From assembly GCA_902511005.1 (NCBI GenBank), contig CABXDN010000002.1, positions 117,900 through 181,899 on the forward strand: a stretch of 64,000 nt of DNA, in the 5' to 3' direction. The stretch is from an uncultured Candidatus Poseidoniales archaeon (GTDB lineage Archaea; Thermoplasmatota; Poseidoniia; Poseidoniales; Thalassarchaeaceae). A program made the translations under genes and the position numbers. Positions 1 through 64,000 of the stretch are shown here, piece after piece (position 1 is the first letter of the stretch; each line of letters starts with the position of its first letter). The notes below the pieces were generated by a model. The model was given only the letters and a program-made list of their open reading frames with translations, made no database searches and was not told the DNA's origin.

Positions 1-2163
1 GCCTTCTCTAGCATCATCATGTATGAAAGAGAACGCAGCTACTGATTTTCCTGATAATGATAATACGCTAACTCCGTGACCTTTTTTTCGAGAACTATCT
101 AGGGTTGATTGAATTTCTTCAGTTATTTCTACTCCTTGAGAAATTAGCCAATCTGCTCTTCCAAAAATAATCTCTTTACCGCTCATCTTACCAGACACTC
201 CTGCGTCACCATCACTAATTCCAGTAATCCTCTTTGGTATGACATTTGATTCATTGGCTAATGAAATTATAGCCTTGGCATAAGGATGATTTGAGCGCTG
301 TTCTAATGCTGAAACCATTGATAAGATATCTTCTTTCTTATGACTACTAGTACATACAAACTCGCCAATTTTAGGCTGACCTGTTGTCAAAGTCCCAGTT
401 TTATCTAATAATGCTAGTTCTATCGAAGCCGCTGATTCAAGAACATCTCCACCTCTCGCCACAAGTCCTGATGCAGAAGCGGTTGAGAGCGCCGTTGCAT
501 GAGGAACTGGTGCAGCCAAAAGTAAAGAGCAGGGGCATGAAACTACCCACAAAATTAGGGTAGTTCTGAAATCTTTGGTTAAAGCCCCATAAAGTAGAGA
601 ACTAATCAATACAAATGGAACCCACATGGCAGTAAAACGCTCTATTGTAGTTTGAGTTCTAGTTGGTTTATCGCGATAACTGCGAACTAAATCAATAAGG
701 CTCGCAAGTCTGGTCGTATCTCCACTAGCCTCACATCTAACAATAATAGGACCGCGAACTAACACTAGACCTGCTTCAACATAATCTCCTTTCATTACAC
801 TAATTGGGATGGGCTCTCCAGTCAGAGGAGCACGATCAATTGCGCCACTGCCTTCAATTATTACACCGTCAATAGGGACAATCTCTCCAGATCTAATTTC
901 AACAACGTCTCCAATAGCTAAAGACTCGATAGGAAGCCACTCATCTTCTGATTTAATTACTTTTAAATTAGAATCGCATGTATCATCATCGCAACAACTG
1001 ACTTCAACTGGCTTAACAGTAGATCCACAAGTTCCATCATCACAGCAACTAGTTTCATTGGAAGATGAAAGTCGAGCTAACCTCGGTAAGCGATCAAGTC
1101 CTCCTTGCATAGCATTTCTGGCTTTTACAAGGGCGCTTTCTTCTAGATGTGCTGCAAAGGCAACCAATCCTGTAACTATGAGTGCTTCTGGGTATTCTTG
1201 CATCAACATCGCCCCAATTACTGCCAATGAAGTCAATACCTGAAAACCGAGTACTCGATTTTGAATACTTGCTATGGCAGCCTTAAACATTGGAAAACCT
1301 GCAAATGAAACTCCGACTAAACATAACAGTATAGCTAAAGAATCAGGTATTGAATTTAATCCATCAATAGCGACCACACCTACAAGTAAAGGCAATGTGA
1401 GAACTGCTGATAAAAGTTGGACTTGGTCAGGTCTAAGTTTTAAGGTAGTAGATTCTTCAAGTTTTAAATCACTACCAAGAAGTTGTTGTAGCCTTTCATT
1501 TGAGATATCTTTCATTTTTATTGAAGTGAAGGTAATTCTTTGGAATTCAATTTTACCATCTTCAAATCTTACATTAATCATTCCTGGGACTTCTAATAAT
1601 GCTGTTCTAAGCATTTTACGTTCTATTCCAAGATTAGTAGCTGCACGACTAGGCGTAAGGCCGAACACAGATTGCCAGAGAATCTCAGGATTGTGTCCAA
1701 GACTCTCTAATACAGAGTTTGCTCTAGATACTCTACCTTTTGCTAAATCTAAATCCATTCTAACGATACCTTCTGTAACTGATACCTTCACATTGTTGAC
1801 GCCGGGTAATCTATTGACTGCTTTTCTAGCCTTCATTGCACAATCTGCGCAATCCATGCCGCCTATTTTCCATTCTATGTTGTAAGTTCCATCAACAACT
1901 AAATCTGCATCGATTATTTTATCTGCACTTTGTGCAAATGAGATTATATTGTCATTTTTTTCTTTCATCGACTTCTTCAGATCTGATGATTCTTTCAGTT
2001 TCAAAGGAATCTGTGAAATACTGTCCCCGACTGTTTTAGATATGTTGGATAATATTTCCCCAGGTGTATGTTTTGCTACTTTATCGGTAATTGATTTGTC
2101 ATTAGAAGAAATGACGATTTCTTCCTCGTCATCATCAAGAAGAAGAAATTCTTCCTCATCCAT
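1..2163 (-). CDS. P1B-type heavy-metal translocating ATPase (3' part truncated by window edge)
   Basis: Read on the minus strand from ATG at 2163: GMDCADC heavy-metal-associated domain, SCPCSLLLAAP (CPC metal site), LLDKTGTLTTGQ phosphorylation motif, LTGEPIP actuator motif; frame open to base 1. Not in the ORF track because it runs off the window. Confidence 0.93.
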   Translation of the reverse strand, partial: MDEEEFLLLDDDEEEIVISSNDKSITDKVAKHTPGEILSNISKTVGDSISQIPLKLKESSDLKKSMKEKNDNIISFAQSADKIIDADLVVDGTYNIEWKIGGMDCADCAMKARKAVNRLPGVNNVKVSVTEGIVRMDLDLAKGRVSRANSVLESLGHNPEILWQSVFGLTPSRAATNLGIERKMLRTALLEVPGMINVRFEDGKIEFQRITFTSIKMKDISNERLQQLLGSDLKLEESTTLKLRPDQVQLLSAVLTLPLLVGVVAIDGLNSIPDSLAILLCLVGVSFAGFPMFKAAIASIQNRVLGFQVLTSLAVIGAMLMQEYPEALIVTGLVAFAAHLEESALVKARNAMQGGLDRLPRLARLSSSNETSCCDDGTCGSTVKPVEVSCCDDDTCDSNLKVIKSEDEWLPIESLAIGDVVEIRSGEIVPIDGVIIEGSGAIDRAPLTGEPIPISVMKGDYVEAGLVLVRGPIIVRCEASGDTTRLASLIDLVRSYRDKPTRTQTTIERFTAMWVPFVLISSLLYGALTKDFRTTLILWVVSCPCSLLLAAPVPHATALSTASASGLVARGGDVLESAASIELALLDKTGTLTTGQPKIGEFVCTSSHKKEDILSMVSALEQRSNHPYAKAIISLANESNVIPKRITGISDGDAGVSGKMSGKEIIFGRADWLISQGVEITEEIQSTLDSSRKKGHGVSVLSLSGKSVAAFSFIHDDAREG

Positions 2164-2249
2164 AGTTACCCGACAAGAGCCCCATCCTTGAAGATGACTA
2201 GATGATGTCTGAGCGATGAGATGATGAAATAGGACTGCTACGCAAGCAT

Positions 2250-2972
2250 ATGAGTACGATGCCTCAAGGCGATGATTGGGAAATGATTGTCTTCGATATA
2301 GATGGCACATTACTAGATTTTGACGGGTTCCAACCTGATTTAATCCCTTTAATAAGAGAAATAGAGAATATGGGCATAACAGTATCTTTAGCCTCAGGAA
2401 GAACTCTACCAAATGTTACGCCAATACAACAAGTGCTTGCGATATCAGGATTTGCAATAGGTGAGAATGGAGGAATGGTTTGGGATAGTAAAGCAGGATT
2501 TCCGATAAGATGCCTAGCTGATGGAAAGAGGGCAAGAGATGCGGCGGAATGGCTAGCTACTCAAATTGAAGGATTAGATCCAAAAGGAATTGAGACAAAT
2601 CGCTGGAGAGAGACCGAATGGTGCTTGTTGGATACGGAAAATTATGAAAAAATGAAAGATGCTCTAAAAGATTCACAGTGGCCTGATTTACGAGTTGTAC
2701 CTACAGGATTTGCAGTACACATTACTGAAAAAGAATTGAATAAAGCTAGTGGACTTAAAGTTGCATTTGAACAAAGAGGTATTGATCCAAAGAAAGTTAT
2801 CGCAGTTGGAGATGCGTCGAATGATATCCCTATGTTCAATATGTGTGGTTTTTCTGTAGCAGTAAATAATGAATTCCCAGGCGTGGAAGAAGCTGCTGAT
2901 CATCTAACAAAAGTAAAGGGGACTTTAGGGACAATTGAGTTTCTAAAAGAATTTATTAGAACGCGAAAATGA
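2250..2972 (+). CDS. HAD-superfamily hydrolase, archaeal phosphoglycolate phosphatase/SPP-like
   Basis: FDIDGTLLDFDG, ASGRT, GDASNDIPMF motifs. Confidence 0.85.
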   Translation: MSTMPQGDDWEMIVFDIDGTLLDFDGFQPDLIPLIREIENMGITVSLASGRTLPNVTPIQQVLAISGFAIGENGGMVWDSKAGFPIRCLADGKRARDAAEWLATQIEGLDPKGIETNRWRETEWCLLDTENYEKMKDALKDSQWPDLRVVPTGFAVHITEKELNKASGLKVAFEQRGIDPKKVIAVGDASNDIPMFNMCGFSVAVNNEFPGVEEAADHLTKVKGTLGTIEFLKEFIRTRK

Positions 2973-2975
2973 AGA

Positions 2976-3060
2976 TGGTGCAGGAGGCAGGATTCGAACC
3001 TGCGAAGCTCTACGCATCGGAACTTGAGCCCGACCCCTTTGACCACTCGGGTACACCTGC
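2976..3060 (-). tRNA. tRNA-Leu(CAA), CCA encoded
   Basis: Cloverleaf on minus strand: GCAGGTG...TCGGG-CTCAAGT-TCCGA anticodon arm, long variable arm, GCAGG-TTCGAAT-CCTGC T arm, CTCCTGC acceptor (one mismatch), A discriminator + CCA. Confidence 0.93.
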
Positions 3061-3174
3061 GACCCTCCGAGAGGTTTTTTCTTATTGAGTCCAACGGATG
3101 AACAGACTTGAAAGAAGATAAACAAAGGAATCATTCATGGCCTTCCTCTCTCTGCCGTTACACAGGTTGCTCAC

Positions 3175-4056
3175 ATGATTGACGAAGTCGCTTCATCAAG
3201 ATTATCTAAGCAACAACTAATTGTTGTCGAAAAAGCCCTTTTTGAGTTGACTAGGCAACAAAAAGCGAGTCAAAATGTACCTGTGGAAATTACAGTACCA
3301 AATTTCTGGTCTTCGATTTATCAATTACTAAGTCATTTAGAAAATGAGTTGGCTGAAACTATAAGGAATGAAGGAATGAATGCAAAAACACAATTGCAAT
3401 CACGCAGACTTGGAGTAGCAAGAACGTCTGTTTCGGATCTGACAAGAATGAGGATGAATGCGTTCACTCAACATGCAATTTTAACAAATTTACTCAAAAT
3501 GTCGAGTGGAAATCAGAATGGAAATAAAGTCCCACCATTAAATTGGCAACGTCATGACCCTTCAGAAAGAGCCTATTATACAAATGTTGAAAGATTAGTT
3601 GAGAAATACAAAAATGATGTTTCTTGGGATAATATGCTACATGGAGGAAAACCAATGTCAGCGAGTAAACCAAGTTTAGGAGGTAATGCTGCACTAACGG
3701 AATTTAGTGATTTAGATAAAGAAGAAGAAATTATCTCTTCTGTAATACCTACGCCGGAACCATCTCAAGAAATATGGGATGATCCCGAATTTGACGAGGA
3801 AGACAGAATTCGTCAAATGGATGAATTTCCAGAAAGAGCTACCGGGGCAATCTCATCAACTTCAATAAACCAAGAACAAGATATAAGAAATAATTCAGAT
3901 ATGAAAAGAATCAGAATTATTCAAGATTTAATGGACCCTATTATTGACGAAGACGGAACGGCAATTCAGCTTACTGCGGGTGAGGTTGCTAACTTTTCTT
4001 CACTTATGGCGGATACTCTAATTGCAGCAGGTTTTGCTGAATCTGCAGAGATATAG
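3175..4056 (+). CDS. GINS-like DNA replication factor
   Basis: RRLGVARTSVSDLTRMRMNAFTQHA helix resembling archaeal GINS A domain and a C-terminal small domain; long acidic linker. Confidence 0.55.
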   Translation: MIDEVASSRLSKQQLIVVEKALFELTRQQKASQNVPVEITVPNFWSSIYQLLSHLENELAETIRNEGMNAKTQLQSRRLGVARTSVSDLTRMRMNAFTQHAILTNLLKMSSGNQNGNKVPPLNWQRHDPSERAYYTNVERLVEKYKNDVSWDNMLHGGKPMSASKPSLGGNAALTEFSDLDKEEEIISSVIPTPEPSQEIWDDPEFDEEDRIRQMDEFPERATGAISSTSINQEQDIRNNSDMKRIRIIQDLMDPIIDEDGTAIQLTAGEVANFSSLMADTLIAAGFAESAEI

Positions 4057-4111
4057 AGAAGCAATGACTTAGAGTCGTCATTGTACGACTAGCCTCACCG
4101 AAGGTGAGCCG

Positions 4112-5458
4112 ATGGGAGAATCAGTAACAAATAAACAACTAAAAGAATTCAGAAATAATTTTGCAAATGATCCAGCAGCGAAAGTTGCACAGAATGCAGT
4201 AACAAATGGAAACCTACTAGATGTTGCGCTAAATAGAGACTTAGTACAAAATATTGATTCGTCATTTTCTGTAAAATTGGATGATTGGAAAGTCACAAAT
4301 CAAAAAAGTAGTGGAAGATGCTGGCTTTTTGCAACTTTGAATTTATTTAGACCTGGTACAATGAAGAAATTAAATGTCAAGAACTTTGAATTTAGTCAAT
4401 CACATATTCATTTCTGGGATAAATTTGAAAGAAGTAATCATTTTTTCGAAGCAATTATTGACACAGCAGATAGACCTCTAGACGACCGAACTATTGGATT
4501 TCTTCTGGGTGATCCAATTGGAGATGGCGGGCAATGGAATATGGCAATGAACCTAATCCGTAAACATGGATTAGTGCCAAAAACTGCTTATCCAGAGAGT
4601 ATCTCATCATCGAGTACAAGATGGATGAATGCTATACTGAAAGACATTCTAAGAAGTGGAGCAAGTGAACTACGTGAAATTTTAGATAATGGTGGGTCGA
4701 AAGAGGAAGCTAGAGTGCACAAAGATAAGAGAGTTGAAGATATTTGGAGAATATTATGCATCCATCTAGGCACACCTCCTGAAGAATTCGATTGGCAATG
4801 GGAAGATAAAGACGGAGATTTTCACAGAAAAGGGAGCATGACGCCGCAGGAATTTGCTAAAGAATATGTAGATATGGATTGGGAAGATTATGTTTGTATA
4901 GTCAATGATCCGAGAAATGAATATTACCAAACTTACACCGTCGATTACCTGCAAAATGTAGCGGGCGGCCCACCAGTAGTATACCTGAATGTACCAAGTC
5001 AAGAAATGAAAGATGTAACACAGAAGTTACTGGAAGATGGTTTACCTGTATGGATGGGCTGTGATGTAGGGAAGCAAATGCATAGAAAAAGGGGACTTTG
5101 GGATGCTAAACTATTCGACTTTGCTGAATTGTATGGGGCAGAATTTGGCATGGATAAAGCAAATCGTCTGAGATTTAGTCAGACTATGATGACTCATGCT
5201 ATGTTGTTTACTGGTGTTGACGTCGTTGATGGAGTACCAAGAAGATGGCGAGTTGAGAATTCATGGGGCGCTAAAGAAAGTGGCAAAGAAGGATTCTATA
5301 CTATGAATGATTCATGGTATGATGAACACATGTTCGAAATTGCAGCACCTACTGGTTACCTCACTGATAAGATGAAAAAAGGTCTCAGTACAACTCCTGT
5401 AGTATTACCTGCTTGGGATCCTATGGGTAGTCTGGCGAAAGATGAAGCTGCTCTCTGA
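4112..5458 (+). CDS. pepC: C1-family aminopeptidase C / bleomycin hydrolase
   Basis: NQKSSGRCWLFATLN catalytic Cys motif, THAMLFTGV His motif, VENSWG Asn motif. Confidence 0.93.
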   Translation: MGESVTNKQLKEFRNNFANDPAAKVAQNAVTNGNLLDVALNRDLVQNIDSSFSVKLDDWKVTNQKSSGRCWLFATLNLFRPGTMKKLNVKNFEFSQSHIHFWDKFERSNHFFEAIIDTADRPLDDRTIGFLLGDPIGDGGQWNMAMNLIRKHGLVPKTAYPESISSSSTRWMNAILKDILRSGASELREILDNGGSKEEARVHKDKRVEDIWRILCIHLGTPPEEFDWQWEDKDGDFHRKGSMTPQEFAKEYVDMDWEDYVCIVNDPRNEYYQTYTVDYLQNVAGGPPVVYLNVPSQEMKDVTQKLLEDGLPVWMGCDVGKQMHRKRGLWDAKLFDFAELYGAEFGMDKANRLRFSQTMMTHAMLFTGVDVVDGVPRRWRVENSWGAKESGKEGFYTMNDSWYDEHMFEIAAPTGYLTDKMKKGLSTTPVVLPAWDPMGSLAKDEAAL

Positions 5459-5484
5459 ATATTTATGCAGACTAGGTCAATAAT

Positions 5485-5835
5485 ATGTCAATAGGCAATA
5501 AAACTAATATTTGTACAATTTGTAGAAATAAAGGTGAAACAAATTGGTATAATATTTCTAACCATAATAAAAAAAATAATCAAGAGAGATTATTTTCTAA
5601 TCCAAATAACAAGATCGAACTTTGTAATAGTTGCCATAGTAAAACCACGGGAAAAAATCTACCTCCTGAAAGAGAACATATTCATGATGAAGAAAGTTCT
5701 ACTAAACAAAAATTACGTGAAGGAAAAGCTATCGCTAAACAAAAATCAATTCATGGAAGAATTCTTGCACAAAAGAGAAATCTAGAAAGGAAAGACAAAC
5801 AAGAAAGAATTACTTCTAGAAAAAGAAGTTTATAA
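5485..5835 (+). CDS. Degenerate HNH-like protein (paralog of 6570..7439)
   Basis: CxxC...CxxC zinc ribbon aligned with the downstream HNH protein but WHHI replaced by WYNI; Lys/Glu-rich tail. Confidence 0.6.
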   Translation: MSIGNKTNICTICRNKGETNWYNISNHNKKNNQERLFSNPNNKIELCNSCHSKTTGKNLPPEREHIHDEESSTKQKLREGKAIAKQKSIHGRILAQKRNLERKDKQERITSRKRSL

Positions 5836-5934
5836 TTAATTACTGAGTTTTTGTGTAAAGCTGTTTTTGGTGTTATATCATTATTTCTGATACGGTTTAT
5901 ATGAAACCTCTATTATGAAAATTATAGAGGAATA

Positions 5935-6213
5935 GTGATGACTAAAATTACACAAAAACTGCTAACTGAAAAAATGATACCGATTGCCCCCCTAAATAGT
6001 GAGAAATTCGAGAAATTGAGAGTCTCAATAGATGGATATAATGCTGAATGCTTTATTTTTCAGCGAATAAATTCAGATAAGATAATCATTTTATTTGAAA
6101 AAGAGCATCCTGAATTTGGAAAAGAATTTACAACCAAATATTTTCTATTTAAAGAACCAGGGAAAATGATTTGGGGTCATGAAAAGAGGATTATGAAGAT
6201 TGTAACAGTATAA
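5935..6213 (+). CDS. Hypothetical small protein (GTG start, or ATG at 5938)
   Basis: Intact 92 aa ORF inside an AT-rich accessory stretch; no recognised family. Confidence 0.5.
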   Translation: MMTKITQKLLTEKMIPIAPLNSEKFEKLRVSIDGYNAECFIFQRINSDKIIILFEKEHPEFGKEFTTKYFLFKEPGKMIWGHEKRIMKIVTV

Positions 6214-6293
6214 TTTAGAAAATATAATTCTGTATTAAAATTAATTTTTTTGTATTATACAAAATATTATAATATAATACGTATTCCGACATA

Positions 6294-6560
6294 TTGATAA
6301 TTATGGCACTCGACGCGAAACAATTGGCGGAATTGTTGAAGCTCAGAGCTATTGGATGGTCTCAGAAAGATATTGCTGAGGCAATAGGTCAATCCCAACA
6401 AGTCGTTGCCTATCAATTAAAGAAATTGAAAGAACAATCGATGAAAGAGGGTGTAGACAACGTATTTTCTGCAGCATTACTAGGAGGAATTGCAGGGGCA
6501 GCAGGAGGTTTTGCTTTGGCTGCAATGATGTTTGAACAATTAACAAAGAAAGAAGAATAG
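6294..6560 (+). CDS. Small HTH protein with C-terminal Gly/Ala-rich transmembrane segment
   Basis: WSQKDIAEAIGQSQQVVAYQLKKL HTH; LLGGIAGAAGGFALAAMMF hydrophobic glycine-zipper-like helix. Confidence 0.65.
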   Translation: MIIMALDAKQLAELLKLRAIGWSQKDIAEAIGQSQQVVAYQLKKLKEQSMKEGVDNVFSAALLGGIAGAAGGFALAAMMFEQLTKKEE

Positions 6561-6569
6561 GTAGATTAT

Positions 6570-7439
6570 ATGGTATTGGGAAGAAAAACAGGTGAATGTA
6601 AAATTTGTAAAAAGAAAGGAAGGACCGAATGGCACCACATAATTAGTCAAAATCATGCCAAAAAAACTGGACAGCCACATCTAATTTCGGATCCTAATAA
6701 TGTAATTGAGCTCTGTAGAAAATGCCACAACCAGACTACAGCATCAATGGTTCGTAAACGTTTGATTAGAGAAGAAGGAAAAAAGACAATCGAAAATAGA
6801 TCCATTATAGAAAGAAAAAGAAGGGAAGAAGCCCTTGCTAAAAGAAAGGCGAAAAATAAACTAGAACTTGAGAGAAGGAAAGTCAGTCTTGTTAAAGAAG
6901 AAAGAAGAAGGACTGAAAGAAAGGTACAGAATGATGAAAGAATAATCAGGAAAAAACAACGTAAGGAAGAAAGAGCAAGATTAGCAAATGAGTACGAAGA
7001 GAGGAAAGTAAATTCAATTAATCAATTGAAGGAAAGAAGTGTATTTATTGAGAATCCTCCGTCACATAAGAAAAGAGATTTTGTAAGATATCTTAAACAA
7101 AATTTAGATAATGACAAGTCTGTTAAAAATTGGTTTGATTTTTTCCATAATAATTACAGGAGAATAAAACTCTGTAAACTATATCCTACAGATCACTGGC
7201 TACATAATCCAATTGAGTTTGATAAAAAATTGTCTCAAGATTATGAAAGAGATGGTTTTATGTGGACTGAAACAGGATTTACATGGCATAAGCCAGTTAA
7301 TAAGAAACCTCAAGAAGATGAAATATACCAAGAAGCCATAAAAATAATCAATTTAGTTACGAAGGAATTCACCAAAGCAAAAAGAGATTTCAAAAAGGAA
7401 ATTAACGGAGTCTTAAATTACCTTTTAATCGGTAAATAA
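6570..7439 (+). CDS. HNH endonuclease-like protein with charged coiled coil and unknown C-terminal domain
   Basis: CKICKKKGRTEWHHI...DPNNVIELCRKCHNQ HNH signature; long Arg/Lys/Glu helical region. Confidence 0.75.
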   Translation: MVLGRKTGECKICKKKGRTEWHHIISQNHAKKTGQPHLISDPNNVIELCRKCHNQTTASMVRKRLIREEGKKTIENRSIIERKRREEALAKRKAKNKLELERRKVSLVKEERRRTERKVQNDERIIRKKQRKEERARLANEYEERKVNSINQLKERSVFIENPPSHKKRDFVRYLKQNLDNDKSVKNWFDFFHNNYRRIKLCKLYPTDHWLHNPIEFDKKLSQDYERDGFMWTETGFTWHKPVNKKPQEDEIYQEAIKIINLVTKEFTKAKRDFKKEINGVLNYLLIGK

Positions 7440-7440
7440 A

Positions 7441-7779
7441 TCATCCGAGATTTCGAAGTGAAAGTTCAATAGTGACCGAATCTGGATATTCAATCATCAT
7501 GATTGCTTTCAATGCCTTCTCATCTTTAGAACTATTAGTTACAAGTTCTAAGAGACGCTTGTGGAAACGCATTTCCCAATGATCCCAAGTTTCTGCGCCC
7601 TCACCATCTGGAGCTTTTCTGCATGGAACAACTAATTTACGAGTAGGTAAAGGTATAGGTCCACGAAGTGCAACTCCAGATTTATCTGAAATAGCCTTAA
7701 TGGTAGCACATACCAAATCTACATCTTTGTAGTTATCACCAGTTAACTTGATTGTAGTAACGACTGGCATTTTATTCAC
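7441..7779 (-). CDS. rps10: Ribosomal protein S10
   Basis: GPIPLPTRKLVVPCRKAPDGEGAETWDHWEMRFHKR. Confidence 0.93.
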   Translation of the reverse strand: MNKMPVVTTIKLTGDNYKDVDLVCATIKAISDKSGVALRGPIPLPTRKLVVPCRKAPDGEGAETWDHWEMRFHKRLLELVTNSSKDEKALKAIMMIEYPDSVTIELSLRNLG

Positions 7780-7799
7780 TCACCAATCTCTCTAAAAAT

Positions 7800-9095
7800 C
7801 TAAGCTTTCTTCTCAATCTTCATGCAGACGCCAGCAGCCACAGTCTTACCCATGTCACGAATAGCGAATCTTGCAAGTTCAGGGAATGCATCCATCTGCT
7901 CGATAGCCATAGGCTTGGTTGGTCCGAAACGGATTAAAGCAGCATCTCCAGTCTTCAGGAACGGAGGGTTTGCTTCCTTAGTCTTAGAATTCTCTAGTAG
8001 TTCTACAAATCGAACTGCTACTTGGCTAGTATGGCAGTGGAACACGGGCGTGTATCCTACACCGATAGCTTTCGGGATTTCCATAAGTTGAATTTGTCCA
8101 ACGAATGTTTCGTCGTGACGTACGAAGTTAGGTGCAGATTCAGGATATCCTGCAACGTCTCCACGGCGGATATCAGTTGCAGCTAATCCACGAACGTTGA
8201 ATCCAACGTTGTCGCCTGGTTCAGCCTTAGCGTGAACTGTGTGGTGCATCTCAATCGACTTAACTTCAGCAGATTTTTGACTTGGATTGAAAACTACAGT
8301 TTTACCTGAGTTTAGTGTACCAGTCTCAATCTTTCCTACCGGAACTGTTCCAATACCACTGATTTTGTAAACATCCTGAATTGGCAATCTTAGAGGACGG
8401 TCAGTTGGTTTTGGAGGCATCTGAATAGCATCAATTGCTTCGAAAAGAGTAGGTCCATTGTACCATGACATGTTCTCACTCTTGTTGTAGATGTTCTCTC
8501 CGTAGAAAGATGATCCTGCAATCATTGGAACGTCAGCCGGATTAAATCCTGCCATCTTTAATAGATTAGATACTTCTGTCTTAACTGAATTGTATTTATC
8601 TTCTGAGTAATCCACACCGCTAATATCCATCTTGTTGATGTTAACTATTAGTTGTTTTACTCCAAGGACACGTGCTAGGAAAGCGTGTTCCTTAGTTTGC
8701 GCGTTTACTCCATCGTTTGCAGCTACACAAAGTACTGCAGCATCTGCTTGGCTAGTTCCAGTGATCATGTTCTTTACGAAATCACGGTGACCAGGAGCAT
8801 CAATAACTGTGAAGTAATAGTTTGGAGTGTAGAATTCTTTGTGAGCTACGTCAATAGTAATTCCACGCTCTCGCTCTTCTTTCAGTCCATCCATAACATA
8901 AGCCAGACCGAAACCTGCCTTACCTTGCTCTGATGCAAGTTTCTCATTTTTGTCAATTACGTGCTGTTCAATATGACCGCTGTCTAGAAGTAGTCTTCCA
9001 ACTGTTGTCGATTTTCCATGGTCAACGTGACCAACGAATACTATATTCAAGTGCGGTTTCTTTTTATCTTCCCATTGTGAACCCATATGATACAC
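7800..9095 (-). CDS. tuf: Translation elongation factor EF-1 alpha
   Basis: [31 protein letters not shown] motifs. Confidence 0.97.
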
Positions 9096-9107
9096 CCCTA
9101 AGGTAGC

Positions 9108-9133
9108 CCGCCGACCGTAGAGGCATATTTGAA
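9108..9133 (-). promoter_or_regulatory. Promoter motif TTCAAATA-N9-GGTCGGCGG upstream of EF-1alpha
   Basis: Direct sequence match to the elements at 15146..15171 and 25027..25052. Confidence 0.6.
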
Positions 9134-9193
9134 TCCATTCATCTTAATGTATATATTGATATGTGAAATAAAACATTCAAATTGCGCCGCAGT

Positions 9194-10402
9194 TCATCGG
9201 TATTGTAACTCAATTATGAAATGTTTGACCTCAGTGTTGTGAGTTTTCTCATTTTGTATGTCTGCAGTCCAATCGCCCGGCAATTTGCCTCGTATCGTGG
9301 AACCACTAATTACCATCCAAACACAATGGTCATCCGAGTCACAATCTCCTGCATCTCTATTATCTGCTCCAATCGCAGAAGTATTGGCTACTTCATCATC
9401 TGTGTTATTGTAAACATAGATATCAAGTATATTCTCTGAATCGACAGTTATTCCCCCTGCACCATCGTCTTCCTTAGGATAAATTAATTTGATTCTGAGA
9501 TAACGTATCCTATCATCAGTTTCGGTATTATATGATACAGGATACTCCCAAGACATAATTATTGGATCGTTTCCTAAACGACGATCTATTTCAAAATCTG
9601 ACCAAACACCACGATAATTAACATAAACTTTAGTTTGTTCTGAAGAGGTTAGGCCATTGTTATCTACAACAGTCAAACTTACTTCCCATGCACCTCCACT
9701 AATTGCTTCACCGGTAGAGGGTAAATTTTCCCATTCAATTACTTCTCCTGTAGCATCAATATCGTTCTCAAAATCACCATCATTATCTGAATCATAACTG
9801 GTATCTAAATCCCAGTTCCATTCTACAATATATTCTTCAGCATAACAATCTGAATCATCTGGATCACAACCAGCCCATGAATCAGAAGCGTCAAGAGTGA
9901 TTTTTGTCGTAAATTCTACAGACTTGTCACTTATTTCTTTATCTTCTTCACAAACCCAAATTAAAACAAATTGTCCTGCTGGCGCTGACTCTCCATCACA
10001 ATCTTCATCTTTATCCGAACTAATGTCCGCCTGAGGAACTCTCGCATCTGGATCAATAATATTCACAGTTTTCTTAGTTGTAGTCTCCAATGAGCCATCA
10101 CTAACAGTTAATTTTACAGAATATTCACCGTCTTGAACGTAAGAGTGAGTGGTTGTAAGGCCGGATCCGATATTGCCATCACCAAAATTCCAAGTGAAAG
10201 TTAGGGAATCTCCATCAGGATCGCTAGAACCTGCCGCATTGAATGTTATTTCATCTCCTGCCCGAATATTTGAATTAGGGTTCATAGAAAATGTAGAGGA
10301 AGGTGCATTATTCCCACTAAAAGAGTCTAAACAACCTGCTAAAGGTGTACTAATCATCAACAAAACCAACATAAATGCAAGTCCATGAACGCGCGCCATC
10401 AT
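9194..10402 (-). CDS. PKD-domain lipoprotein
   Basis: Signal peptide with lipobox LAGCLDS; PKD motif DPDGDSLTFTWNFGDGNIGSG. Confidence 0.8.
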   Translation of the reverse strand: MMARVHGLAFMLVLLMISTPLAGCLDSFSGNNAPSSTFSMNPNSNIRAGDEITFNAAGSSDPDGDSLTFTWNFGDGNIGSGLTTTHSYVQDGEYSVKLTVSDGSLETTTKKTVNIIDPDARVPQADISSDKDEDCDGESAPAGQFVLIWVCEEDKEISDKSVEFTTKITLDASDSWAGCDPDDSDCYAEEYIVEWNWDLDTSYDSDNDGDFENDIDATGEVIEWENLPSTGEAISGGAWEVSLTVVDNNGLTSSEQTKVYVNYRGVWSDFEIDRRLGNDPIIMSWEYPVSYNTETDDRIRYLRIKLIYPKEDDGAGGITVDSENILDIYVYNNTDDEVANTSAIGADNRDAGDCDSDDHCVWMVISGSTIRGKLPGDWTADIQNEKTHNTEVKHFIIELQYR

Positions 10403-10453
10403 GACTTGCGTGACATCCTTGTTTCATCAAACCTACGGATTCCTGTAATAGTA

Positions 10454-13105
10454 CTAAAAGTCGAATAAAGACTTCTGAGTTGAAGGATTTTTGGCATAAT
10501 CTTTGAGTTGTGATTCGTCAAATTTCAGTGCAGATGTAATGCGGCCAAGCGATTTCGCTAGTCGATTCACATAATATTGAGGATCCGGTTCTGGTGCTTC
10601 ACCACCGATTTCATCAACTAACCATGCTTTGACTTCCATTGGACTTGATTTAGAGTTTGTAATGATATAACCAACTTTCATCCCTGGTGTAAATTGCAGT
10701 CCACGACTAATTCTTTCTTTAGCGGCTCTTACATATGGAAGACTATCAGGATTCGCGTATATCTTATCAAAAACCCACTTGCCAGATTTTTTATCCCAAC
10801 TACCTTTACAACTTCGACTAACTATCAAATCAGAAGTTTCTACATTTCCATGATGAACATCGGTAATTACAGACTTAGCTAAACCTATGGCGCCATCTTC
10901 ATCACCTTCTAGTATTAATTCAAACATCTCAGTCATAGTTTTACTTAGTATAGTGAATGAATCAGTCCTTCTAACTTCGTAGCCTCTTATCAGTAATTCT
11001 TCACGTGGCCATATGACTCTTCCTACGTATCTTTTTTTGGCACCATGAGAAAAAAATGCAGATAGTGCTGTTTCGAACTCTAACTCCGCGCCTTCTTTGG
11101 TAAATTGGTTAGCTAATTGTTTACCAAGTTTGATTGTTTCATCTTTCGCATTTTCCCATGCTAATAATTTCGGCCCTTCAACAGGTTTCTTAGCAGGGGT
11201 ATTTTCTTCGGTGCGAGTACAAACAAATATAGAATCAGTATCCGAATAAACCACATCATAACCATCTTTCTCTAAGTTAGATATTATTTCAGTAATATTA
11301 TACCTAGCCCATTCTGTAATACTAGCACCTAATTTCTCATGTGTGAAACGATAAAAACTGGAAGCGAAAACACCGTAAAATGAATTCATTAGAATTTTTA
11401 CCGCATATTGAAGTTGATCATTTAGAAATGCTTCATCTTCGTCACCTTTCTCAATAGCTTGGGCATATGCTTTCTTATATTTATCACGACTATCCATTAA
11501 TCCTTGAAGTAATAAAGGAACAAGCCCCACTCTATCTTCTTTCGATAAGTAACGTGTTTCAGTAACTGGAGAAATAAAATGACTAGGGTCTTTTTCGCCC
11601 TCTCGAATTAATGTTGTTGAACAGATATTATTAGTAATCATTATTGAAGGGTACATAGATTTGAAATCAAGAACTGCTACCCAATTTTTGGTACCAGGTT
11701 CGACTTCATGGACATAACCACCTGCAATCTGTTCTCTTCTTCCAGTAGCTCTATTTGTTGAGGGAATTGCAACTCCATTTCTATCGGCTAATCTAACGAC
11801 TAACGAATCTATCCACTGACTAGTAGTTCCATTAGATGCTGTTTCTACGGTTGTTGAAGATACAGAGGCCAATGCTTCTTTTCTGGGTATTGATTTTAGT
11901 TTATCTAAAATATCTAATGGCAGTATTGTATCTCTCACGCAATACTCCATAACTTCATCAGGACGATTCGCCCATTCCATATCCATTTGGCTAGCATCAA
12001 CATCTAATTTTTGCTTATCATCTTGATTTGGCCATAATAAATTTGACACGTATTTCAGGGATTCTCTCTGAGGACTCAAAGTTTGTCTTGCCTGCCACCA
12101 GGCATCTAAGGGGATTCGGCCAGAAATATTCCAAACTCTATTTAATCGCCGAGAAGGGAACACTCTGAGTGGTTTTTTCGTTCCTATTTCTGCATTTGTA
12201 AAAGGTAAACGACCCCATCCAAACATAGATGCGCGATCTGATAATGACTTACCGCTATTCTCTTCAGAACGTTCTTGCATCCTAGGGAGATCGAAGTTGT
12301 CGATATTATATCCTGTGATAAAATCAGGATCTTCATCTCTGACTAATCTTGTTAGGCCTTCCATTATTTCTCTTTCTGTACCCTTAAATTCGCTAATTTG
12401 CCTTTTTCCATTTCTGTCGATAACAGCAGCAGCACATAGGATAGTATTATGCTGCACGCTAGTTTCTAAATCATAAGAAAATGTGACAAAAGGCGTGGGG
12501 AACGGTTCTATACGCTGTAAATCTGAAATATCGCAATGCATTATCAAATCAACGGGGTAAAGTCCTGCACCACCTAATTGCTTTATTTTCTGAGCAGCTG
12601 AATCAGAATCAGTTGTTTTTTCGATAAGTTCAGGAGCGCGTTTACCCGCCCAAAGTACTTCACCACTAAATGAAATGTGGGGACCTAAATCACAATCCAT
12701 TAGAAGCCTATGCACTAAGAGAATATCTGAACTTGTCACATCCCAACCTGAAGAAGATAATGCCTTTCTAAGATCGCGAACTTTCATAGTATCTGTTACA
12801 TTGACTTTCCAATGAGGTTTTTCTCGACCTTCATACAACTTATTTCCTAACGCAATCGGTTCTCCTACCACTCTCGAGTCTTTAGATACTGAATTCAAGG
12901 ATAAGCTAGGATTTTGAGAATTAGAATCGGTTCTAGGATCTGAAATTTCTATGTAGGGATTTAATCCATTAACCAATAATAATACAGAATGGCCCGATTT
13001 AGAACGGCACCAGAGTTCTATAGCAGTTTTGCCAACACCACCCGGCCAGGCACGATTCTCTCCCGAGATAATACAAGCTTCTTCCCGCCATTCCAATGTA
13101 CACAC
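10454..13105 (-). CDS. polB: Family B DNA polymerase
   Basis: FSYDLET exonuclease motif, DFKSMYPSIM, YSDTDSIF; C-terminal QKSLFDF PIP-like motif. Confidence 0.96.
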   Translation of the reverse strand: MCTLEWREEACIISGENRAWPGGVGKTAIELWCRSKSGHSVLLLVNGLNPYIEISDPRTDSNSQNPSLSLNSVSKDSRVVGEPIALGNKLYEGREKPHWKVNVTDTMKVRDLRKALSSSGWDVTSSDILLVHRLLMDCDLGPHISFSGEVLWAGKRAPELIEKTTDSDSAAQKIKQLGGAGLYPVDLIMHCDISDLQRIEPFPTPFVTFSYDLETSVQHNTILCAAAVIDRNGKRQISEFKGTEREIMEGLTRLVRDEDPDFITGYNIDNFDLPRMQERSEENSGKSLSDRASMFGWGRLPFTNAEIGTKKPLRVFPSRRLNRVWNISGRIPLDAWWQARQTLSPQRESLKYVSNLLWPNQDDKQKLDVDASQMDMEWANRPDEVMEYCVRDTILPLDILDKLKSIPRKEALASVSSTTVETASNGTTSQWIDSLVVRLADRNGVAIPSTNRATGRREQIAGGYVHEVEPGTKNWVAVLDFKSMYPSIMITNNICSTTLIREGEKDPSHFISPVTETRYLSKEDRVGLVPLLLQGLMDSRDKYKKAYAQAIEKGDEDEAFLNDQLQYAVKILMNSFYGVFASSFYRFTHEKLGASITEWARYNITEIISNLEKDGYDVVYSDTDSIFVCTRTEENTPAKKPVEGPKLLAWENAKDETIKLGKQLANQFTKEGAELEFETALSAFFSHGAKKRYVGRVIWPREELLIRGYEVRRTDSFTILSKTMTEMFELILEGDEDGAIGLAKSVITDVHHGNVETSDLIVSRSCKGSWDKKSGKWVFDKIYANPDSLPYVRAAKERISRGLQFTPGMKVGYIITNSKSSPMEVKAWLVDEIGGEAPEPDPQYYVNRLAKSLGRITSALKFDESQLKDYAKNPSTQKSLFDF

Positions 13106-13207
13106 CGCAGCCTATCATTAGTGCGTAAGTATCAGTACTTGTGAAGTTCTCCTAGTGCTATTTTGAGTTTGATTGAGCACAACCGTTGAAAGCCGTCCCC
13201 TCTCCCT

Positions 13208-14257
13208 ATGCATTTGATAGAGGCCTTTACGATGTTAGATGATTCAAAGCCAAGTATTGATTGGGATAGTCTAACATTTAGTTTTACAGAAACCGATAAG
13301 ATGTTTATTGCTAACTGTAAACAAGGCGAGGAATGGCAAAATGGAATTATGCAGGACTATCAAGACTTGAAAATTTCTCCCGCGGCAGGAGTGATAAATT
13401 ACGGCCAAGGATTATTTGAAGGCATGAAAGCAAGACGGGCAGAAGATGGGAGAGTTCTTTTGTTTAGACCAGAATTTAATGCTCGAAGATCGGCTGAAGG
13501 TTGCAGAAGATTAGGGATGCCTCCAGTATCTGAAGAAATGTTCCTAAATGCTGTAAGAAAAGTTGTTCATGAAAATATTAGATGGTTGCCGCCTACAGGA
13601 AGAGGAGAGTTATACATACGTCCTTTGATTTTCGGTAGCGGTCCAATTTTGGGTGTTGCTCCAGCGCCAGAGTTTACTTTCTTAATTTACGCCGTACCTG
13701 TAGGACCATACTTCAAGGGAGGTATGAATCCTATCTCATTGAAAGTATCTGATGAATACCATAGAGCTGCCCCTGGAGGCTCAGGTGGAGTGAAGGCAAT
13801 TGGAAACTATGCCCCTGGAATGATGCCTTCTAAGAATGCAAAAGCACAAGGTTATGCTGAAATTATTTATCTCGATGCTGTAAATCACAAATATGTTGAA
13901 GAAGTAGGTGCTGCGAATTTCTTCTGCATTAAGAATAAAGTAATATATACACCTGAACTTACAGGAACAATTCTCCCAGGAATTACTAGAATGTCTACAA
14001 TTGAATTAGCTAGATCATTAGGATATGAAGTAAAAGAAACAAAGGTAGATATTGAATTTGCAATGACTGCTGATGAGGCTTTTTGTGCTGGAACTGCTGC
14101 AGTTATCTCCCCTATTGGCTCAATAGAGCACAGTGGTAAAATTGCAAATTATTCGGATGGAGGTATTGGAAAGATAACTCAGGAACTTTATGTGGCTTTA
14201 ACCGATATTATGAATGGTCGTGTTGAAGATAAATTTGGATGGACTCCAGAGCTTTGA
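13208..14257 (+). CDS. ilvE: Branched-chain amino acid aminotransferase (class IV)
   Basis: YGQGLFEGMKARR, EEVGAANFFCI, LPGITR motifs. Confidence 0.93.
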   Translation: MHLIEAFTMLDDSKPSIDWDSLTFSFTETDKMFIANCKQGEEWQNGIMQDYQDLKISPAAGVINYGQGLFEGMKARRAEDGRVLLFRPEFNARRSAEGCRRLGMPPVSEEMFLNAVRKVVHENIRWLPPTGRGELYIRPLIFGSGPILGVAPAPEFTFLIYAVPVGPYFKGGMNPISLKVSDEYHRAAPGGSGGVKAIGNYAPGMMPSKNAKAQGYAEIIYLDAVNHKYVEEVGAANFFCIKNKVIYTPELTGTILPGITRMSTIELARSLGYEVKETKVDIEFAMTADEAFCAGTAAVISPIGSIEHSGKIANYSDGGIGKITQELYVALTDIMNGRVEDKFGWTPEL

Positions 14258-14710
14258 TCATTTACGACCAAATTTCTTCTTTCTTTGCCCGCCAGTATTT
14301 CCTTTGAACGATTTACGCTGATTTCTAATTTGCTTATCTCCCTTCTTCTGAGATTTTTTATTTGTCGATTCATTGGCTTTTGCTTCTTTAAATTGACGAC
14401 GAAGCCGTAACCCAATAGATTGCATTACTCCTTCTTTTGATTCCGCTCTAGTTACAGAGATTGCTTCTTGAGTAGAAAGAATTAATCTCCCTTCTTTAGA
14501 ATGAGGACGAGAAGGGTGACTGGCTTCTAAATCTCTCTTCATTTTAGAAAGTCCTGCATCACGAGCAGCCCAAACTAAAGCATCTAAACTTGGATTTGGA
14601 ATAGACGCTTCTTTAGGAACTCTTCTTCCTTCGGAACGAGATAATTTGGAGTCGAAATATCGAGTCCAAAGAGTCATCTTTGACTTGTCCGCTGTCATGC
14701 TATCGCTCAC
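14258..14710 (-). CDS. srp19: Signal recognition particle SRP19 subunit (likely starts at the internal ATG, MTADKSK)
   Basis: LWTRYFDSKLSRSEGRRVPKEASIPNP matches SRP19 signature; basic C-terminus. Confidence 0.8.
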   Translation of the reverse strand: MSDSMTADKSKMTLWTRYFDSKLSRSEGRRVPKEASIPNPSLDALVWAARDAGLSKMKRDLEASHPSRPHSKEGRLILSTQEAISVTRAESKEGVMQSIGLRLRRQFKEAKANESTNKKSQKKGDKQIRNQRKSFKGNTGGQRKKKFGRK

Positions 14711-14747
14711 TCCGCGTTATTTGACTAACTTGAGGGCTTCGACTGAA

Positions 14748-15140
14748 TCATTCTTCGATAAGAACGCCAGAAACTACTCCGTCCATGCCTGGTCTACTAG
14801 TTACTTTGACTTTGCCTAGATCGGTTTGAATGATTGCGCCTTTAGTAACTATGTTACGACGTACAAAGTTAAGATTTGCACTGTTTTCAATAACGTTTGA
14901 TATTGTAGAACGAGTAGTCTTACCATCCTTTGAGTGGACGTTTACTGTGTGAGCAGAAGTAACTCTAACGGTCTGTGAACCTGCGTTCTTTCGGTATTTC
15001 TTAGAAGCGTCTTCACTGCCTACAAAAGCGTATTGAGTTTCGCTAGAAATCTCTGTTCGGCGCTTGCCTCGATAACGGTTTGGTCGCTTCAAGCGTCCGC
15101 CTGTCGCCTTGCGTCGAGAGATACCATGCCACTTTGCCAT
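14748..15140 (-). CDS. rps8e: Ribosomal protein S8e
   Basis: WHGISRRKATGGRLKRPNRYRGKRRTEI; RNIVTKGAIIQTDLGKVKVTSRPGMDGVVSGVL. Confidence 0.95.
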   Translation of the reverse strand: MAKWHGISRRKATGGRLKRPNRYRGKRRTEISSETQYAFVGSEDASKKYRKNAGSQTVRVTSAHTVNVHSKDGKTTRSTISNVIENSANLNFVRRNIVTKGAIIQTDLGKVKVTSRPGMDGVVSGVLIEE

Positions 15141-15145
15141 GCAAG

Positions 15146-15171
15146 TCGCCGACTTGCCACCCTTATTTCAA
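15146..15171 (-). promoter_or_regulatory. Promoter motif TTGAAATA-N9-AGTCGGCGA upstream of S8e
   Basis: Direct sequence; ATG begins 5 nt downstream. Confidence 0.6.
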
Positions 15172-15265
15172 TAGATTGGAATAAACAATGAAAATAAAAT
15201 TAGTATATTCCATTCAAAATAACTATTCAGATAGTTTATTTTCTGATAGTTTATCTTAAGTATAT

Positions 15266-15799
15266 TTGATAGATGATATCCTCTCAGAACTAACCGTGAG
15301 TGAGAAGAGACTTCGTCGTCGAACACCTGTTAGATTGAAACAAATACGTAATGAAATCCAAGAAATATCTGAGCGAATAGATGTAAAATTAGACCTATCA
15401 GGTTCTTTCTTAGAGAGAGGCCATTTCCAAGAAAGAGACCTCATACTTGTTGATAAAATACCTCTTGCAATGCAAATACAAACTGACTCCGGAAAATTAT
15501 GGTATCCAACTATCAGAGGCATCTTATCTTGGGGCGCTGAAACAAACTCAGCTTCCGTAGATCATGGCGCTATTCCTTTCTTGATGAATGGAGCAGATTG
15601 TATGGGTGCAGGGGTTCACGATGCTGATTCTCAAATCCAACCTGGCGACTTAATGTGGATTAAAGATCAACAACATGGTAAGCCTCTAGCAATAGGAATG
15701 GCAATTGTAAGTGGTACTGAGATGGCAGAAATGACGAAAGGTAAAGCAATTACAACTATTCATTGGGTTGGAGATGAACTGTGGGAACTAGAAACATGA
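15266..15799 (+). CDS. PUA-domain RNA-binding protein (MCT-1/Tma20-like)
   Basis: C-terminal PUA pattern VDHGAIPFLMNGADCMGAGVHDADSQIQPGDLMWI. Confidence 0.75.
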   Translation: MIDDILSELTVSEKRLRRRTPVRLKQIRNEIQEISERIDVKLDLSGSFLERGHFQERDLILVDKIPLAMQIQTDSGKLWYPTIRGILSWGAETNSASVDHGAIPFLMNGADCMGAGVHDADSQIQPGDLMWIKDQQHGKPLAIGMAIVSGTEMAEMTKGKAITTIHWVGDELWELET

Positions 15800-15814
15800 A
15801 TCAATAGGATTCAT

Positions 15815-16390
15815 TTGTGTGAATCTCTTGGAACTGTTGTGCACAAACTTATCGCAGTTGCTATTGTTATGATTTTAGCATTCAATGTTACTGCCTCTGA
15901 ACAAGGAGGATTTAACGAAGAAACTCCCGTAGAAGGAACTGATATTGCCTCCATTGACTATCATCATCAGGCATCCGCTGGAGAACTGTTTGGTATTAAT
16001 GTAGAATTAACAAAAAATGCTCAAAATAATACTACTAATATAAATTGGGTCACTCAAATATGTATTAACTCAGGAATCTGCTACCCACCAGAAACTAACC
16101 CTCTAGAATATAGAGAAAATGGGATGTGGAACGGATCAATTACCCCTGGAGATCATGTGACCTATGTTAATTGGAGAATTGACTTAATAGACTCTAATGA
16201 AAATGTAACAAAGGTCCCTGAAAATGGATTCGGATGGAAAGTGTGGTCTGATTGTTGGTATGATGGAAGCGACTGGGGGGGAAATGATAGTTCATGTCAA
16301 GAAGATAATGATGACAACGTCCCTGGTTTCATTACACCACTAACTCTGGCAGCAATAGGGACAGCAGGTTTGATGGCTCGACGCGACTGA
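15815..16390 (+). CDS. Secreted protein with PGF-CTERM-like sorting tail (start may be GTG at 15842)
   Basis: N-terminal hydrophobic signal; C-terminal VPGFITPLTLAAIGTAGLMARRD (PGF + TM + basic end). Confidence 0.7.
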   Translation: MCESLGTVVHKLIAVAIVMILAFNVTASEQGGFNEETPVEGTDIASIDYHHQASAGELFGINVELTKNAQNNTTNINWVTQICINSGICYPPETNPLEYRENGMWNGSITPGDHVTYVNWRIDLIDSNENVTKVPENGFGWKVWSDCWYDGSDWGGNDSSCQEDNDDNVPGFITPLTLAAIGTAGLMARRD

Positions 16391-16398
16391 GCGTATTC

Positions 16399-17079
16399 AT
16401 GACCGATGCTGCTGAGGAGTCAGGATTTATTGATTTAGAGTTTGATGAACTATCAAAAGAAGATATGAATACACGGGCTTTAAATTTTTTTAATTTAATG
16501 AATAAAAGAAGGACTACAAGGCATTTTTCTGATAAAAATGTGCCACGGGAACTTATAGAGTATGCCATAAAAACAGCAGGGACATCCCCCTCTGGAGCTC
16601 ACTTACAACCATGGACTTTTGTTGCTATATCAAATAATGATTTGAAAAAGAAGATACGGGAAGCTGCAGAAGAAGAAGAGAGAAAAACATATTCTGAAAG
16701 AATGCCAGAATCATGGGCAGAATTATTACGTCCTTTGGGTACTGATTATGTTAAAGAACACATAACAGATGCTCCATGGATTATTGTAATCTTCAGACAA
16801 ACGAAAAGAATTAGAAAAAATGGTGAAATTGGTCCGACATATTATTCTCAAGAATCTTGTGGTATTGCGACCGGTCTCTTTATCGCAGCAATACAAAATA
16901 TGGGACTTACGACTTTAACTCATACGCCTTCTCCAATGAAATTTTTGAGAGAGTTATTAGGGCGTCCAGAACATGAACATGCAATGCTCTTAATGCCTGT
17001 CGGTTATCCGGCTAGTGATGCTAAAGTTCCAGATTTAGATAGGAAAGATATTGATGAAATTTCAGAATGGTTTGATTAA
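16399..17079 (+). CDS. Nitroreductase-superfamily flavoprotein, iodotyrosine deiodinase (IYD)-like
   Basis: RRTTRHFS, GTSPSGAHLQPWTF, E-RKT-Y-x20-K triad, PVGYPASDAKVPDLDRK. Confidence 0.85.
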   Translation: MTDAAEESGFIDLEFDELSKEDMNTRALNFFNLMNKRRTTRHFSDKNVPRELIEYAIKTAGTSPSGAHLQPWTFVAISNNDLKKKIREAAEEEERKTYSERMPESWAELLRPLGTDYVKEHITDAPWIIVIFRQTKRIRKNGEIGPTYYSQESCGIATGLFIAAIQNMGLTTLTHTPSPMKFLRELLGRPEHEHAMLLMPVGYPASDAKVPDLDRKDIDEISEWFD

Positions 17080-17084
17080 GGAAT

Positions 17085-18038
17085 TCACTCATTTGTAGAA
17101 GGTGTAAAGAAAATTAAAGCGACTCCTGAGCCAATAATTAGAAGACCTCCTATGATGATTTTAGTACTCAACACTTCATCAAATAATATTATTCCATATA
17201 TTGTTGCAATTATCACAGTAAGATATGAAAATGCACTAACCCAAGCGGCATTTGCCTGATGGTATGCCATTGTTATTCCGACTTGACCGCCTCCTGCCCC
17301 TACTCCAATTCCTACTAATGCTGCAGTCATTTCCCAAGTAAGACTAGATAATTCAGGTGCTGCTTGGAAAACTGAACCTAATACAGAAAATGCTGCAAAC
17401 CAAAATACAACTGTTGAGGGAGAATCTGTCTTTCTTAAATCACGAACAAAAATATATGCTAAACCTGCAAAGAAACCAGATCCTAGAGCCAATAATGCAT
17501 TAGGATCTATACTATCTAAATCGGGGGAAACAATTAATATAATTCCAAAAAATGCCGTAATTAATGAAATTAGTACTGAAGTAGATACTTTTTCACGGAT
17601 TATGCTTCCTGATAAAAGTGCTACAAATAAAGGAGCAGTATACTGTAGTGTTACTGCTTGACCGATTGGAATTAAAGACAGAGCTGAGAAATATAGTATC
17701 ATAGCAATTAATCCAACTAAACATCGCAGAAACATCTTTCTTGGATCATTCATTTTGAGACTGATTCCCTGAAATCTAGCAAATATTGCAACGGCTAAAG
17801 CAATAACTAGAGAACGAATAAAAATTATCATCCAAACATCAGCATTTATCGAAGTCCATTTGACAAGTGCATTCATAGTTCCAAAGCAAATACTCCCAAA
17901 TATCATCCAAAGAACTGCGACTTTAGGTGAATCAACAGGGTTCTTTGATTCTAATGTAACATAAGATGAAAGATCTGGGCCATCTTTTGCCAGTTCAGAT
18001 ATAGATTCAAGCCCTCGGCCAAGTCCTTTAGATGACAT
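17085..18038 (-). CDS. EamA/DMT-family transporter
   Basis: Ten hydrophobic segments, EamA-type repeats (MYFSALSLIPIGQAVTLQYTAPLFVALLSG). Confidence 0.85.
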   Translation of the reverse strand: MSSKGLGRGLESISELAKDGPDLSSYVTLESKNPVDSPKVAVLWMIFGSICFGTMNALVKWTSINADVWMIIFIRSLVIALAVAIFARFQGISLKMNDPRKMFLRCLVGLIAMILYFSALSLIPIGQAVTLQYTAPLFVALLSGSIIREKVSTSVLISLITAFFGIILIVSPDLDSIDPNALLALGSGFFAGLAYIFVRDLRKTDSPSTVVFWFAAFSVLGSVFQAAPELSSLTWEMTAALVGIGVGAGGGQVGITMAYHQANAAWVSAFSYLTVIIATIYGIILFDEVLSTKIIIGGLLIIGSGVALIFFTPSTNE

Positions 18039-19052
18039 CTAAATAAGACTCCATCGTTTTTCTAGAACACTTGAAACACCCTGATAATCTTGACCACCAT
18101 TACTATTTGGATCATGAAGATGAATAGGGACGCCATGACTAGGGGCCTCGGCTAATTTGATATTTCTACGAATAGCGGGATGAATGACAAATTCTGGTAA
18201 ATGATCTAAAATTTCTGAGGCTACCTGCTGATTTAGAAGGGTACTTGCATGCATTGTCAACAATACACCATCAACTCCTAATTGAGGATTGAGAAGATTT
18301 CTAACTTCCCTTAGAGTTCCTGCTAACATTGCTAATCCCTCTAGAGCAAAGTATTCTGTTTGAACTGGTATCAATACACCATCACTAGCCACTAATGCGT
18401 TGATTGTCACTAAACCTAAAGATGGAGGAGTGTCAATTATCACAATATCATAATGTGGCAATAATGGCTGTAAAGCTTCAGTCAATCTTCTTTCTCTACC
18501 TAACTGACGCAACATTTCTTGCTCTAGACCTACTAAACTTCTATCACCGACAATCATATGTAACCCTTCTACTGCTGTAGCATGACGTGCTGTAACTGCT
18601 GTTTCAGGAGATAATATCAGATCTCTAGTTGTGTGTTGGACCTTACTTTTGTCAACTCCTAAACCAGTAGCACAATTGCCCTGAGAATCGGCATCAACTA
18701 CCAATACTCGATGACCACGTAAAGCAAGTTGAGATGCGATATTAATTACAGTAGTTGTTTTTCCAACACCTCCTTTCTGATTAATTACAGTAACCACTCT
18801 AGCACGCCCACTGGGAGTTGGAGATGGAAATGGTAAGTCTAATGGTTTACTCGTTCTTTGAGTCGGAAGAGGATTTAATTCATCAATAGAAGTTTGAATA
18901 TCTTCTTCCTCAGTAAATTCTGCATCAATTATCAATGGGACATTTTCAACTTCAGGAAGTCGAGTGCCTTCATCTTCGATGGACATACAAGCGCCTTCGG
19001 CGCTTAGAAGGGAGTTGAATGTGCCGCTAGAATCAGAGGTAAATCTATTCAA
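18039..19052 (-). CDS. ParA/Soj-family ATPase (start probably ATG at 18986, MSIEDEG)
   Basis: INQKGGVGKTTTVINIA deviant Walker A; DADSQGNCATGLG; IDTPPSLG. Confidence 0.92.
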   Translation of the reverse strand: MNRFTSDSSGTFNSLLSAEGACMSIEDEGTRLPEVENVPLIIDAEFTEEEDIQTSIDELNPLPTQRTSKPLDLPFPSPTPSGRARVVTVINQKGGVGKTTTVINIASQLALRGHRVLVVDADSQGNCATGLGVDKSKVQHTTRDLILSPETAVTARHATAVEGLHMIVGDRSLVGLEQEMLRQLGRERRLTEALQPLLPHYDIVIIDTPPSLGLVTINALVASDGVLIPVQTEYFALEGLAMLAGTLREVRNLLNPQLGVDGVLLTMHASTLLNQQVASEILDHLPEFVIHPAIRRNIKLAEAPSHGVPIHLHDPNSNGGQDYQGVSSVLEKRWSLI

Positions 19053-19069
19053 TTCAATGGTCGGTCAGA

Positions 19070-21358
19070 TTAACCGATAACTTCAGCCCAAGCAAGCATT
19101 CTTCCATTTTGAGCATCCATTGCGAAATTTACACTATGTTCACGATTAGAATCTGTCCATTCTCTACTCCCTACAACTAACACTTGTCCTTCTGTTAAAT
19201 CACCAGGAAGGAAGGAAAGTAGATCATTCTCTTCAGATACTGATAGCCTGTAACCATAGGTCGTACCAACTAAATCATGAGATACCTGTAAATCTTGATA
19301 TCTATTATCATCAAGAATCCTATCTTCTAAATTCTTCAATGTGTGTGTCGATGGTATAGCATCTTGATTCCAGGTAATTTCGCCATCATTTCTTCTCTCG
19401 CTCTCAAAGGAACACCCATCATTTTGACGAACTATTGCCCATCCTGAAGTCTCATCAGAACGAACCCAAGAGAGATTCCATTCTTCGAAACCGCCATTGT
19501 CATCTTCATTATAAGAATAAATTGCTTGCCAAATATAGCCCTCCGAATCAATTGCAACAGTAATATCACGATTAGTATGATTGGCCCGTAAACAGTTAGT
19601 TGCATCTTCTAGACTGAAACTTCTAATTTCCGATTCATCCCACATAGCAGTAGACCAATCTTTCTTTGCTGATTCACTTAATTTATCCTCACCGGGTCCG
19701 GGTCGGCTCACATAGGTGGAACCCCAAGAAATTGATTTAGTACCTGAATCTGAGGTTATTTCACTCATTTTCATATTTATTCTCAAGGTACCTTCTGGTA
19801 AAGCTGCATCAGTTGCTGTACTCTCAATAAAACTACAGTCAGACGTACTCTGATCTTTATCGATCAAAACATCGACTATTTGTTCAACGGGCCAAGGCAC
19901 CCCATTTTTAACTAAAATATCAATATTCATTCTACCAAGACATCTTTCAACTTCTGTATGGGTAATTTCAACCGGATAAACTAGGCCGTAACCTTCTTTT
20001 CTCTGTTCAATACCAACGGACCATTTCCAATCTTTATTCCAATCAGACAAGTCCTCAGACTTCATCCCAGATTCTAACTTAATATCTCCAAAAAATTCAT
20101 GTAATTCAATAGGGGTGAGTGGGAAGGTCAATAATGTAGCAATTCCATCTAAATTACTAAACCCATCAACGCCAAAAGTTACGATGTTCGCGTTTGTTCT
20201 AACATTATCAATATCAGTAAAAGATATCGCAGATTCAGATCTTAAGAGACTATGTTCTGCTAGTTCATCATAAATATCTGTAGTCATTTCAAGTTGATTA
20301 CCAGATAGTGACCAACCGAGATTACCACAAACATTTGTGCTTCTATCTTTCCAAGTCTTACCCTCCAAATCAACAGTAAGGCTGTGAGTAACTCTTTGTT
20401 GAACAGTCAAATGAGAACGGCCATATGCATCTTTCGCAGAAACTGTACCTTGTAAATCGGTTACAGTTTTATCAACCGGATGTGTGATTTCATCATCATT
20501 TCCTTTGATAATTTCAATTGAACCGGTCCCTCCAATATTTACTGTTAATCGATTACATGCATCTTGAATTGCAGTATCAGGCAATAAGTCTCTCAATAAA
20601 GAAACCATTTCATCGCCTTCAAAATCAATTAGTCCGTCACTCAAGGTAAAAGTCATTGAATCTTCGTAATTTAGAGGCCGTGCTTGAAACGAAGAATCAG
20701 AGGAAAGAAAGTAAAATACACCTGCTCCAACGAGTAAAATAACTACAAATACTGCTGAAATCTGAGGCCAGTATGTTTTGAAAATATCCAATGAAGGAAG
20801 TGTGATGGTCAGAGAAGGTTTCTCAATATCTTCATTCGAATCGATGAAATCTTTCTTAGTGTCTGTAAATTCAGTAGAGCCCCAAGAATCTTCTTCATCT
20901 AATATCAGAGATTCTCCCACTATTTTGTCTACAGAAGGAGCCGGTTCTTCGAGAATTTCCGCCTCTAATATTTCTGCCACCATGACCTCATTTTTAGTAA
21001 TCTCTTCTGAAGGAATAGTAATACTTTCTTTAATATCAACGCGTGATATTAAACGATCTATCGCATCATCAATATCTCTAGATGAACGGATTTTATCTTT
21101 AGTTTCAATAACAGGAGGTTGAACCTGATTTATTTCAGCCATATCCTCTTCGAGAAATAATTCACCATCTTCTTGATTTGTAGAAGCATTTTCTAAAATC
21201 CTCACAATTAACTCTGCTTTATTACCTGAGATTAATAATTGGCTGTTTTTGCATATCTCTCTTAACTCTGAAACCTTCATTTTTGATAATGAGTCGAAGC
21301 TAAAAGACTCGTCGTCGGCCATGGTTAACAGGCTTAGTCGAATAGGTGAGTCTTTCAA
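19070..21358 (-). CDS. Membrane protein with N-terminal SAP domain and large extracytoplasmic region (start likely 21322)
   Basis: SKMKVSELREICKNSQLLISGNKAELIVRIL (SAP motif); single TM ISAVFVVILLVGAGVFYFL. Confidence 0.75.
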   Translation of the reverse strand: MKDSPIRLSLLTMADDESFSFDSLSKMKVSELREICKNSQLLISGNKAELIVRILENASTNQEDGELFLEEDMAEINQVQPPVIETKDKIRSSRDIDDAIDRLISRVDIKESITIPSEEITKNEVMVAEILEAEILEEPAPSVDKIVGESLILDEEDSWGSTEFTDTKKDFIDSNEDIEKPSLTITLPSLDIFKTYWPQISAVFVVILLVGAGVFYFLSSDSSFQARPLNYEDSMTFTLSDGLIDFEGDEMVSLLRDLLPDTAIQDACNRLTVNIGGTGSIEIIKGNDDEITHPVDKTVTDLQGTVSAKDAYGRSHLTVQQRVTHSLTVDLEGKTWKDRSTNVCGNLGWSLSGNQLEMTTDIYDELAEHSLLRSESAISFTDIDNVRTNANIVTFGVDGFSNLDGIATLLTFPLTPIELHEFFGDIKLESGMKSEDLSDWNKDWKWSVGIEQRKEGYGLVYPVEITHTEVERCLGRMNIDILVKNGVPWPVEQIVDVLIDKDQSTSDCSFIESTATDAALPEGTLRINMKMSEITSDSGTKSISWGSTYVSRPGPGEDKLSESAKKDWSTAMWDESEIRSFSLEDATNCLRANHTNRDITVAIDSEGYIWQAIYSYNEDDNGGFEEWNLSWVRSDETSGWAIVRQNDGCSFESERRNDGEITWNQDAIPSTHTLKNLEDRILDDNRYQDLQVSHDLVGTTYGYRLSVSEENDLLSFLPGDLTEGQVLVVGSREWTDSNREHSVNFAMDAQNGRMLAWAEVIG

Positions 21359-22416
21359 TACCTTCCTTCTTCTGTGTTACAGAATGGCCAGTAGTGGATA
21401 AAAATACGATTTACGGAGGCAAAGAACTCAAGAAGGGTAGGAGGCCGCGACAAAATATGGACCCTCGATTGGTAATTCTATCTCGTGGGCCGCAGTTGTA
21501 CTCAACTAAACGTCTTGCGGAAGAGGCTGAAAAGGTAGGATGGGACGTTAGAATTCTAGATCCTCTCTCACTAACAGTCGTAGTAGATGATAAAGGAGGT
21601 AGAATTTTTCACAAAGGATGGGAAATTAAATGTGAAGCGATTATACCGAGAATTGGATATTCGATTACTGATAGAGGAGTCCCTATAGTACGTCAGTTTG
21701 AAAGAATGGGAGTTATTGTAATGAACTCTGGCGATGGGATAATAAGGAGTAGAAACAAACTAATCGCGTGCCAAATGATGTCTGCAGGAAATATTCCTGT
21801 GCCCGTTACCGCTCAAATAGTATCTTGGGAAGATACAAACAGAGCAATTAACAGAGTAGGAGGAACTCCTTGCGTAGTAAAATCAACTCAAGGAACACAT
21901 GGAGCGGGCGTCTTTTTAGCACATACTGATCAACATGCTAGGCAATTAGTCTATCAAATGTTAGAAAGAGGGATGAGACCTCTCATTCAAGAATATATCA
22001 AAGAGTCTCATGGAAAGGATATACGTGCATTAGTAGTTGGAGGAAAAGTAGTAGCCTGTATGCGTCGAAGAGCAAATGGAGATGAATTTCGTTCAAATTT
22101 TCATCTAGGAGGAAGTGTAGAAAAAGTCCAAATAGACCCGAAATTCGAGACTATTGCTATTGAAGCAGCAAATATTTTAGGACTTGAAATTGCAGGTGTA
22201 GATTTACTAGAATCAGAAAGAGGTGCTCTTGTTTTAGAAGTAAACTCAAGTCCTGGATTAGAAGGTATTGAGAAAGCATCAGAAAAAAATGTAGCGGGAG
22301 CTGTGGCTGAAAGACTCAATCAATTACTACAAAATTCTGATCAAGATGATGGTGATTTATCTGCTAATTTTCAGGATTCAAATCATAGTAAAACAGGTAG
22401 TTTCTCAGAATACTAA
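21346..22416 (+). CDS. RimK/LysX-type ATP-grasp ligase (start likely ATG at 21457)
   Basis: GGTPCVVKSTQGTHGAGVFLA, DIRALVVGGKVVACMRR, LEVNSSPGLEGIE. Confidence 0.9.
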   Translation: MSLSIPSFFCVTEWPVVDKNTIYGGKELKKGRRPRQNMDPRLVILSRGPQLYSTKRLAEEAEKVGWDVRILDPLSLTVVVDDKGGRIFHKGWEIKCEAIIPRIGYSITDRGVPIVRQFERMGVIVMNSGDGIIRSRNKLIACQMMSAGNIPVPVTAQIVSWEDTNRAINRVGGTPCVVKSTQGTHGAGVFLAHTDQHARQLVYQMLERGMRPLIQEYIKESHGKDIRALVVGGKVVACMRRRANGDEFRSNFHLGGSVEKVQIDPKFETIAIEAANILGLEIAGVDLLESERGALVLEVNSSPGLEGIEKASEKNVAGAVAERLNQLLQNSDQDDGDLSANFQDSNHSKTGSFSEY

Positions 22417-22529
22417 TTTTTGATATCGGCATTTAGAATATTCAGCAGAAAAGGCCCCTCCTCCACTAGAATAGGAGAAGCATTCAAGTCCAAGCAGGGA
22501 ACCTTGGGCTTGTCCATAAGGGACATGGG

Positions 22530-23678
22530 ATGCGCGTCGTTCGCGACGATGAGGCGAGGGAATTGACTAAACAGAATGAACAGATTGACAACTCTTGGGT
22601 GGATGAAAAACCACAAAATGAGTCTGATTTAAGCAGTAGTGAATTATTAATTCATACAAAGAATCTACCTCAAAGACTTCAGAGATTAGCATTATTACCT
22701 TGGTTCGAATGTTGGAAACAGCAACTACGAACTGAGAAAAAAAGTGAGCATACCATTAGAGCATATGTTGTAGCAGCAAAAACATTCACTATTACATCAT
22801 TACCTAATGAAGAAAATGAAACATGGGATACCATACAGAATCTCCGAGTTTCAGAGTTGTTTACTAGAAGTAACCCAAATAATGGTCGAATTGATTCATG
22901 GCTAAATACAATTGGAGAATTACGGCCAGCAACTATCAATGCAAGGATTGCAGCAATTACTCATCTTCTAAAATGGCTAGGATATACGATTCCTGAGTGG
23001 ATTCAAAGACCCAGTAGATCAAGATCTTTGCCTCGAACTTTAGGAAAAAGTGATTTGAAAAAAGTTAGACTTGCAGCAACTAGATCGGAGGATCCAATAG
23101 CATTTCCAATTATTACAATGATGCTGGATACTGGATTGAGATGTTCAGAAATTTGTAATTTAGACTTAGATGACGTAGATTTAGATGATTTGTCAGCCTT
23201 AGTAATTGGAGGAAAAGGAGAGAAAGATCGTACTGTTCTTTTTACTAATGCTACATTAAATGCTTTAGAATCTTGGAGGCCAATAAGAAATGCAAGATTG
23301 AAATCTTGTACTAGAAAAGACGATGAAAGATCGTTATTCTTTTCCAGTAGGAGTAGAAGATTGAACCCCCGGTCTGTTCAAAAGTTACTTGATCGAATTG
23401 CAGATGCTTCCGATATACCAAGGTCAAGACTCAGCCCCCACGTTCTAAGGCACTCTTTTGCTACTGGATTATTGGAAAGAGGCGCCGATTTAGTAACAAT
23501 ACAGAGACTTCTAGGGCATGCTAATATTTCCACTACAAGAGTATACTTAGAGATTGGTGATCAAACGCTCAGAGAAATTTACCACCGTGCGCAATCATCA
23601 CAAGAAAATGATAAAAATGAAAGTGATGAAGAAATTTCTACAGGAAATAAAATTGAAAGTGCGCCAATAATTGAATGA
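22530..23678 (+). CDS. Tyrosine recombinase XerC/D (XerA)-like
   Basis: R/K/HxxR/H/Y residues: DTGLRCSEI, GGKGEKDR, HVLRHSFATGLL, LLGHANISTTRVY. Confidence 0.92.
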   Translation: MRVVRDDEARELTKQNEQIDNSWVDEKPQNESDLSSSELLIHTKNLPQRLQRLALLPWFECWKQQLRTEKKSEHTIRAYVVAAKTFTITSLPNEENETWDTIQNLRVSELFTRSNPNNGRIDSWLNTIGELRPATINARIAAITHLLKWLGYTIPEWIQRPSRSRSLPRTLGKSDLKKVRLAATRSEDPIAFPIITMMLDTGLRCSEICNLDLDDVDLDDLSALVIGGKGEKDRTVLFTNATLNALESWRPIRNARLKSCTRKDDERSLFFSSRSRRLNPRSVQKLLDRIADASDIPRSRLSPHVLRHSFATGLLERGADLVTIQRLLGHANISTTRVYLEIGDQTLREIYHRAQSSQENDKNESDEEISTGNKIESAPIIE

Positions 23679-23888
23679 TTATTTACGAGCAGGATTTTTC
23701 TTATTATCTCTTTTATTGACATTTTCTGGACCTTGCCAACTTCTATTAGCAGAAGTCTCATTTCCTTGATGTCCAGGTAAAGGGCAATGTTTTCCTGCAC
23801 GGCATCTAGAACAATTATCATTTGGAGGTTTTTCGACTGTCTTTATCAGACGGCCATACTTCCTCCTTGGCATGAATATAAATTTCAT
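23679..23888 (-). CDS. Small Cys/His protein of unknown function
   Basis: Basic N-terminus MPRRKYGR and CSRCRAGKHCPLPGH zinc-knuckle-like motif. Confidence 0.45.
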   Translation of the reverse strand: MKFIFMPRRKYGRLIKTVEKPPNDNCSRCRAGKHCPLPGHQGNETSANRSWQGPENVNKRDNKKNPARK

Positions 23889-23910
23889 CGACAGGATTTA
23901 GCAGTTCGCA

Positions 23911-24822
23911 TTGAATCTTCACAAATATTACGCATTTATGAGTCGACTTGATGTTTGGGTCATATTACGCATTATCATGGAAGAAGGTTCTAGTTCGAAA
24001 AAACCTCTTGGTTGCGACCCAAATAGTAGCTTGCTATTTGCTCAAGTTATTTCTGGAGAACCAAAAATGATTATTGATGATGAGGGGTTCTTGCGTACTG
24101 CTAATTGGCATAATAAAAAAAGTAAGATTTTTTTGGGAGATGTTGCTAACGTATCTCTGAGGTCATTAGGGCCTCATGACCCTCCTAGATTTATTAAAAA
24201 GCCAGAATATGATGAACAAAAATGGGTAATAGTTTCGTCTTCAGGCGAACTAAAAATTAAAATCACAAGTAACTCATATTGGGGTTTTGGATTATTGGAT
24301 AAATGTTTTTACAATGAAATTGAATTAATAGGCCCTTTACCATTAAGGGCAAGGTGTGTACATGACATTATGGCATCTCTAGGACGGAATCCATGGGAAG
24401 CGAGTAGAGTTAAGGCATTTGAAAAGAAGACAAATGCATCAATAAATGAAAATGGGAAATGTTGGGAAGAACTCGCAAAATATGCTCGTGATGAGATGGA
24501 AGAAGAAATAAAAATAGTAGAAAATGAAGTCAAATCATTAATCGGAACAGAAAAAGGGATTGAGAATATCTTAGAATCCGCTAAATTTGCAATAGAAGAT
24601 GCTCGTGCTGCACTCCAAGATAGGAATGCACCTGCTGTTGAAAGAGCACTAGGGAGAGCCATTACCGCTTTAATTGAAGCAAAACCAGATACAGAAGTAA
24701 GATCATCAGAATTAGAATCTATGATTTCTAAAATTGAAACTGTTGGCTCAAAAAATAATAAGGAAGAAATAGTCGCATCTGACTTATTAGAAAATGATGT
24801 TGATTTTGTAGACTTGACATAG
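23911..24822 (+). CDS. Hypothetical protein with C-terminal helical region (start possibly 23977, MEEGSSS)
   Basis: Long intact ORF; no family recognised. Confidence 0.55.
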   Translation: MNLHKYYAFMSRLDVWVILRIIMEEGSSSKKPLGCDPNSSLLFAQVISGEPKMIIDDEGFLRTANWHNKKSKIFLGDVANVSLRSLGPHDPPRFIKKPEYDEQKWVIVSSSGELKIKITSNSYWGFGLLDKCFYNEIELIGPLPLRARCVHDIMASLGRNPWEASRVKAFEKKTNASINENGKCWEELAKYARDEMEEEIKIVENEVKSLIGTEKGIENILESAKFAIEDARAALQDRNAPAVERALGRAITALIEAKPDTEVRSSELESMISKIETVGSKNNKEEIVASDLLENDVDFVDLT

Positions 24823-24830
24823 TCTGAGAA

Positions 24831-25025
24831 TCATAATCCGAAAGTACTTCCTAACCAATCAATAACGCCATGGTTAGCCAAGTATATAGTTACAGAAAAG
24901 AAAATACAAACGAAGTATATTGTTCCTCTGGAAATTTGGATAGCGTCCTCAGACTCTTCGTCGAAGTAACGAATTAAACCAGCCGCTTGCTGAATTCCAC
25001 TGCCTTTCTTGTCCTTAGCCATCAA
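24831..25025 (-). CDS. secG: Preprotein translocase SecG/Sec61-beta subunit (start ATG at 25022)
   Basis: MAKDKKGSGIQQAAGLIRYFDEE followed by one C-terminal TM; typical archaeal Sec61beta. Confidence 0.9.
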   Translation of the reverse strand: MMAKDKKGSGIQQAAGLIRYFDEESEDAIQISRGTIYFVCIFFSVTIYLANHGVIDWLGSTFGL

Positions 25026-25026
25026 C

Positions 25027-25052
25027 TCGCCGACCTACATACAGTATTTCAA
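25027..25052 (-). promoter_or_regulatory. Promoter motif TTGAAATA-N9-GGTCGGCGA upstream of secG
   Basis: Direct sequence; ATG begins 4 nt downstream. Confidence 0.6.
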
Positions 25053-25110
25053 CGCCGCGAATCAATGAATTCAAAGAAATTAGTTAAAATATCTTAAAAA
25101 AATGTCTCAA

Positions 25111-25479
25111 TCAAGGGTCTAATGTCTCTATTAAGACGCATCCACCGTCAAGTTCGACAATACAAGATGCTGCGTCCATTGCTGTTTCTAGACCCATCGT
25201 CATTAGAATTTCTCGACGTGCTCCATTGTCTGATTGGAATATTAATCTGTGACTCAGTGCATCTAACACTCTCTTATCCACTACTTGCCATATCCACTCA
25301 TCTCTTTCGACATTAATCAAAGCCTCAACTGGAACCAATGGACCTTGCTTAGCACCATTCGTCCTAGCTCTTTTCAATAACTCGGCAAGTTTTCTCGAGG
25401 CCCCACCTTTATCTGTTCGAATTGGATCTCCTGTTTCTTTCGCTATACGTCTCCTTAATCTCGTCATGTGCATCCCCAA
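25111..25479 (-). CDS. Hypothetical protein
   Basis: Intact 122 aa ORF filling the gap between secG and the NSUN gene; no family recognised. Confidence 0.5.
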   Translation of the reverse strand: MGMHMTRLRRRIAKETGDPIRTDKGGASRKLAELLKRARTNGAKQGPLVPVEALINVERDEWIWQVVDKRVLDALSHRLIFQSDNGARREILMTMGLETAMDAASCIVELDGGCVLIETLDP

Positions 25480-25645
25480 ATGCGGAAACTACCGCAACCT
25501 CTGAGGGTTTGTTTGAATGTATAACTATTTATGACAATCAAATCTTTGAAAGTGGGTTTTCTCATGTCAAAAATAGATTCCGAGAAGTAAGTTATCACCG
25601 ATGCTCTTCCGTTTAGTTCATGTTTAATAGGTCAACCGTTAAGAT

Positions 25646-27298
25646 ATGAGTTTAGATGAGCGGTCTTGGGAAACCATAGCCTCAGAGAGCGTTCTTCTCA
25701 ATGCAGTCAGTAACTGGAGGCATGATTCAGACAAGTGGTTGAGCCACTCTATAGAAAGATTGTCTGAGACCGTCAGGGTTAATCCCCTTAGAGATGACAA
25801 AGAATGGGTCGAAAATTGGCTTGAAGAAAACGATGCAAAGAAAATAAAGTGGTTCACAGGTGTAGGAAGCGCTTGGGTTCTACCTTTCGAGAGAGGGAAG
25901 GCAGAAGGTGATGTGAAAGTTATACTATCGGCACTCCATGAAACTGGACGCTTAACCAGACAAGAGGCAGTTTCAATGATTCCGGCAATTGCTCTAGATG
26001 CACAACCTGGAGATCTTGTGCTTGACATGTGCGCTAGTCCTGGTTCTAAAACTACACAAATTGCGGAGCACCTAAATGAAAAGGGAATTGTAATGGCTAA
26101 TGAAGTTGTAAATAGTAGGATAAATACATTGGTTGCCAACACTAAAAGACACGGATCAATCACACCAATAATCGTGCATCATGATGGAAGATTTATTCCT
26201 AAAGTTCCACAAACTGGATTTGACAAAGTCTTAGTCGATGCACCTTGTACTGGTTCGGCTACAACAAGGAAAAATCCAGATGTTTGGAATAAATGGTTAC
26301 CTTCTGGAGGCCGAACTCTTCACAAATTACAATTAGAATTACTAACTAGGGCGATTAGTCTCACCAAACCCGGCGGCAGGATAGTATACTCTACATGCTC
26401 TTTAGACCCAATTGAAAACGAAGCAGTTGTCGCAGAAATTTTGAGAAAATTTGATTATTTATCTTTAATCCCAACCTCTAAATTAATAGGTAAAGTTCCT
26501 GGCAGAAAAGGGATTACTGAATGGCCGAATCTTAACGATGAAGGTTCTATTTCAGACTGGAAGCAGGTAGAAAGTTCAATGCACCCACCCTCTGAAAATG
26601 AAATTAAAAAACAACTTCCAAAATGTTTGAGAATTTGGAATGATGATGTTGATGCTGGGGGGTTCTTTGTTGCTGTTTTTTCAAAATCATCAGACTATGA
26701 AGAAAAAAAAATCAATATAGATAGGGTGCTTAATGATAACCAGATTAAACCTGATGAAATCGGCTTTCCACAACCAGTAGATTCTACTATCTCTGGGATG
26801 ATAGAGGAGAGCCTAGAATGGAAACAAGAGAATTTGTGGAAAAGAGGTAAAAATATACTTTGGTCTACTAGAGAAGCTAAAGAAATTTGGAGATCAGATA
26901 GAAGTAAGAGAAGTGGGCGGACATTTATCCCTGGTAATCGGTGGAGACCTTTAAGAGTCATACATCTTGGATTATTAACTTTAAAATTACAAGAAAATAG
27001 AGTAGAAAGAATAGTTGGGAGAGCAGTAACAAAGATAGTTCAAGAAATTGGACTTGGAAAATCAGAAGTTAGCAGCCAAGTAATCGATGAATTACTGATG
27101 GGTAAGGAACCTCCAGCCTATGAAATAAGTTTAGAGCTAAACAAAATAAGAGGAGGACACATATTGATTGAAGAAAATCAAGACACCTGCTTGCCAGTTT
27201 GGATTGGGGGGAGAGTCTCACTAATGATTTCCGAACAAGAAAGAAGAGTTTCAAGAGCAAAGAGAAAATTACCAATTATCTTAGATGAAGAAGAATGA
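25646..27298 (+). CDS. NOL1/NOP2/Sun-family RNA (cytosine-5) methyltransferase
   Basis: DMCASPGSKTTQIAE, DAPCTGSATTRKNP, YSTCSLDPIENEAVV. Confidence 0.93.
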   Translation: MSLDERSWETIASESVLLNAVSNWRHDSDKWLSHSIERLSETVRVNPLRDDKEWVENWLEENDAKKIKWFTGVGSAWVLPFERGKAEGDVKVILSALHETGRLTRQEAVSMIPAIALDAQPGDLVLDMCASPGSKTTQIAEHLNEKGIVMANEVVNSRINTLVANTKRHGSITPIIVHHDGRFIPKVPQTGFDKVLVDAPCTGSATTRKNPDVWNKWLPSGGRTLHKLQLELLTRAISLTKPGGRIVYSTCSLDPIENEAVVAEILRKFDYLSLIPTSKLIGKVPGRKGITEWPNLNDEGSISDWKQVESSMHPPSENEIKKQLPKCLRIWNDDVDAGGFFVAVFSKSSDYEEKKINIDRVLNDNQIKPDEIGFPQPVDSTISGMIEESLEWKQENLWKRGKNILWSTREAKEIWRSDRSKRSGRTFIPGNRWRPLRVIHLGLLTLKLQENRVERIVGRAVTKIVQEIGLGKSEVSSQVIDELLMGKEPPAYEISLELNKIRGGHILIEENQDTCLPVWIGGRVSLMISEQERRVSRAKRKLPIILDEEE

Positions 27299-27389
27299 AC
27301 GAAAACTTAAACATTTGATTAAAAAAATATTTAATTTATTAGCATATGTTCAATAGCCTCATGTGTAGAGGATTATTTGGGGAATATAT

Positions 27390-27839
27390 TTGTTAGATGA
27401 AATTGATAGAAAAATAATAAGAGTTCTTGAAAAAGATGCTAGGACTTCATTAAGGAAAATTTCAGAACTTGTTGATGTTTCTCTTGGTACTGTTTCAAAT
27501 AGGGTAAAAAAAATGGAAAGAAACGGAGTCATTATGGGGTACTCGGTTATTCTTAATCCGGATGAAATTGGATGGGAGCTAAATGTCGTAATTGGCTTAA
27601 GAATTCAAAAAGGTAGATTAATTGAGATTCAAGAAAAAATCGCTAAAGATTCTAGAGTCCATGGAGTATATGACGTGACTGGAGACTTCGATTCAATGGT
27701 TATAGCTAGAGCAAAAAATCGAAATGATCTTGATGATTTGTCGAAAAATGTACTATCGATAGATGGTGTCGAAAGATCTATTACACATCTTGTTCTTAAC
27801 ACAGTTAAAGAAAAAACCGCCACTTTACCGAATGAATGA
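27390..27839 (+). CDS. Lrp/AsnC-family transcriptional regulator
   Basis: LDEIDRKIIRVLEKDARTSLRKISELVDVSLGTVSNRVKKME HTH plus RAM domain. Confidence 0.93.
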   Translation: MLDEIDRKIIRVLEKDARTSLRKISELVDVSLGTVSNRVKKMERNGVIMGYSVILNPDEIGWELNVVIGLRIQKGRLIEIQEKIAKDSRVHGVYDVTGDFDSMVIARAKNRNDLDDLSKNVLSIDGVERSITHLVLNTVKEKTATLPNE

Positions 27840-27840
27840 A

Positions 27841-28308
27841 TTATAATTCAGCAATTATTTGCTTGAATATATCTGAGTAATAGCTTATCGATTCTACTGT
27901 GCGGAACTCAGACTTGAGTTGCCTAGATAAAACTAATCTCAATCGCTCATCTACTCTTGTATCCATTGATTCAAGACGTGTTTTGAAAGACTTTTGAAGG
28001 CGATCGCCAGTTCTATCCCAGTCCATTAATAGGATTATCTTGGGATAACCATCGATGGCTAATTCGGAACCATATTTTTCATAAAGATATGCGATCATTC
28101 TAGATCTGTCCCAACCTCTATTGATAGTCTCTATTTGCCCTATGAATCCTATTTCTCTAAGGCTTTTAACATCCTTTATCCCCTCAACTAATATTGGACA
28201 AGAAAAGCCGTTTTCACTTAAATCTCGATTCCTAATAATTGATTCTTTTATAGATTTAGCAGCGCTAATAATTCTTTCTTCGGGAATATCTTTTCGAGGC
28301 ATATTCAT
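27841..28308 (-). CDS. Small TOPRIM-domain protein
   Basis: CPILVEGIKDVKSLREIG ... ILLMDWDRTGDRL TOPRIM E and DxD motifs. Confidence 0.75.
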   Translation of the reverse strand: MNMPRKDIPEERIISAAKSIKESIIRNRDLSENGFSCPILVEGIKDVKSLREIGFIGQIETINRGWDRSRMIAYLYEKYGSELAIDGYPKIILLMDWDRTGDRLQKSFKTRLESMDTRVDERLRLVLSRQLKSEFRTVESISYYSDIFKQIIAEL

Positions 28309-28604
28309 TCACCTATAAGTTGAGAAATATATTCATATTTAATATTCCTTATTCTCACAATTTTTTTTCGTGTCTTATGACCTTTATCAATCACGACATT
28401 TTTCTTTTTTACAGATGCCCACGAAGAGATTAGCTCTACTAATTCCATATTCGCTTGACCCGAAATAGGCGGAGAAAGAACTGACACTTTCAATTCGCCT
28501 CGCCATTTATCGACACCGAATATACTTTTTTTACTTGAATTGGGCAACATATGAATAAATATCAATACATCATCGTCCGACTCTACTAACCATCTATGTG
28601 ACAT
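28305..28604 (-). CDS. DUF167/YggU-family protein
   Basis: LKVSVLSPPISGQANMELVELIS...KGHKTRKKIVRI. Confidence 0.8.
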   Translation of the reverse strand: MSHRWLVESDDDVLIFIHMLPNSSKKSIFGVDKWRGELKVSVLSPPISGQANMELVELISSWASVKKKNVVIDKGHKTRKKIVRIRNIKYEYISQLIGE

Positions 28605-28727
28605 ATCTATAATGGCCTAACAATAACTGTTTAGAAATTATTCTAATGAATGGCTCTATGTACTTAGTAAGGCAGACTATGCGCGACATTTAACAAGAGG
28701 TTTCACTCGCATTGGAAATGAGATAGC

Positions 28728-29483
28728 ATGGCTGTGACATCACCTCTCTTCAACGTACTTTGGGACGAGTATATTATTTGGTCATTAATAGTAGGAGTTT
28801 TTACCTTCGGATGGCTATATCACCATTCATTTGCATATCGTTCTACTGATGGAGAAAAACTCCCAAATGTTGACGAAATAAAAGTTGGTGTTTTCCCAAA
28901 GCATAATGATGACTTAAGATTGGAAGTAGCGTGGACTGTTTTGCCTTTTCTACTAATAATATATTTGACATATATCTCATGGGCACCATTGGATCATGTT
29001 TGGGCAGCACCTGGCTCAGATGCTAGAGGAGACGAATGTTTATTGGGTGAATCCTCCAATAATATCTTCTATGCAGATACAGGTTTCGTAAACTCTGAAT
29101 GCTATCACGTAATTGGAATAACCGGGCAACAGTGGTTTTGGTCATTTGATTGTAATCCAGATTTAGATGAAGAATTTACAATGAGGGATTATAATTTAAG
29201 TGCTGATTTGTGTGCTGTTTCGAGCCAAATGGTAGAAGGTTATGGGATGCAACCTGTGATTAATCTCAAGGCTGGCGAAACATATCTACTAGTGATGGAA
29301 TCAGAAGATGTGACACATGCTCCTTGGTTCTTAGAATTAAGCACAAAGGAAGATGTATTGCAAGGCCAAAAAACAACGATGTGGCTTCCTATGACTGACG
29401 TAGGTGATTCATTGATTCTCTGTACAGAATACTGCGGAGATGCACATTCATTGATGGCTGCTGTTGTATCAGTTCATAGTTAG
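28728..29483 (+). CDS. coxB: Cytochrome c oxidase subunit II
   Basis: Two TM helices, QQWFWSF, CuA ligands DVTHA and CTEYCGDAHSLM. Confidence 0.93.
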   Translation: MAVTSPLFNVLWDEYIIWSLIVGVFTFGWLYHHSFAYRSTDGEKLPNVDEIKVGVFPKHNDDLRLEVAWTVLPFLLIIYLTYISWAPLDHVWAAPGSDARGDECLLGESSNNIFYADTGFVNSECYHVIGITGQQWFWSFDCNPDLDEEFTMRDYNLSADLCAVSSQMVEGYGMQPVINLKAGETYLLVMESEDVTHAPWFLELSTKEDVLQGQKTTMWLPMTDVGDSLILCTEYCGDAHSLMAAVVSVHS

Positions 29484-29494
29484 GAGAGATAAAT

Positions 29495-31870
29495 ATGGAT
29501 AGAGAAAAAATTGTATCTAGAACTTTAGTAATTTTTGTCATTGTACTCTTAGGTATGGTCGCAGTTCCATCGGCTACTTCTTTACCTACGGGCGTAGCAG
29601 GAGTCAAGGACTCTGGATGTAATTGCCACGGAGCCTTAACGAGTGATTCAGTAGTACCAACCTTGGAAGGCTTACCAGATATATACAACTATTCAGAAGT
29701 ATATACTTTGAATATAGGTTTTACAGGAGGACCTGCTGATCCCGCAAATATTAATCAAGGTGGATTTAATTTATGGGTAAGTGATGGAATAATTAGCCCT
29801 AGTGATGCATCTGTTCAATCATGGAACCCTAATGAAGTATCACATACTGATGCAGGTAATGACCAAACTAGTTGGACTGTCGAATGGACCGCTCCTGCTA
29901 ATGATAGAAACATCGAATTTATTCTTCATACCAACTCCGTTAACGGAAATGCTGGTAGTTCAGAAGGAGGGACTTCTGGGGATGAGTGGAATAGACTCAG
30001 TGTCCAAGTATCATCCCCAATAGTAGTATTAGAACAAGCAAATCCATATACAGTATTGACTACTCTTATTGTAGTTAGTTTCGTATTGTTATTACTTGTT
30101 TTGACTTTCATATTCTACCAGAATAATCCTGAATCATTCGATTGGGAACATTTTGCACCATGGATTGCGGGATGGTTAACTACAACTGATCACAAGAGAG
30201 TTGGTACACTATACTTCCTAGCAGGATTCTTTTTCCTTGGAATTGGAGGAATTATGGCTATACTAATTAGAATTCAACTAATGGTGCCAGGAAATGATTT
30301 CTTGACTCAAGACCAATATAACCAATTTTTCACTCTTCATGGCACTACAATGATATTTTTGGCAGCTATGCCTCTCATTAATGGAGCTGCGAATTGGATG
30401 GTTCCACTACAAATTGGAGCACCAGATCTTGCTTTACCGAGATTAAACGCTATGAGTTTCTGGTTACAACCAGTTGGTGCATTTTTAATTTTCACAGGAG
30501 TTTTCTCAGGAACGGGAGCCGACACAGGTTGGACTGGATATGCCCCCTACATTGTGAGTGAGACAGCCCATGTAGGGACAACGATGTGGGTTGCTGGACA
30601 AATACTACTGGTTGCATCATCGACTCTAACTGGGATTAATTTCTTGACAACTATTGCAGTAATGAGAGCTCCTGGAATGGGTTGGATGCAGATGCCTCTA
30701 TTCACATGGTCAATTCTTGTAGCTAATCTAATGCTGTTCCTATCAATTCCTGCATTCGGTGTTGGACTAATACAAGTATATCTGGATAGAGTGATTGGTA
30801 CCGCTTTCTATGATGCCGCGTCGGGAGGAGACCCTTTGCTTTGGAGCCATTTATTCTGGTACTTTGGACATCCAGAAGTATACGTTGTTATTGTACCTGC
30901 TTTCGGGATTATATCTGAAGTAATTGCAACTAGTGCTCGACGTTCGGTATTTGGATATCGTTCAATGGTCTACGCAATGGCTGGAATAGGAATTGTATCA
31001 TTTATCGTATATGGCCACCATATGTTCACTTCAGGAATGGATCCTACACTGAGGTTCGTAACCATGCTGACTACGATGCTTGTTGCCGTTCCTACGGGCA
31101 TAAAAATATTCAACTGGTTAATGACAATGAATGGAGGTAGTTTGGTCTATCGGACCCATACACTATGGGCTCTAGGGTTCTTAGTAACATTCACATTGGG
31201 TGGAATTTCAGGTATGTTTTTCCCGAGTATGGCCATGGATTTACATTTCCATGAATCATACTTCGTAGTCGCCCACTTCCATTATGTACTGGTCGGAGGT
31301 ACCGTTTTCGGACTATTCTGTGGAGTTTACTATTGGTTCCCTAAGATGAGTGGAAAGATGTTGAATGAAAAACTAGGTGTACTACACTTCTTGACAGCAT
31401 TCGTAACATACAATGGTATATTTTGGCCTATGCATAGATTAGGAGTATGGGGGATGGCACGCCGTCATCATACTTACTTTATTTCAGTCGATGAGGTCAG
31501 AGGAGTCGATGGAGAAGTAATCACTGAAGCAGTTATTGGAGCACTACCTCCAGAAGCTGCCGGATGGAATATGTTTATCACAGTCTGTGCAATATTATTC
31601 TTCTTCAGTAACTTCATTCTAGTTGCTAATGTAATCATATCCCTAGTAAGAGGACAAAAAGCTCCTGCTGATCCATGGGGAGGTTGGAGCTTCGAGTGGA
31701 TGACATCTTCGCCACCACCTACTCCATCATTCGGACGATTTGAAAATGGAGAATGGTATGACTTGCCTACACTTACAGATGCCAATGAGCATATAGCCCA
31801 TGAGCCAAGTAAGCTTGGAATATGGTTTAGCAAACTTATGGTAGCAGATAAAGAGGAGGTGGACAATTGA
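29495..31870 (+). CDS. coxA: Cytochrome c oxidase subunit I with N-terminal secreted domain fusion
   Basis: WLTTTDHKRVGTLYF, HPEVYVVIVPAFGIIS, YGHHMFTSG, HFHYVLVGG; extra N-terminal domain with signal, DSGCNCHG and TM before the oxidase core. Confidence 0.95.
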   Translation: MDREKIVSRTLVIFVIVLLGMVAVPSATSLPTGVAGVKDSGCNCHGALTSDSVVPTLEGLPDIYNYSEVYTLNIGFTGGPADPANINQGGFNLWVSDGIISPSDASVQSWNPNEVSHTDAGNDQTSWTVEWTAPANDRNIEFILHTNSVNGNAGSSEGGTSGDEWNRLSVQVSSPIVVLEQANPYTVLTTLIVVSFVLLLLVLTFIFYQNNPESFDWEHFAPWIAGWLTTTDHKRVGTLYFLAGFFFLGIGGIMAILIRIQLMVPGNDFLTQDQYNQFFTLHGTTMIFLAAMPLINGAANWMVPLQIGAPDLALPRLNAMSFWLQPVGAFLIFTGVFSGTGADTGWTGYAPYIVSETAHVGTTMWVAGQILLVASSTLTGINFLTTIAVMRAPGMGWMQMPLFTWSILVANLMLFLSIPAFGVGLIQVYLDRVIGTAFYDAASGGDPLLWSHLFWYFGHPEVYVVIVPAFGIISEVIATSARRSVFGYRSMVYAMAGIGIVSFIVYGHHMFTSGMDPTLRFVTMLTTMLVAVPTGIKIFNWLMTMNGGSLVYRTHTLWALGFLVTFTLGGISGMFFPSMAMDLHFHESYFVVAHFHYVLVGGTVFGLFCGVYYWFPKMSGKMLNEKLGVLHFLTAFVTYNGIFWPMHRLGVWGMARRHHTYFISVDEVRGVDGEVITEAVIGALPPEAAGWNMFITVCAILFFFSNFILVANVIISLVRGQKAPADPWGGWSFEWMTSSPPPTPSFGRFENGEWYDLPTLTDANEHIAHEPSKLGIWFSKLMVADKEEVDN

Positions 31871-32934
31871 GCGGACACGACGATGAACATCATCATCCAA
31901 GTGCATGGGGACCTCATGATTGGAGTCATGGTGCTCCACACAATTCATGGGCTCCTTTGATAATGAGTGTCGGATTTGGAATATTCTTGTTCATGCTTGC
32001 TGGCGCATTTACAAATGGTATATTCGATGCAAGCTATGTCCCGCTGGTTTTTGTTGGACTTCTGGTTTCATTATTTGGATTAATTATTTGGTGGAGACAA
32101 GATATGTCTTTCGATGGAACATATGAGCCGATGTCAACTGGTGCACCGTTCAAAAATATACAGATTCGTAAAGTTTCAATTTGGGTATTCTTAATGTCGG
32201 AAATGATGGTATTCACATCCCTGTTCAGTACATACATCAGATATAGAACCGGTATTGAAAACTGTCAGACGGTATTTGAGAGAGGAGATTGGGTAGAACA
32301 GGGATATACATTAGAAGCGGGAGAAGCTCTAATTTGTTTTGAACCGGCTAGTCACCTAATAGCATCAAGTATGTGGCACATTGCACCAGGGGCAATAAAT
32401 ACATTCGCTCTAATTATTTCATCATTTACAATTGTTCAAGCACTAAGATGGGCTAAGAAACCATTGGGAACCATTGACGAAGAAGTTCGTAGAAAGAGAG
32501 TATATAGATATCTTGGAAGTACATGGATTTTAGCAATAATTTTCCTTGCATTAAAGATGACTGAATGGTTCATTGGTTTCTATGTCCCTGAAATAGAGGT
32601 TCTAGGAATACACGAACATCATATTCATTCTCTATATTCTGAAGGTTATTTGATTAATGCAGATCATTATCATCATCATGATTGGGTAGATGAAGCTACA
32701 GGAGCAACTATGCTTGCAGACATTAGTGTCAGCGCATCTACTTTCTACGTAACCACAGGAACACACGGTGTTCACGTCTTTGGAGGAATAATTGGATTAA
32801 CATATATGACATTCAAAGCATGGACTGGCGGATACACTCCAACAAATGCAGTATCGATTGAGTATTTCGGTCTCTACTGGCACTTTGTCGACTTAGTTTG
32901 GGTACTAGTATTCCCATTCTTCTATCTATATTGA
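31867..32934 (+). CDS. coxC: Cytochrome c oxidase subunit III (TTG start, 4-bp overlap with coxA)
   Basis: WVFLMSEMMVFTSLFSTYIRYR, THGVHVFGG, YWHFVDLVWVLVFPFFYLY. Confidence 0.93.
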   Translation: MSGHDDEHHHPSAWGPHDWSHGAPHNSWAPLIMSVGFGIFLFMLAGAFTNGIFDASYVPLVFVGLLVSLFGLIIWWRQDMSFDGTYEPMSTGAPFKNIQIRKVSIWVFLMSEMMVFTSLFSTYIRYRTGIENCQTVFERGDWVEQGYTLEAGEALICFEPASHLIASSMWHIAPGAINTFALIISSFTIVQALRWAKKPLGTIDEEVRRKRVYRYLGSTWILAIIFLALKMTEWFIGFYVPEIEVLGIHEHHIHSLYSEGYLINADHYHHHDWVDEATGATMLADISVSASTFYVTTGTHGVHVFGGIIGLTYMTFKAWTGGYTPTNAVSIEYFGLYWHFVDLVWVLVFPFFYLY

Positions 32935-32945
32935 GGTGAAAAAAA

Positions 32946-33305
32946 ATGGCACATTACACAATTATGGGAAAAGACCCCTACTGGATGAATTTCTACGGAT
33001 TAATGATTTTGACTTTAATAGAGGTCGCAGCAGTTGGTTTGGATTTATCCGAAACAGCCGCTAATATTGGTTATACAGAGAAAAAGTTGACTTTAGTAAT
33101 ATTAGTTGGTATTGGTGTACCTAAATTCATAATGATTGCGGCTATATTTATGCATCTTTTTGGAGATGAAGATTCTAAGATTCTAACCCTCACAGCGCTA
33201 TTCCCTGCGTTTTTCATTATTGTCATGATACTATTCATCGGATTAACACATCCTGAAGCCACTACTGGATTACCAGAGTGGTGCAGACCTGGATTCTACA
33301 GTTGA
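32946..33305 (+). CDS. Cytochrome c oxidase subunit IV-like small membrane protein
   Basis: Three TM helices, KFIMIAAIFMHLFGDE, directly after coxC. Confidence 0.8.
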   Translation: MAHYTIMGKDPYWMNFYGLMILTLIEVAAVGLDLSETAANIGYTEKKLTLVILVGIGVPKFIMIAAIFMHLFGDEDSKILTLTALFPAFFIIVMILFIGLTHPEATTGLPEWCRPGFYS

Positions 33306-33348
33306 AGATTGTAAAGTTCATCTCTGATGAGTGATTCGATAGAGCGCG

Positions 33349-33434
33349 GCCGAGATCGCATAGCCCGGTATTGCGGTGGATTTGAAATCCACTGTCCATT
33401 GGACGCGGGGGTTCAAATCCCTCTCTCGGCGCCA
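33349..33434 (+). tRNA. tRNA-Ser(TGA), CCA encoded
   Basis: GCCGAGA/TCTCGGC acceptor, GTGGA-TTTGAAA-TCCAC anticodon arm, long variable arm, GGGGG-TTCAAAT-CCCTC, G discriminator + CCA. Confidence 0.95.
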
Positions 33435-33437
33435 CTA

Positions 33438-34484
33438 TCACTCATTAGGAATCGAAGATGCACCGCGGACTGTGATCTGATTTTCATGATACTTCATTGA
33501 AACAGGGGTTGTTAGAACCGCTTCACCATCTACATTAACGAACATTATTGGATTATGGCGTTCATTGGATGGATTGCCATCTTTATCAACTGCTCTAACT
33601 TCAAGATACTTCGAGGGTTGCATACTAATTTTACCCCATTTCCCTATATGTTTTCCTTTTTCTAATGGACCCATTATCAGGAGCATCTGTAACTTAGAAA
33701 GCCCAAAGGCCAGTATTAGCGAACCATGATTCTGAATAGGTGAGGCTCCAGGTGTCACTTTGAATCCTCCACCAAATGTCTGGCATTGAGAAAGGCAAAA
33801 TAAGCCTGAAAAATCAACTATACGCCCTAGTTGATCATCTATTTTTATCCAACCACGTTGCTTCTTCCAACCAAGTATTGCTCTTATTCCTAAAAAGGTA
33901 TATTTCATCTGGCCTCTAATCCATTTGAACTTACCTTCATTTTTCATACGATTTACTGCAGATGTTACTCCAGAATCAACTTCTAAGAAACTCCAACGAA
34001 CCATGTTTCCATCAATATCAGGGGCGCCATCAACTGAGTGATGTTCAGGGTCAGGAATTGTGTTATGGCCAATCGCAGGGGGACCTTCGACCCTTACTGC
34101 ACCTACTCTTCTATCGGTACCCGAAACTAGGATATCTATTGCACCTTGCATATCTGGGAATTTTTTTCCTCTGGGAATAGGTATTCCATGAGCTCGTGCA
34201 TAATCATTACCACTGCCTATTGGTAAAATTCCTAATGTCATTTTTGAAGTTCTAAGACCTGATGCAACCTCATGGACTGTACCGTCGCCTCCAACTGCAA
34301 CTACAATTTCATAATCTCCACTAGATAGATTATGAGCAATCTCTGTTGCATGACCAGGATACTCGGTTTGGTGTAAATCTATTTCAAAGCCCGCCATCTT
34401 CAAAGCAGGCTCGAATAAGTCCCATTGTTTCATAGATAATCCATCTCGAGCCTTGGGGTTAAGGATACACGCAATACGTGTCAT
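33438..34484 (-). CDS. Diacylglycerol kinase/YegS-family lipid kinase
   Basis: NPKARDG, AVGGDGTVHEVASGL, GILPIGSGNDYAR. Confidence 0.9.
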   Translation of the reverse strand: MTRIACILNPKARDGLSMKQWDLFEPALKMAGFEIDLHQTEYPGHATEIAHNLSSGDYEIVVAVGGDGTVHEVASGLRTSKMTLGILPIGSGNDYARAHGIPIPRGKKFPDMQGAIDILVSGTDRRVGAVRVEGPPAIGHNTIPDPEHHSVDGAPDIDGNMVRWSFLEVDSGVTSAVNRMKNEGKFKWIRGQMKYTFLGIRAILGWKKQRGWIKIDDQLGRIVDFSGLFCLSQCQTFGGGFKVTPGASPIQNHGSLILAFGLSKLQMLLIMGPLEKGKHIGKWGKISMQPSKYLEVRAVDKDGNPSNERHNPIMFVNVDGEAVLTTPVSMKYHENQITVRGASSIPNE

Positions 34485-34545
34485 GATTACACCAGTAAGG
34501 AGTTATGACTTGAATGCTCCCAAAGCGAGGAATCATGAGTAAAGG

Positions 34546-35658
34546 ATGTTTCGAACGTTTAGAGGGCATCCTATGGACGATGAAGATTTCATGCGTCGAG
34601 CTATTGAATTGGCTGAAAGAGGAAGATACTCAGTCAGACCGAATCCACTTGTTGGTTGTGTCTTAGTGAGAGATGGAAAAATCATTGCTGAAGGATGGCA
34701 CGATCATCTTGGTGGACTTCATGCCGAGCAAATGGCAATCGCAGATGCTGAATCTAGAGGTGTAAAAACTCAAGGATCCATTGCCTATGTGACTCTTGAA
34801 CCATGTAATCATTTTGGAAGAACTCCTCCTTGCAGTGAAGCATTAATGTGGGCTGGAGTGAAAAAAGTGGTCATTGGAGCAGCAGATCCTAATCCAATCG
34901 TTAGAGGAGGGGGCTTGGAAGCTCTAAAAAGAGAAGGAATAGATATTGAAATCGGCATTCTAGAGAAAGAATGCAATCAGCAAATGTTTGCATTCATGCA
35001 TTGGTGTAAATATAGAAGACCATATGTACTCCTGAAAGCGGCTACAGATAACAATGGAAGAATAGACGGAGATCCAGAAAAACCCGCAGTAAGGTTCTCA
35101 TCAAAGGAATCATTAGAAATGGTACATGAAATAAGAAGAGATTCGATGGCGATTATTGTAGGGATTAATACTGTAATCAGAGATAATCCTAAGTTAACAG
35201 TAAGAGGTGAAAAAAATTCTGATAATGATGTTTTACCAAAAAGAGTTGTAATTGACCCAAGAAATAGAATTCCCAATGATTGCTACTTAATGACAACTTC
35301 AGATGCTGAAACATATCTAATCAATGCAGAAAAATATGATTCGACTGATGATAAAGAACATGTCAATAGGATTGTCTTACCTTCAGAAAATGGAAAAATA
35401 GATGTTAAGAAGATACTTGATTACTTGGGAGATTTAGAAGTTCAAACATTGTTATTAGAGGGAGGGTTAGAAACCTGGAAACGTTTCTTAGAAGAAAAAC
35501 TTGTAGATTCCGCTCATCTTTGTATATCAAAAATAGAATTAGATGCAAAAAATGAAGATTATTTCAATAAAAGTCATCTTGAACAAGCAGGATTAATCGA
35601 GAAAGAACAAATTAAACTCGGTAACGATATAATTAGTAAATGGGAAAGAAATGAATAA
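34546..35658 (+). CDS. ribD: Bifunctional riboflavin biosynthesis protein RibD (start likely ATG at 34573)
   Basis: GGLHAEQMAIADA, YVTLEPCNHFGRTPPCSEAL deaminase and C-terminal reductase. Confidence 0.93.
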   Translation: MFRTFRGHPMDDEDFMRRAIELAERGRYSVRPNPLVGCVLVRDGKIIAEGWHDHLGGLHAEQMAIADAESRGVKTQGSIAYVTLEPCNHFGRTPPCSEALMWAGVKKVVIGAADPNPIVRGGGLEALKREGIDIEIGILEKECNQQMFAFMHWCKYRRPYVLLKAATDNNGRIDGDPEKPAVRFSSKESLEMVHEIRRDSMAIIVGINTVIRDNPKLTVRGEKNSDNDVLPKRVVIDPRNRIPNDCYLMTTSDAETYLINAEKYDSTDDKEHVNRIVLPSENGKIDVKKILDYLGDLEVQTLLLEGGLETWKRFLEEKLVDSAHLCISKIELDAKNEDYFNKSHLEQAGLIEKEQIKLGNDIISKWERNE

Positions 35659-35660
35659 TA

Positions 35661-35735
35661 TGGTGGGCCGTCCAGGATTCGAACCCGGGGCAAGGCGTCC
35701 GAAGCGCCCCATTTTATCCACTAAACTAACAGCCC
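35661..35735 (-). tRNA. tRNA-Arg(TCG), CCA encoded
   Basis: Minus strand GGGCTGT/ACGGCCC acceptor, loop CTTCGGA, GGGTTCGAATCC T arm, A discriminator + CCA. Confidence 0.95.
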
Positions 35736-35766
35736 TTGTTATTAGGCGTGCAGGGGTAATATGATT

Positions 35767-36921
35767 TCAATGCAACGGATGACAAACGACAACCATGCGT
35801 GCTAAACTCTTGTGAACTTTGACTGGTGAACGTATAACAACGCTCCAACCTATAGCATTTATTTGATTCTCAATTTCACTCCAAGGTCTACCCATTACGA
35901 TATAATCAACCTCTGGATCATTGTCAAGAGATTCCGCCCCTGCGGGCAGCATAGTAGATATTGTAGACTTAGGATCAATTTCTAACGCTTGGACCAAGGC
36001 AGCTAAAAATAATTCAAGGCCGTCATCCGATTTCCAAGCGTTACGGCCATATGGTGGATCAAAGACAAATATACAATTATTCTTTTTATCCCATAGTTTA
36101 GCTATATTCTTAACACTGCATTTTTCTACTTTGATTCTACCTAAATTGTTCTTATCTGCCCATGACAGATTTTTTTTTGCACCATAAACCATAGTAGGAT
36201 CTAAATCACTAGCACATACGTCCATTCCTTGTAGTAGGGCTTCTATCGCTATACCTCCTGTGCCACAAAAAGGGTCGATCATTGTTGTTGGATTAATTTT
36301 CTCTCTATGAGCTAGAGATATCAATAATTTTGCTAATCTAGGTTCGAGAGATATCGGTTTGAAAAATGGTCTTTCCATTGGTTGCCGTCCAATAAAATTA
36401 GGTTTAACCCATTTATTTTCCCTAATTCCCCATATAATACAAGGATTACTTACTACTGAGTCCCAGTGCACTTCGCCATCGACTTTACCAGCAACGATAA
36501 TAATAATCTCATATTGTGGATTATTTAAATCGACAGGATTTTGCTCAGAATATAATTGAGCCCCCACTTCCTTTTCTAAATCTCTACGAGATACACCTTT
36601 TACTCCCGACCCTAATTTTTTACTTCTGACAGCGAAACTCCCTAAAGGCAAATTTTCCCGAGACCAATTAGATATTTCTTGAGATAATTTGGTGAAATCA
36701 GTCTCATTAGAAAAACCCCCGAAATGAATTAAGTCATCTACTAAAGCAGCAGATGATAAACGTAAAAGAAATTTATCTTCAATCCCCTTATCCAACAATA
36801 TAAGACGAGGATGTAGTATCTTAAAATCACCAAATAATGATTTGATTTCTGAACGAAAAAGGAATGGATGCCATCCACTTCCAAGAATTAGAGTTCCTGA
36901 CATTACGTCACCTATGTTCAC
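35767..36921 (-). CDS. tRNA (guanine-N2) methyltransferase, Trm-G10-like
   Basis: RPFFKPISLEPRLAKLL, IDPFCGTGGIAIEALLQGMDVCASDLD, DPPYGRN. Confidence 0.85.
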   Translation of the reverse strand: MNIGDVMSGTLILGSGWHPFLFRSEIKSLFGDFKILHPRLILLDKGIEDKFLLRLSSAALVDDLIHFGGFSNETDFTKLSQEISNWSRENLPLGSFAVRSKKLGSGVKGVSRRDLEKEVGAQLYSEQNPVDLNNPQYEIIIIVAGKVDGEVHWDSVVSNPCIIWGIRENKWVKPNFIGRQPMERPFFKPISLEPRLAKLLISLAHREKINPTTMIDPFCGTGGIAIEALLQGMDVCASDLDPTMVYGAKKNLSWADKNNLGRIKVEKCSVKNIAKLWDKKNNCIFVFDPPYGRNAWKSDDGLELFLAALVQALEIDPKSTISTMLPAGAESLDNDPEVDYIVMGRPWSEIENQINAIGWSVVIRSPVKVHKSLARMVVVCHPLH

Positions 36922-36990
36922 CCGTGTCCGACTTCAACCCTAAATGCCTCGACGTCGGCCATAGCATGAAGACGGGACAGGCGGAGTATC

Positions 36991-37995
36991 ATGGGATGTA
37001 ATTTGAGAGATTTAGCGCCTTCTCAGCCTATCGATTTGGGTGAATTAAAAGGTGAAAAGGTAGCCATTGATGTATTCCTTAATGCATATCAGTTCATAAC
37101 TAGTTTAACAGGTCAAGATGGTAAGCCATTATCGTATAATGGTAAACCTGTGGCTCATCTCATGGGATTCTTAGATAGAGCGACAATAATGATGGAAGAA
37201 GGTATTGATCCTGTTTTCATTTTTGATGGAAAACCACATCAATTGAAGATGGAAACATTAACCGGGAGGAAAGAAAGGAAGATTAATGCTGTTTCAAAAT
37301 GGGAAGCAGCAATTGAAGCAGGAGATATGAGTGCTGCTAAGAAATTGGGTCCTCAGACTGCCGAATATACTAGAGAGATGGTTGCAGAAACTAAAGAAAT
37401 GTTCGATTGTTTAGGAGTAACATGGTTGGAAGCACCAATGGAAGCAGAAGGAGCCGCTGCTGTTCGTTGTAGAAATAACGAAGTCTTTGCAGTTGCAAGT
37501 CAAGATTGGGACACTCTGCTTTATGGAGCTCCTGTAATGATTAGAAATCTTACATCTCATGGAACGAGGAAATTTGGAAGAGTGCTCCAAGCCGAAAAAA
37601 TTGTACTCAAAGAAATGCTCGATTTACATCAAATTACATATGAACAATTAGTTGATTTAGGGATAATGATTGGTACAGACTTCCATGAAGGAATAAGAGG
37701 TATAGGGCCAAAGACTGGTTTGAAGTTAATTAAAGAACACGGAACAATGGAAAAAATTTCTATTGTTAAAGGGTTCGATTTGCCGGAAAATCTAGATGAA
37801 ATTAGAAAACTTTTCACCGATCATCCTATTCACCCTATACCATTACCAAAATCATCAAAATCTATAGAAGAAAAACTTACTGACTTTGCTAAATCCAGAG
37901 GTTTTGGTGAAAATAGGATAAAAAGAGCGATTACCAGATTGGCCAATGCTAATAGATTGAAATCGGATAGTCAACCAACTTTATTCGATTTTTGA
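36991..37995 (+). CDS. fen: Flap endonuclease 1
   Basis: VAIDVFLNAYQF, EAPMEAEGAAAV, ASQDWDTLLYGA, LGIMIGTDFHEGIRGIGPKTGLKLI; C-terminal QPTLFDF PIP box. Confidence 0.96.
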   Translation: MGCNLRDLAPSQPIDLGELKGEKVAIDVFLNAYQFITSLTGQDGKPLSYNGKPVAHLMGFLDRATIMMEEGIDPVFIFDGKPHQLKMETLTGRKERKINAVSKWEAAIEAGDMSAAKKLGPQTAEYTREMVAETKEMFDCLGVTWLEAPMEAEGAAAVRCRNNEVFAVASQDWDTLLYGAPVMIRNLTSHGTRKFGRVLQAEKIVLKEMLDLHQITYEQLVDLGIMIGTDFHEGIRGIGPKTGLKLIKEHGTMEKISIVKGFDLPENLDEIRKLFTDHPIHPIPLPKSSKSIEEKLTDFAKSRGFGENRIKRAITRLANANRLKSDSQPTLFDF

Positions 37996-38103
37996 AAAGG
38001 TTGCGACTCTCCCTAGGACTGTATCGCCCTAGGGGAGTCTGTCGCTGCATGACATCTACGATGTTGCAGGCTAGCAAAAAAATCTAGTATTCCAATTTCT
38101 CAA

Positions 38104-39669
38104 TCAGAGAACGCCGCCGTTTTCGTCGGCATCTAAGATACCGTCTCCATCGTCGTCATCATCCAGATAATCTTCCACGCCATCATTGTCGTGGTCGAAT
38201 TGACCGGTATTACTCCAGCCATCATTCTGCTCAAACCAGTCGGAAAGACCATCATTATCATCGTCTAGATCCAAGTAATCTTGGTATCCATCATTGTCAT
38301 GATCATATCTCCATACGCCGGTAACGCCATCGTTTTCATCAACATCGAGGATGTTATCATTATCATCGTCATTGTCAACACCGTCATTCATTCCGTCATT
38401 GTCATGATCGCGTGAGTAATCCTCACCGTTCGGTCCAATGTCGTTCCAATTGTCAATGCCATCATTATCGATATCAAAATCTACGTTATCGCTAACACCG
38501 TCGTTGTCATGATCATAGATGTCTGTATTTGGATTGCCGTCATTAACTTCCTCTTGGTCGTCAATTCCGTCACCATCATCGTCATCATCATCTGCATCGT
38601 CGATACCATCGTTATCGTGGTCCTCGGGATTAGCATCCTGATTATCAGGAATACCATCATTGTCATCGTCGAAGTCTAGGTCATCAGGGATGCCGTCTCC
38701 GTCGTTGTCGTTCTCACCGTTCTGGTCTTGGTTCTCGAGTTGTTGGTTTTGCTGCTGATCGGATTGTTGACCCTGTTGTCCTTGATTGGAGTCTTGGGTC
38801 TGACCTTGCTGCTGTTGGTTCTGGCCATTTTGGTTATTTCCATTCTGACTATCGCCAGTCTGGTCACCTTGCTGACCTGATTGTTCTCCACCAGATTGTT
38901 GCTGGCCTTGTCCATTATCTTGCTGCTGACCTTGCGATCCATCCTGACTGTCTTGGCCTTGTTGACCATCTTGTCCTGATTGTGACCCCTGATCTTGACC
39001 TTGGCCTTGTTGACCATCTTGGCCTTGACCTTGTCCTTGACCTTGACCTTGGCCTTGACCTTGGCCTTGGCCTTGACCTTGACCTTGTCCTTGACCTTGA
39101 CCTTGTCCTTGACCTTGACCTTGACCTTGTCCTTGACCTTGTCCTTGACCTTCGCCTTCACCATCTTCTCCTTCGCCGCCACCATTGGTGCCGCCTTCGC
39201 CGTCACCCTGATCGTTTCCTGGGAAATCAGGATCGTACGCATCAGGTATTCCGTCTCCATCAGAGTCAGATGAAGATCCATCGTTAGGATCATTTGGGAA
39301 CGCATCGCTGCCGTCAGCTACTCCGTCACCATCAGTATCTGCTGAATTCGGGTTAGTACCCGCAGCATACTCCTGAGAGTTGGTTAAGCCGTCGCCATCC
39401 GGATCTGCGTTCGCATCACTTGATGATGTAGGATTTAGCCCGTAAGCTACTTCCCATCCATCAGGTAATCCATCGTTGTCAGTATCTGCATTGTTCATGT
39501 CTGTTCCTGCAGCCTGCTCCTCAGCATTAGTTAGTCCATCTCCGTCCCAATCGGCGCCACCATCTGATGGGTCGAGTGGATCAGAACCGTCAGCTTGAAC
39601 GCCGACTGAACCAGCCATTAGCACGAGGAGTAGTGCAATCAACATACTCATATTTTTCGTTTTCTTCAT
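38104..39669 (-). CDS. Secreted protein with thrombospondin type-3-like Asp repeats and a Gly-Gln repeat tract
   Basis: Signal peptide; repeated DxDxDGxxD; long (GQ)n segment. Confidence 0.85.
   Translation of the reverse strand: MKKTKNMSMLIALLLVLMAGSVGVQADGSDPLDPSDGGADWDGDGLTNAEEQAAGTDMNNADTDNDGLPDGWEVAYGLNPTSSSDANADPDGDGLTNSQEYAAGTNPNSADTDGDGVADGSDAFPNDPNDGSSSDSDGDGIPDAYDPDFPGNDQGDGEGGTNGGGEGEDGEGEGQGQGQGQGQGQGQGQGQGQGQGQGQGQGQGQGQGQGQGQGQGQDGQQGQGQDQGSQSGQDGQQGQDSQDGSQGQQQDNGQGQQQSGGEQSGQQGDQTGDSQNGNNQNGQNQQQQGQTQDSNQGQQGQQSDQQQNQQLENQDQNGENDNDGDGIPDDLDFDDDNDGIPDNQDANPEDHDNDGIDDADDDDDDGDGIDDQEEVNDGNPNTDIYDHDNDGVSDNVDFDIDNDGIDNWNDIGPNGEDYSRDHDNDGMNDGVDNDDDNDNILDVDENDGVTGVWRYDHDNDGYQDYLDLDDDNDGLSDWFEQNDGWSNTGQFDHDNDGVEDYLDDDDDGDGILDADENGGVL
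39021..39150. repeat. Hexanucleotide CCTTGN tandem repeat encoding poly-(Gly-Gln)
   Basis: About 21 consecutive CCTTG(A/G/T) units on the + strand. Confidence 0.9.
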
Positions 39670-39979
39670 TTTCTTTTCACTTCCTTAAAAATTTAGTTGT
39701 AGAGTACCCGCTGTTCTCTCTTTCCGAATAATGCTCACGCCTAATATTATGCAAACTTTTTTCAGGAGATTAGGATTGAAGAGAAGCAAGTTAAATAAAT
39801 GTCTAATATAATAAAAAAACGCTTTACTGCGCTAATTTTATAGATTTTAGAACGTTCTTAAAATTTATTTAACTCCTCCTTGTTTATTATCCATTCTCGC
39901 GGGCTTTCATAGGGAACCCTCTGTTCCCTCTAACTTACGGAGGTATGTATACCCTATTTCAAGGATTCGTGAAAATGAA

Positions 39980-40342
39980 TCAAGGAGTAAGTTTGGATAA
40001 TTCCGCATTAAAGCGAGCAGATCCTAAGAAATGTAGAACGGGAGTTGCCAAGGTTGTTAAAATTAAACTGACGAAAAATAAATTTGACCAAAGTTCTATT
40101 CCATTGCCTAATGTAAAGTAAAGAGTCCAACCAATAGATATTGCAAACCATAATCTATAGCGGCGACCGAAAAGTGCAAATCTCGCTTTAACTAACTCAT
40201 CGGAATAAAGCTGGGGGACTTCATCAATTTCAGCGAGATCGTGCTCAATCGCACATCGTACACAGACCAGATAGCGTGGACCATTACCACTTACGAACTG
40301 ACTATCGGGGTAGTTTTGCTTACACAACCTACAGTATGCCAT
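39980..40342 (-). CDS. Small zinc-ribbon membrane protein
   Basis: CRLCKQNYPDSQF...CVRC followed by two hydrophobic helices. Confidence 0.6.
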   Translation of the reverse strand: MAYCRLCKQNYPDSQFVSGNGPRYLVCVRCAIEHDLAEIDEVPQLYSDELVKARFALFGRRYRLWFAISIGWTLYFTLGNGIELWSNLFFVSLILTTLATPVLHFLGSARFNAELSKLTP

Positions 40343-40382
40343 GTTAGTTCAAACTCTCCCAGTATGGATTGCTAATTCAAGG

Positions 40383-42692
40383 CTACGGTCTTCTAACTTG
40401 ACTTTCATATAAAGTTGATTCAACTAGGATAGGTTTCTGGTTGAGAAAATTTGATATTAATTTATCGCCCAATGGACTGCCCACTGATTCGGGATGATAC
40501 TGAATTCCGAATACTGGTAGCATTGGATGTCTAATTCCCATAACAAGAGTTTTTGATTCATCCCAAGCAGTACATGTCATTAATTCATTTTTTGAATTAA
40601 GAACTAAACTATTGTACCTCATTAGAACTTGAGGAGAATTTAAATTCGAATATAATCCACTATTATCGTGATTAATCAATGAGGGGATTCCATGTACTGC
40701 ATCCAATGGTGACTCGATTAATTCCCATCCTACTGCCAGTCCCAAAGCTTGGTGTCCTAAACATAGTCCAAGTACTGGAATCTGATAATTTTCGACTATT
40801 AACTTACCATTTACCGCTAACCGGGCGATTTCCATAGTAATTTCTGATTTTTCTGGACGAGAGGGCCCTGGTCCTATAATCACATATTTCGGCTTAAAAT
40901 CTTCGAGCCAATGATTAACCATCTTTTGTGGGTTAACAAATTCTTTGGGGCGACCTTCGACAATACGGACCGATTTACCTAATTTAACCAAAGAATTAGC
41001 AATATTCTCAGTAAATGAATCTAAATTATCTATCAGTAATACATCAACGGTAAAGGAAGATTGAATTTCACCCCTCAATATATGGCCTATCGTTTTGAGT
41101 GAGGTTTTCGGTTGAGGTTTTGGTTCACCAATAGGCCCCGATACTTCGGGAATTGGAGATATCTCTGATCCACGCTTGGGTAACTCTTCGATTGAAAATC
41201 CAGTTCTAAAACCCCATGTTGCATCAGTAATCGCAGTAGCCTTCCATCGTGCTTCTTCCACCTCGGAAGATGCTTGAGAACCAATTACAATACCTCCTCC
41301 CGCCTGTACTCTACCATGCCAATTATTTGGGCCAGAATGCGCTTCTAAAGTACGTATTAGAATATTAAACTCAGAAATTCCGGACGATGAATGGAAGTGG
41401 CCTATTGACCCAGTCCATGCACTTCTCGGTGCTCCTTCTATCGTATTAATTGCGGCAATTGAGGCTATTTTAGGGCATCCTGTAATTGAACCACCGGGAA
41501 ATAAAGCAGAAATGATTTTCCCAAAATCAGTATCTACATTCAATTCACCAGTAACCCCACTAACTAAATGTTGTACTGTTGGTAATGCTTCAATACGAAA
41601 ATCCGACCAATGAACTGAACCAGGTTTACAAATCTTTGATAAATCATGTTTTTTCAAATCTACTAACATCAGATGTTCAGCAATTTCCTTCTCAGATGAT
41701 GACATTTCTAATTGAAGTCTCTTATCGTCTGCAATGGATCTACCTCTAGGAAAAGTTCCCTTGATTGGCCGTGTTGATATTATTCCTTTATCTGTTTTAA
41801 GAAGTCTTTCAGGACTTGCGGATGCTATACTCCAACCATGGTCATGAACGTATAGCCAAGATGAAAAGGGAGATGGATTCGTTTCTAGGACACGTTGAAA
41901 AGCATGCCATGGATGATCAGGCATTTCACCTTCCCATTTCCTACCATAATTCAATTGGTATATGTGACCTTGCCGAATGCTGTTTTTTATTCGGTCTACT
42001 TTGTTAGCATGAGATGCATCACTTTCAGATTCTGGAACTTCAAAAAACTCTAATTTAGAACTATGTGTTGGAGATTTTAGGTGAATTTTGTTTGCTCTAG
42101 CCTCCTTAATCCAATGATGGTGGGGGACTGAAATTAATTCTAATTTTTGTAACTCCCTATCATGAACCCACCAAGCATCAGCTCTCCAGAGAACACCAAG
42201 TAAAGTCCCTGAAAATGGGATATTTTCAAGTTTAATATCAACTGACCAACGATTTAGATCATATCCTAATAAACCAGTGAATCCTCCCGGAATAATTGCT
42301 AATTCACTATCAATATCGAATGAAATTTCCCATTTTCTAGTTAAATTAATTGCATCTTCAAGTGATGACGATTTGATCTCTTCAATAGTATGCCATCGAT
42401 CTTCTTTGTACTCTTGAATTAGAATTATCAAGGACTCATTAAAACCTAAATTTATCTCTCCATTAAGTTCTGAAGTAGATTCTTTTTCTTTATTGGTATA
42501 AGGTTCAAAAAATAATATGCGGATACTTTCTAAACATGGAAGAAATGATTTTTGCGCTAAATCAGTTACTGGCCCGGATGATTGGAGTAATAATTCATCT
42601 TGAGTTGGTAAATCTGATTGTCTATAATGTTCTAATAATGAAATCAAAGGATTTTGAATATGAGTTTGTAATGAAAAATAATCAACTATCAT
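40383..42692 (-). CDS. pabAB: Aminodeoxychorismate synthase, PabB-PabA fusion
   Basis: N-terminal chorismate-binding domain with PIKGT and GGSITGCPK; C-terminal GATase with GPGPSRPE and VLGLCLGHQ. Confidence 0.88.
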   Translation of the reverse strand: MIVDYFSLQTHIQNPLISLLEHYRQSDLPTQDELLLQSSGPVTDLAQKSFLPCLESIRILFFEPYTNKEKESTSELNGEINLGFNESLIILIQEYKEDRWHTIEEIKSSSLEDAINLTRKWEISFDIDSELAIIPGGFTGLLGYDLNRWSVDIKLENIPFSGTLLGVLWRADAWWVHDRELQKLELISVPHHHWIKEARANKIHLKSPTHSSKLEFFEVPESESDASHANKVDRIKNSIRQGHIYQLNYGRKWEGEMPDHPWHAFQRVLETNPSPFSSWLYVHDHGWSIASASPERLLKTDKGIISTRPIKGTFPRGRSIADDKRLQLEMSSSEKEIAEHLMLVDLKKHDLSKICKPGSVHWSDFRIEALPTVQHLVSGVTGELNVDTDFGKIISALFPGGSITGCPKIASIAAINTIEGAPRSAWTGSIGHFHSSSGISEFNILIRTLEAHSGPNNWHGRVQAGGGIVIGSQASSEVEEARWKATAITDATWGFRTGFSIEELPKRGSEISPIPEVSGPIGEPKPQPKTSLKTIGHILRGEIQSSFTVDVLLIDNLDSFTENIANSLVKLGKSVRIVEGRPKEFVNPQKMVNHWLEDFKPKYVIIGPGPSRPEKSEITMEIARLAVNGKLIVENYQIPVLGLCLGHQALGLAVGWELIESPLDAVHGIPSLINHDNSGLYSNLNSPQVLMRYNSLVLNSKNELMTCTAWDESKTLVMGIRHPMLPVFGIQYHPESVGSPLGDKLISNFLNQKPILVESTLYESQVRRP

Positions 42693-42696
42693 TTTA

Positions 42697-43479
42697 TCAA
42701 CTCAAATCTTCAATTGACTGCCATGACGAAGATAGCCTCTCTAGCCAGCAGGACATAGCAGTTTCGTATAATTTACCACGTGGCTCACCTATTTTTCTAC
42801 CGTCTATAATGCCTAATGACTGAACACCCATGCCACTCCCTAAAACTATCATTTCCTTCGCTCTTAATACAAGAGAGATTGTTATTTTCGCCGGCCTTAC
42901 AGGTATACCAGCATTTTCCATACCTTGCTTAATTTGCTCTAGAGTTATAGAATCTAAAGCGCCTTCATCAACCCTAGGGTGATAAGCAAAACCATCTAAA
43001 TCAAGAATAATGGGCATGCATCTGTCACCATCGATGATCGAATCATTTTCAACCAAAAGAGAGATGTCTACTTTATTTTCTAGGGCCATATCTCTCGCAT
43101 CTAAGTAAGGTTGCCAATCTCCATGTTTAGTCCCTCGGATTTTGTTATTCCATTTTGGGGCTGCAATTGTTATTGCTGAAAGAATATGTGACCAAGGTTG
43201 ATTGACTCTAGGAATTAGAAAAACATCTCCCTTCTTTGTTACCCCGACTTTAACTAAATATGGAGGTTGGCGACTATCTACTAAAGGAGTTTCAGAAAAT
43301 TCAATCTCATCTAATTCTTTGAATATTCTTTCTCTATAATCTTCAGGTAGATTAAACCCTAAACGGATAGCATGTCTTTCCAATCTATCAAAATGAAGAT
43401 CTGCAGCTAAAAGATGATTTTTTCCGTCCCAAGCGACTGTTGACCAGGCCTCACAACGTGGGTCCGAGTCATCCGACAT
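42697..43479 (-). CDS. pabC: Class IV aminotransferase-like, probable 4-amino-4-deoxychorismate lyase
   Basis: HFDRLERHAIRLGF, class-IV fold pattern, immediately downstream of pabAB (4 bp gap). Confidence 0.75.
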   Translation of the reverse strand: MSDDSDPRCEAWSTVAWDGKNHLLAADLHFDRLERHAIRLGFNLPEDYRERIFKELDEIEFSETPLVDSRQPPYLVKVGVTKKGDVFLIPRVNQPWSHILSAITIAAPKWNNKIRGTKHGDWQPYLDARDMALENKVDISLLVENDSIIDGDRCMPIILDLDGFAYHPRVDEGALDSITLEQIKQGMENAGIPVRPAKITISLVLRAKEMIVLGSGMGVQSLGIIDGRKIGEPRGKLYETAMSCWLERLSSSWQSIEDLS

Positions 43480-43523
43480 GAGTGTGCGTTAACTTACAAG
43501 ACTTCAAATTCTTTGAACGAGAA

Positions 43524-46500
43524 TCAGAGAATTTCGTCAATGAATGAGGTATCAATATCATCATCCGCGTCATTCAAGCCTTCTGCTAAATCATCTAAAT
43601 CATCTAAATCAAAGTCGTCGGCTAAATCACTAAGGTCATCTAAGTCAATATCTTCTTCTTCGCCCAATAACTCATCAACTACATCATTAGATGGAGGAGT
43701 TACTGAAGTTTCAGAATAGTCCATTAGATCTATTTGAGGAGTTTCAATTTCGCCTGAACTAGATGATTCATCACTTTCGATGAAAGACTCTTCATCTTCC
43801 ATTCCAAAGTCTTGATCGTACATTTGTTCTTCAAGCTCGACTTCTAAAGTACCCATTTCCCATGGCTGAGGGGCAGCCCTTTCTCTAGGCTTCAACACTA
43901 AAGCACCACCAATCAAAATCATTATTCCAGATAAAACTGCAATTACCATATTCATATCGCCTTGAATTAATTGATTTATCCAAGATTCTCCTGAATCGTC
44001 TAATCCATCATTGTCACTACCAAATGCAGATTCCGACCATGGTTGAACTTCAAGAGGATCTACAGCAAGACGATGTACTTCTCCATCAAATCCTACTATA
44101 GCAATCCAATATGAATTCTCATTATCTAACGAGTATTCATTACCATCGATATTTTCAGAAATATCTGATTTCCAAGAATAACTAGAATATTCTATTGAGA
44201 CGAGTTGCGAAGTATCGGCATCTCTGGTATCTTCAAATGGAGTTGATGACATAAATATATAGTAGGATTCAATAATTGGGTTGTTCTTACTATCCCACTC
44301 TATCTGTATCCTCGTACCAGAACTATCCCAATAAGCAATTATTCCACCTATCTCAGGTATATGCAAACCAGGATCAAGGATATTTTCATTAATCAGAGCA
44401 ATTGACGATGTTTTTACGCCTTCACTCCAATAATTACCTGATGAATCAACTGGGATAACACTAACCCAGAACATAATATTAGGTGCCAATGGACTGCCAC
44501 TAGAAAAACTCTCAAGTAACAGTGGAAGCTGTAAATCTCTATCTACGATAAGTGCTGGTTCACGATTATCTAGAGTACTATATGGTACAGTATCAGCATA
44601 AATCCAATACTCGGAAATATCGGACTCCTCACTTTCTTTGAAGGTTACGAATACACCATCGCCATCATCTAAAGGACGGTCTGAAAGTTGAGGAGCATCA
44701 ATTCGCGCGGGAGGAAATACGTCGCCGCTATTATCAGAAGGAATTACTAGAACCATCTGTTTCTTCATGTCATTTAAGAAAACATTGCCATGAATATCAT
44801 GGGTTGTTACAGTGACATATAATGGAATCTCGGGAATTATAGAAGAAGAAGACTGAATTGAAAATTCATTCCCATAGTGGGCCTTGTAAACTGTCATCTG
44901 TAACTGGAATGCTCCACCGATTTGTTGTTGATTAATTGTAATAAGACCACATGAATCGGGAGATTCGGAACAATTCAACCAAGATTCTGTTAAATTTTCT
45001 TGATAAAAGTCAGAAACCCATATTGTGTAGAATGAAAAATCAGTAACTAAAGATCTATTCCAATTTACATCTATTGCTGTACCATCATCATCAGGATGAT
45101 CGTAAGCGTTCAAACCAGATACACGGGCGGGAGGTATTCCAACACCCCCATTATTTGATTGAGGTGTGACCTCGATTACTAGTACATCATTGAGATTATC
45201 GTTGCCCCAATCATCAGAGGCTACGACTCCAACCCAATATGAAATGTCATTAACAAACTGGGCCTCTCCAAAGGAGGAAATAATTGTTGAATTTGAAGAA
45301 CAATCTGAGACATAAGACGCAACTGGCCAGCCATCAACATTATTTGGAGGTTGCCAACTAGTTGCAGGAAGAGCATAAATTGTGTAAAAAGTACAATCGT
45401 CTTCATTATTAGATATCCAATTTACTTGTATTTGGCCGCCCTCATCATCTGGGACATCTATTGCAGTCGTTCCTTCGATTCGTGCAGGAGGTATCCCATC
45501 ATCAAGCCCGCCAGCAGTAACTATCGGCCCGATTACTGTGGCATTGATTAAATCTGATTGCCCGCTTTCATCGACACATACCGCCGCAAACCAATAAGTA
45601 GATCCTGGATTTAATTGAAGAACTGTATTATTACCAGAAATTGAAGATATATCGAAACTATCTGTTAATGCTAATGCGTTAGTAATCTCTTGTTCGACTG
45701 CCCATATCCTTGTCTTATCGGCATCCATCTCAGTACAAGCTGCCCATTCTGTATAAATTGTTCCTGCGGTTCCACCAGAAATCGGATTGGCAAGAAGCCA
45801 ATCTGGAGGAGAAGGAATTTCATCAATAGGGGTTACATTTAGTGGCCATGACATTGGCTCACCCACTGAGCCATCAGGATACTCGGTGACAATCGCTGCT
45901 CGATATTTATTTCCATCAATTAATGAAGACATTACGCCATTATGATCTGCTTCTGTTATTGTAGCAGTCGTTTGAGACCAAAATGGAACTTCCATGTATC
46001 CAGCGAAATCTTCTAACTCTTGTTCAGTAGGTTCCCATGAGGGGTTACTTGTAGAATCCCATACATATAATCTGTAAGCATACCAAGCTGCATCTTCGGA
46101 AGGTAACCAAGTTGCTTCGAGTACACCCCCTCCGTCATTATCCCTATTTGAGAATGAAGTTAAAATCGTAGGAACTTCAAGCCTCTCCCAATCATATGTC
46201 ATTCTAACACTAATTGTACCATTCTTAGGAGACTGCATTTGAACATGTAATTCAACAGAATTTGAACCAGGCCCGACATTAGAAATTGCTGTTTGGAAAC
46301 CCGCTTCAATGGCTGGATTCCTACTTGCTAAATCCCATGAACCAGTATAATTCAAAGAAACTGAACGCGCCCAAACAGGAGAGTTGGATACAGGGCTAGA
46401 AAATGTCAGAGCGCCATTATACATCGGTAATATGCCAGGTATTGAATTAGAATCATTGGGTATTAATAACGGACTGGAGACAAGGTTATCGCTACCGCTT

Positions 46501-49500
46501 GATGAGTTAACCATGACGGTTGACATCCCCGGATGACTGGTATCAGTCAGGCCCCATTGTTCACCTGCGAATAAAACGATTAAAGGTTCAGCGCGCTTCT
46601 GAAATTCTCGTGGATATTCCTGCCCATTTTGAGAATTGAAATGGTGTAAACCATCTTCTCCTACCACATATAATGAATTAGAATTAATGTATCCGCTTGA
46701 TAATCCCGATATGGATTCAGATAATACAACAGAGTGGTCTCTGTTAACTTCTAAGGCATCTAAACCACCTGAACCAATAAGCAGTAGATGTTCACCGTTA
46801 GAAACCATATCAGAAGGCGGCCAAGAAAGTAAATTAGACGCGCTAGTTCCAGATTCCATTTGCATCATTGTACCGTTCCAGTGTACTAATGGGGCGATAT
46901 CTGTGGCGACATGAACTCCCCAAGTATCTGCCTCCAAAGTCAAGACATTATTACTTGGAATCATATCAATCAAGTAAGTCCCATTTTGCATATCAGTATC
47001 GATATCCCAAGCAGCGACGCCGGGTCTTGTAGCACCTTGGCCATTATGAGAAATAAACACAGAAGCATTGTGATACTGGTCTATAGTAGAATTCCCTACA
47101 GTAACCTGTCTAGTTACTGAGTCTGCAAACATAATTCCTGAAACACGATTACCAATCAAACCGTCAGAATAATCTAATGTACTTTGTATTGTAAAAGTTT
47201 CATCTTCTAGAATTGTTAACCCTACCAAACCACCTACTAAGATAGTACCATTGCCTTGGATTGGATTGTCTAGAATCATTAAATGCTCAATAATTGGAGA
47301 AGGAAGGCCATTGAAGGTCGTTATTGGATTATCAAAACTCGAACTTGAAATATTATACAATCCAATACCGCCATGAGTAGCGATTAAAACGTGACCATCT
47401 AATTGTAGGAAATCTCTGACGATATTGCTTGGCAAACCAGCTATTAAACTACCAGAACCCCAATTTTCATTATTAATATCAAAAGATTGGTAGCCTGCAG
47501 AAGTTCCAGACTCTCCCATCAATCCAACATACATAGTGCCATCATCTTCAATGTACATTCCGTCCATTTGGGAATGAAGAGCAGGTGACGTTGGGCTCTT
47601 TGTACGTTGAAGGAGATCAACTTTCCAAAGACCGCTTCCAGCTGTAGTAACCCATAATTTCTCTCCTTCTAGAGATATATCATTAATTATGTCATTCTCA
47701 AAATTATACCCAAATTCCCACCTTACAGTTCCATTAGTTAATTCGCCTTGCAGAATAGAAGATGAATAATATGAATTCCTATCTTGACTTGATGTAACCC
47801 AAACATTAGTTTCATTATAGATGATATTTTGAATTTGACCGCTTGTTAATCCTACTAATTCATCATATCCACTTTCAATTAACCCTGTAGAATCTAATCT
47901 ATCAACTCTGTTCAATCCCGAGGTTTGGCCAGAGCGTCCTATAGCATACACAGGAGTGGTACTCGAAGGTGCTCGAACAATCGAACAACCGTCCATCCCT
48001 GGGCTTAGAATTTGGCCATTAATTGTAGAAGAACCAGAAGTAACTATTCTAGAAATTCCACCAGTAGTATCATATTGATGTGCTGTAAGAAGTACGTTCC
48101 CATCGTGTAACATGCCCCCAGGGAATATCCTATCTTCAGAAATACCATCAGCAGCATTCGTGAGTGTAGATAAGAATTGATCTGTATTGTAATTATACCT
48201 AGCAAGACCTACTCCTTGTTCATCGAATCCAGCATACATTATACGATTCGATTCGTCACATGCAAGGGCTCGAACATCATTATCCGCTAAACCATTTGAG
48301 GTTAGCACAGATGTTATCCACTCATCAGTTGTACCATCCGAGTCATGATCTGCTAAATCATAACGAGCGATTCCTCCTTGGTTACCCCACCAATTAACTG
48401 CACCAATTGCTATGTGAACTATATCGTCACATACCTCAATGTCTGCAGTATAGCCATCTGGGATACCGGCACTTCCGGTTTGCCATGTTGTCCAATTACC
48501 AGAGGTACCATTTTTACGAATAATTTGAGAATTTGTTTGGAAGCCCCCGCCGGAATAACTTCCTGCCCAAAGGTCATCACCAACAGTAATCATAGTGTAT
48601 AATTCATCTTCTGCATCAGAAGGTAATCCATCATTAACAACCCATGAATCTAGCCATGTCTCATTGTTAGGTTCCCAGCGAAGAATTCCATCCATACTAG
48701 CAAACAAATAATCGCCTTGATATTCTACTATGCCTCGAATTGGACCGGGTATATCGGTCCATTCATCAAGTAATGTCATTGTTTGTGCTGAAAATCTTCT
48801 CATAATATTGTTGCCATAAGCAACCCATAACTCACAGTCTGAAGCATTTATTGGGAAGCAATCGCCAAGGAACTGAGCGTTCACTCTCTCTACGCTACTT
48901 ATTGTAGAAAGAGATTCTTCCCATGTTTCATTAGTTAGATTCCATCGAGCAATAGTACCATCGCCCTCATTCCAGTATTGTCTTGGCCTTATCCCAATCC
49001 AAAGTTCTTCAGAAACTTGCCCGATACTATGGATTTTACCATCCCAACCAAGTTCTTGGCCAACATCAATAGTAGACTCACTAGAATTAGATGATAAATT
49101 AATTCTATAAATCTCATCATTAGATTGTTGCCAAGAATTAGATCTTTGTGTTGAATAATGTAGTATTTCATCAACTATTACAACATGAGCTGGTGCTGAA
49201 TTTGAAAGAGTTGGCCCTCCTGAATTAAAACCACGATTCCAATCGATTAACACATTATTATTCACCACATCAATAAGCGTTAACCCAAAGTCACCGCCTG
49301 CCCAAATTGTGTCTTCAATGTGTCCTGGAATAAGGACTGTTACATCATCGTCGTCAATAAATCCTTGATCACCATCCCATGTTTGAAGCCATTGCTGACT
49401 AGTGAGATTATATCTTCCTATTCCTGTATTCTCAAAACCAATATACAATATATCTTGAACCTTAACCACCCTAGCTCTTTGAGTATCATCTCCTGCTGTC

Positions 49501-52157
49501 CATCTTTCTACGACATCTAGTCCCGAATTTCGATTTATTAGTGAAGCCCCTTCGTTATGGCCTGCTAAGATTCGAGTACAACAACTGTCAGATAAAGGGC
49601 TACTGAAGGGCACTAGTTCTATAGAAAAAGTCTCACTGAATCGTGCAGATGTATTCATTGGAGAAATACATTCATCCCACTCATAAATATTATTTTGGAT
49701 TATTGTCCAACTTGTCCAAGTGCAAACCCCGCGATTAGTAGCCGCTACTACTCCATCGGCATCACTCTTGATATCATTAATTTTCCATGGATCATTATTA
49801 CCACCTGGGACATCTGTTTCAAAATATTCCCAATCTGAACCATCCCATCTAGCCATTGCTTGATTTGAGGTCCCCCCCGAATTAGGAACCTCCATTCCAA
49901 CAATTAAACCGCCGTAATAATCTAGGTGAAGAGCAAGCACATCATTATCAGGTAAGCCACTACTTCCGTCTGCATCCCATATATCTATTATATCACTGGA
50001 ATATCTATCTATTAATAAGATTCCAAAACCTGTCAGACCGAAGTAAATTATATCGCCGTCAACTGCTATTGGAGCAGCCTCTAAATTATCCGCCCCAAGA
50101 GATTTCCAAGAAGACAGAATTGATAATTCTTGTAGATTAATCCTCATTACTCCTTCATCAGGTGTCGCTATGTAAGCAATACCATATCTAGTTACAACAT
50201 CATTAATGAAATCTGAATCCAAGCCATCTTGTTCTGTTATCACGTCTGAAAGTATCATTGAAGAAGTATTGACAAAAGACAAACCGTCTTCAAAATGACC
50301 TACAACTAAGATTTCTGTAAAATCATCATGAGAAAGGGCCTTGACTGCATTGGACGCAAGTCCTTGAACAGTCCCGATATAGGACCCATCTGTATTGTCC
50401 AATCTTAATATGCCAGAATTAATTGTACCAACCCAAACATATCCGTTCGTATCTTGGATAAATGATGTAATTTCAACTGGGTTACTGACATAATCAGCGA
50501 TATTGATGGGCATAAGCCATGTTTGTGTACCTTCATCGAACCTATCGATTATTGTACCACCTGATACCCAAATCTCGCCATCTTCTCCATCATCAACATA
50601 TATTACTTGATTCATGGTATCGATTGAAGGACTACTGACTAATGTCTCTACACCATCAATTGTTTCACCGACTAAACGACCCAATATACCAGAACCGTCT
50701 CCAACCAATACTAACCCTGAGTCAGGACTTCTTGAATGCCCGAAATCTGGCCAAGAAATTATTTCATTTCCATTCTCTATCAGATTGAAAGCAGATAATT
50801 GCCTCTGAGAAGAAAAGAATAATGCATTAGTATCATAATTATGAATTGTATTTCCTGCAAGTATGTATAGCCATCCTTCTGTAAGACCTAATCCAACCAC
50901 TTGATTTGACGATAGCCAGTTACTTGTTGACCAAGTAGCCATCCATGAGCTTGAAACAAGATTACGCCGATTTATTCCTGCATTTTCGGTTGCTATTAAC
51001 AATTGATTACCAACTAATTGAAGATCATTAATCATATCAGAGGATAAGAAATTACCTGTATTCCATAATACGTTACTATCTACAGATACTGATGTCTCAT
51101 TAGAGCCACTAGAAGTTGAATATCCCAATAGATGGAGTCCTTGATAAGTGGAAATATACAGATTGTCTTCATAAGATACTACATCTGTTGCAGATTTAAT
51201 AGTCCCCCCAGGACAATAATAGTATGAAGTCCAACTTCCTCCGCTAGTATAGTAAACATTACACCCTGAGACAGCCCAAATTGTACCATAATCATCGATT
51301 GTAATAGCAGTTACTGGAGAAGTTGATGTTGCTCCATCAACAAGATTGAAAGTTTCCATTAAAGATGAATCGGACAGACTACGTTGTAATATAGTTCCAT
51401 TAGAGGTCCCAATAATCAAACGATTACCGTCTTCATCTATCGCGAGGCTTCTACCTCGGATATTCTCTTCAATATCAATTATTAGAGTTGAGGTCTGATC
51501 ATCAAGATGTAGTAAGTCATCTCCTAATAAAATGTATAATCGGCCATCGACTGGATTAACTGCGCTGTCATATATTTCTATGTCTAGCGGAGAAAAAGAT
51601 ACTTTTGGCTCAGCAGGACGGAGAGCTTCTATGACAATGTCTGTAATTGAAATTCCTGTTGGTAGTTGCCAGCTCGTATCACTTATCGAATTAGGTTGAA
51701 CTCTTGAATCTAAAACTCCGTTAGAATTTACTCCTGGTTGATTCTCGGAAAAGGAATCTTGTGTTCCAAATCCTCCTAAATCTGTCCAATCAAGTATAGG
51801 AGTTTGGCTATCTAGCAAAGTGATTTGTGGTTCATAAACCGATTCACCTGCCGAGCCATTTACTCTAACCTCAAAGGTCATGTTATCTATTATAGCACCC
51901 GGTGCGAAATCAAGGAATAAATCGCCATAAGCATATGTTCCATTAGAAGGATTGGCTCCAGTTGCTGATAATTCAATCCATCCAGTATCGTTACTTCCTC
52001 CTGCCCCCCAAGCGCCAGGTATTGAGTTTCTAGATTCTATATTTTCATCTAACTCTGAAGATGAATATGCAGACCAAGGTAGTAAAATCATCAAGGCCAC
52101 TAACAAGATTGCCATCCTTTTTTGCGAGCCAGATACCTTGTGATATGTGGAGCGCAT
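43524..52157 (-). CDS. Giant (2877 aa) surface protein: beta-propeller-like repeats, fibronectin-III-like modules, C-terminal TM and acidic tail
   Basis: Signal peptide, many propeller-like units (DIWAGGDFGL, WVGTINSGILRL, YIGFENTGIGRYN), PPARIxG modules, TM MVIAVLSGIMILIGGALVL. Confidence 0.85.
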   Translation of the reverse strand: MRSTYHKVSGSQKRMAILLVALMILLPWSAYSSSELDENIESRNSIPGAWGAGGSNDTGWIELSATGANPSNGTYAYGDLFLDFAPGAIIDNMTFEVRVNGSAGESVYEPQITLLDSQTPILDWTDLGGFGTQDSFSENQPGVNSNGVLDSRVQPNSISDTSWQLPTGISITDIVIEALRPAEPKVSFSPLDIEIYDSAVNPVDGRLYILLGDDLLHLDDQTSTLIIDIEENIRGRSLAIDEDGNRLIIGTSNGTILQRSLSDSSLMETFNLVDGATSTSPVTAITIDDYGTIWAVSGCNVYYTSGGSWTSYYYCPGGTIKSATDVVSYEDNLYISTYQGLHLLGYSTSSGSNETSVSVDSNVLWNTGNFLSSDMINDLQLVGNQLLIATENAGINRRNLVSSSWMATWSTSNWLSSNQVVGLGLTEGWLYILAGNTIHNYDTNALFFSSQRQLSAFNLIENGNEIISWPDFGHSRSPDSGLVLVGDGSGILGRLVGETIDGVETLVSSPSIDTMNQVIYVDDGEDGEIWVSGGTIIDRFDEGTQTWLMPINIADYVSNPVEITSFIQDTNGYVWVGTINSGILRLDNTDGSYIGTVQGLASNAVKALSHDDFTEILVVGHFEDGLSFVNTSSMILSDVITEQDGLDSDFINDVVTRYGIAYIATPDEGVMRINLQELSILSSWKSLGADNLEAAPIAVDGDIIYFGLTGFGILLIDRYSSDIIDIWDADGSSGLPDNDVLALHLDYYGGLIVGMEVPNSGGTSNQAMARWDGSDWEYFETDVPGGNNDPWKINDIKSDADGVVAATNRGVCTWTSWTIIQNNIYEWDECISPMNTSARFSETFSIELVPFSSPLSDSCCTRILAGHNEGASLINRNSGLDVVERWTAGDDTQRARVVKVQDILYIGFENTGIGRYNLTSQQWLQTWDGDQGFIDDDDVTVLIPGHIEDTIWAGGDFGLTLIDVVNNNVLIDWNRGFNSGGPTLSNSAPAHVVIVDEILHYSTQRSNSWQQSNDEIYRINLSSNSSESTIDVGQELGWDGKIHSIGQVSEELWIGIRPRQYWNEGDGTIARWNLTNETWEESLSTISSVERVNAQFLGDCFPINASDCELWVAYGNNIMRRFSAQTMTLLDEWTDIPGPIRGIVEYQGDYLFASMDGILRWEPNNETWLDSWVVNDGLPSDAEDELYTMITVGDDLWAGSYSGGGFQTNSQIIRKNGTSGNWTTWQTGSAGIPDGYTADIEVCDDIVHIAIGAVNWWGNQGGIARYDLADHDSDGTTDEWITSVLTSNGLADNDVRALACDESNRIMYAGFDEQGVGLARYNYNTDQFLSTLTNAADGISEDRIFPGGMLHDGNVLLTAHQYDTTGGISRIVTSGSSTINGQILSPGMDGCSIVRAPSSTTPVYAIGRSGQTSGLNRVDRLDSTGLIESGYDELVGLTSGQIQNIIYNETNVWVTSSQDRNSYYSSSILQGELTNGTVRWEFGYNFENDIINDISLEGEKLWVTTAGSGLWKVDLLQRTKSPTSPALHSQMDGMYIEDDGTMYVGLMGESGTSAGYQSFDINNENWGSGSLIAGLPSNIVRDFLQLDGHVLIATHGGIGLYNISSSSFDNPITTFNGLPSPIIEHLMILDNPIQGNGTILVGGLVGLTILEDETFTIQSTLDYSDGLIGNRVSGIMFADSVTRQVTVGNSTIDQYHNASVFISHNGQGATRPGVAAWDIDTDMQNGTYLIDMIPSNNVLTLEADTWGVHVATDIAPLVHWNGTMMQMESGTSASNLLSWPPSDMVSNGEHLLLIGSGGLDALEVNRDHSVVLSESISGLSSGYINSNSLYVVGEDGLHHFNSQNGQEYPREFQKRAEPLIVLFAGEQWGLTDTSHPGMSTVMVNSSSGSDNLVSSPLLIPNDSNSIPGILPMYNGALTFSSPVSNSPVWARSVSLNYTGSWDLASRNPAIEAGFQTAISNVGPGSNSVELHVQMQSPKNGTISVRMTYDWERLEVPTILTSFSNRDNDGGGVLEATWLPSEDAAWYAYRLYVWDSTSNPSWEPTEQELEDFAGYMEVPFWSQTTATITEADHNGVMSSLIDGNKYRAAIVTEYPDGSVGEPMSWPLNVTPIDEIPSPPDWLLANPISGGTAGTIYTEWAACTEMDADKTRIWAVEQEITNALALTDSFDISSISGNNTVLQLNPGSTYWFAAVCVDESGQSDLINATVIGPIVTAGGLDDGIPPARIEGTTAIDVPDDEGGQIQVNWISNNEDDCTFYTIYALPATSWQPPNNVDGWPVASYVSDCSSNSTIISSFGEAQFVNDISYWVGVVASDDWGNDNLNDVLVIEVTPQSNNGGVGIPPARVSGLNAYDHPDDDGTAIDVNWNRSLVTDFSFYTIWVSDFYQENLTESWLNCSESPDSCGLITINQQQIGGAFQLQMTVYKAHYGNEFSIQSSSSIIPEIPLYVTVTTHDIHGNVFLNDMKKQMVLVIPSDNSGDVFPPARIDAPQLSDRPLDDGDGVFVTFKESEESDISEYWIYADTVPYSTLDNREPALIVDRDLQLPLLLESFSSGSPLAPNIMFWVSVIPVDSSGNYWSEGVKTSSIALINENILDPGLHIPEIGGIIAYWDSSGTRIQIEWDSKNNPIIESYYIFMSSTPFEDTRDADTSQLVSIEYSSYSWKSDISENIDGNEYSLDNENSYWIAIVGFDGEVHRLAVDPLEVQPWSESAFGSDNDGLDDSGESWINQLIQGDMNMVIAVLSGIMILIGGALVLKPRERAAPQPWEMGTLEVELEEQMYDQDFGMEDEESFIESDESSSSGEIETPQIDLMDYSETSVTPPSNDVVDELLGEEEDIDLDDLSDLADDFDLDDLDDLAEGLNDADDDIDTSFIDEIL

Positions 52158-52315
52158 GTGTAACTCGCGTCGTTTTATACATTATCAAAGCGTGTGTTCA
52201 ATGTGCCTTTTATGCTCTTACCACCGTAGGTGATTTAAAATTTCTATCTTTTTGAAAAAGAATGTACAGAGGGCTGATAATATAAATCACCAATATCGGA
52301 TAGCATCATAGGTGA

Positions 52316-54631
52316 GTGGTATGCCGGTTAATCAAAGGGGATGTAATCCTGACAGATAAGCAACTTCGAAAAGACGCATTGGATTACCACTCTTCCAAGC
52401 CTGCTGGGAAAATTACTGTAGTACCAACTAAACCTCATGGCACTCAAAGGGATTTATCTTTGGCTTATTCTCCAGGTGTTGCTTATCCTTGTATAGAAAT
52501 TGAGAAGGATCCTGATGCTGCTTTCAACTATACTTCCAAAGGAAATTTAGTGGCGGTAATAAGTAATGGAACTGCTGTACTGGGGCTTGGAAATATTGGT
52601 GCATTAGCAGGAAAGCCAGTTATGGAAGGAAAGGGTTTACTGTTCAAAGCATTTGCAGATATTGATGTATTTGATATAGAAATAGATCGTACAGATGTCG
52701 ATGAATTTGTTGAAGCCGTCAAAGCAATATCTCCCACTTTTGGTGGCATAAATCTAGAAGACATCAAGGCACCTGAATGCTTTGAAATAGAGCGTAGATT
52801 GATTGAAGAATTAGATATACCAGTAATGCATGATGATCAACACGGTACTGCAATAATTTCGGGTGCTGCTTTGTTAAATGGATTAGAAGTAGTTGATAAA
52901 AAAATATCGGAAGTAAAGGTAGTAGTTTCAGGAGCGGGGGCATCGGCAATTTCTTGTGCCCGTCATTACATACGGCTAGGTGTCAAAAGGGAAAATTTAT
53001 TGATGGTCGATTCAAAGGGAATCTTGACGAAAGAACGTTCTAAAAATGGGGAACTAAACGAGTACAAAGATGAATTTGCAAGAGAAATAGGAGAAGGAGG
53101 GATCAAGGAAGCAATGGTTGATTCGGACGTTTTTCTTGGATTATCAAAAGGAGGTATAGTCAATAAAGAAATGGTAGCTTCAATGGCCTCTAGACCATTG
53201 ATATTCGCATTAGCAAATCCTGATCCAGAAATATTGCCAGATGATGTTTATCAAGTAAGAGAAGATGCTATTGTGGCTACAGGAAGATCAGATTATCCTA
53301 ATCAAATAAATAATGTTCTAGGATTTCCGTATATATTTCGTGGAGCATTAGATGTTAGAGCAACTGAGATAACTGAAAATATGAAAATGGCAGCTACTCA
53401 TGCGATTGCAGCATTAGCTAAAGAACCTGTTCCAGATGATGTTGCCGCTGCCTATGATGGAGAACAAATTCAATTTGGACCCGAATATATAATTCCAAAA
53501 CCATTCGACGCTAGAGTTTTGATATGGGAAGCCAGTGCGGTTGCCCAAGCTGCTGTTGATGAAGGAATCTCGAAATATACAAAAAAAGATTTCGACATAG
53601 AAAGATATCGTGAAGAATTAGAATCTCGATTGGGGTTGACACGCTCGATTATGCGTCGCGTAATTAATAGAGCGAAGAGAGACAAGAAAAGGATTGTATT
53701 TGCAGAAGGAGAACATCCTACTATTATCAAGGCTGCTGCACAGTGTATTTCTGAGAATATTTGTGAACCAATTTTACTTGGGCATACGAAAAGAATTAAT
53801 GCGGTAAAGGAAGAATTGGGGCTTGAATTCAAGTGTGAAACTATAGATGTGAGATATGACCCTAGAAGAAGAGGTAGTTATGCAAAAGAATTTCATAAAT
53901 TAAGAGGTAGGAAGGGATTAACCATGGAAGATTCTGTTAGATTACTGAAAACCACTACCTATTTTGGGCCAATGATGGTACATATGGGAGATGCAGACGG
54001 ATATCTTGGGGGGATTTCGCATAATTATCCAGATATTGTTAAACCGTGTCTACAAACAATTGGGCCGGCATCTGATACTCACAGAATAGTAGGAATGTAT
54101 ATGATGACGGTTAATGGACAACTAATGTTCATTGGCGATGCAACAATAAATATCTATCCTGACTCTAGGACATTAGCAGAAATAGCGGTGCAGACAGCAA
54201 AGGTTGCCAGAAGGTTTGGTGTTAAACCTAAAGTTGCAATGCTTTCTTTTTCAAATTTTGGAACTAGTGGAGAAATGAGAACAGATAGAATAGAAGAAGC
54301 AATAAGTATGGCTAGAGATTTAGACCCAGGGCTGATTATCGATGGACCTATGCAAGCTGATACCGCACTAATTGAGGATATCCAAGAAAATTATCCATTC
54401 ATGGAATTTGAAGGTCCAGCAAATGTATTAATTTGTCCAAATCTAGCATCAGCAAATATTGCTTACAAACTTCTTCAAAGAGTAGCCGGAGCGGAAATGA
54501 CAGGGCCAATCCTAGAGGGTTTGGCAAAACCTGCACACGTTCTTCAAAGAGATGATAGCGTGAGAGAAGTAGTACATATGGCAGCAATCTGTGCTGTTGA
54601 TGCTCAAAGACATGCTACACAAAAGCTCTGA
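52316..54631 (+). CDS. maeB: NADP-malic enzyme with C-terminal phosphotransacetylase-like domain (exact start uncertain)
   Basis: [42 protein letters not shown]-terminal [19 protein letters not shown]-like. Confidence 0.95.
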
Positions 54632-54645
54632 GATAATTCTCTATT

Positions 54646-56274
54646 TCAGTCTAATACTTTTGGAGAGGCAGATAATACTTCTTCACTACATCCTTCAGAA
54701 TATTGTTCGAAATTCTCGATAAACATCTGTGCTAGTAAATTCGCTACATTGTCGAATCTAGTTTTATCAGACCAAGTCTCTCTTGGTTGAAGTATCTCGT
54801 CCGGAACCCCTTCACAAGTAGTAGGGACTTCAAATCCGAACCTTTCATCTTCTACAAAGATTACATCATCTAAAGAACCGTCTAATGCAGCGTTTAGAAG
54901 AGCACGGGTCCATTTTATTCGAATCCTACTAGACTCTCCATATCCACCGGCTACCCAACCAGTATTGATTAGCCAACAGTTTGCGTCGTGATCTCGGATT
55001 TTGCTAGAAAGTAGATCTGCATATACGCTTGGATGCCTTGGCATAAATGGAGCACCAAAGCATGTAGAGAATGTTGCTTGGGGTTCGGTTATTCCTATTT
55101 CAGTACCTGCAACTTTAGCAGTATATCCTGAAATAAAATGATACGCGGCTTGCTCGGGAGTCAAACGTGAAAGTGGAGGAAGGACGCCGAATGCATCACA
55201 GGTCAGGAAAACAACATCCTTTGGATGACCTGCCATTGAATCAAGTGTACGATTCTCAATTGATTCAATCGGATAAGATCCCCGAGTATTTTGAGTTAGA
55301 GTTCCATCCTCAAAATTAGGTACACCATTTGCATCAAGAATAACGTTCTCTAATACTGACCCAGGCATCCTAGTTGTAGCAAAAATAGCAGGTTCATCTT
55401 CTTTTGAGAGCCCTATTAATTTAGCATAACATCCACCTTCGAAATTAAAAACACCATCATCAGACCAACCATGCTCGTCATCTCCGATTAATGCTCTTCC
55501 GGGGTCAGCTGAGAGTGTAGTTTTTCCAGTTCCAGAAAGACCAAAAAATAATGCTGAGTGATTATAATCGGTATTAGCAGAACAATGCATAGGAAGTAAT
55601 CCTTTAGCAGGTAGTATATGATTCATTATTGTGAATATTGCTTTTTTAATTTCTCCTGCATAGTGAGTACCTCCAATTATTACAAGACCTCTATCTAATG
55701 CGAGAATTACAAATACACCTGAATTAGTACCATCTTCTTTAGGATTAGCCATAAGTTCCGGGGCATGAAGAATGGTATATTCAGGTACATGATTTACCAG
55801 TTCACTGGGTTCACTTCTCACAAACATATTATGGAAAAATGAAGCATGCCACGCTTTCTCTGTAATTAAACGGACCGGCATAGAATATTTTTGGTCTGCT
55901 CCACAATGAGCATCTTTAACGAATAAGGCGTCTCTATTATCAAGATGATTTTGTACCTTGGCCAGCAATCTATCAAAAATCTCTGAAGAAGTTGATTTAT
56001 TCACTTCCCCCCACCATACATCATTAGCCAGACCTGATTCTTGAACAATGAAACGATCATTCGGTGAGCGGCCGGTTCTCTCACCTGTTGTTGCTAACAA
56101 TACTCCGTGAGTTGTGAGTGACGCCTCTCCTCTTTCTACGGCCATGCCATGGAGCTCTTTCCAATCTAAATTCCAGTGTACTGCGCCACTAGGGTTGAGG
56201 CCATGTGTTGCTAAGGGTGTGGCAAATTCGGATGGCGAAGGGCCCTTCGACGTCGTCTCCATGCACTTTGACAA
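54646..56274 (-). CDS. pckA: Phosphoenolpyruvate carboxykinase (ATP)
   Basis: FFGLSGTGKTTLSADP, LIGDDEHGWSDDGVFNFEGGCYAK, TGRSPNDRFIV. Confidence 0.96.
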   Translation of the reverse strand: MSKCMETTSKGPSPSEFATPLATHGLNPSGAVHWNLDWKELHGMAVERGEASLTTHGVLLATTGERTGRSPNDRFIVQESGLANDVWWGEVNKSTSSEIFDRLLAKVQNHLDNRDALFVKDAHCGADQKYSMPVRLITEKAWHASFFHNMFVRSEPSELVNHVPEYTILHAPELMANPKEDGTNSGVFVILALDRGLVIIGGTHYAGEIKKAIFTIMNHILPAKGLLPMHCSANTDYNHSALFFGLSGTGKTTLSADPGRALIGDDEHGWSDDGVFNFEGGCYAKLIGLSKEDEPAIFATTRMPGSVLENVILDANGVPNFEDGTLTQNTRGSYPIESIENRTLDSMAGHPKDVVFLTCDAFGVLPPLSRLTPEQAAYHFISGYTAKVAGTEIGITEPQATFSTCFGAPFMPRHPSVYADLLSSKIRDHDANCWLINTGWVAGGYGESSRIRIKWTRALLNAALDGSLDDVIFVEDERFGFEVPTTCEGVPDEILQPRETWSDKTRFDNVANLLAQMFIENFEQYSEGCSEEVLSASPKVLD

Positions 56275-56380
56275 TGTCAGTCGCTTTTCAATGATTACGG
56301 AGAGATATAGAAAATATAGAAAATTATCATAGATGATAAACGGGGATTAAATTATGTCATAAACACCTGTCAGAGAGACT

Positions 56381-59300
56381 GTGGGTGCCGACGACTCGGA
56401 TGATAATATCATTCGAAGAAGAGAATTTAAGATTAGTAATTCTATTCAATTAGAAGATATTATTATTCAAAATGATACGATTAAAGAGGCCGTAGTTTCA
56501 GAAAAAAAAGAAATAGATGAAGCCATTGGAGACATATTTGATCCTTTCTCCCAAGATAATGAAAATCTACCAGGGATTGTAAGGAAAGATGGAACTGTCG
56601 AAATACCTCCTGAAACTGATGTTGTTACTAATTTAGCTAAAGAAGGTGAAAGAAAAGTCAATTGGATTTTAATGGCATCAATGATTGTTATATTTTCTGC
56701 TCTAGGCATTGTTGCAGGCATAGCGTTAGATCCAATATTAGCCATTGTTTTATTGATTAGTCTGGCATTATTTGGATTCTATCTTGGAGAATTATGGATT
56801 CCAAAGAATAATTTACACTTGCTTGGAGTCACATGGATTATAATTTCAATGAAAGTCCTATATGGATTGGCTATTGAACTACAAAGATGGAATTTTATTA
56901 GTGTAGAATTTCTTGGTCTATTGTTACTAACACTTGTTGGCCTGAATGTTTATCTCTCTTACCGCCATAATTCTGATGCTATTGCTGCACAGTCTACTCT
57001 TATTTTATTAGTAATCGGTTCAGCAACTGGCTATAGTTTTGGAGAAATCGGGATAGCATTAATGATTCTACTTGCCGCTATTCTAGTACATGGATTAGCG
57101 ATTCATAGAAACTCTGGAAATTTGGCAGCATTGGGTATAGCATCGACTAATTTATGGATAGGAATGCACGCATTGACTAGTGGATTTAGTGTTGGTCCAT
57201 TGACCATTCTCCCATTAGAAATACCATTACTTTTGTTCATATTAATTATGATAATAACTGGAATAAATGCGAGTATGGCAGCAAGGTTTGCGATAGATGA
57301 AAATTGGTTCTCAAAGGCATTCAAGGCCTTGGGATTAGGCAAACCAGGATTATGGGGTGTTTCTATTTCTTTAGGCATGGTTGGTGCCCTGATGGCAGTA
57401 GGTGCGAATCGTGAAGAATTGGGATATGCCATTGGTTTAATCTCAATTCTAGTTTCATCATTTGGTGGTTCTTATTTAGTAGTCAGAGGAGTAGACGCAA
57501 AAAGGGTAATACAGCCTTTATTGATTTCAGGGATATTCCTTACCATTCTTCTAGTAACCAATGAAACGTGGGAAATGTTACCATTTGATTCTTATGAATT
57601 ATTTGCAGTACTTGGAATAATCGTAACTGCCTTTGTAATGCTTAGAGATCAAAAATCAGTGACCGATCGAGTGCTATGGACCGGTTCGGTTGCCATACTA
57701 ATATTACTTGTTATCATGATACCAGCCGAGCCCTCAGATAATTTCTGTATCTCTAATTGCCAAGCAGGAGATGGAGGATTTTTACTGTTGTCTGCATTAA
57801 CAATTATACATATTGGAACTGCTATTTTAGCAATAAAAAGAGAAGCTTCTGCTCTAGCAGGGGTTACAGTAATTTTGCCTTGGTCGTGGGTAATTATTGA
57901 AGAAATAATTGAAGAGTCGATAAGAACCCTAATTGTGGCTAATAGCGGCACTGATCCTGGATCTATTATCCACATAGATCCCTTACCGCTCTTTGGTTAC
58001 TTTGCCATCGCTTCCATATTAATGGCAATAGTTAATTTTAAACTTGGAAAAGATGGCGTAAATATAGCATCACAATTCCTAGGATTAACAGAAGTTTCTG
58101 CTTCAATAAGAGACTCGGGGTTACTACAACTTTGGAGTATTGGATTATGGTTGCCAATTACTGCAGTTATTTTTATGTCGAAATTCGGGGGATTCACTGC
58201 ATTGACTCTTCTGGGGATTTATGCATTAATTGTAATAATTCATATGATCTCAGAGATTACAGATAAGAGAATTGGTAATGCATCAATTATGTTGGCGATT
58301 ATTTCATCAGGATTATTAATACTACAATGGCAATATGGTATTGAAGAAGGTTTCATGGTGATTTATTCTATTGTCGCAATAGTATTACTTATTCGAAATA
58401 ATGGTTCTAATGAAGCGGTCTATTCTATCGGAATGTCATTATTAGCTGTGCCAATGTTGATTAGTTTAGTATCAAGAAAGTCCAATCAACTAATAGATAC
58501 AGAATTAATACCAAGTCTAGGGATTGCTAAAGTCTCTATGTTATGTACTGCGTTATTGGTTATGATATATCTATCAAAGGCTGCAAAAATGGAGAAACTT
58601 CTGAGTCCCGCTCTAGCATCACTTTGGTTACTAACAGTTAATATTGCTCTAGTATACAAAGAAGGTGAATTTTATGAAATTCTAATTGCTTTGGCCATGT
58701 TTGCAGTTAGTACAATTTGGCTGGTAGGAAATGGGGAAGTAAGAAGAGAAATAAAAAGCATTACAAAGAAAAATTCATTGAAAGAATTAGCAAAAAAAGA
58801 ATCAATTGAAAGAAATACATCAATAGGAAATGTTACTAGTTTCAATCCCAAATTGGTAGAATTAAAGAACAAAAGAAAGAAGAAAAGAGAAATGGAAGAA
58901 ACGGAGAATATTGAAGATTTATATCTTACTGATGCAACTCATAGACCAGTAATAATAATCTTAGTACTTGGATTAGTTATAGCAAGTTCTACTATCATTA
59001 GTTTCATCGGAGGAACTAATCATTTAGTTCTATTAAGTACAGGTATTTTTATCTCAATATTAGTATTAATAACACGAAAACGTACAAAAAATCTTGAATT
59101 AGAGCTGCCTCATTTTTTAGGTATAGAAATGCCTATTGCTATTTCAATAGCGGGAATCATATTAGTCCAAGTTTCAGGGCACTTAGCAGCAGGCAGTAGT
59201 AATTTAAAGTTATTAGATATGGCGATAATGGTTTTACTAGTAATGTCATTTTGTATTATTTCGTTGATCAATCAAAGGAATCTTTTAGACAGAATACTAA

Positions 59301-60112
59301 TTGCTATTGATTGGTTTATTATTCCAATATTAATAGGAAGGATTATTGGAACTATTCTGTATGAATCTTTACCGGCACCATTTACAGTTAATCCTACAAA
59401 AGGAGACCAGATAGAATGGATATTACCATGGACTATTTTAGAAACACTACTTATTTTGTCGATTATTATTATTGCATGGATAGAGACTAAAAAATCGGAG
59501 AAAAAAAGAGTGCCAACAACGAATAATTCTCTGAGGGCTTTAGCAATAGTTTTCATCTCCACAGGACCAGCAGGGTTTCTAGCAATAATATTAGCAATAT
59601 ACCATACAATCAAGAACCAACAAACAGTAGAATTTGGTCTAGCGATACCCGCGATATTACTCTCAGTAGTTTCCTTATCTAATTGGATCGGTTCACTACG
59701 AGGAATTGTTGATGAACTCACATTAATATTAGGGGGTATTTTACTAATCCTATGCATATTGACTGTCCCTCTCAAGAAAGAAAAATGGACTATGACTTTG
59801 GTAACGGACTCGCATCTATTACTCTACTCGGGATTACTATTGACGGGAACTTTTACAACTCTTTATCTTCCAATTGTTCTAATAAGTCTGTCAACTACTG
59901 TTTGGATTATTGGAATTATGCAACTAAGGAGAATTTTACGTATCTTAGGCTTATTTGATCTTATTATTGCCATATTAGCCTCTCTAATGATACTAGGTGC
60001 ACAAATGCTTGAACCAATAACATTACTAATTTCATTAATTGTTTTAGCGATTGAATTAGGACTTGTTGCATGGCTATCGCTCTCGAATGAAGAGGAAATT
60101 GTAAAAGATTAA
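56381..60112 (+). CDS. Very large polytopic membrane protein of unknown function (1243 aa)
   Basis: Dozens of hydrophobic helices after an acidic soluble N-terminus; basic loop near the middle. Confidence 0.75.
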   Translation: MGADDSDDNIIRRREFKISNSIQLEDIIIQNDTIKEAVVSEKKEIDEAIGDIFDPFSQDNENLPGIVRKDGTVEIPPETDVVTNLAKEGERKVNWILMASMIVIFSALGIVAGIALDPILAIVLLISLALFGFYLGELWIPKNNLHLLGVTWIIISMKVLYGLAIELQRWNFISVEFLGLLLLTLVGLNVYLSYRHNSDAIAAQSTLILLVIGSATGYSFGEIGIALMILLAAILVHGLAIHRNSGNLAALGIASTNLWIGMHALTSGFSVGPLTILPLEIPLLLFILIMIITGINASMAARFAIDENWFSKAFKALGLGKPGLWGVSISLGMVGALMAVGANREELGYAIGLISILVSSFGGSYLVVRGVDAKRVIQPLLISGIFLTILLVTNETWEMLPFDSYELFAVLGIIVTAFVMLRDQKSVTDRVLWTGSVAILILLVIMIPAEPSDNFCISNCQAGDGGFLLLSALTIIHIGTAILAIKREASALAGVTVILPWSWVIIEEIIEESIRTLIVANSGTDPGSIIHIDPLPLFGYFAIASILMAIVNFKLGKDGVNIASQFLGLTEVSASIRDSGLLQLWSIGLWLPITAVIFMSKFGGFTALTLLGIYALIVIIHMISEITDKRIGNASIMLAIISSGLLILQWQYGIEEGFMVIYSIVAIVLLIRNNGSNEAVYSIGMSLLAVPMLISLVSRKSNQLIDTELIPSLGIAKVSMLCTALLVMIYLSKAAKMEKLLSPALASLWLLTVNIALVYKEGEFYEILIALAMFAVSTIWLVGNGEVRREIKSITKKNSLKELAKKESIERNTSIGNVTSFNPKLVELKNKRKKKREMEETENIEDLYLTDATHRPVIIILVLGLVIASSTIISFIGGTNHLVLLSTGIFISILVLITRKRTKNLELELPHFLGIEMPIAISIAGIILVQVSGHLAAGSSNLKLLDMAIMVLLVMSFCIISLINQRNLLDRILIAIDWFIIPILIGRIIGTILYESLPAPFTVNPTKGDQIEWILPWTILETLLILSIIIIAWIETKKSEKKRVPTTNNSLRALAIVFISTGPAGFLAIILAIYHTIKNQQTVEFGLAIPAILLSVVSLSNWIGSLRGIVDELTLILGGILLILCILTVPLKKEKWTMTLVTDSHLLLYSGLLLTGTFTTLYLPIVLISLSTTVWIIGIMQLRRILRILGLFDLIIAILASLMILGAQMLEPITLLISLIVLAIELGLVAWLSLSNEEEIVKD

Positions 60113-60163
60113 TTAAATTAGTGATTTTCGTTGTACTAAGAGTAATTTTATACTATAATATGT

Positions 60164-61183
60164 GTGTGTTTTTTACTAACGATATATGCTAACCTTGATG
60201 ACGGGCGGGCCCGACAAAGCACTGTGACGAGGTCTTGGATAGCCGATACATCGGAGGAAATTGAACATCCCCCTATACCTATCGGGTTGAATGAAATGAC
60301 TGTCCCCCGAACCATGATTATACTCTCATTTGCTACAATCTTCATGATTATTTTGTCATCTGTATGGCTAGCTATCGCAGCATTTCAATTTCAAGATGAT
60401 TTAGAAGAATTATTTCCTCCTACCGGAGTAACTGAGGCGGATCTAAAGAATGAAGGCAGGTGGTCATGGGAACTTGATTTACTGTTCGATACTTGTGACT
60501 CGAGATTAGATGATTGGGAGTGGCCCGAATCATTAGCTGAACAAGATGATTATTTTCTCTATCCTGGAGAATTAAAGTGTGATTGGGAACATCAAGGAAA
60601 TGGAGATAGGGCGAGTATTGTGATATACAATAGAGGAAATACGACAATCGACTTAATTCTTGAAATAATAGGAGGAGGGGTAGAGTTTACTAATGAAGGG
60701 AGTTCAAATCTACTATTGAATGGCCTAGAAGGTAATAGTACAGAGATTATTGAAATATCATTGACTGAAGATGTTACTGAAAAAGATATCAAAATCACAG
60801 CAACTCATGTTGAATTTAATCCAGTTTCTATGGTTAATTTAGATGTTCATTTATTCAAAGGCCCTGATGAGAGGCCTTTGCACATAAGTGATGGCGATAA
60901 TATTCAGGTTCACTACGTACTATGGGATGCGGATACTGGAGAACAATTAGATGAAGGAGATTTACCAGTTCAGGGAGGTGACGATTCCAGATATATCAAA
61001 GGATTTGGCTGGGCGGTTATTGGATTGGATATTGCTGAAGATAGGGGGTTCGTGCAAGATACAGGAACAACACATACTGTATTATTACCTCCTCCAATTG
61101 CATATGGCAATAATGAGGGTCACGAATTAGAAAATACATGGTTAAGATTTGAAGTTAAGATTGACAGAGCGCTTAACACATAG
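60164..61183 (+). CDS. Membrane-anchored FKBP-like protein (start may be internal, e.g. 60296)
   Basis: TM near the N-terminus; C-terminal DNIQVHYVLWDADTGEQLDEG...LLPPPIAYGNNEGHELENTWLRFEVKI resembles FKBP PPIase. Confidence 0.65.
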   Translation: MCFLLTIYANLDDGRARQSTVTRSWIADTSEEIEHPPIPIGLNEMTVPRTMIILSFATIFMIILSSVWLAIAAFQFQDDLEELFPPTGVTEADLKNEGRWSWELDLLFDTCDSRLDDWEWPESLAEQDDYFLYPGELKCDWEHQGNGDRASIVIYNRGNTTIDLILEIIGGGVEFTNEGSSNLLLNGLEGNSTEIIEISLTEDVTEKDIKITATHVEFNPVSMVNLDVHLFKGPDERPLHISDGDNIQVHYVLWDADTGEQLDEGDLPVQGGDDSRYIKGFGWAVIGLDIAEDRGFVQDTGTTHTVLLPPPIAYGNNEGHELENTWLRFEVKIDRALNT

Positions 61184-61201
61184 TAGTAGAGAGATGATTG
61201 C

Positions 61202-62506
61202 ATGTCCGAAAATAACAAACATACGGCATTAATACCGTCAAAAAATATAGCCGATGAGGCGGGAAAACGCAATACTCCGAAGTCAGCGAGGAAAGGGGAG
61301 CCTCCGTTACATATGACTGAAGATATGCGGAGGTTGTCAACTCCTTGGTCAATATCAATGGCGAGGGCAAAACAAATTGAAACCTCTGATTTACCAGCAG
61401 GAGTGATTTTAGATGCTGCTGCAGGTTCTGGTGCACAGTTAATTGCACTAGCCACTGAATTGAAAAGACCGGCCCTGGGTATCGAGCTAGATGGAAATAT
61501 TGCTGTTCTATGTGCTGCGAATATGCATGTAGCCTCTGACGGAGAAGAAATACAGAGAACATTAGATCGAGTTATTATTGGAGACGGCAGTGATGCCGAA
61601 GGAGCCATTACTACCTATTGGAATAGTTTGAGAAAATCGGGTACGAGGGCTCATCCGCCTATTGCAATGTTACACCTAGATCCTGCAAGGCCAAGAGATG
61701 CACAAAATCATCATATCGATGAAATGAAACCTTCATTAAAATCAGTTCTTAGTTCTTGGAATGAGTATTTACAGGCTGGACCTAGGGGCCCTGCCGTTTT
61801 GTTGGACTTATCGCCGAGATTAGGGGAGGAGCAACAAATGATGGTTGAGGCAGTTGTTGAAACTATTTTCCCGGGAGTCCCGAAAACTTGGGAATGGTTG
61901 AGTCAAGGAGGAGGGCGGATAGATAGATTATCTCTCTGGATAGGTGCTATTTCTTCGAAAGAAGATAGAAGATGTATAAGGATGGGGTCGAAGAATATCT
62001 TAGCTAAGATAGAAGGTAGTAGTTCCTCTTCTAAAATTGAAAGCCTGAATAAACCACCACCATTTGGGGCTTATATTTCAATTATAGATCCTGCTTTGAT
62101 ACAGAGTGGACTACAAGAAAAATGGCTAAGTAAAGCCTTGAAGCCAAACTGTGGCCACTCATGGCTTAGGCTGAAAGGAAGAAGGCCTATACTAATACAT
62201 ACAGATCCTTTGAACGAAGATGATGAGATAGAAGGTTTTGTAGTAAGTACTGGAGAAATCATACAACATAGACTTACGCCTCCAGAGTTGCATTCGATTG
62301 ATCAAGTAGCTAGTGCTGCTTCAAGGAATAATATTGGAAAAATAACTCTTAGGTGCTCTTTAGATCCTGAAACACAACCAACTCTGCAACGTCGTCTAGA
62401 TAAAGCGCTTCGAGAAGTAGATGGTTCGAAAGCTTTCATGATTGATGTTGATTTAGAACGTGGTACTGGCAGTCATAAATTGTATATTATCTGTAAAGAA
62501 TCATGA
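61202..62506 (+). CDS. Class I SAM-dependent methyltransferase with THUMP-like C-terminal domain
   Basis: ILDAAAGSGAQLIALA, LGIELDGNIAVLCAANM, MLHLDPARPRDA. Confidence 0.7.
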   Translation: MSENNKHTALIPSKNIADEAGKRNTPKSARKGEPPLHMTEDMRRLSTPWSISMARAKQIETSDLPAGVILDAAAGSGAQLIALATELKRPALGIELDGNIAVLCAANMHVASDGEEIQRTLDRVIIGDGSDAEGAITTYWNSLRKSGTRAHPPIAMLHLDPARPRDAQNHHIDEMKPSLKSVLSSWNEYLQAGPRGPAVLLDLSPRLGEEQQMMVEAVVETIFPGVPKTWEWLSQGGGRIDRLSLWIGAISSKEDRRCIRMGSKNILAKIEGSSSSSKIESLNKPPPFGAYISIIDPALIQSGLQEKWLSKALKPNCGHSWLRLKGRRPILIHTDPLNEDDEIEGFVVSTGEIIQHRLTPPELHSIDQVASAASRNNIGKITLRCSLDPETQPTLQRRLDKALREVDGSKAFMIDVDLERGTGSHKLYIICKES

Positions 62507-62544
62507 AAAAAATGAAAAAACGCTATCTAAATCTAGCGGGTGGG

Positions 62545-62570
62545 TTGAAATAGGGCAGGTAAGTCGCGAG
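62545..62570 (+). promoter_or_regulatory. Promoter motif variant TTGAAATA-N9-AGTCGCGAG upstream of S13
   Basis: Same box and same 9-nt spacing, second box one G shorter. Confidence 0.5.
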
Positions 62571-62617
62571 GATGCCGTAAAGGCCACTGGAAACAGTGAA
62601 CACGGGAGGACCGTAGA

Positions 62618-63082
62618 ATGAGTAAAGAAAAACAAGAGATTGGAGATGACTTCTCCTATATTATCAGAATGGCTGACAGCGACATAGATGGATTGAAACC
62701 AATAGCAATAGGACTTGCATCGGTTAAAGGCATAGGAGTCCGTACATCTCAGCAACTATGCAGACTAGCAAACATCGATGGAACAAAGCTTGGAGGTCAT
62801 CTAGAAGATGACGAACAAAATAGGCTTAGGGAAACTATTGATGGGTATGCAACTAATGTCCCATGGTGGTTAGTTAATCGTCAAAGAGATTTGGAATCAA
62901 ATGAGGATGCTCATCTTGTAGCAATGGATGTTAGAATGACTCGTGACGACGATATTTCACGTCTAGCTGGTATGAAAACATATCGTGGATTAAGACATAG
63001 AAGTGGTCACAAAGTTCGGGGTCAGAGGCTCCGAAGTAATGGAAGAAGTGGTACTGCACTCGGTGTGCAGAGGAAGAAGTGA
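62618..63082 (+). CDS. rps13: Ribosomal protein S13
   Basis: GLASVKGIGVRTSQQLCRLA; MKTYRGLRHRSGHKVRGQRLRSNGR. Confidence 0.95.
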   Translation: MSKEKQEIGDDFSYIIRMADSDIDGLKPIAIGLASVKGIGVRTSQQLCRLANIDGTKLGGHLEDDEQNRLRETIDGYATNVPWWLVNRQRDLESNEDAHLVAMDVRMTRDDDISRLAGMKTYRGLRHRSGHKVRGQRLRSNGRSGTALGVQRKK

Positions 63083-63091
63083 GGTGAGATT

Positions 63092-63772
63092 ATGGGAGAT
63101 CCTAAATTTGCACGTTCAAAAACACAAACACCTACTCATCCATGGAAACAGGCACGTATTGATGAAGAGCACGCTTTGAAAGAAAAATATGGCCTGAAGA
63201 AAGTTGGAGGAATGAAAGAGATTTGGAGAGAAAAATCTTCACTTCGAAGACACAGAAATCAGGCAATGAAGTTAATTGGAAGAGTAGATACTTCTGAAGG
63301 ACATTTTGCTAGAGAGAAAACCGATTTAGTTAATTCATTATGTCGACAAGGTTTACTTGTAGAAGGCGCGAACATAGACGACGTTCTTCAAATAAATGTC
63401 GAACATATGCTTTCTAGAAGATTACAGTCAGTAGTTTACTACAGAGGGTTAGCGCCGACCATGCGAGCTGCTAGGAATATGATCGTACATGGGCACATCT
63501 CAATAGGAGAACAAAAAATGACTGTACCTGGTTATCATATCAGAAAGCATGAAGAAGAAAATTTGAATTATTCTTCTAACTCAGTTTATAATGATCCTAA
63601 CCATCCTTTCAGATTAGAAATGGAAAAATTAAGATTAACTATGGTTACCGATGAAGAGCCTGAAGAAGTTGGAGGCCCTAAGGCTGCCACTCAGGATTTC
63701 GTTGAACAAATCAAGAAGGATGCTGAAGACGCTCCTAAAATCGAAGAAACAATTCCTAAGGAGGGTAACTGA
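63092..63772 (+). CDS. rps4: Ribosomal protein S4
   Basis: ARSKTQTPTHPWKQARIDEEHALKEKYGLK; MLSRRLQSVVYYRGLAPTMRAARNMIVHGHISI. Confidence 0.95.
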   Translation: MGDPKFARSKTQTPTHPWKQARIDEEHALKEKYGLKKVGGMKEIWREKSSLRRHRNQAMKLIGRVDTSEGHFAREKTDLVNSLCRQGLLVEGANIDDVLQINVEHMLSRRLQSVVYYRGLAPTMRAARNMIVHGHISIGEQKMTVPGYHIRKHEEENLNYSSNSVYNDPNHPFRLEMEKLRLTMVTDEEPEEVGGPKAATQDFVEQIKKDAEDAPKIEETIPKEGN

Positions 63773-64000
63773 TGGGACATAAGGCTATTTTACATATTTT
63801 CAGTACAAGTAACAATGTACTAATTACTGCTACTGACTTAACTGGTGCTGAAACTATTTGCAAGGTTTCTGGCGGTATGGTAACTAAGGGTGGTAGTGAT
63901 TCAGGTGGACAATTCGCTTCGACTCGTGCTGCTGAGAGAATCGCAGAAATGTTGGCAGAGAAAGATTTTGATCAAGTTATTGTAAAATATCGAGGAGCAG
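63772..64000 (+). CDS. rps11: Ribosomal protein S11 (truncated by window end)
   Basis: ATG overlapping the S4 stop; MGHKAILHIFSTSNNVLITATDLTGAETICKVSGGM...QFASTRAAERIAE. Confidence 0.93.
   Translation, partial: MGHKAILHIFSTSNNVLITATDLTGAETICKVSGGMVTKGGSDSGGQFASTRAAERIAEMLAEKDFDQVIVKYRGA

Follow-up and report, generated by a model that had tools for sequence, protein, structure and literature searches.

What reads a two-part sequence that stands in the same register before genes for EF-1alpha, ribosomal proteins and a probable Sec component in one archaeal genome? An earlier note on this DNA had pointed to paired boxes 9 nt apart at four sites in the window, by which we mean the whole 64-kb stretch of DNA analysed here. 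A check of the sequence located the bipartite element TTSAAATA-N9-RGTCGGCGR at all four sites (Table 1). The three exact copies (EF-1alpha, S8e and Sec61beta) lie on the minus strand, and only the S13 variant is on the plus strand. When the full pattern was searched with at most three mismatches, the window gave exactly three matches; 100 dinucleotide shuffles averaged 0.10 and none reached three, which places the set far above chance. The S8e copy in the window is in addition a perfect inverted repeat, GCAAGTC-GGC-GACTTGC. One target had been named SecG; a Sec-type gene is indeed probable there, but the name is now Sec61beta, which is itself probable, with a Sec61_beta Pfam score of 19.5 bits that lies below the cut-off. 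Elsewhere in the window, the minus strand carries a 2877-aa open reading frame (43524-52157) with only weak, propeller-like Pfam matches.

Table 1. Copies of the bipartite element in the window and the genes behind them.
Feature	Position	Strand	Basis or remark
EF-1alpha-S10 operon, TATA box TTCAAATA	9126..9133	-	Sequence; position agrees with archaeal TATA spacing
EF-1alpha copy, 9-nt spacer TGCCTCTAC	9117..9125	-	Sequence, spacer search
EF-1alpha copy, box 2 GGTCGGCGG	9108..9116	-	Sequence
EF-1alpha copy, whole TTCAAATA-TGCCTCTAC-GGTCGGCGG	9133-9108	-	ATG at 9086
EF-1alpha, first gene of operon	7800..9086	-	Pfam (PF00009 etc.)
S10, behind EF-1alpha in operon	7441-7779		Pfam
S8e-SRP19 operon, TATA box TTGAAATA	15164..15171	-	Sequence
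S8e copy, box 2 AGTCGGCGA	15146..15154	-	Sequence; predicted position about -14 to -6
S8e copy, whole TTGAAATA-AGGGTGGCA-AGTCGGCGA	15171-15146	-	ATG at 15140
Ribosomal protein S8e, apparently leaderless	14748..15140	-	Pfam PF01201; ATG 24 nt past TATA end
SRP19, behind S8e	14258-14710		Pfam
Sec61beta, TATA box TTGAAATA	25045..25052	-	Sequence
Sec61beta copy, box 2 GGTCGGCGA	25027..25035	-	Sequence
Sec61beta copy, whole TTGAAATA-CTGTATGTA-GGTCGGCGA	25052-25027	-	ATG at 25022
Probable Sec61beta/SecG gene, apparently leaderless	24831..25022	-	Weak Pfam match
S13, TATA box TTGAAATA	62545..62552	+	Sequence
S13, box 2 variant AGTCGCGAG, one G of GGC missing	62562..62570	+	Sequence; 38.1 bits in PSSM scan
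S13 copy, whole TTGAAATA-GGGCAGGTA-AGTCGCGAG	62545-62570	+	ATG at 62618
Ribosomal protein S13, predicted leader ~42 nt	62618..63082	+	Pfam PF00416

The element recurs before translation and export genes

Across the 1.30 Mb assembly, WWWW-N9-RGTCGGCGR matched seven times versus once for the reversed pattern. A PSSM that started from eight sites was refined on roughly 450 kb sampled from the organism's own genome and gave 15 matches of 25.8-39.4 bits in that sample, compared with a maximum of 14.9 for the reversed-matrix control; training on the same sample inflates the seed scores, and the fair comparison is that of the added matches with the reversed control. One match is the palindromic S8e site read on its other strand, which leaves 14 promoters in the sample. 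Behind them lie 16S rRNA, L3, L15e, L39e (named by sequence only, with no Pfam match to its relative), S2, S8e, S13 and an L11-domain gene, and the remainder serve EF-1alpha-S10, SecE, Sec61beta, an FKBP isomerase, NDK and glutamate dehydrogenase. The aIF2-beta and thermosome genes showed weaker PSSM matches of 11.7 bits, which fall inside the control range.

The genes downstream of the element across genomes were S8e (58), EF-1alpha (13), S3Ae (12), S13 (10), NDK (4), Sec61beta (4), S19e (3) and L37e (2), plus 16S rRNA leaders, in counts that include the own-genome sites and over-represent S8e because the search pattern resembled the S8e copy. Family f2 additionally carries the element at S12, L18e, L39e, L40e and S3Ae. 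Enrichment at further translation genes had been set out as a check on the motif pair, and such enrichment was indeed seen, with rRNA and many ribosomal proteins among the targets, in the organism's own and in related genomes. Between NusG and L1-like genes, a 92-aa L11-like gene with an RNA-binding domain has its own box-2 promoter (L025 14657-14935, minus strand). The Spt5/NusG protein at L025 15021-15896 (minus strand) has roughly 130 extra aa at its N terminus, Nudix-like on visual inspection, and its only Pfam matches are NGN and, weakly, KOW.

Spacing and orientation are fixed

Across 116 genomes of the order, a search open to any spacer of 2-22 nt returned 50 matches, every one of them with a spacer of exactly 9 nt; the reversed-pattern control gave one match. 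Around 72 box-2-like sites in the own-genome sample, nine TATA-like boxes stood at spacer 9 and between zero and three at each other spacer from 0 to 39 nt. Conservation of the 9-nt spacing, another point of the earlier note, thus holds without exception in the strict search and reappears as a peak in the own-genome histogram.

The spacer is G-rich and tends to GGGNWGGYA, which indicates that it is not free sequence. Within box 2, GTCG is nearly fixed, and the consensus is non-palindromic, since a palindrome would require A or C at the positions mirroring the left arm, and most of these are G. No A-rich BRE consensus was seen at -6 to -1 before the TATA box. At positions 30-31, G and C reach about 0.8 just ahead of the A of the leaderless ATG in a set that S8e dominates, and the (C/T)GC just before the start may be an initiator. 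This conservation profile is partly circular for the TATA and box-2 positions, which were part of the query, and is informative for the spacer and for what follows box 2, where the query left these positions free. Family f2 tolerates the box 2 variants GTCGGTGG and GTCGCCG, and a few S8e copies are degenerate. Taken together, the fixed spacing, single orientation and non-palindromic consensus speak more for a reader within the initiation machinery than for a dimeric operator.

Box 2 probably lies in untranscribed, early-melting DNA

In every unambiguous case among the apparently leaderless genes S8e, Sec61beta and NDK, the start codon follows the TATA box by 21-23 nt as scored across genomes (23-24 nt by the coordinates in the window), and box 2 ends 3-5 nt ahead of the start codon. 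Leadered genes have the same promoter with a leader added, which puts the start codon 35-69 nt after the TATA box, and some of the leaders contain a purine-rich ribosome-binding-like stretch. The S13 leader (62574-62617, plus strand) has a possible hairpin, CACTG-GAAA-CAGTG, ahead of a GGGAGG stretch. Two non-translation genes, with starts at window positions 2250 and 10402, have ACGCAAG directly before the ATG and lack box 2.

Archaeal TATA boxes are centred at -26/-27 (PMC8553660). Based on this usual position and on the geometry of the leaderless genes, we infer that +1 lies about 4-6 nt past box 2 and that box 2 occupies about -14 to -6, and hence would not be transcribed. With the start site predicted in this way, the TATA box falls at about -30 to -24, which is consistent with the leaderless start codons, which lie 21-24 nt past the end of the TATA box. 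The predicted box 2 interval overlaps the region from -12 to +3 that is melted in archaeal initiation complexes in vivo (PMC8448881), in the upstream half of the DNA that melts first. In Sulfolobus, the sequence of the melted region sets rRNA promoter strength and the response to TFE (PMC4495717).

The element is essentially restricted to one order

Named records with the same promoter-gene pairs place the organism, by inference, within the order that holds Marine Group II (Poseidoniales). Across the whole phylum, the pattern turned up often in families f1 and f2, where the control hardly matched at all. Beyond the order, single matches occurred in three genomes and a single control match in one, and the same pattern search found no match in the sister family f3. 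A scan of 84,980 genomes returned 107 stretches, and among the matches listed all but two records were Marine Group II. The Streptomyces record (L282) is a chance match, and the record labelled 'Deltaproteobacteria' (L216, AH-558-G13) contains a Marine Group II S3Ae gene behind this same promoter, which suggests that the record is probably contaminated. Viral contigs gave 45 pattern matches, about the number expected by chance on a rough estimate and mostly without the spacer consensus and without a gene start in register, and we saw no sign of viral use.

Loci fetched by protein or family similarity, and so independently of the motif, provided a footprint of the S8e promoter. The S8e copy was kept in 44 of 50 members of the order (at least five of seven matches to GTCGGCG at exactly spacer 9), and by the same criterion none of 16 scorable S8e promoters from other Thermoplasmatota had the element. 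Diverged relatives retained the TATA box, the spacing and box 2 while the flanking bases turned over. The proposal of a lineage-specific core-promoter element agrees with the phylogenetic distribution, in which matches are almost confined to the order.

What reads the element

We consider it somewhat better than an even bet that the element is a lineage-specific bipartite core promoter of ribosome-biogenesis and protein-export genes that is read by the initiation machinery. What the sequences show is a TATA box followed, past a spacer of 9 nt rich in G, by the directional GC-rich box RGTCGGCGR, in a fixed arrangement that is conserved across the order and found mostly at rRNA, ribosomal-protein, EF-1alpha and Sec genes. 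Against this, box 2 varies in family f2 and is degenerate in a few S8e copies, a GC-rich melting region is unusual in a strong promoter, the sequence specificity of box 2 would be superfluous for a simple role in melting energy, and NDK and glutamate dehydrogenase are not translation genes. The last two observations sit better with box 2 as the operator of a growth- or nutrient-responsive regulator, which would bind between TATA and start and block or help the polymerase; this reading is unlikely, but it deserves real weight. It draws on the strong GTCGGCG specificity, on a regulon-like target list and on the perfectly palindromic S8e copy in the window, and a site between TATA and start is typical for archaeal repressors. 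However, the box is generally non-palindromic by consensus, for which reason a palindromic operator, as suggested by the S8e copy, was set aside, and a spacing to TATA that is invariant in the strict search would be unusual for an operator.

It is far less probable that box 2 works at the RNA level, as a signal in the 5' leader that affects translation or stability. The box is common to translation genes, and the eukaryotic 5'TOP class offers a likeness, in which translation genes share a 5' signal. In the leaderless genes, however, box 2 ends 3-5 nt and the TATA box 22-24 nt before the ATG, distances so short that box 2 would lie upstream of the start site at normal archaeal spacing, and the element also fronts 16S rRNA, an untranslated RNA. 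Chance, or common ancestry of a few promoters, has next to no probability left. Although the box is short and related genomes are not independent, the element precedes many unrelated genes within one genome, reversed-pattern controls are near zero, and it is retained in diverged relatives despite turnover of the bases around the promoter; the PSSM scan, the 9-nt spacing, the distribution over 84,980 genomes and the S8e footprint together refute this explanation.

A second TFB is a candidate reader

As a sub-case of the core-promoter reading, with a likelihood contained in that reading and not additional to it, a divergent TFB (TFB-B) may select this promoter class as a dedicated initiation factor for ribosome genes, which we regard as doubtful although worth pursuing. 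Multiple TFBs confer promoter specificity in other archaea (PMC7289017). Most of the Poseidoniales genomes examined have two TFBs, and TFB-B forms its own 100/100 clade, whose stem measures about 3.9 changes per site and which does not group with the additional TFBs that sister family f3 has. The protein keeps four invariant cysteines, its helix after the SEVT motif is unlike that of the canonical TFB, and the promoter motif has the same order-wide distribution. On the other hand, co-distribution across one order amounts to a single event, the long stem makes the placement of the clade unsure, and f3 has three TFBs without the motif. Furthermore, TFB-B was not found in five of six genomes of genus g7, several of which retain the motif, nor in genome G078 among the genomes of the order searched. 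In three of the five g7 genomes the region flanking TFB-B stops at contig ends, and the absence there is likely an assembly gap. The highly divergent TFB-B locus of the organism's own order lies at about 11.1-12.3 kb of G000 C1 (L008, L336). A canonical TBP is present, and some genomes have an additional, weaker TBP-like match. TFB-B is thus a lead, a candidate reader suggested by comparison of sequences; the fuller proposal that Poseidoniales have a dedicated initiation system, in which TFB-B reads the GC-rich box in register with TATA and sets rRNA, ribosomal proteins and Sec genes apart as a coordinated class, is more doubtful still.

Discussion

If the element is a core promoter, TFB, RNA polymerase or TFE (possibly the order-specific TFB-B) would contact box 2 in register with TATA-bound TBP and TFB. 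Reading of the GC-rich melting region by the initiation machinery would make promoter opening the tuned step, which could set promoter strength and let ribosome genes respond jointly to growth state, in the manner of the bacterial GC-rich discriminator. In bacteria, this discriminator of rRNA and ribosomal promoters directly precedes the start site. The GC-rich stretch described here likewise lies upstream of the predicted start and may have a role in growth control, but polymerase and factors differ, and the Poseidoniales box has a strict sequence and spacing. We know of no link between the Poseidoniales element and a stringent response.

Compared with the archaeal core promoter of BRE, TATA and initiator (PMC7289017, PMC8553660), the element has the same TATA box and start-codon geometry, and the (C/T)GC-A step near the predicted start may represent an initiator. 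It differs in adding a fixed GC-rich box between TATA and start, and a clear A-rich BRE was not seen in the six bases upstream of TATA. The haloarchaeal proximal promoter element, or -10 element, is a 'WW' at -10 (PMC4983044). Box 2, at a predicted -14 to -6, falls in the same part of the promoter, about -10, but the haloarchaeal element is A/T, whereas the Poseidoniales box is a sequence-specific, G/C-rich stretch of 7-9 bp that occurs mainly at one gene set. The Poseidoniales element thus sits at the place of the archaeal proximal element and differs in composition, specificity and gene-set restriction. Haloarchaea have promoter classes tied to multiple TFBs (PMC7289017, PMC4495717), and with TFB paralogues in Poseidoniales as well, gene-set-specific promoters are conceivable; Poseidoniales, however, have only two TFBs in the genomes searched, and the pairing of TFB and promoter proposed here is drawn from sequence. 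We found no description of this element in the open-access literature searched; subscription journals may differ. Further elements of archaeal promoters have been suspected (PMC8448881).

The elements described for archaeal promoters are few, and the Poseidoniales element is strict, easily scored and common to rRNA and protein genes. It can serve in metagenomes to recognize ribosomal promoters of Poseidoniales by their sequence, and it allows a test of whether regulatory information resides in the region of archaeal promoters that melts. The element has the look of a switch or strength setting that the whole order uses for ribosome production, and as such it would be a direct handle on that setting in an abundant uncultured group of ocean archaea.
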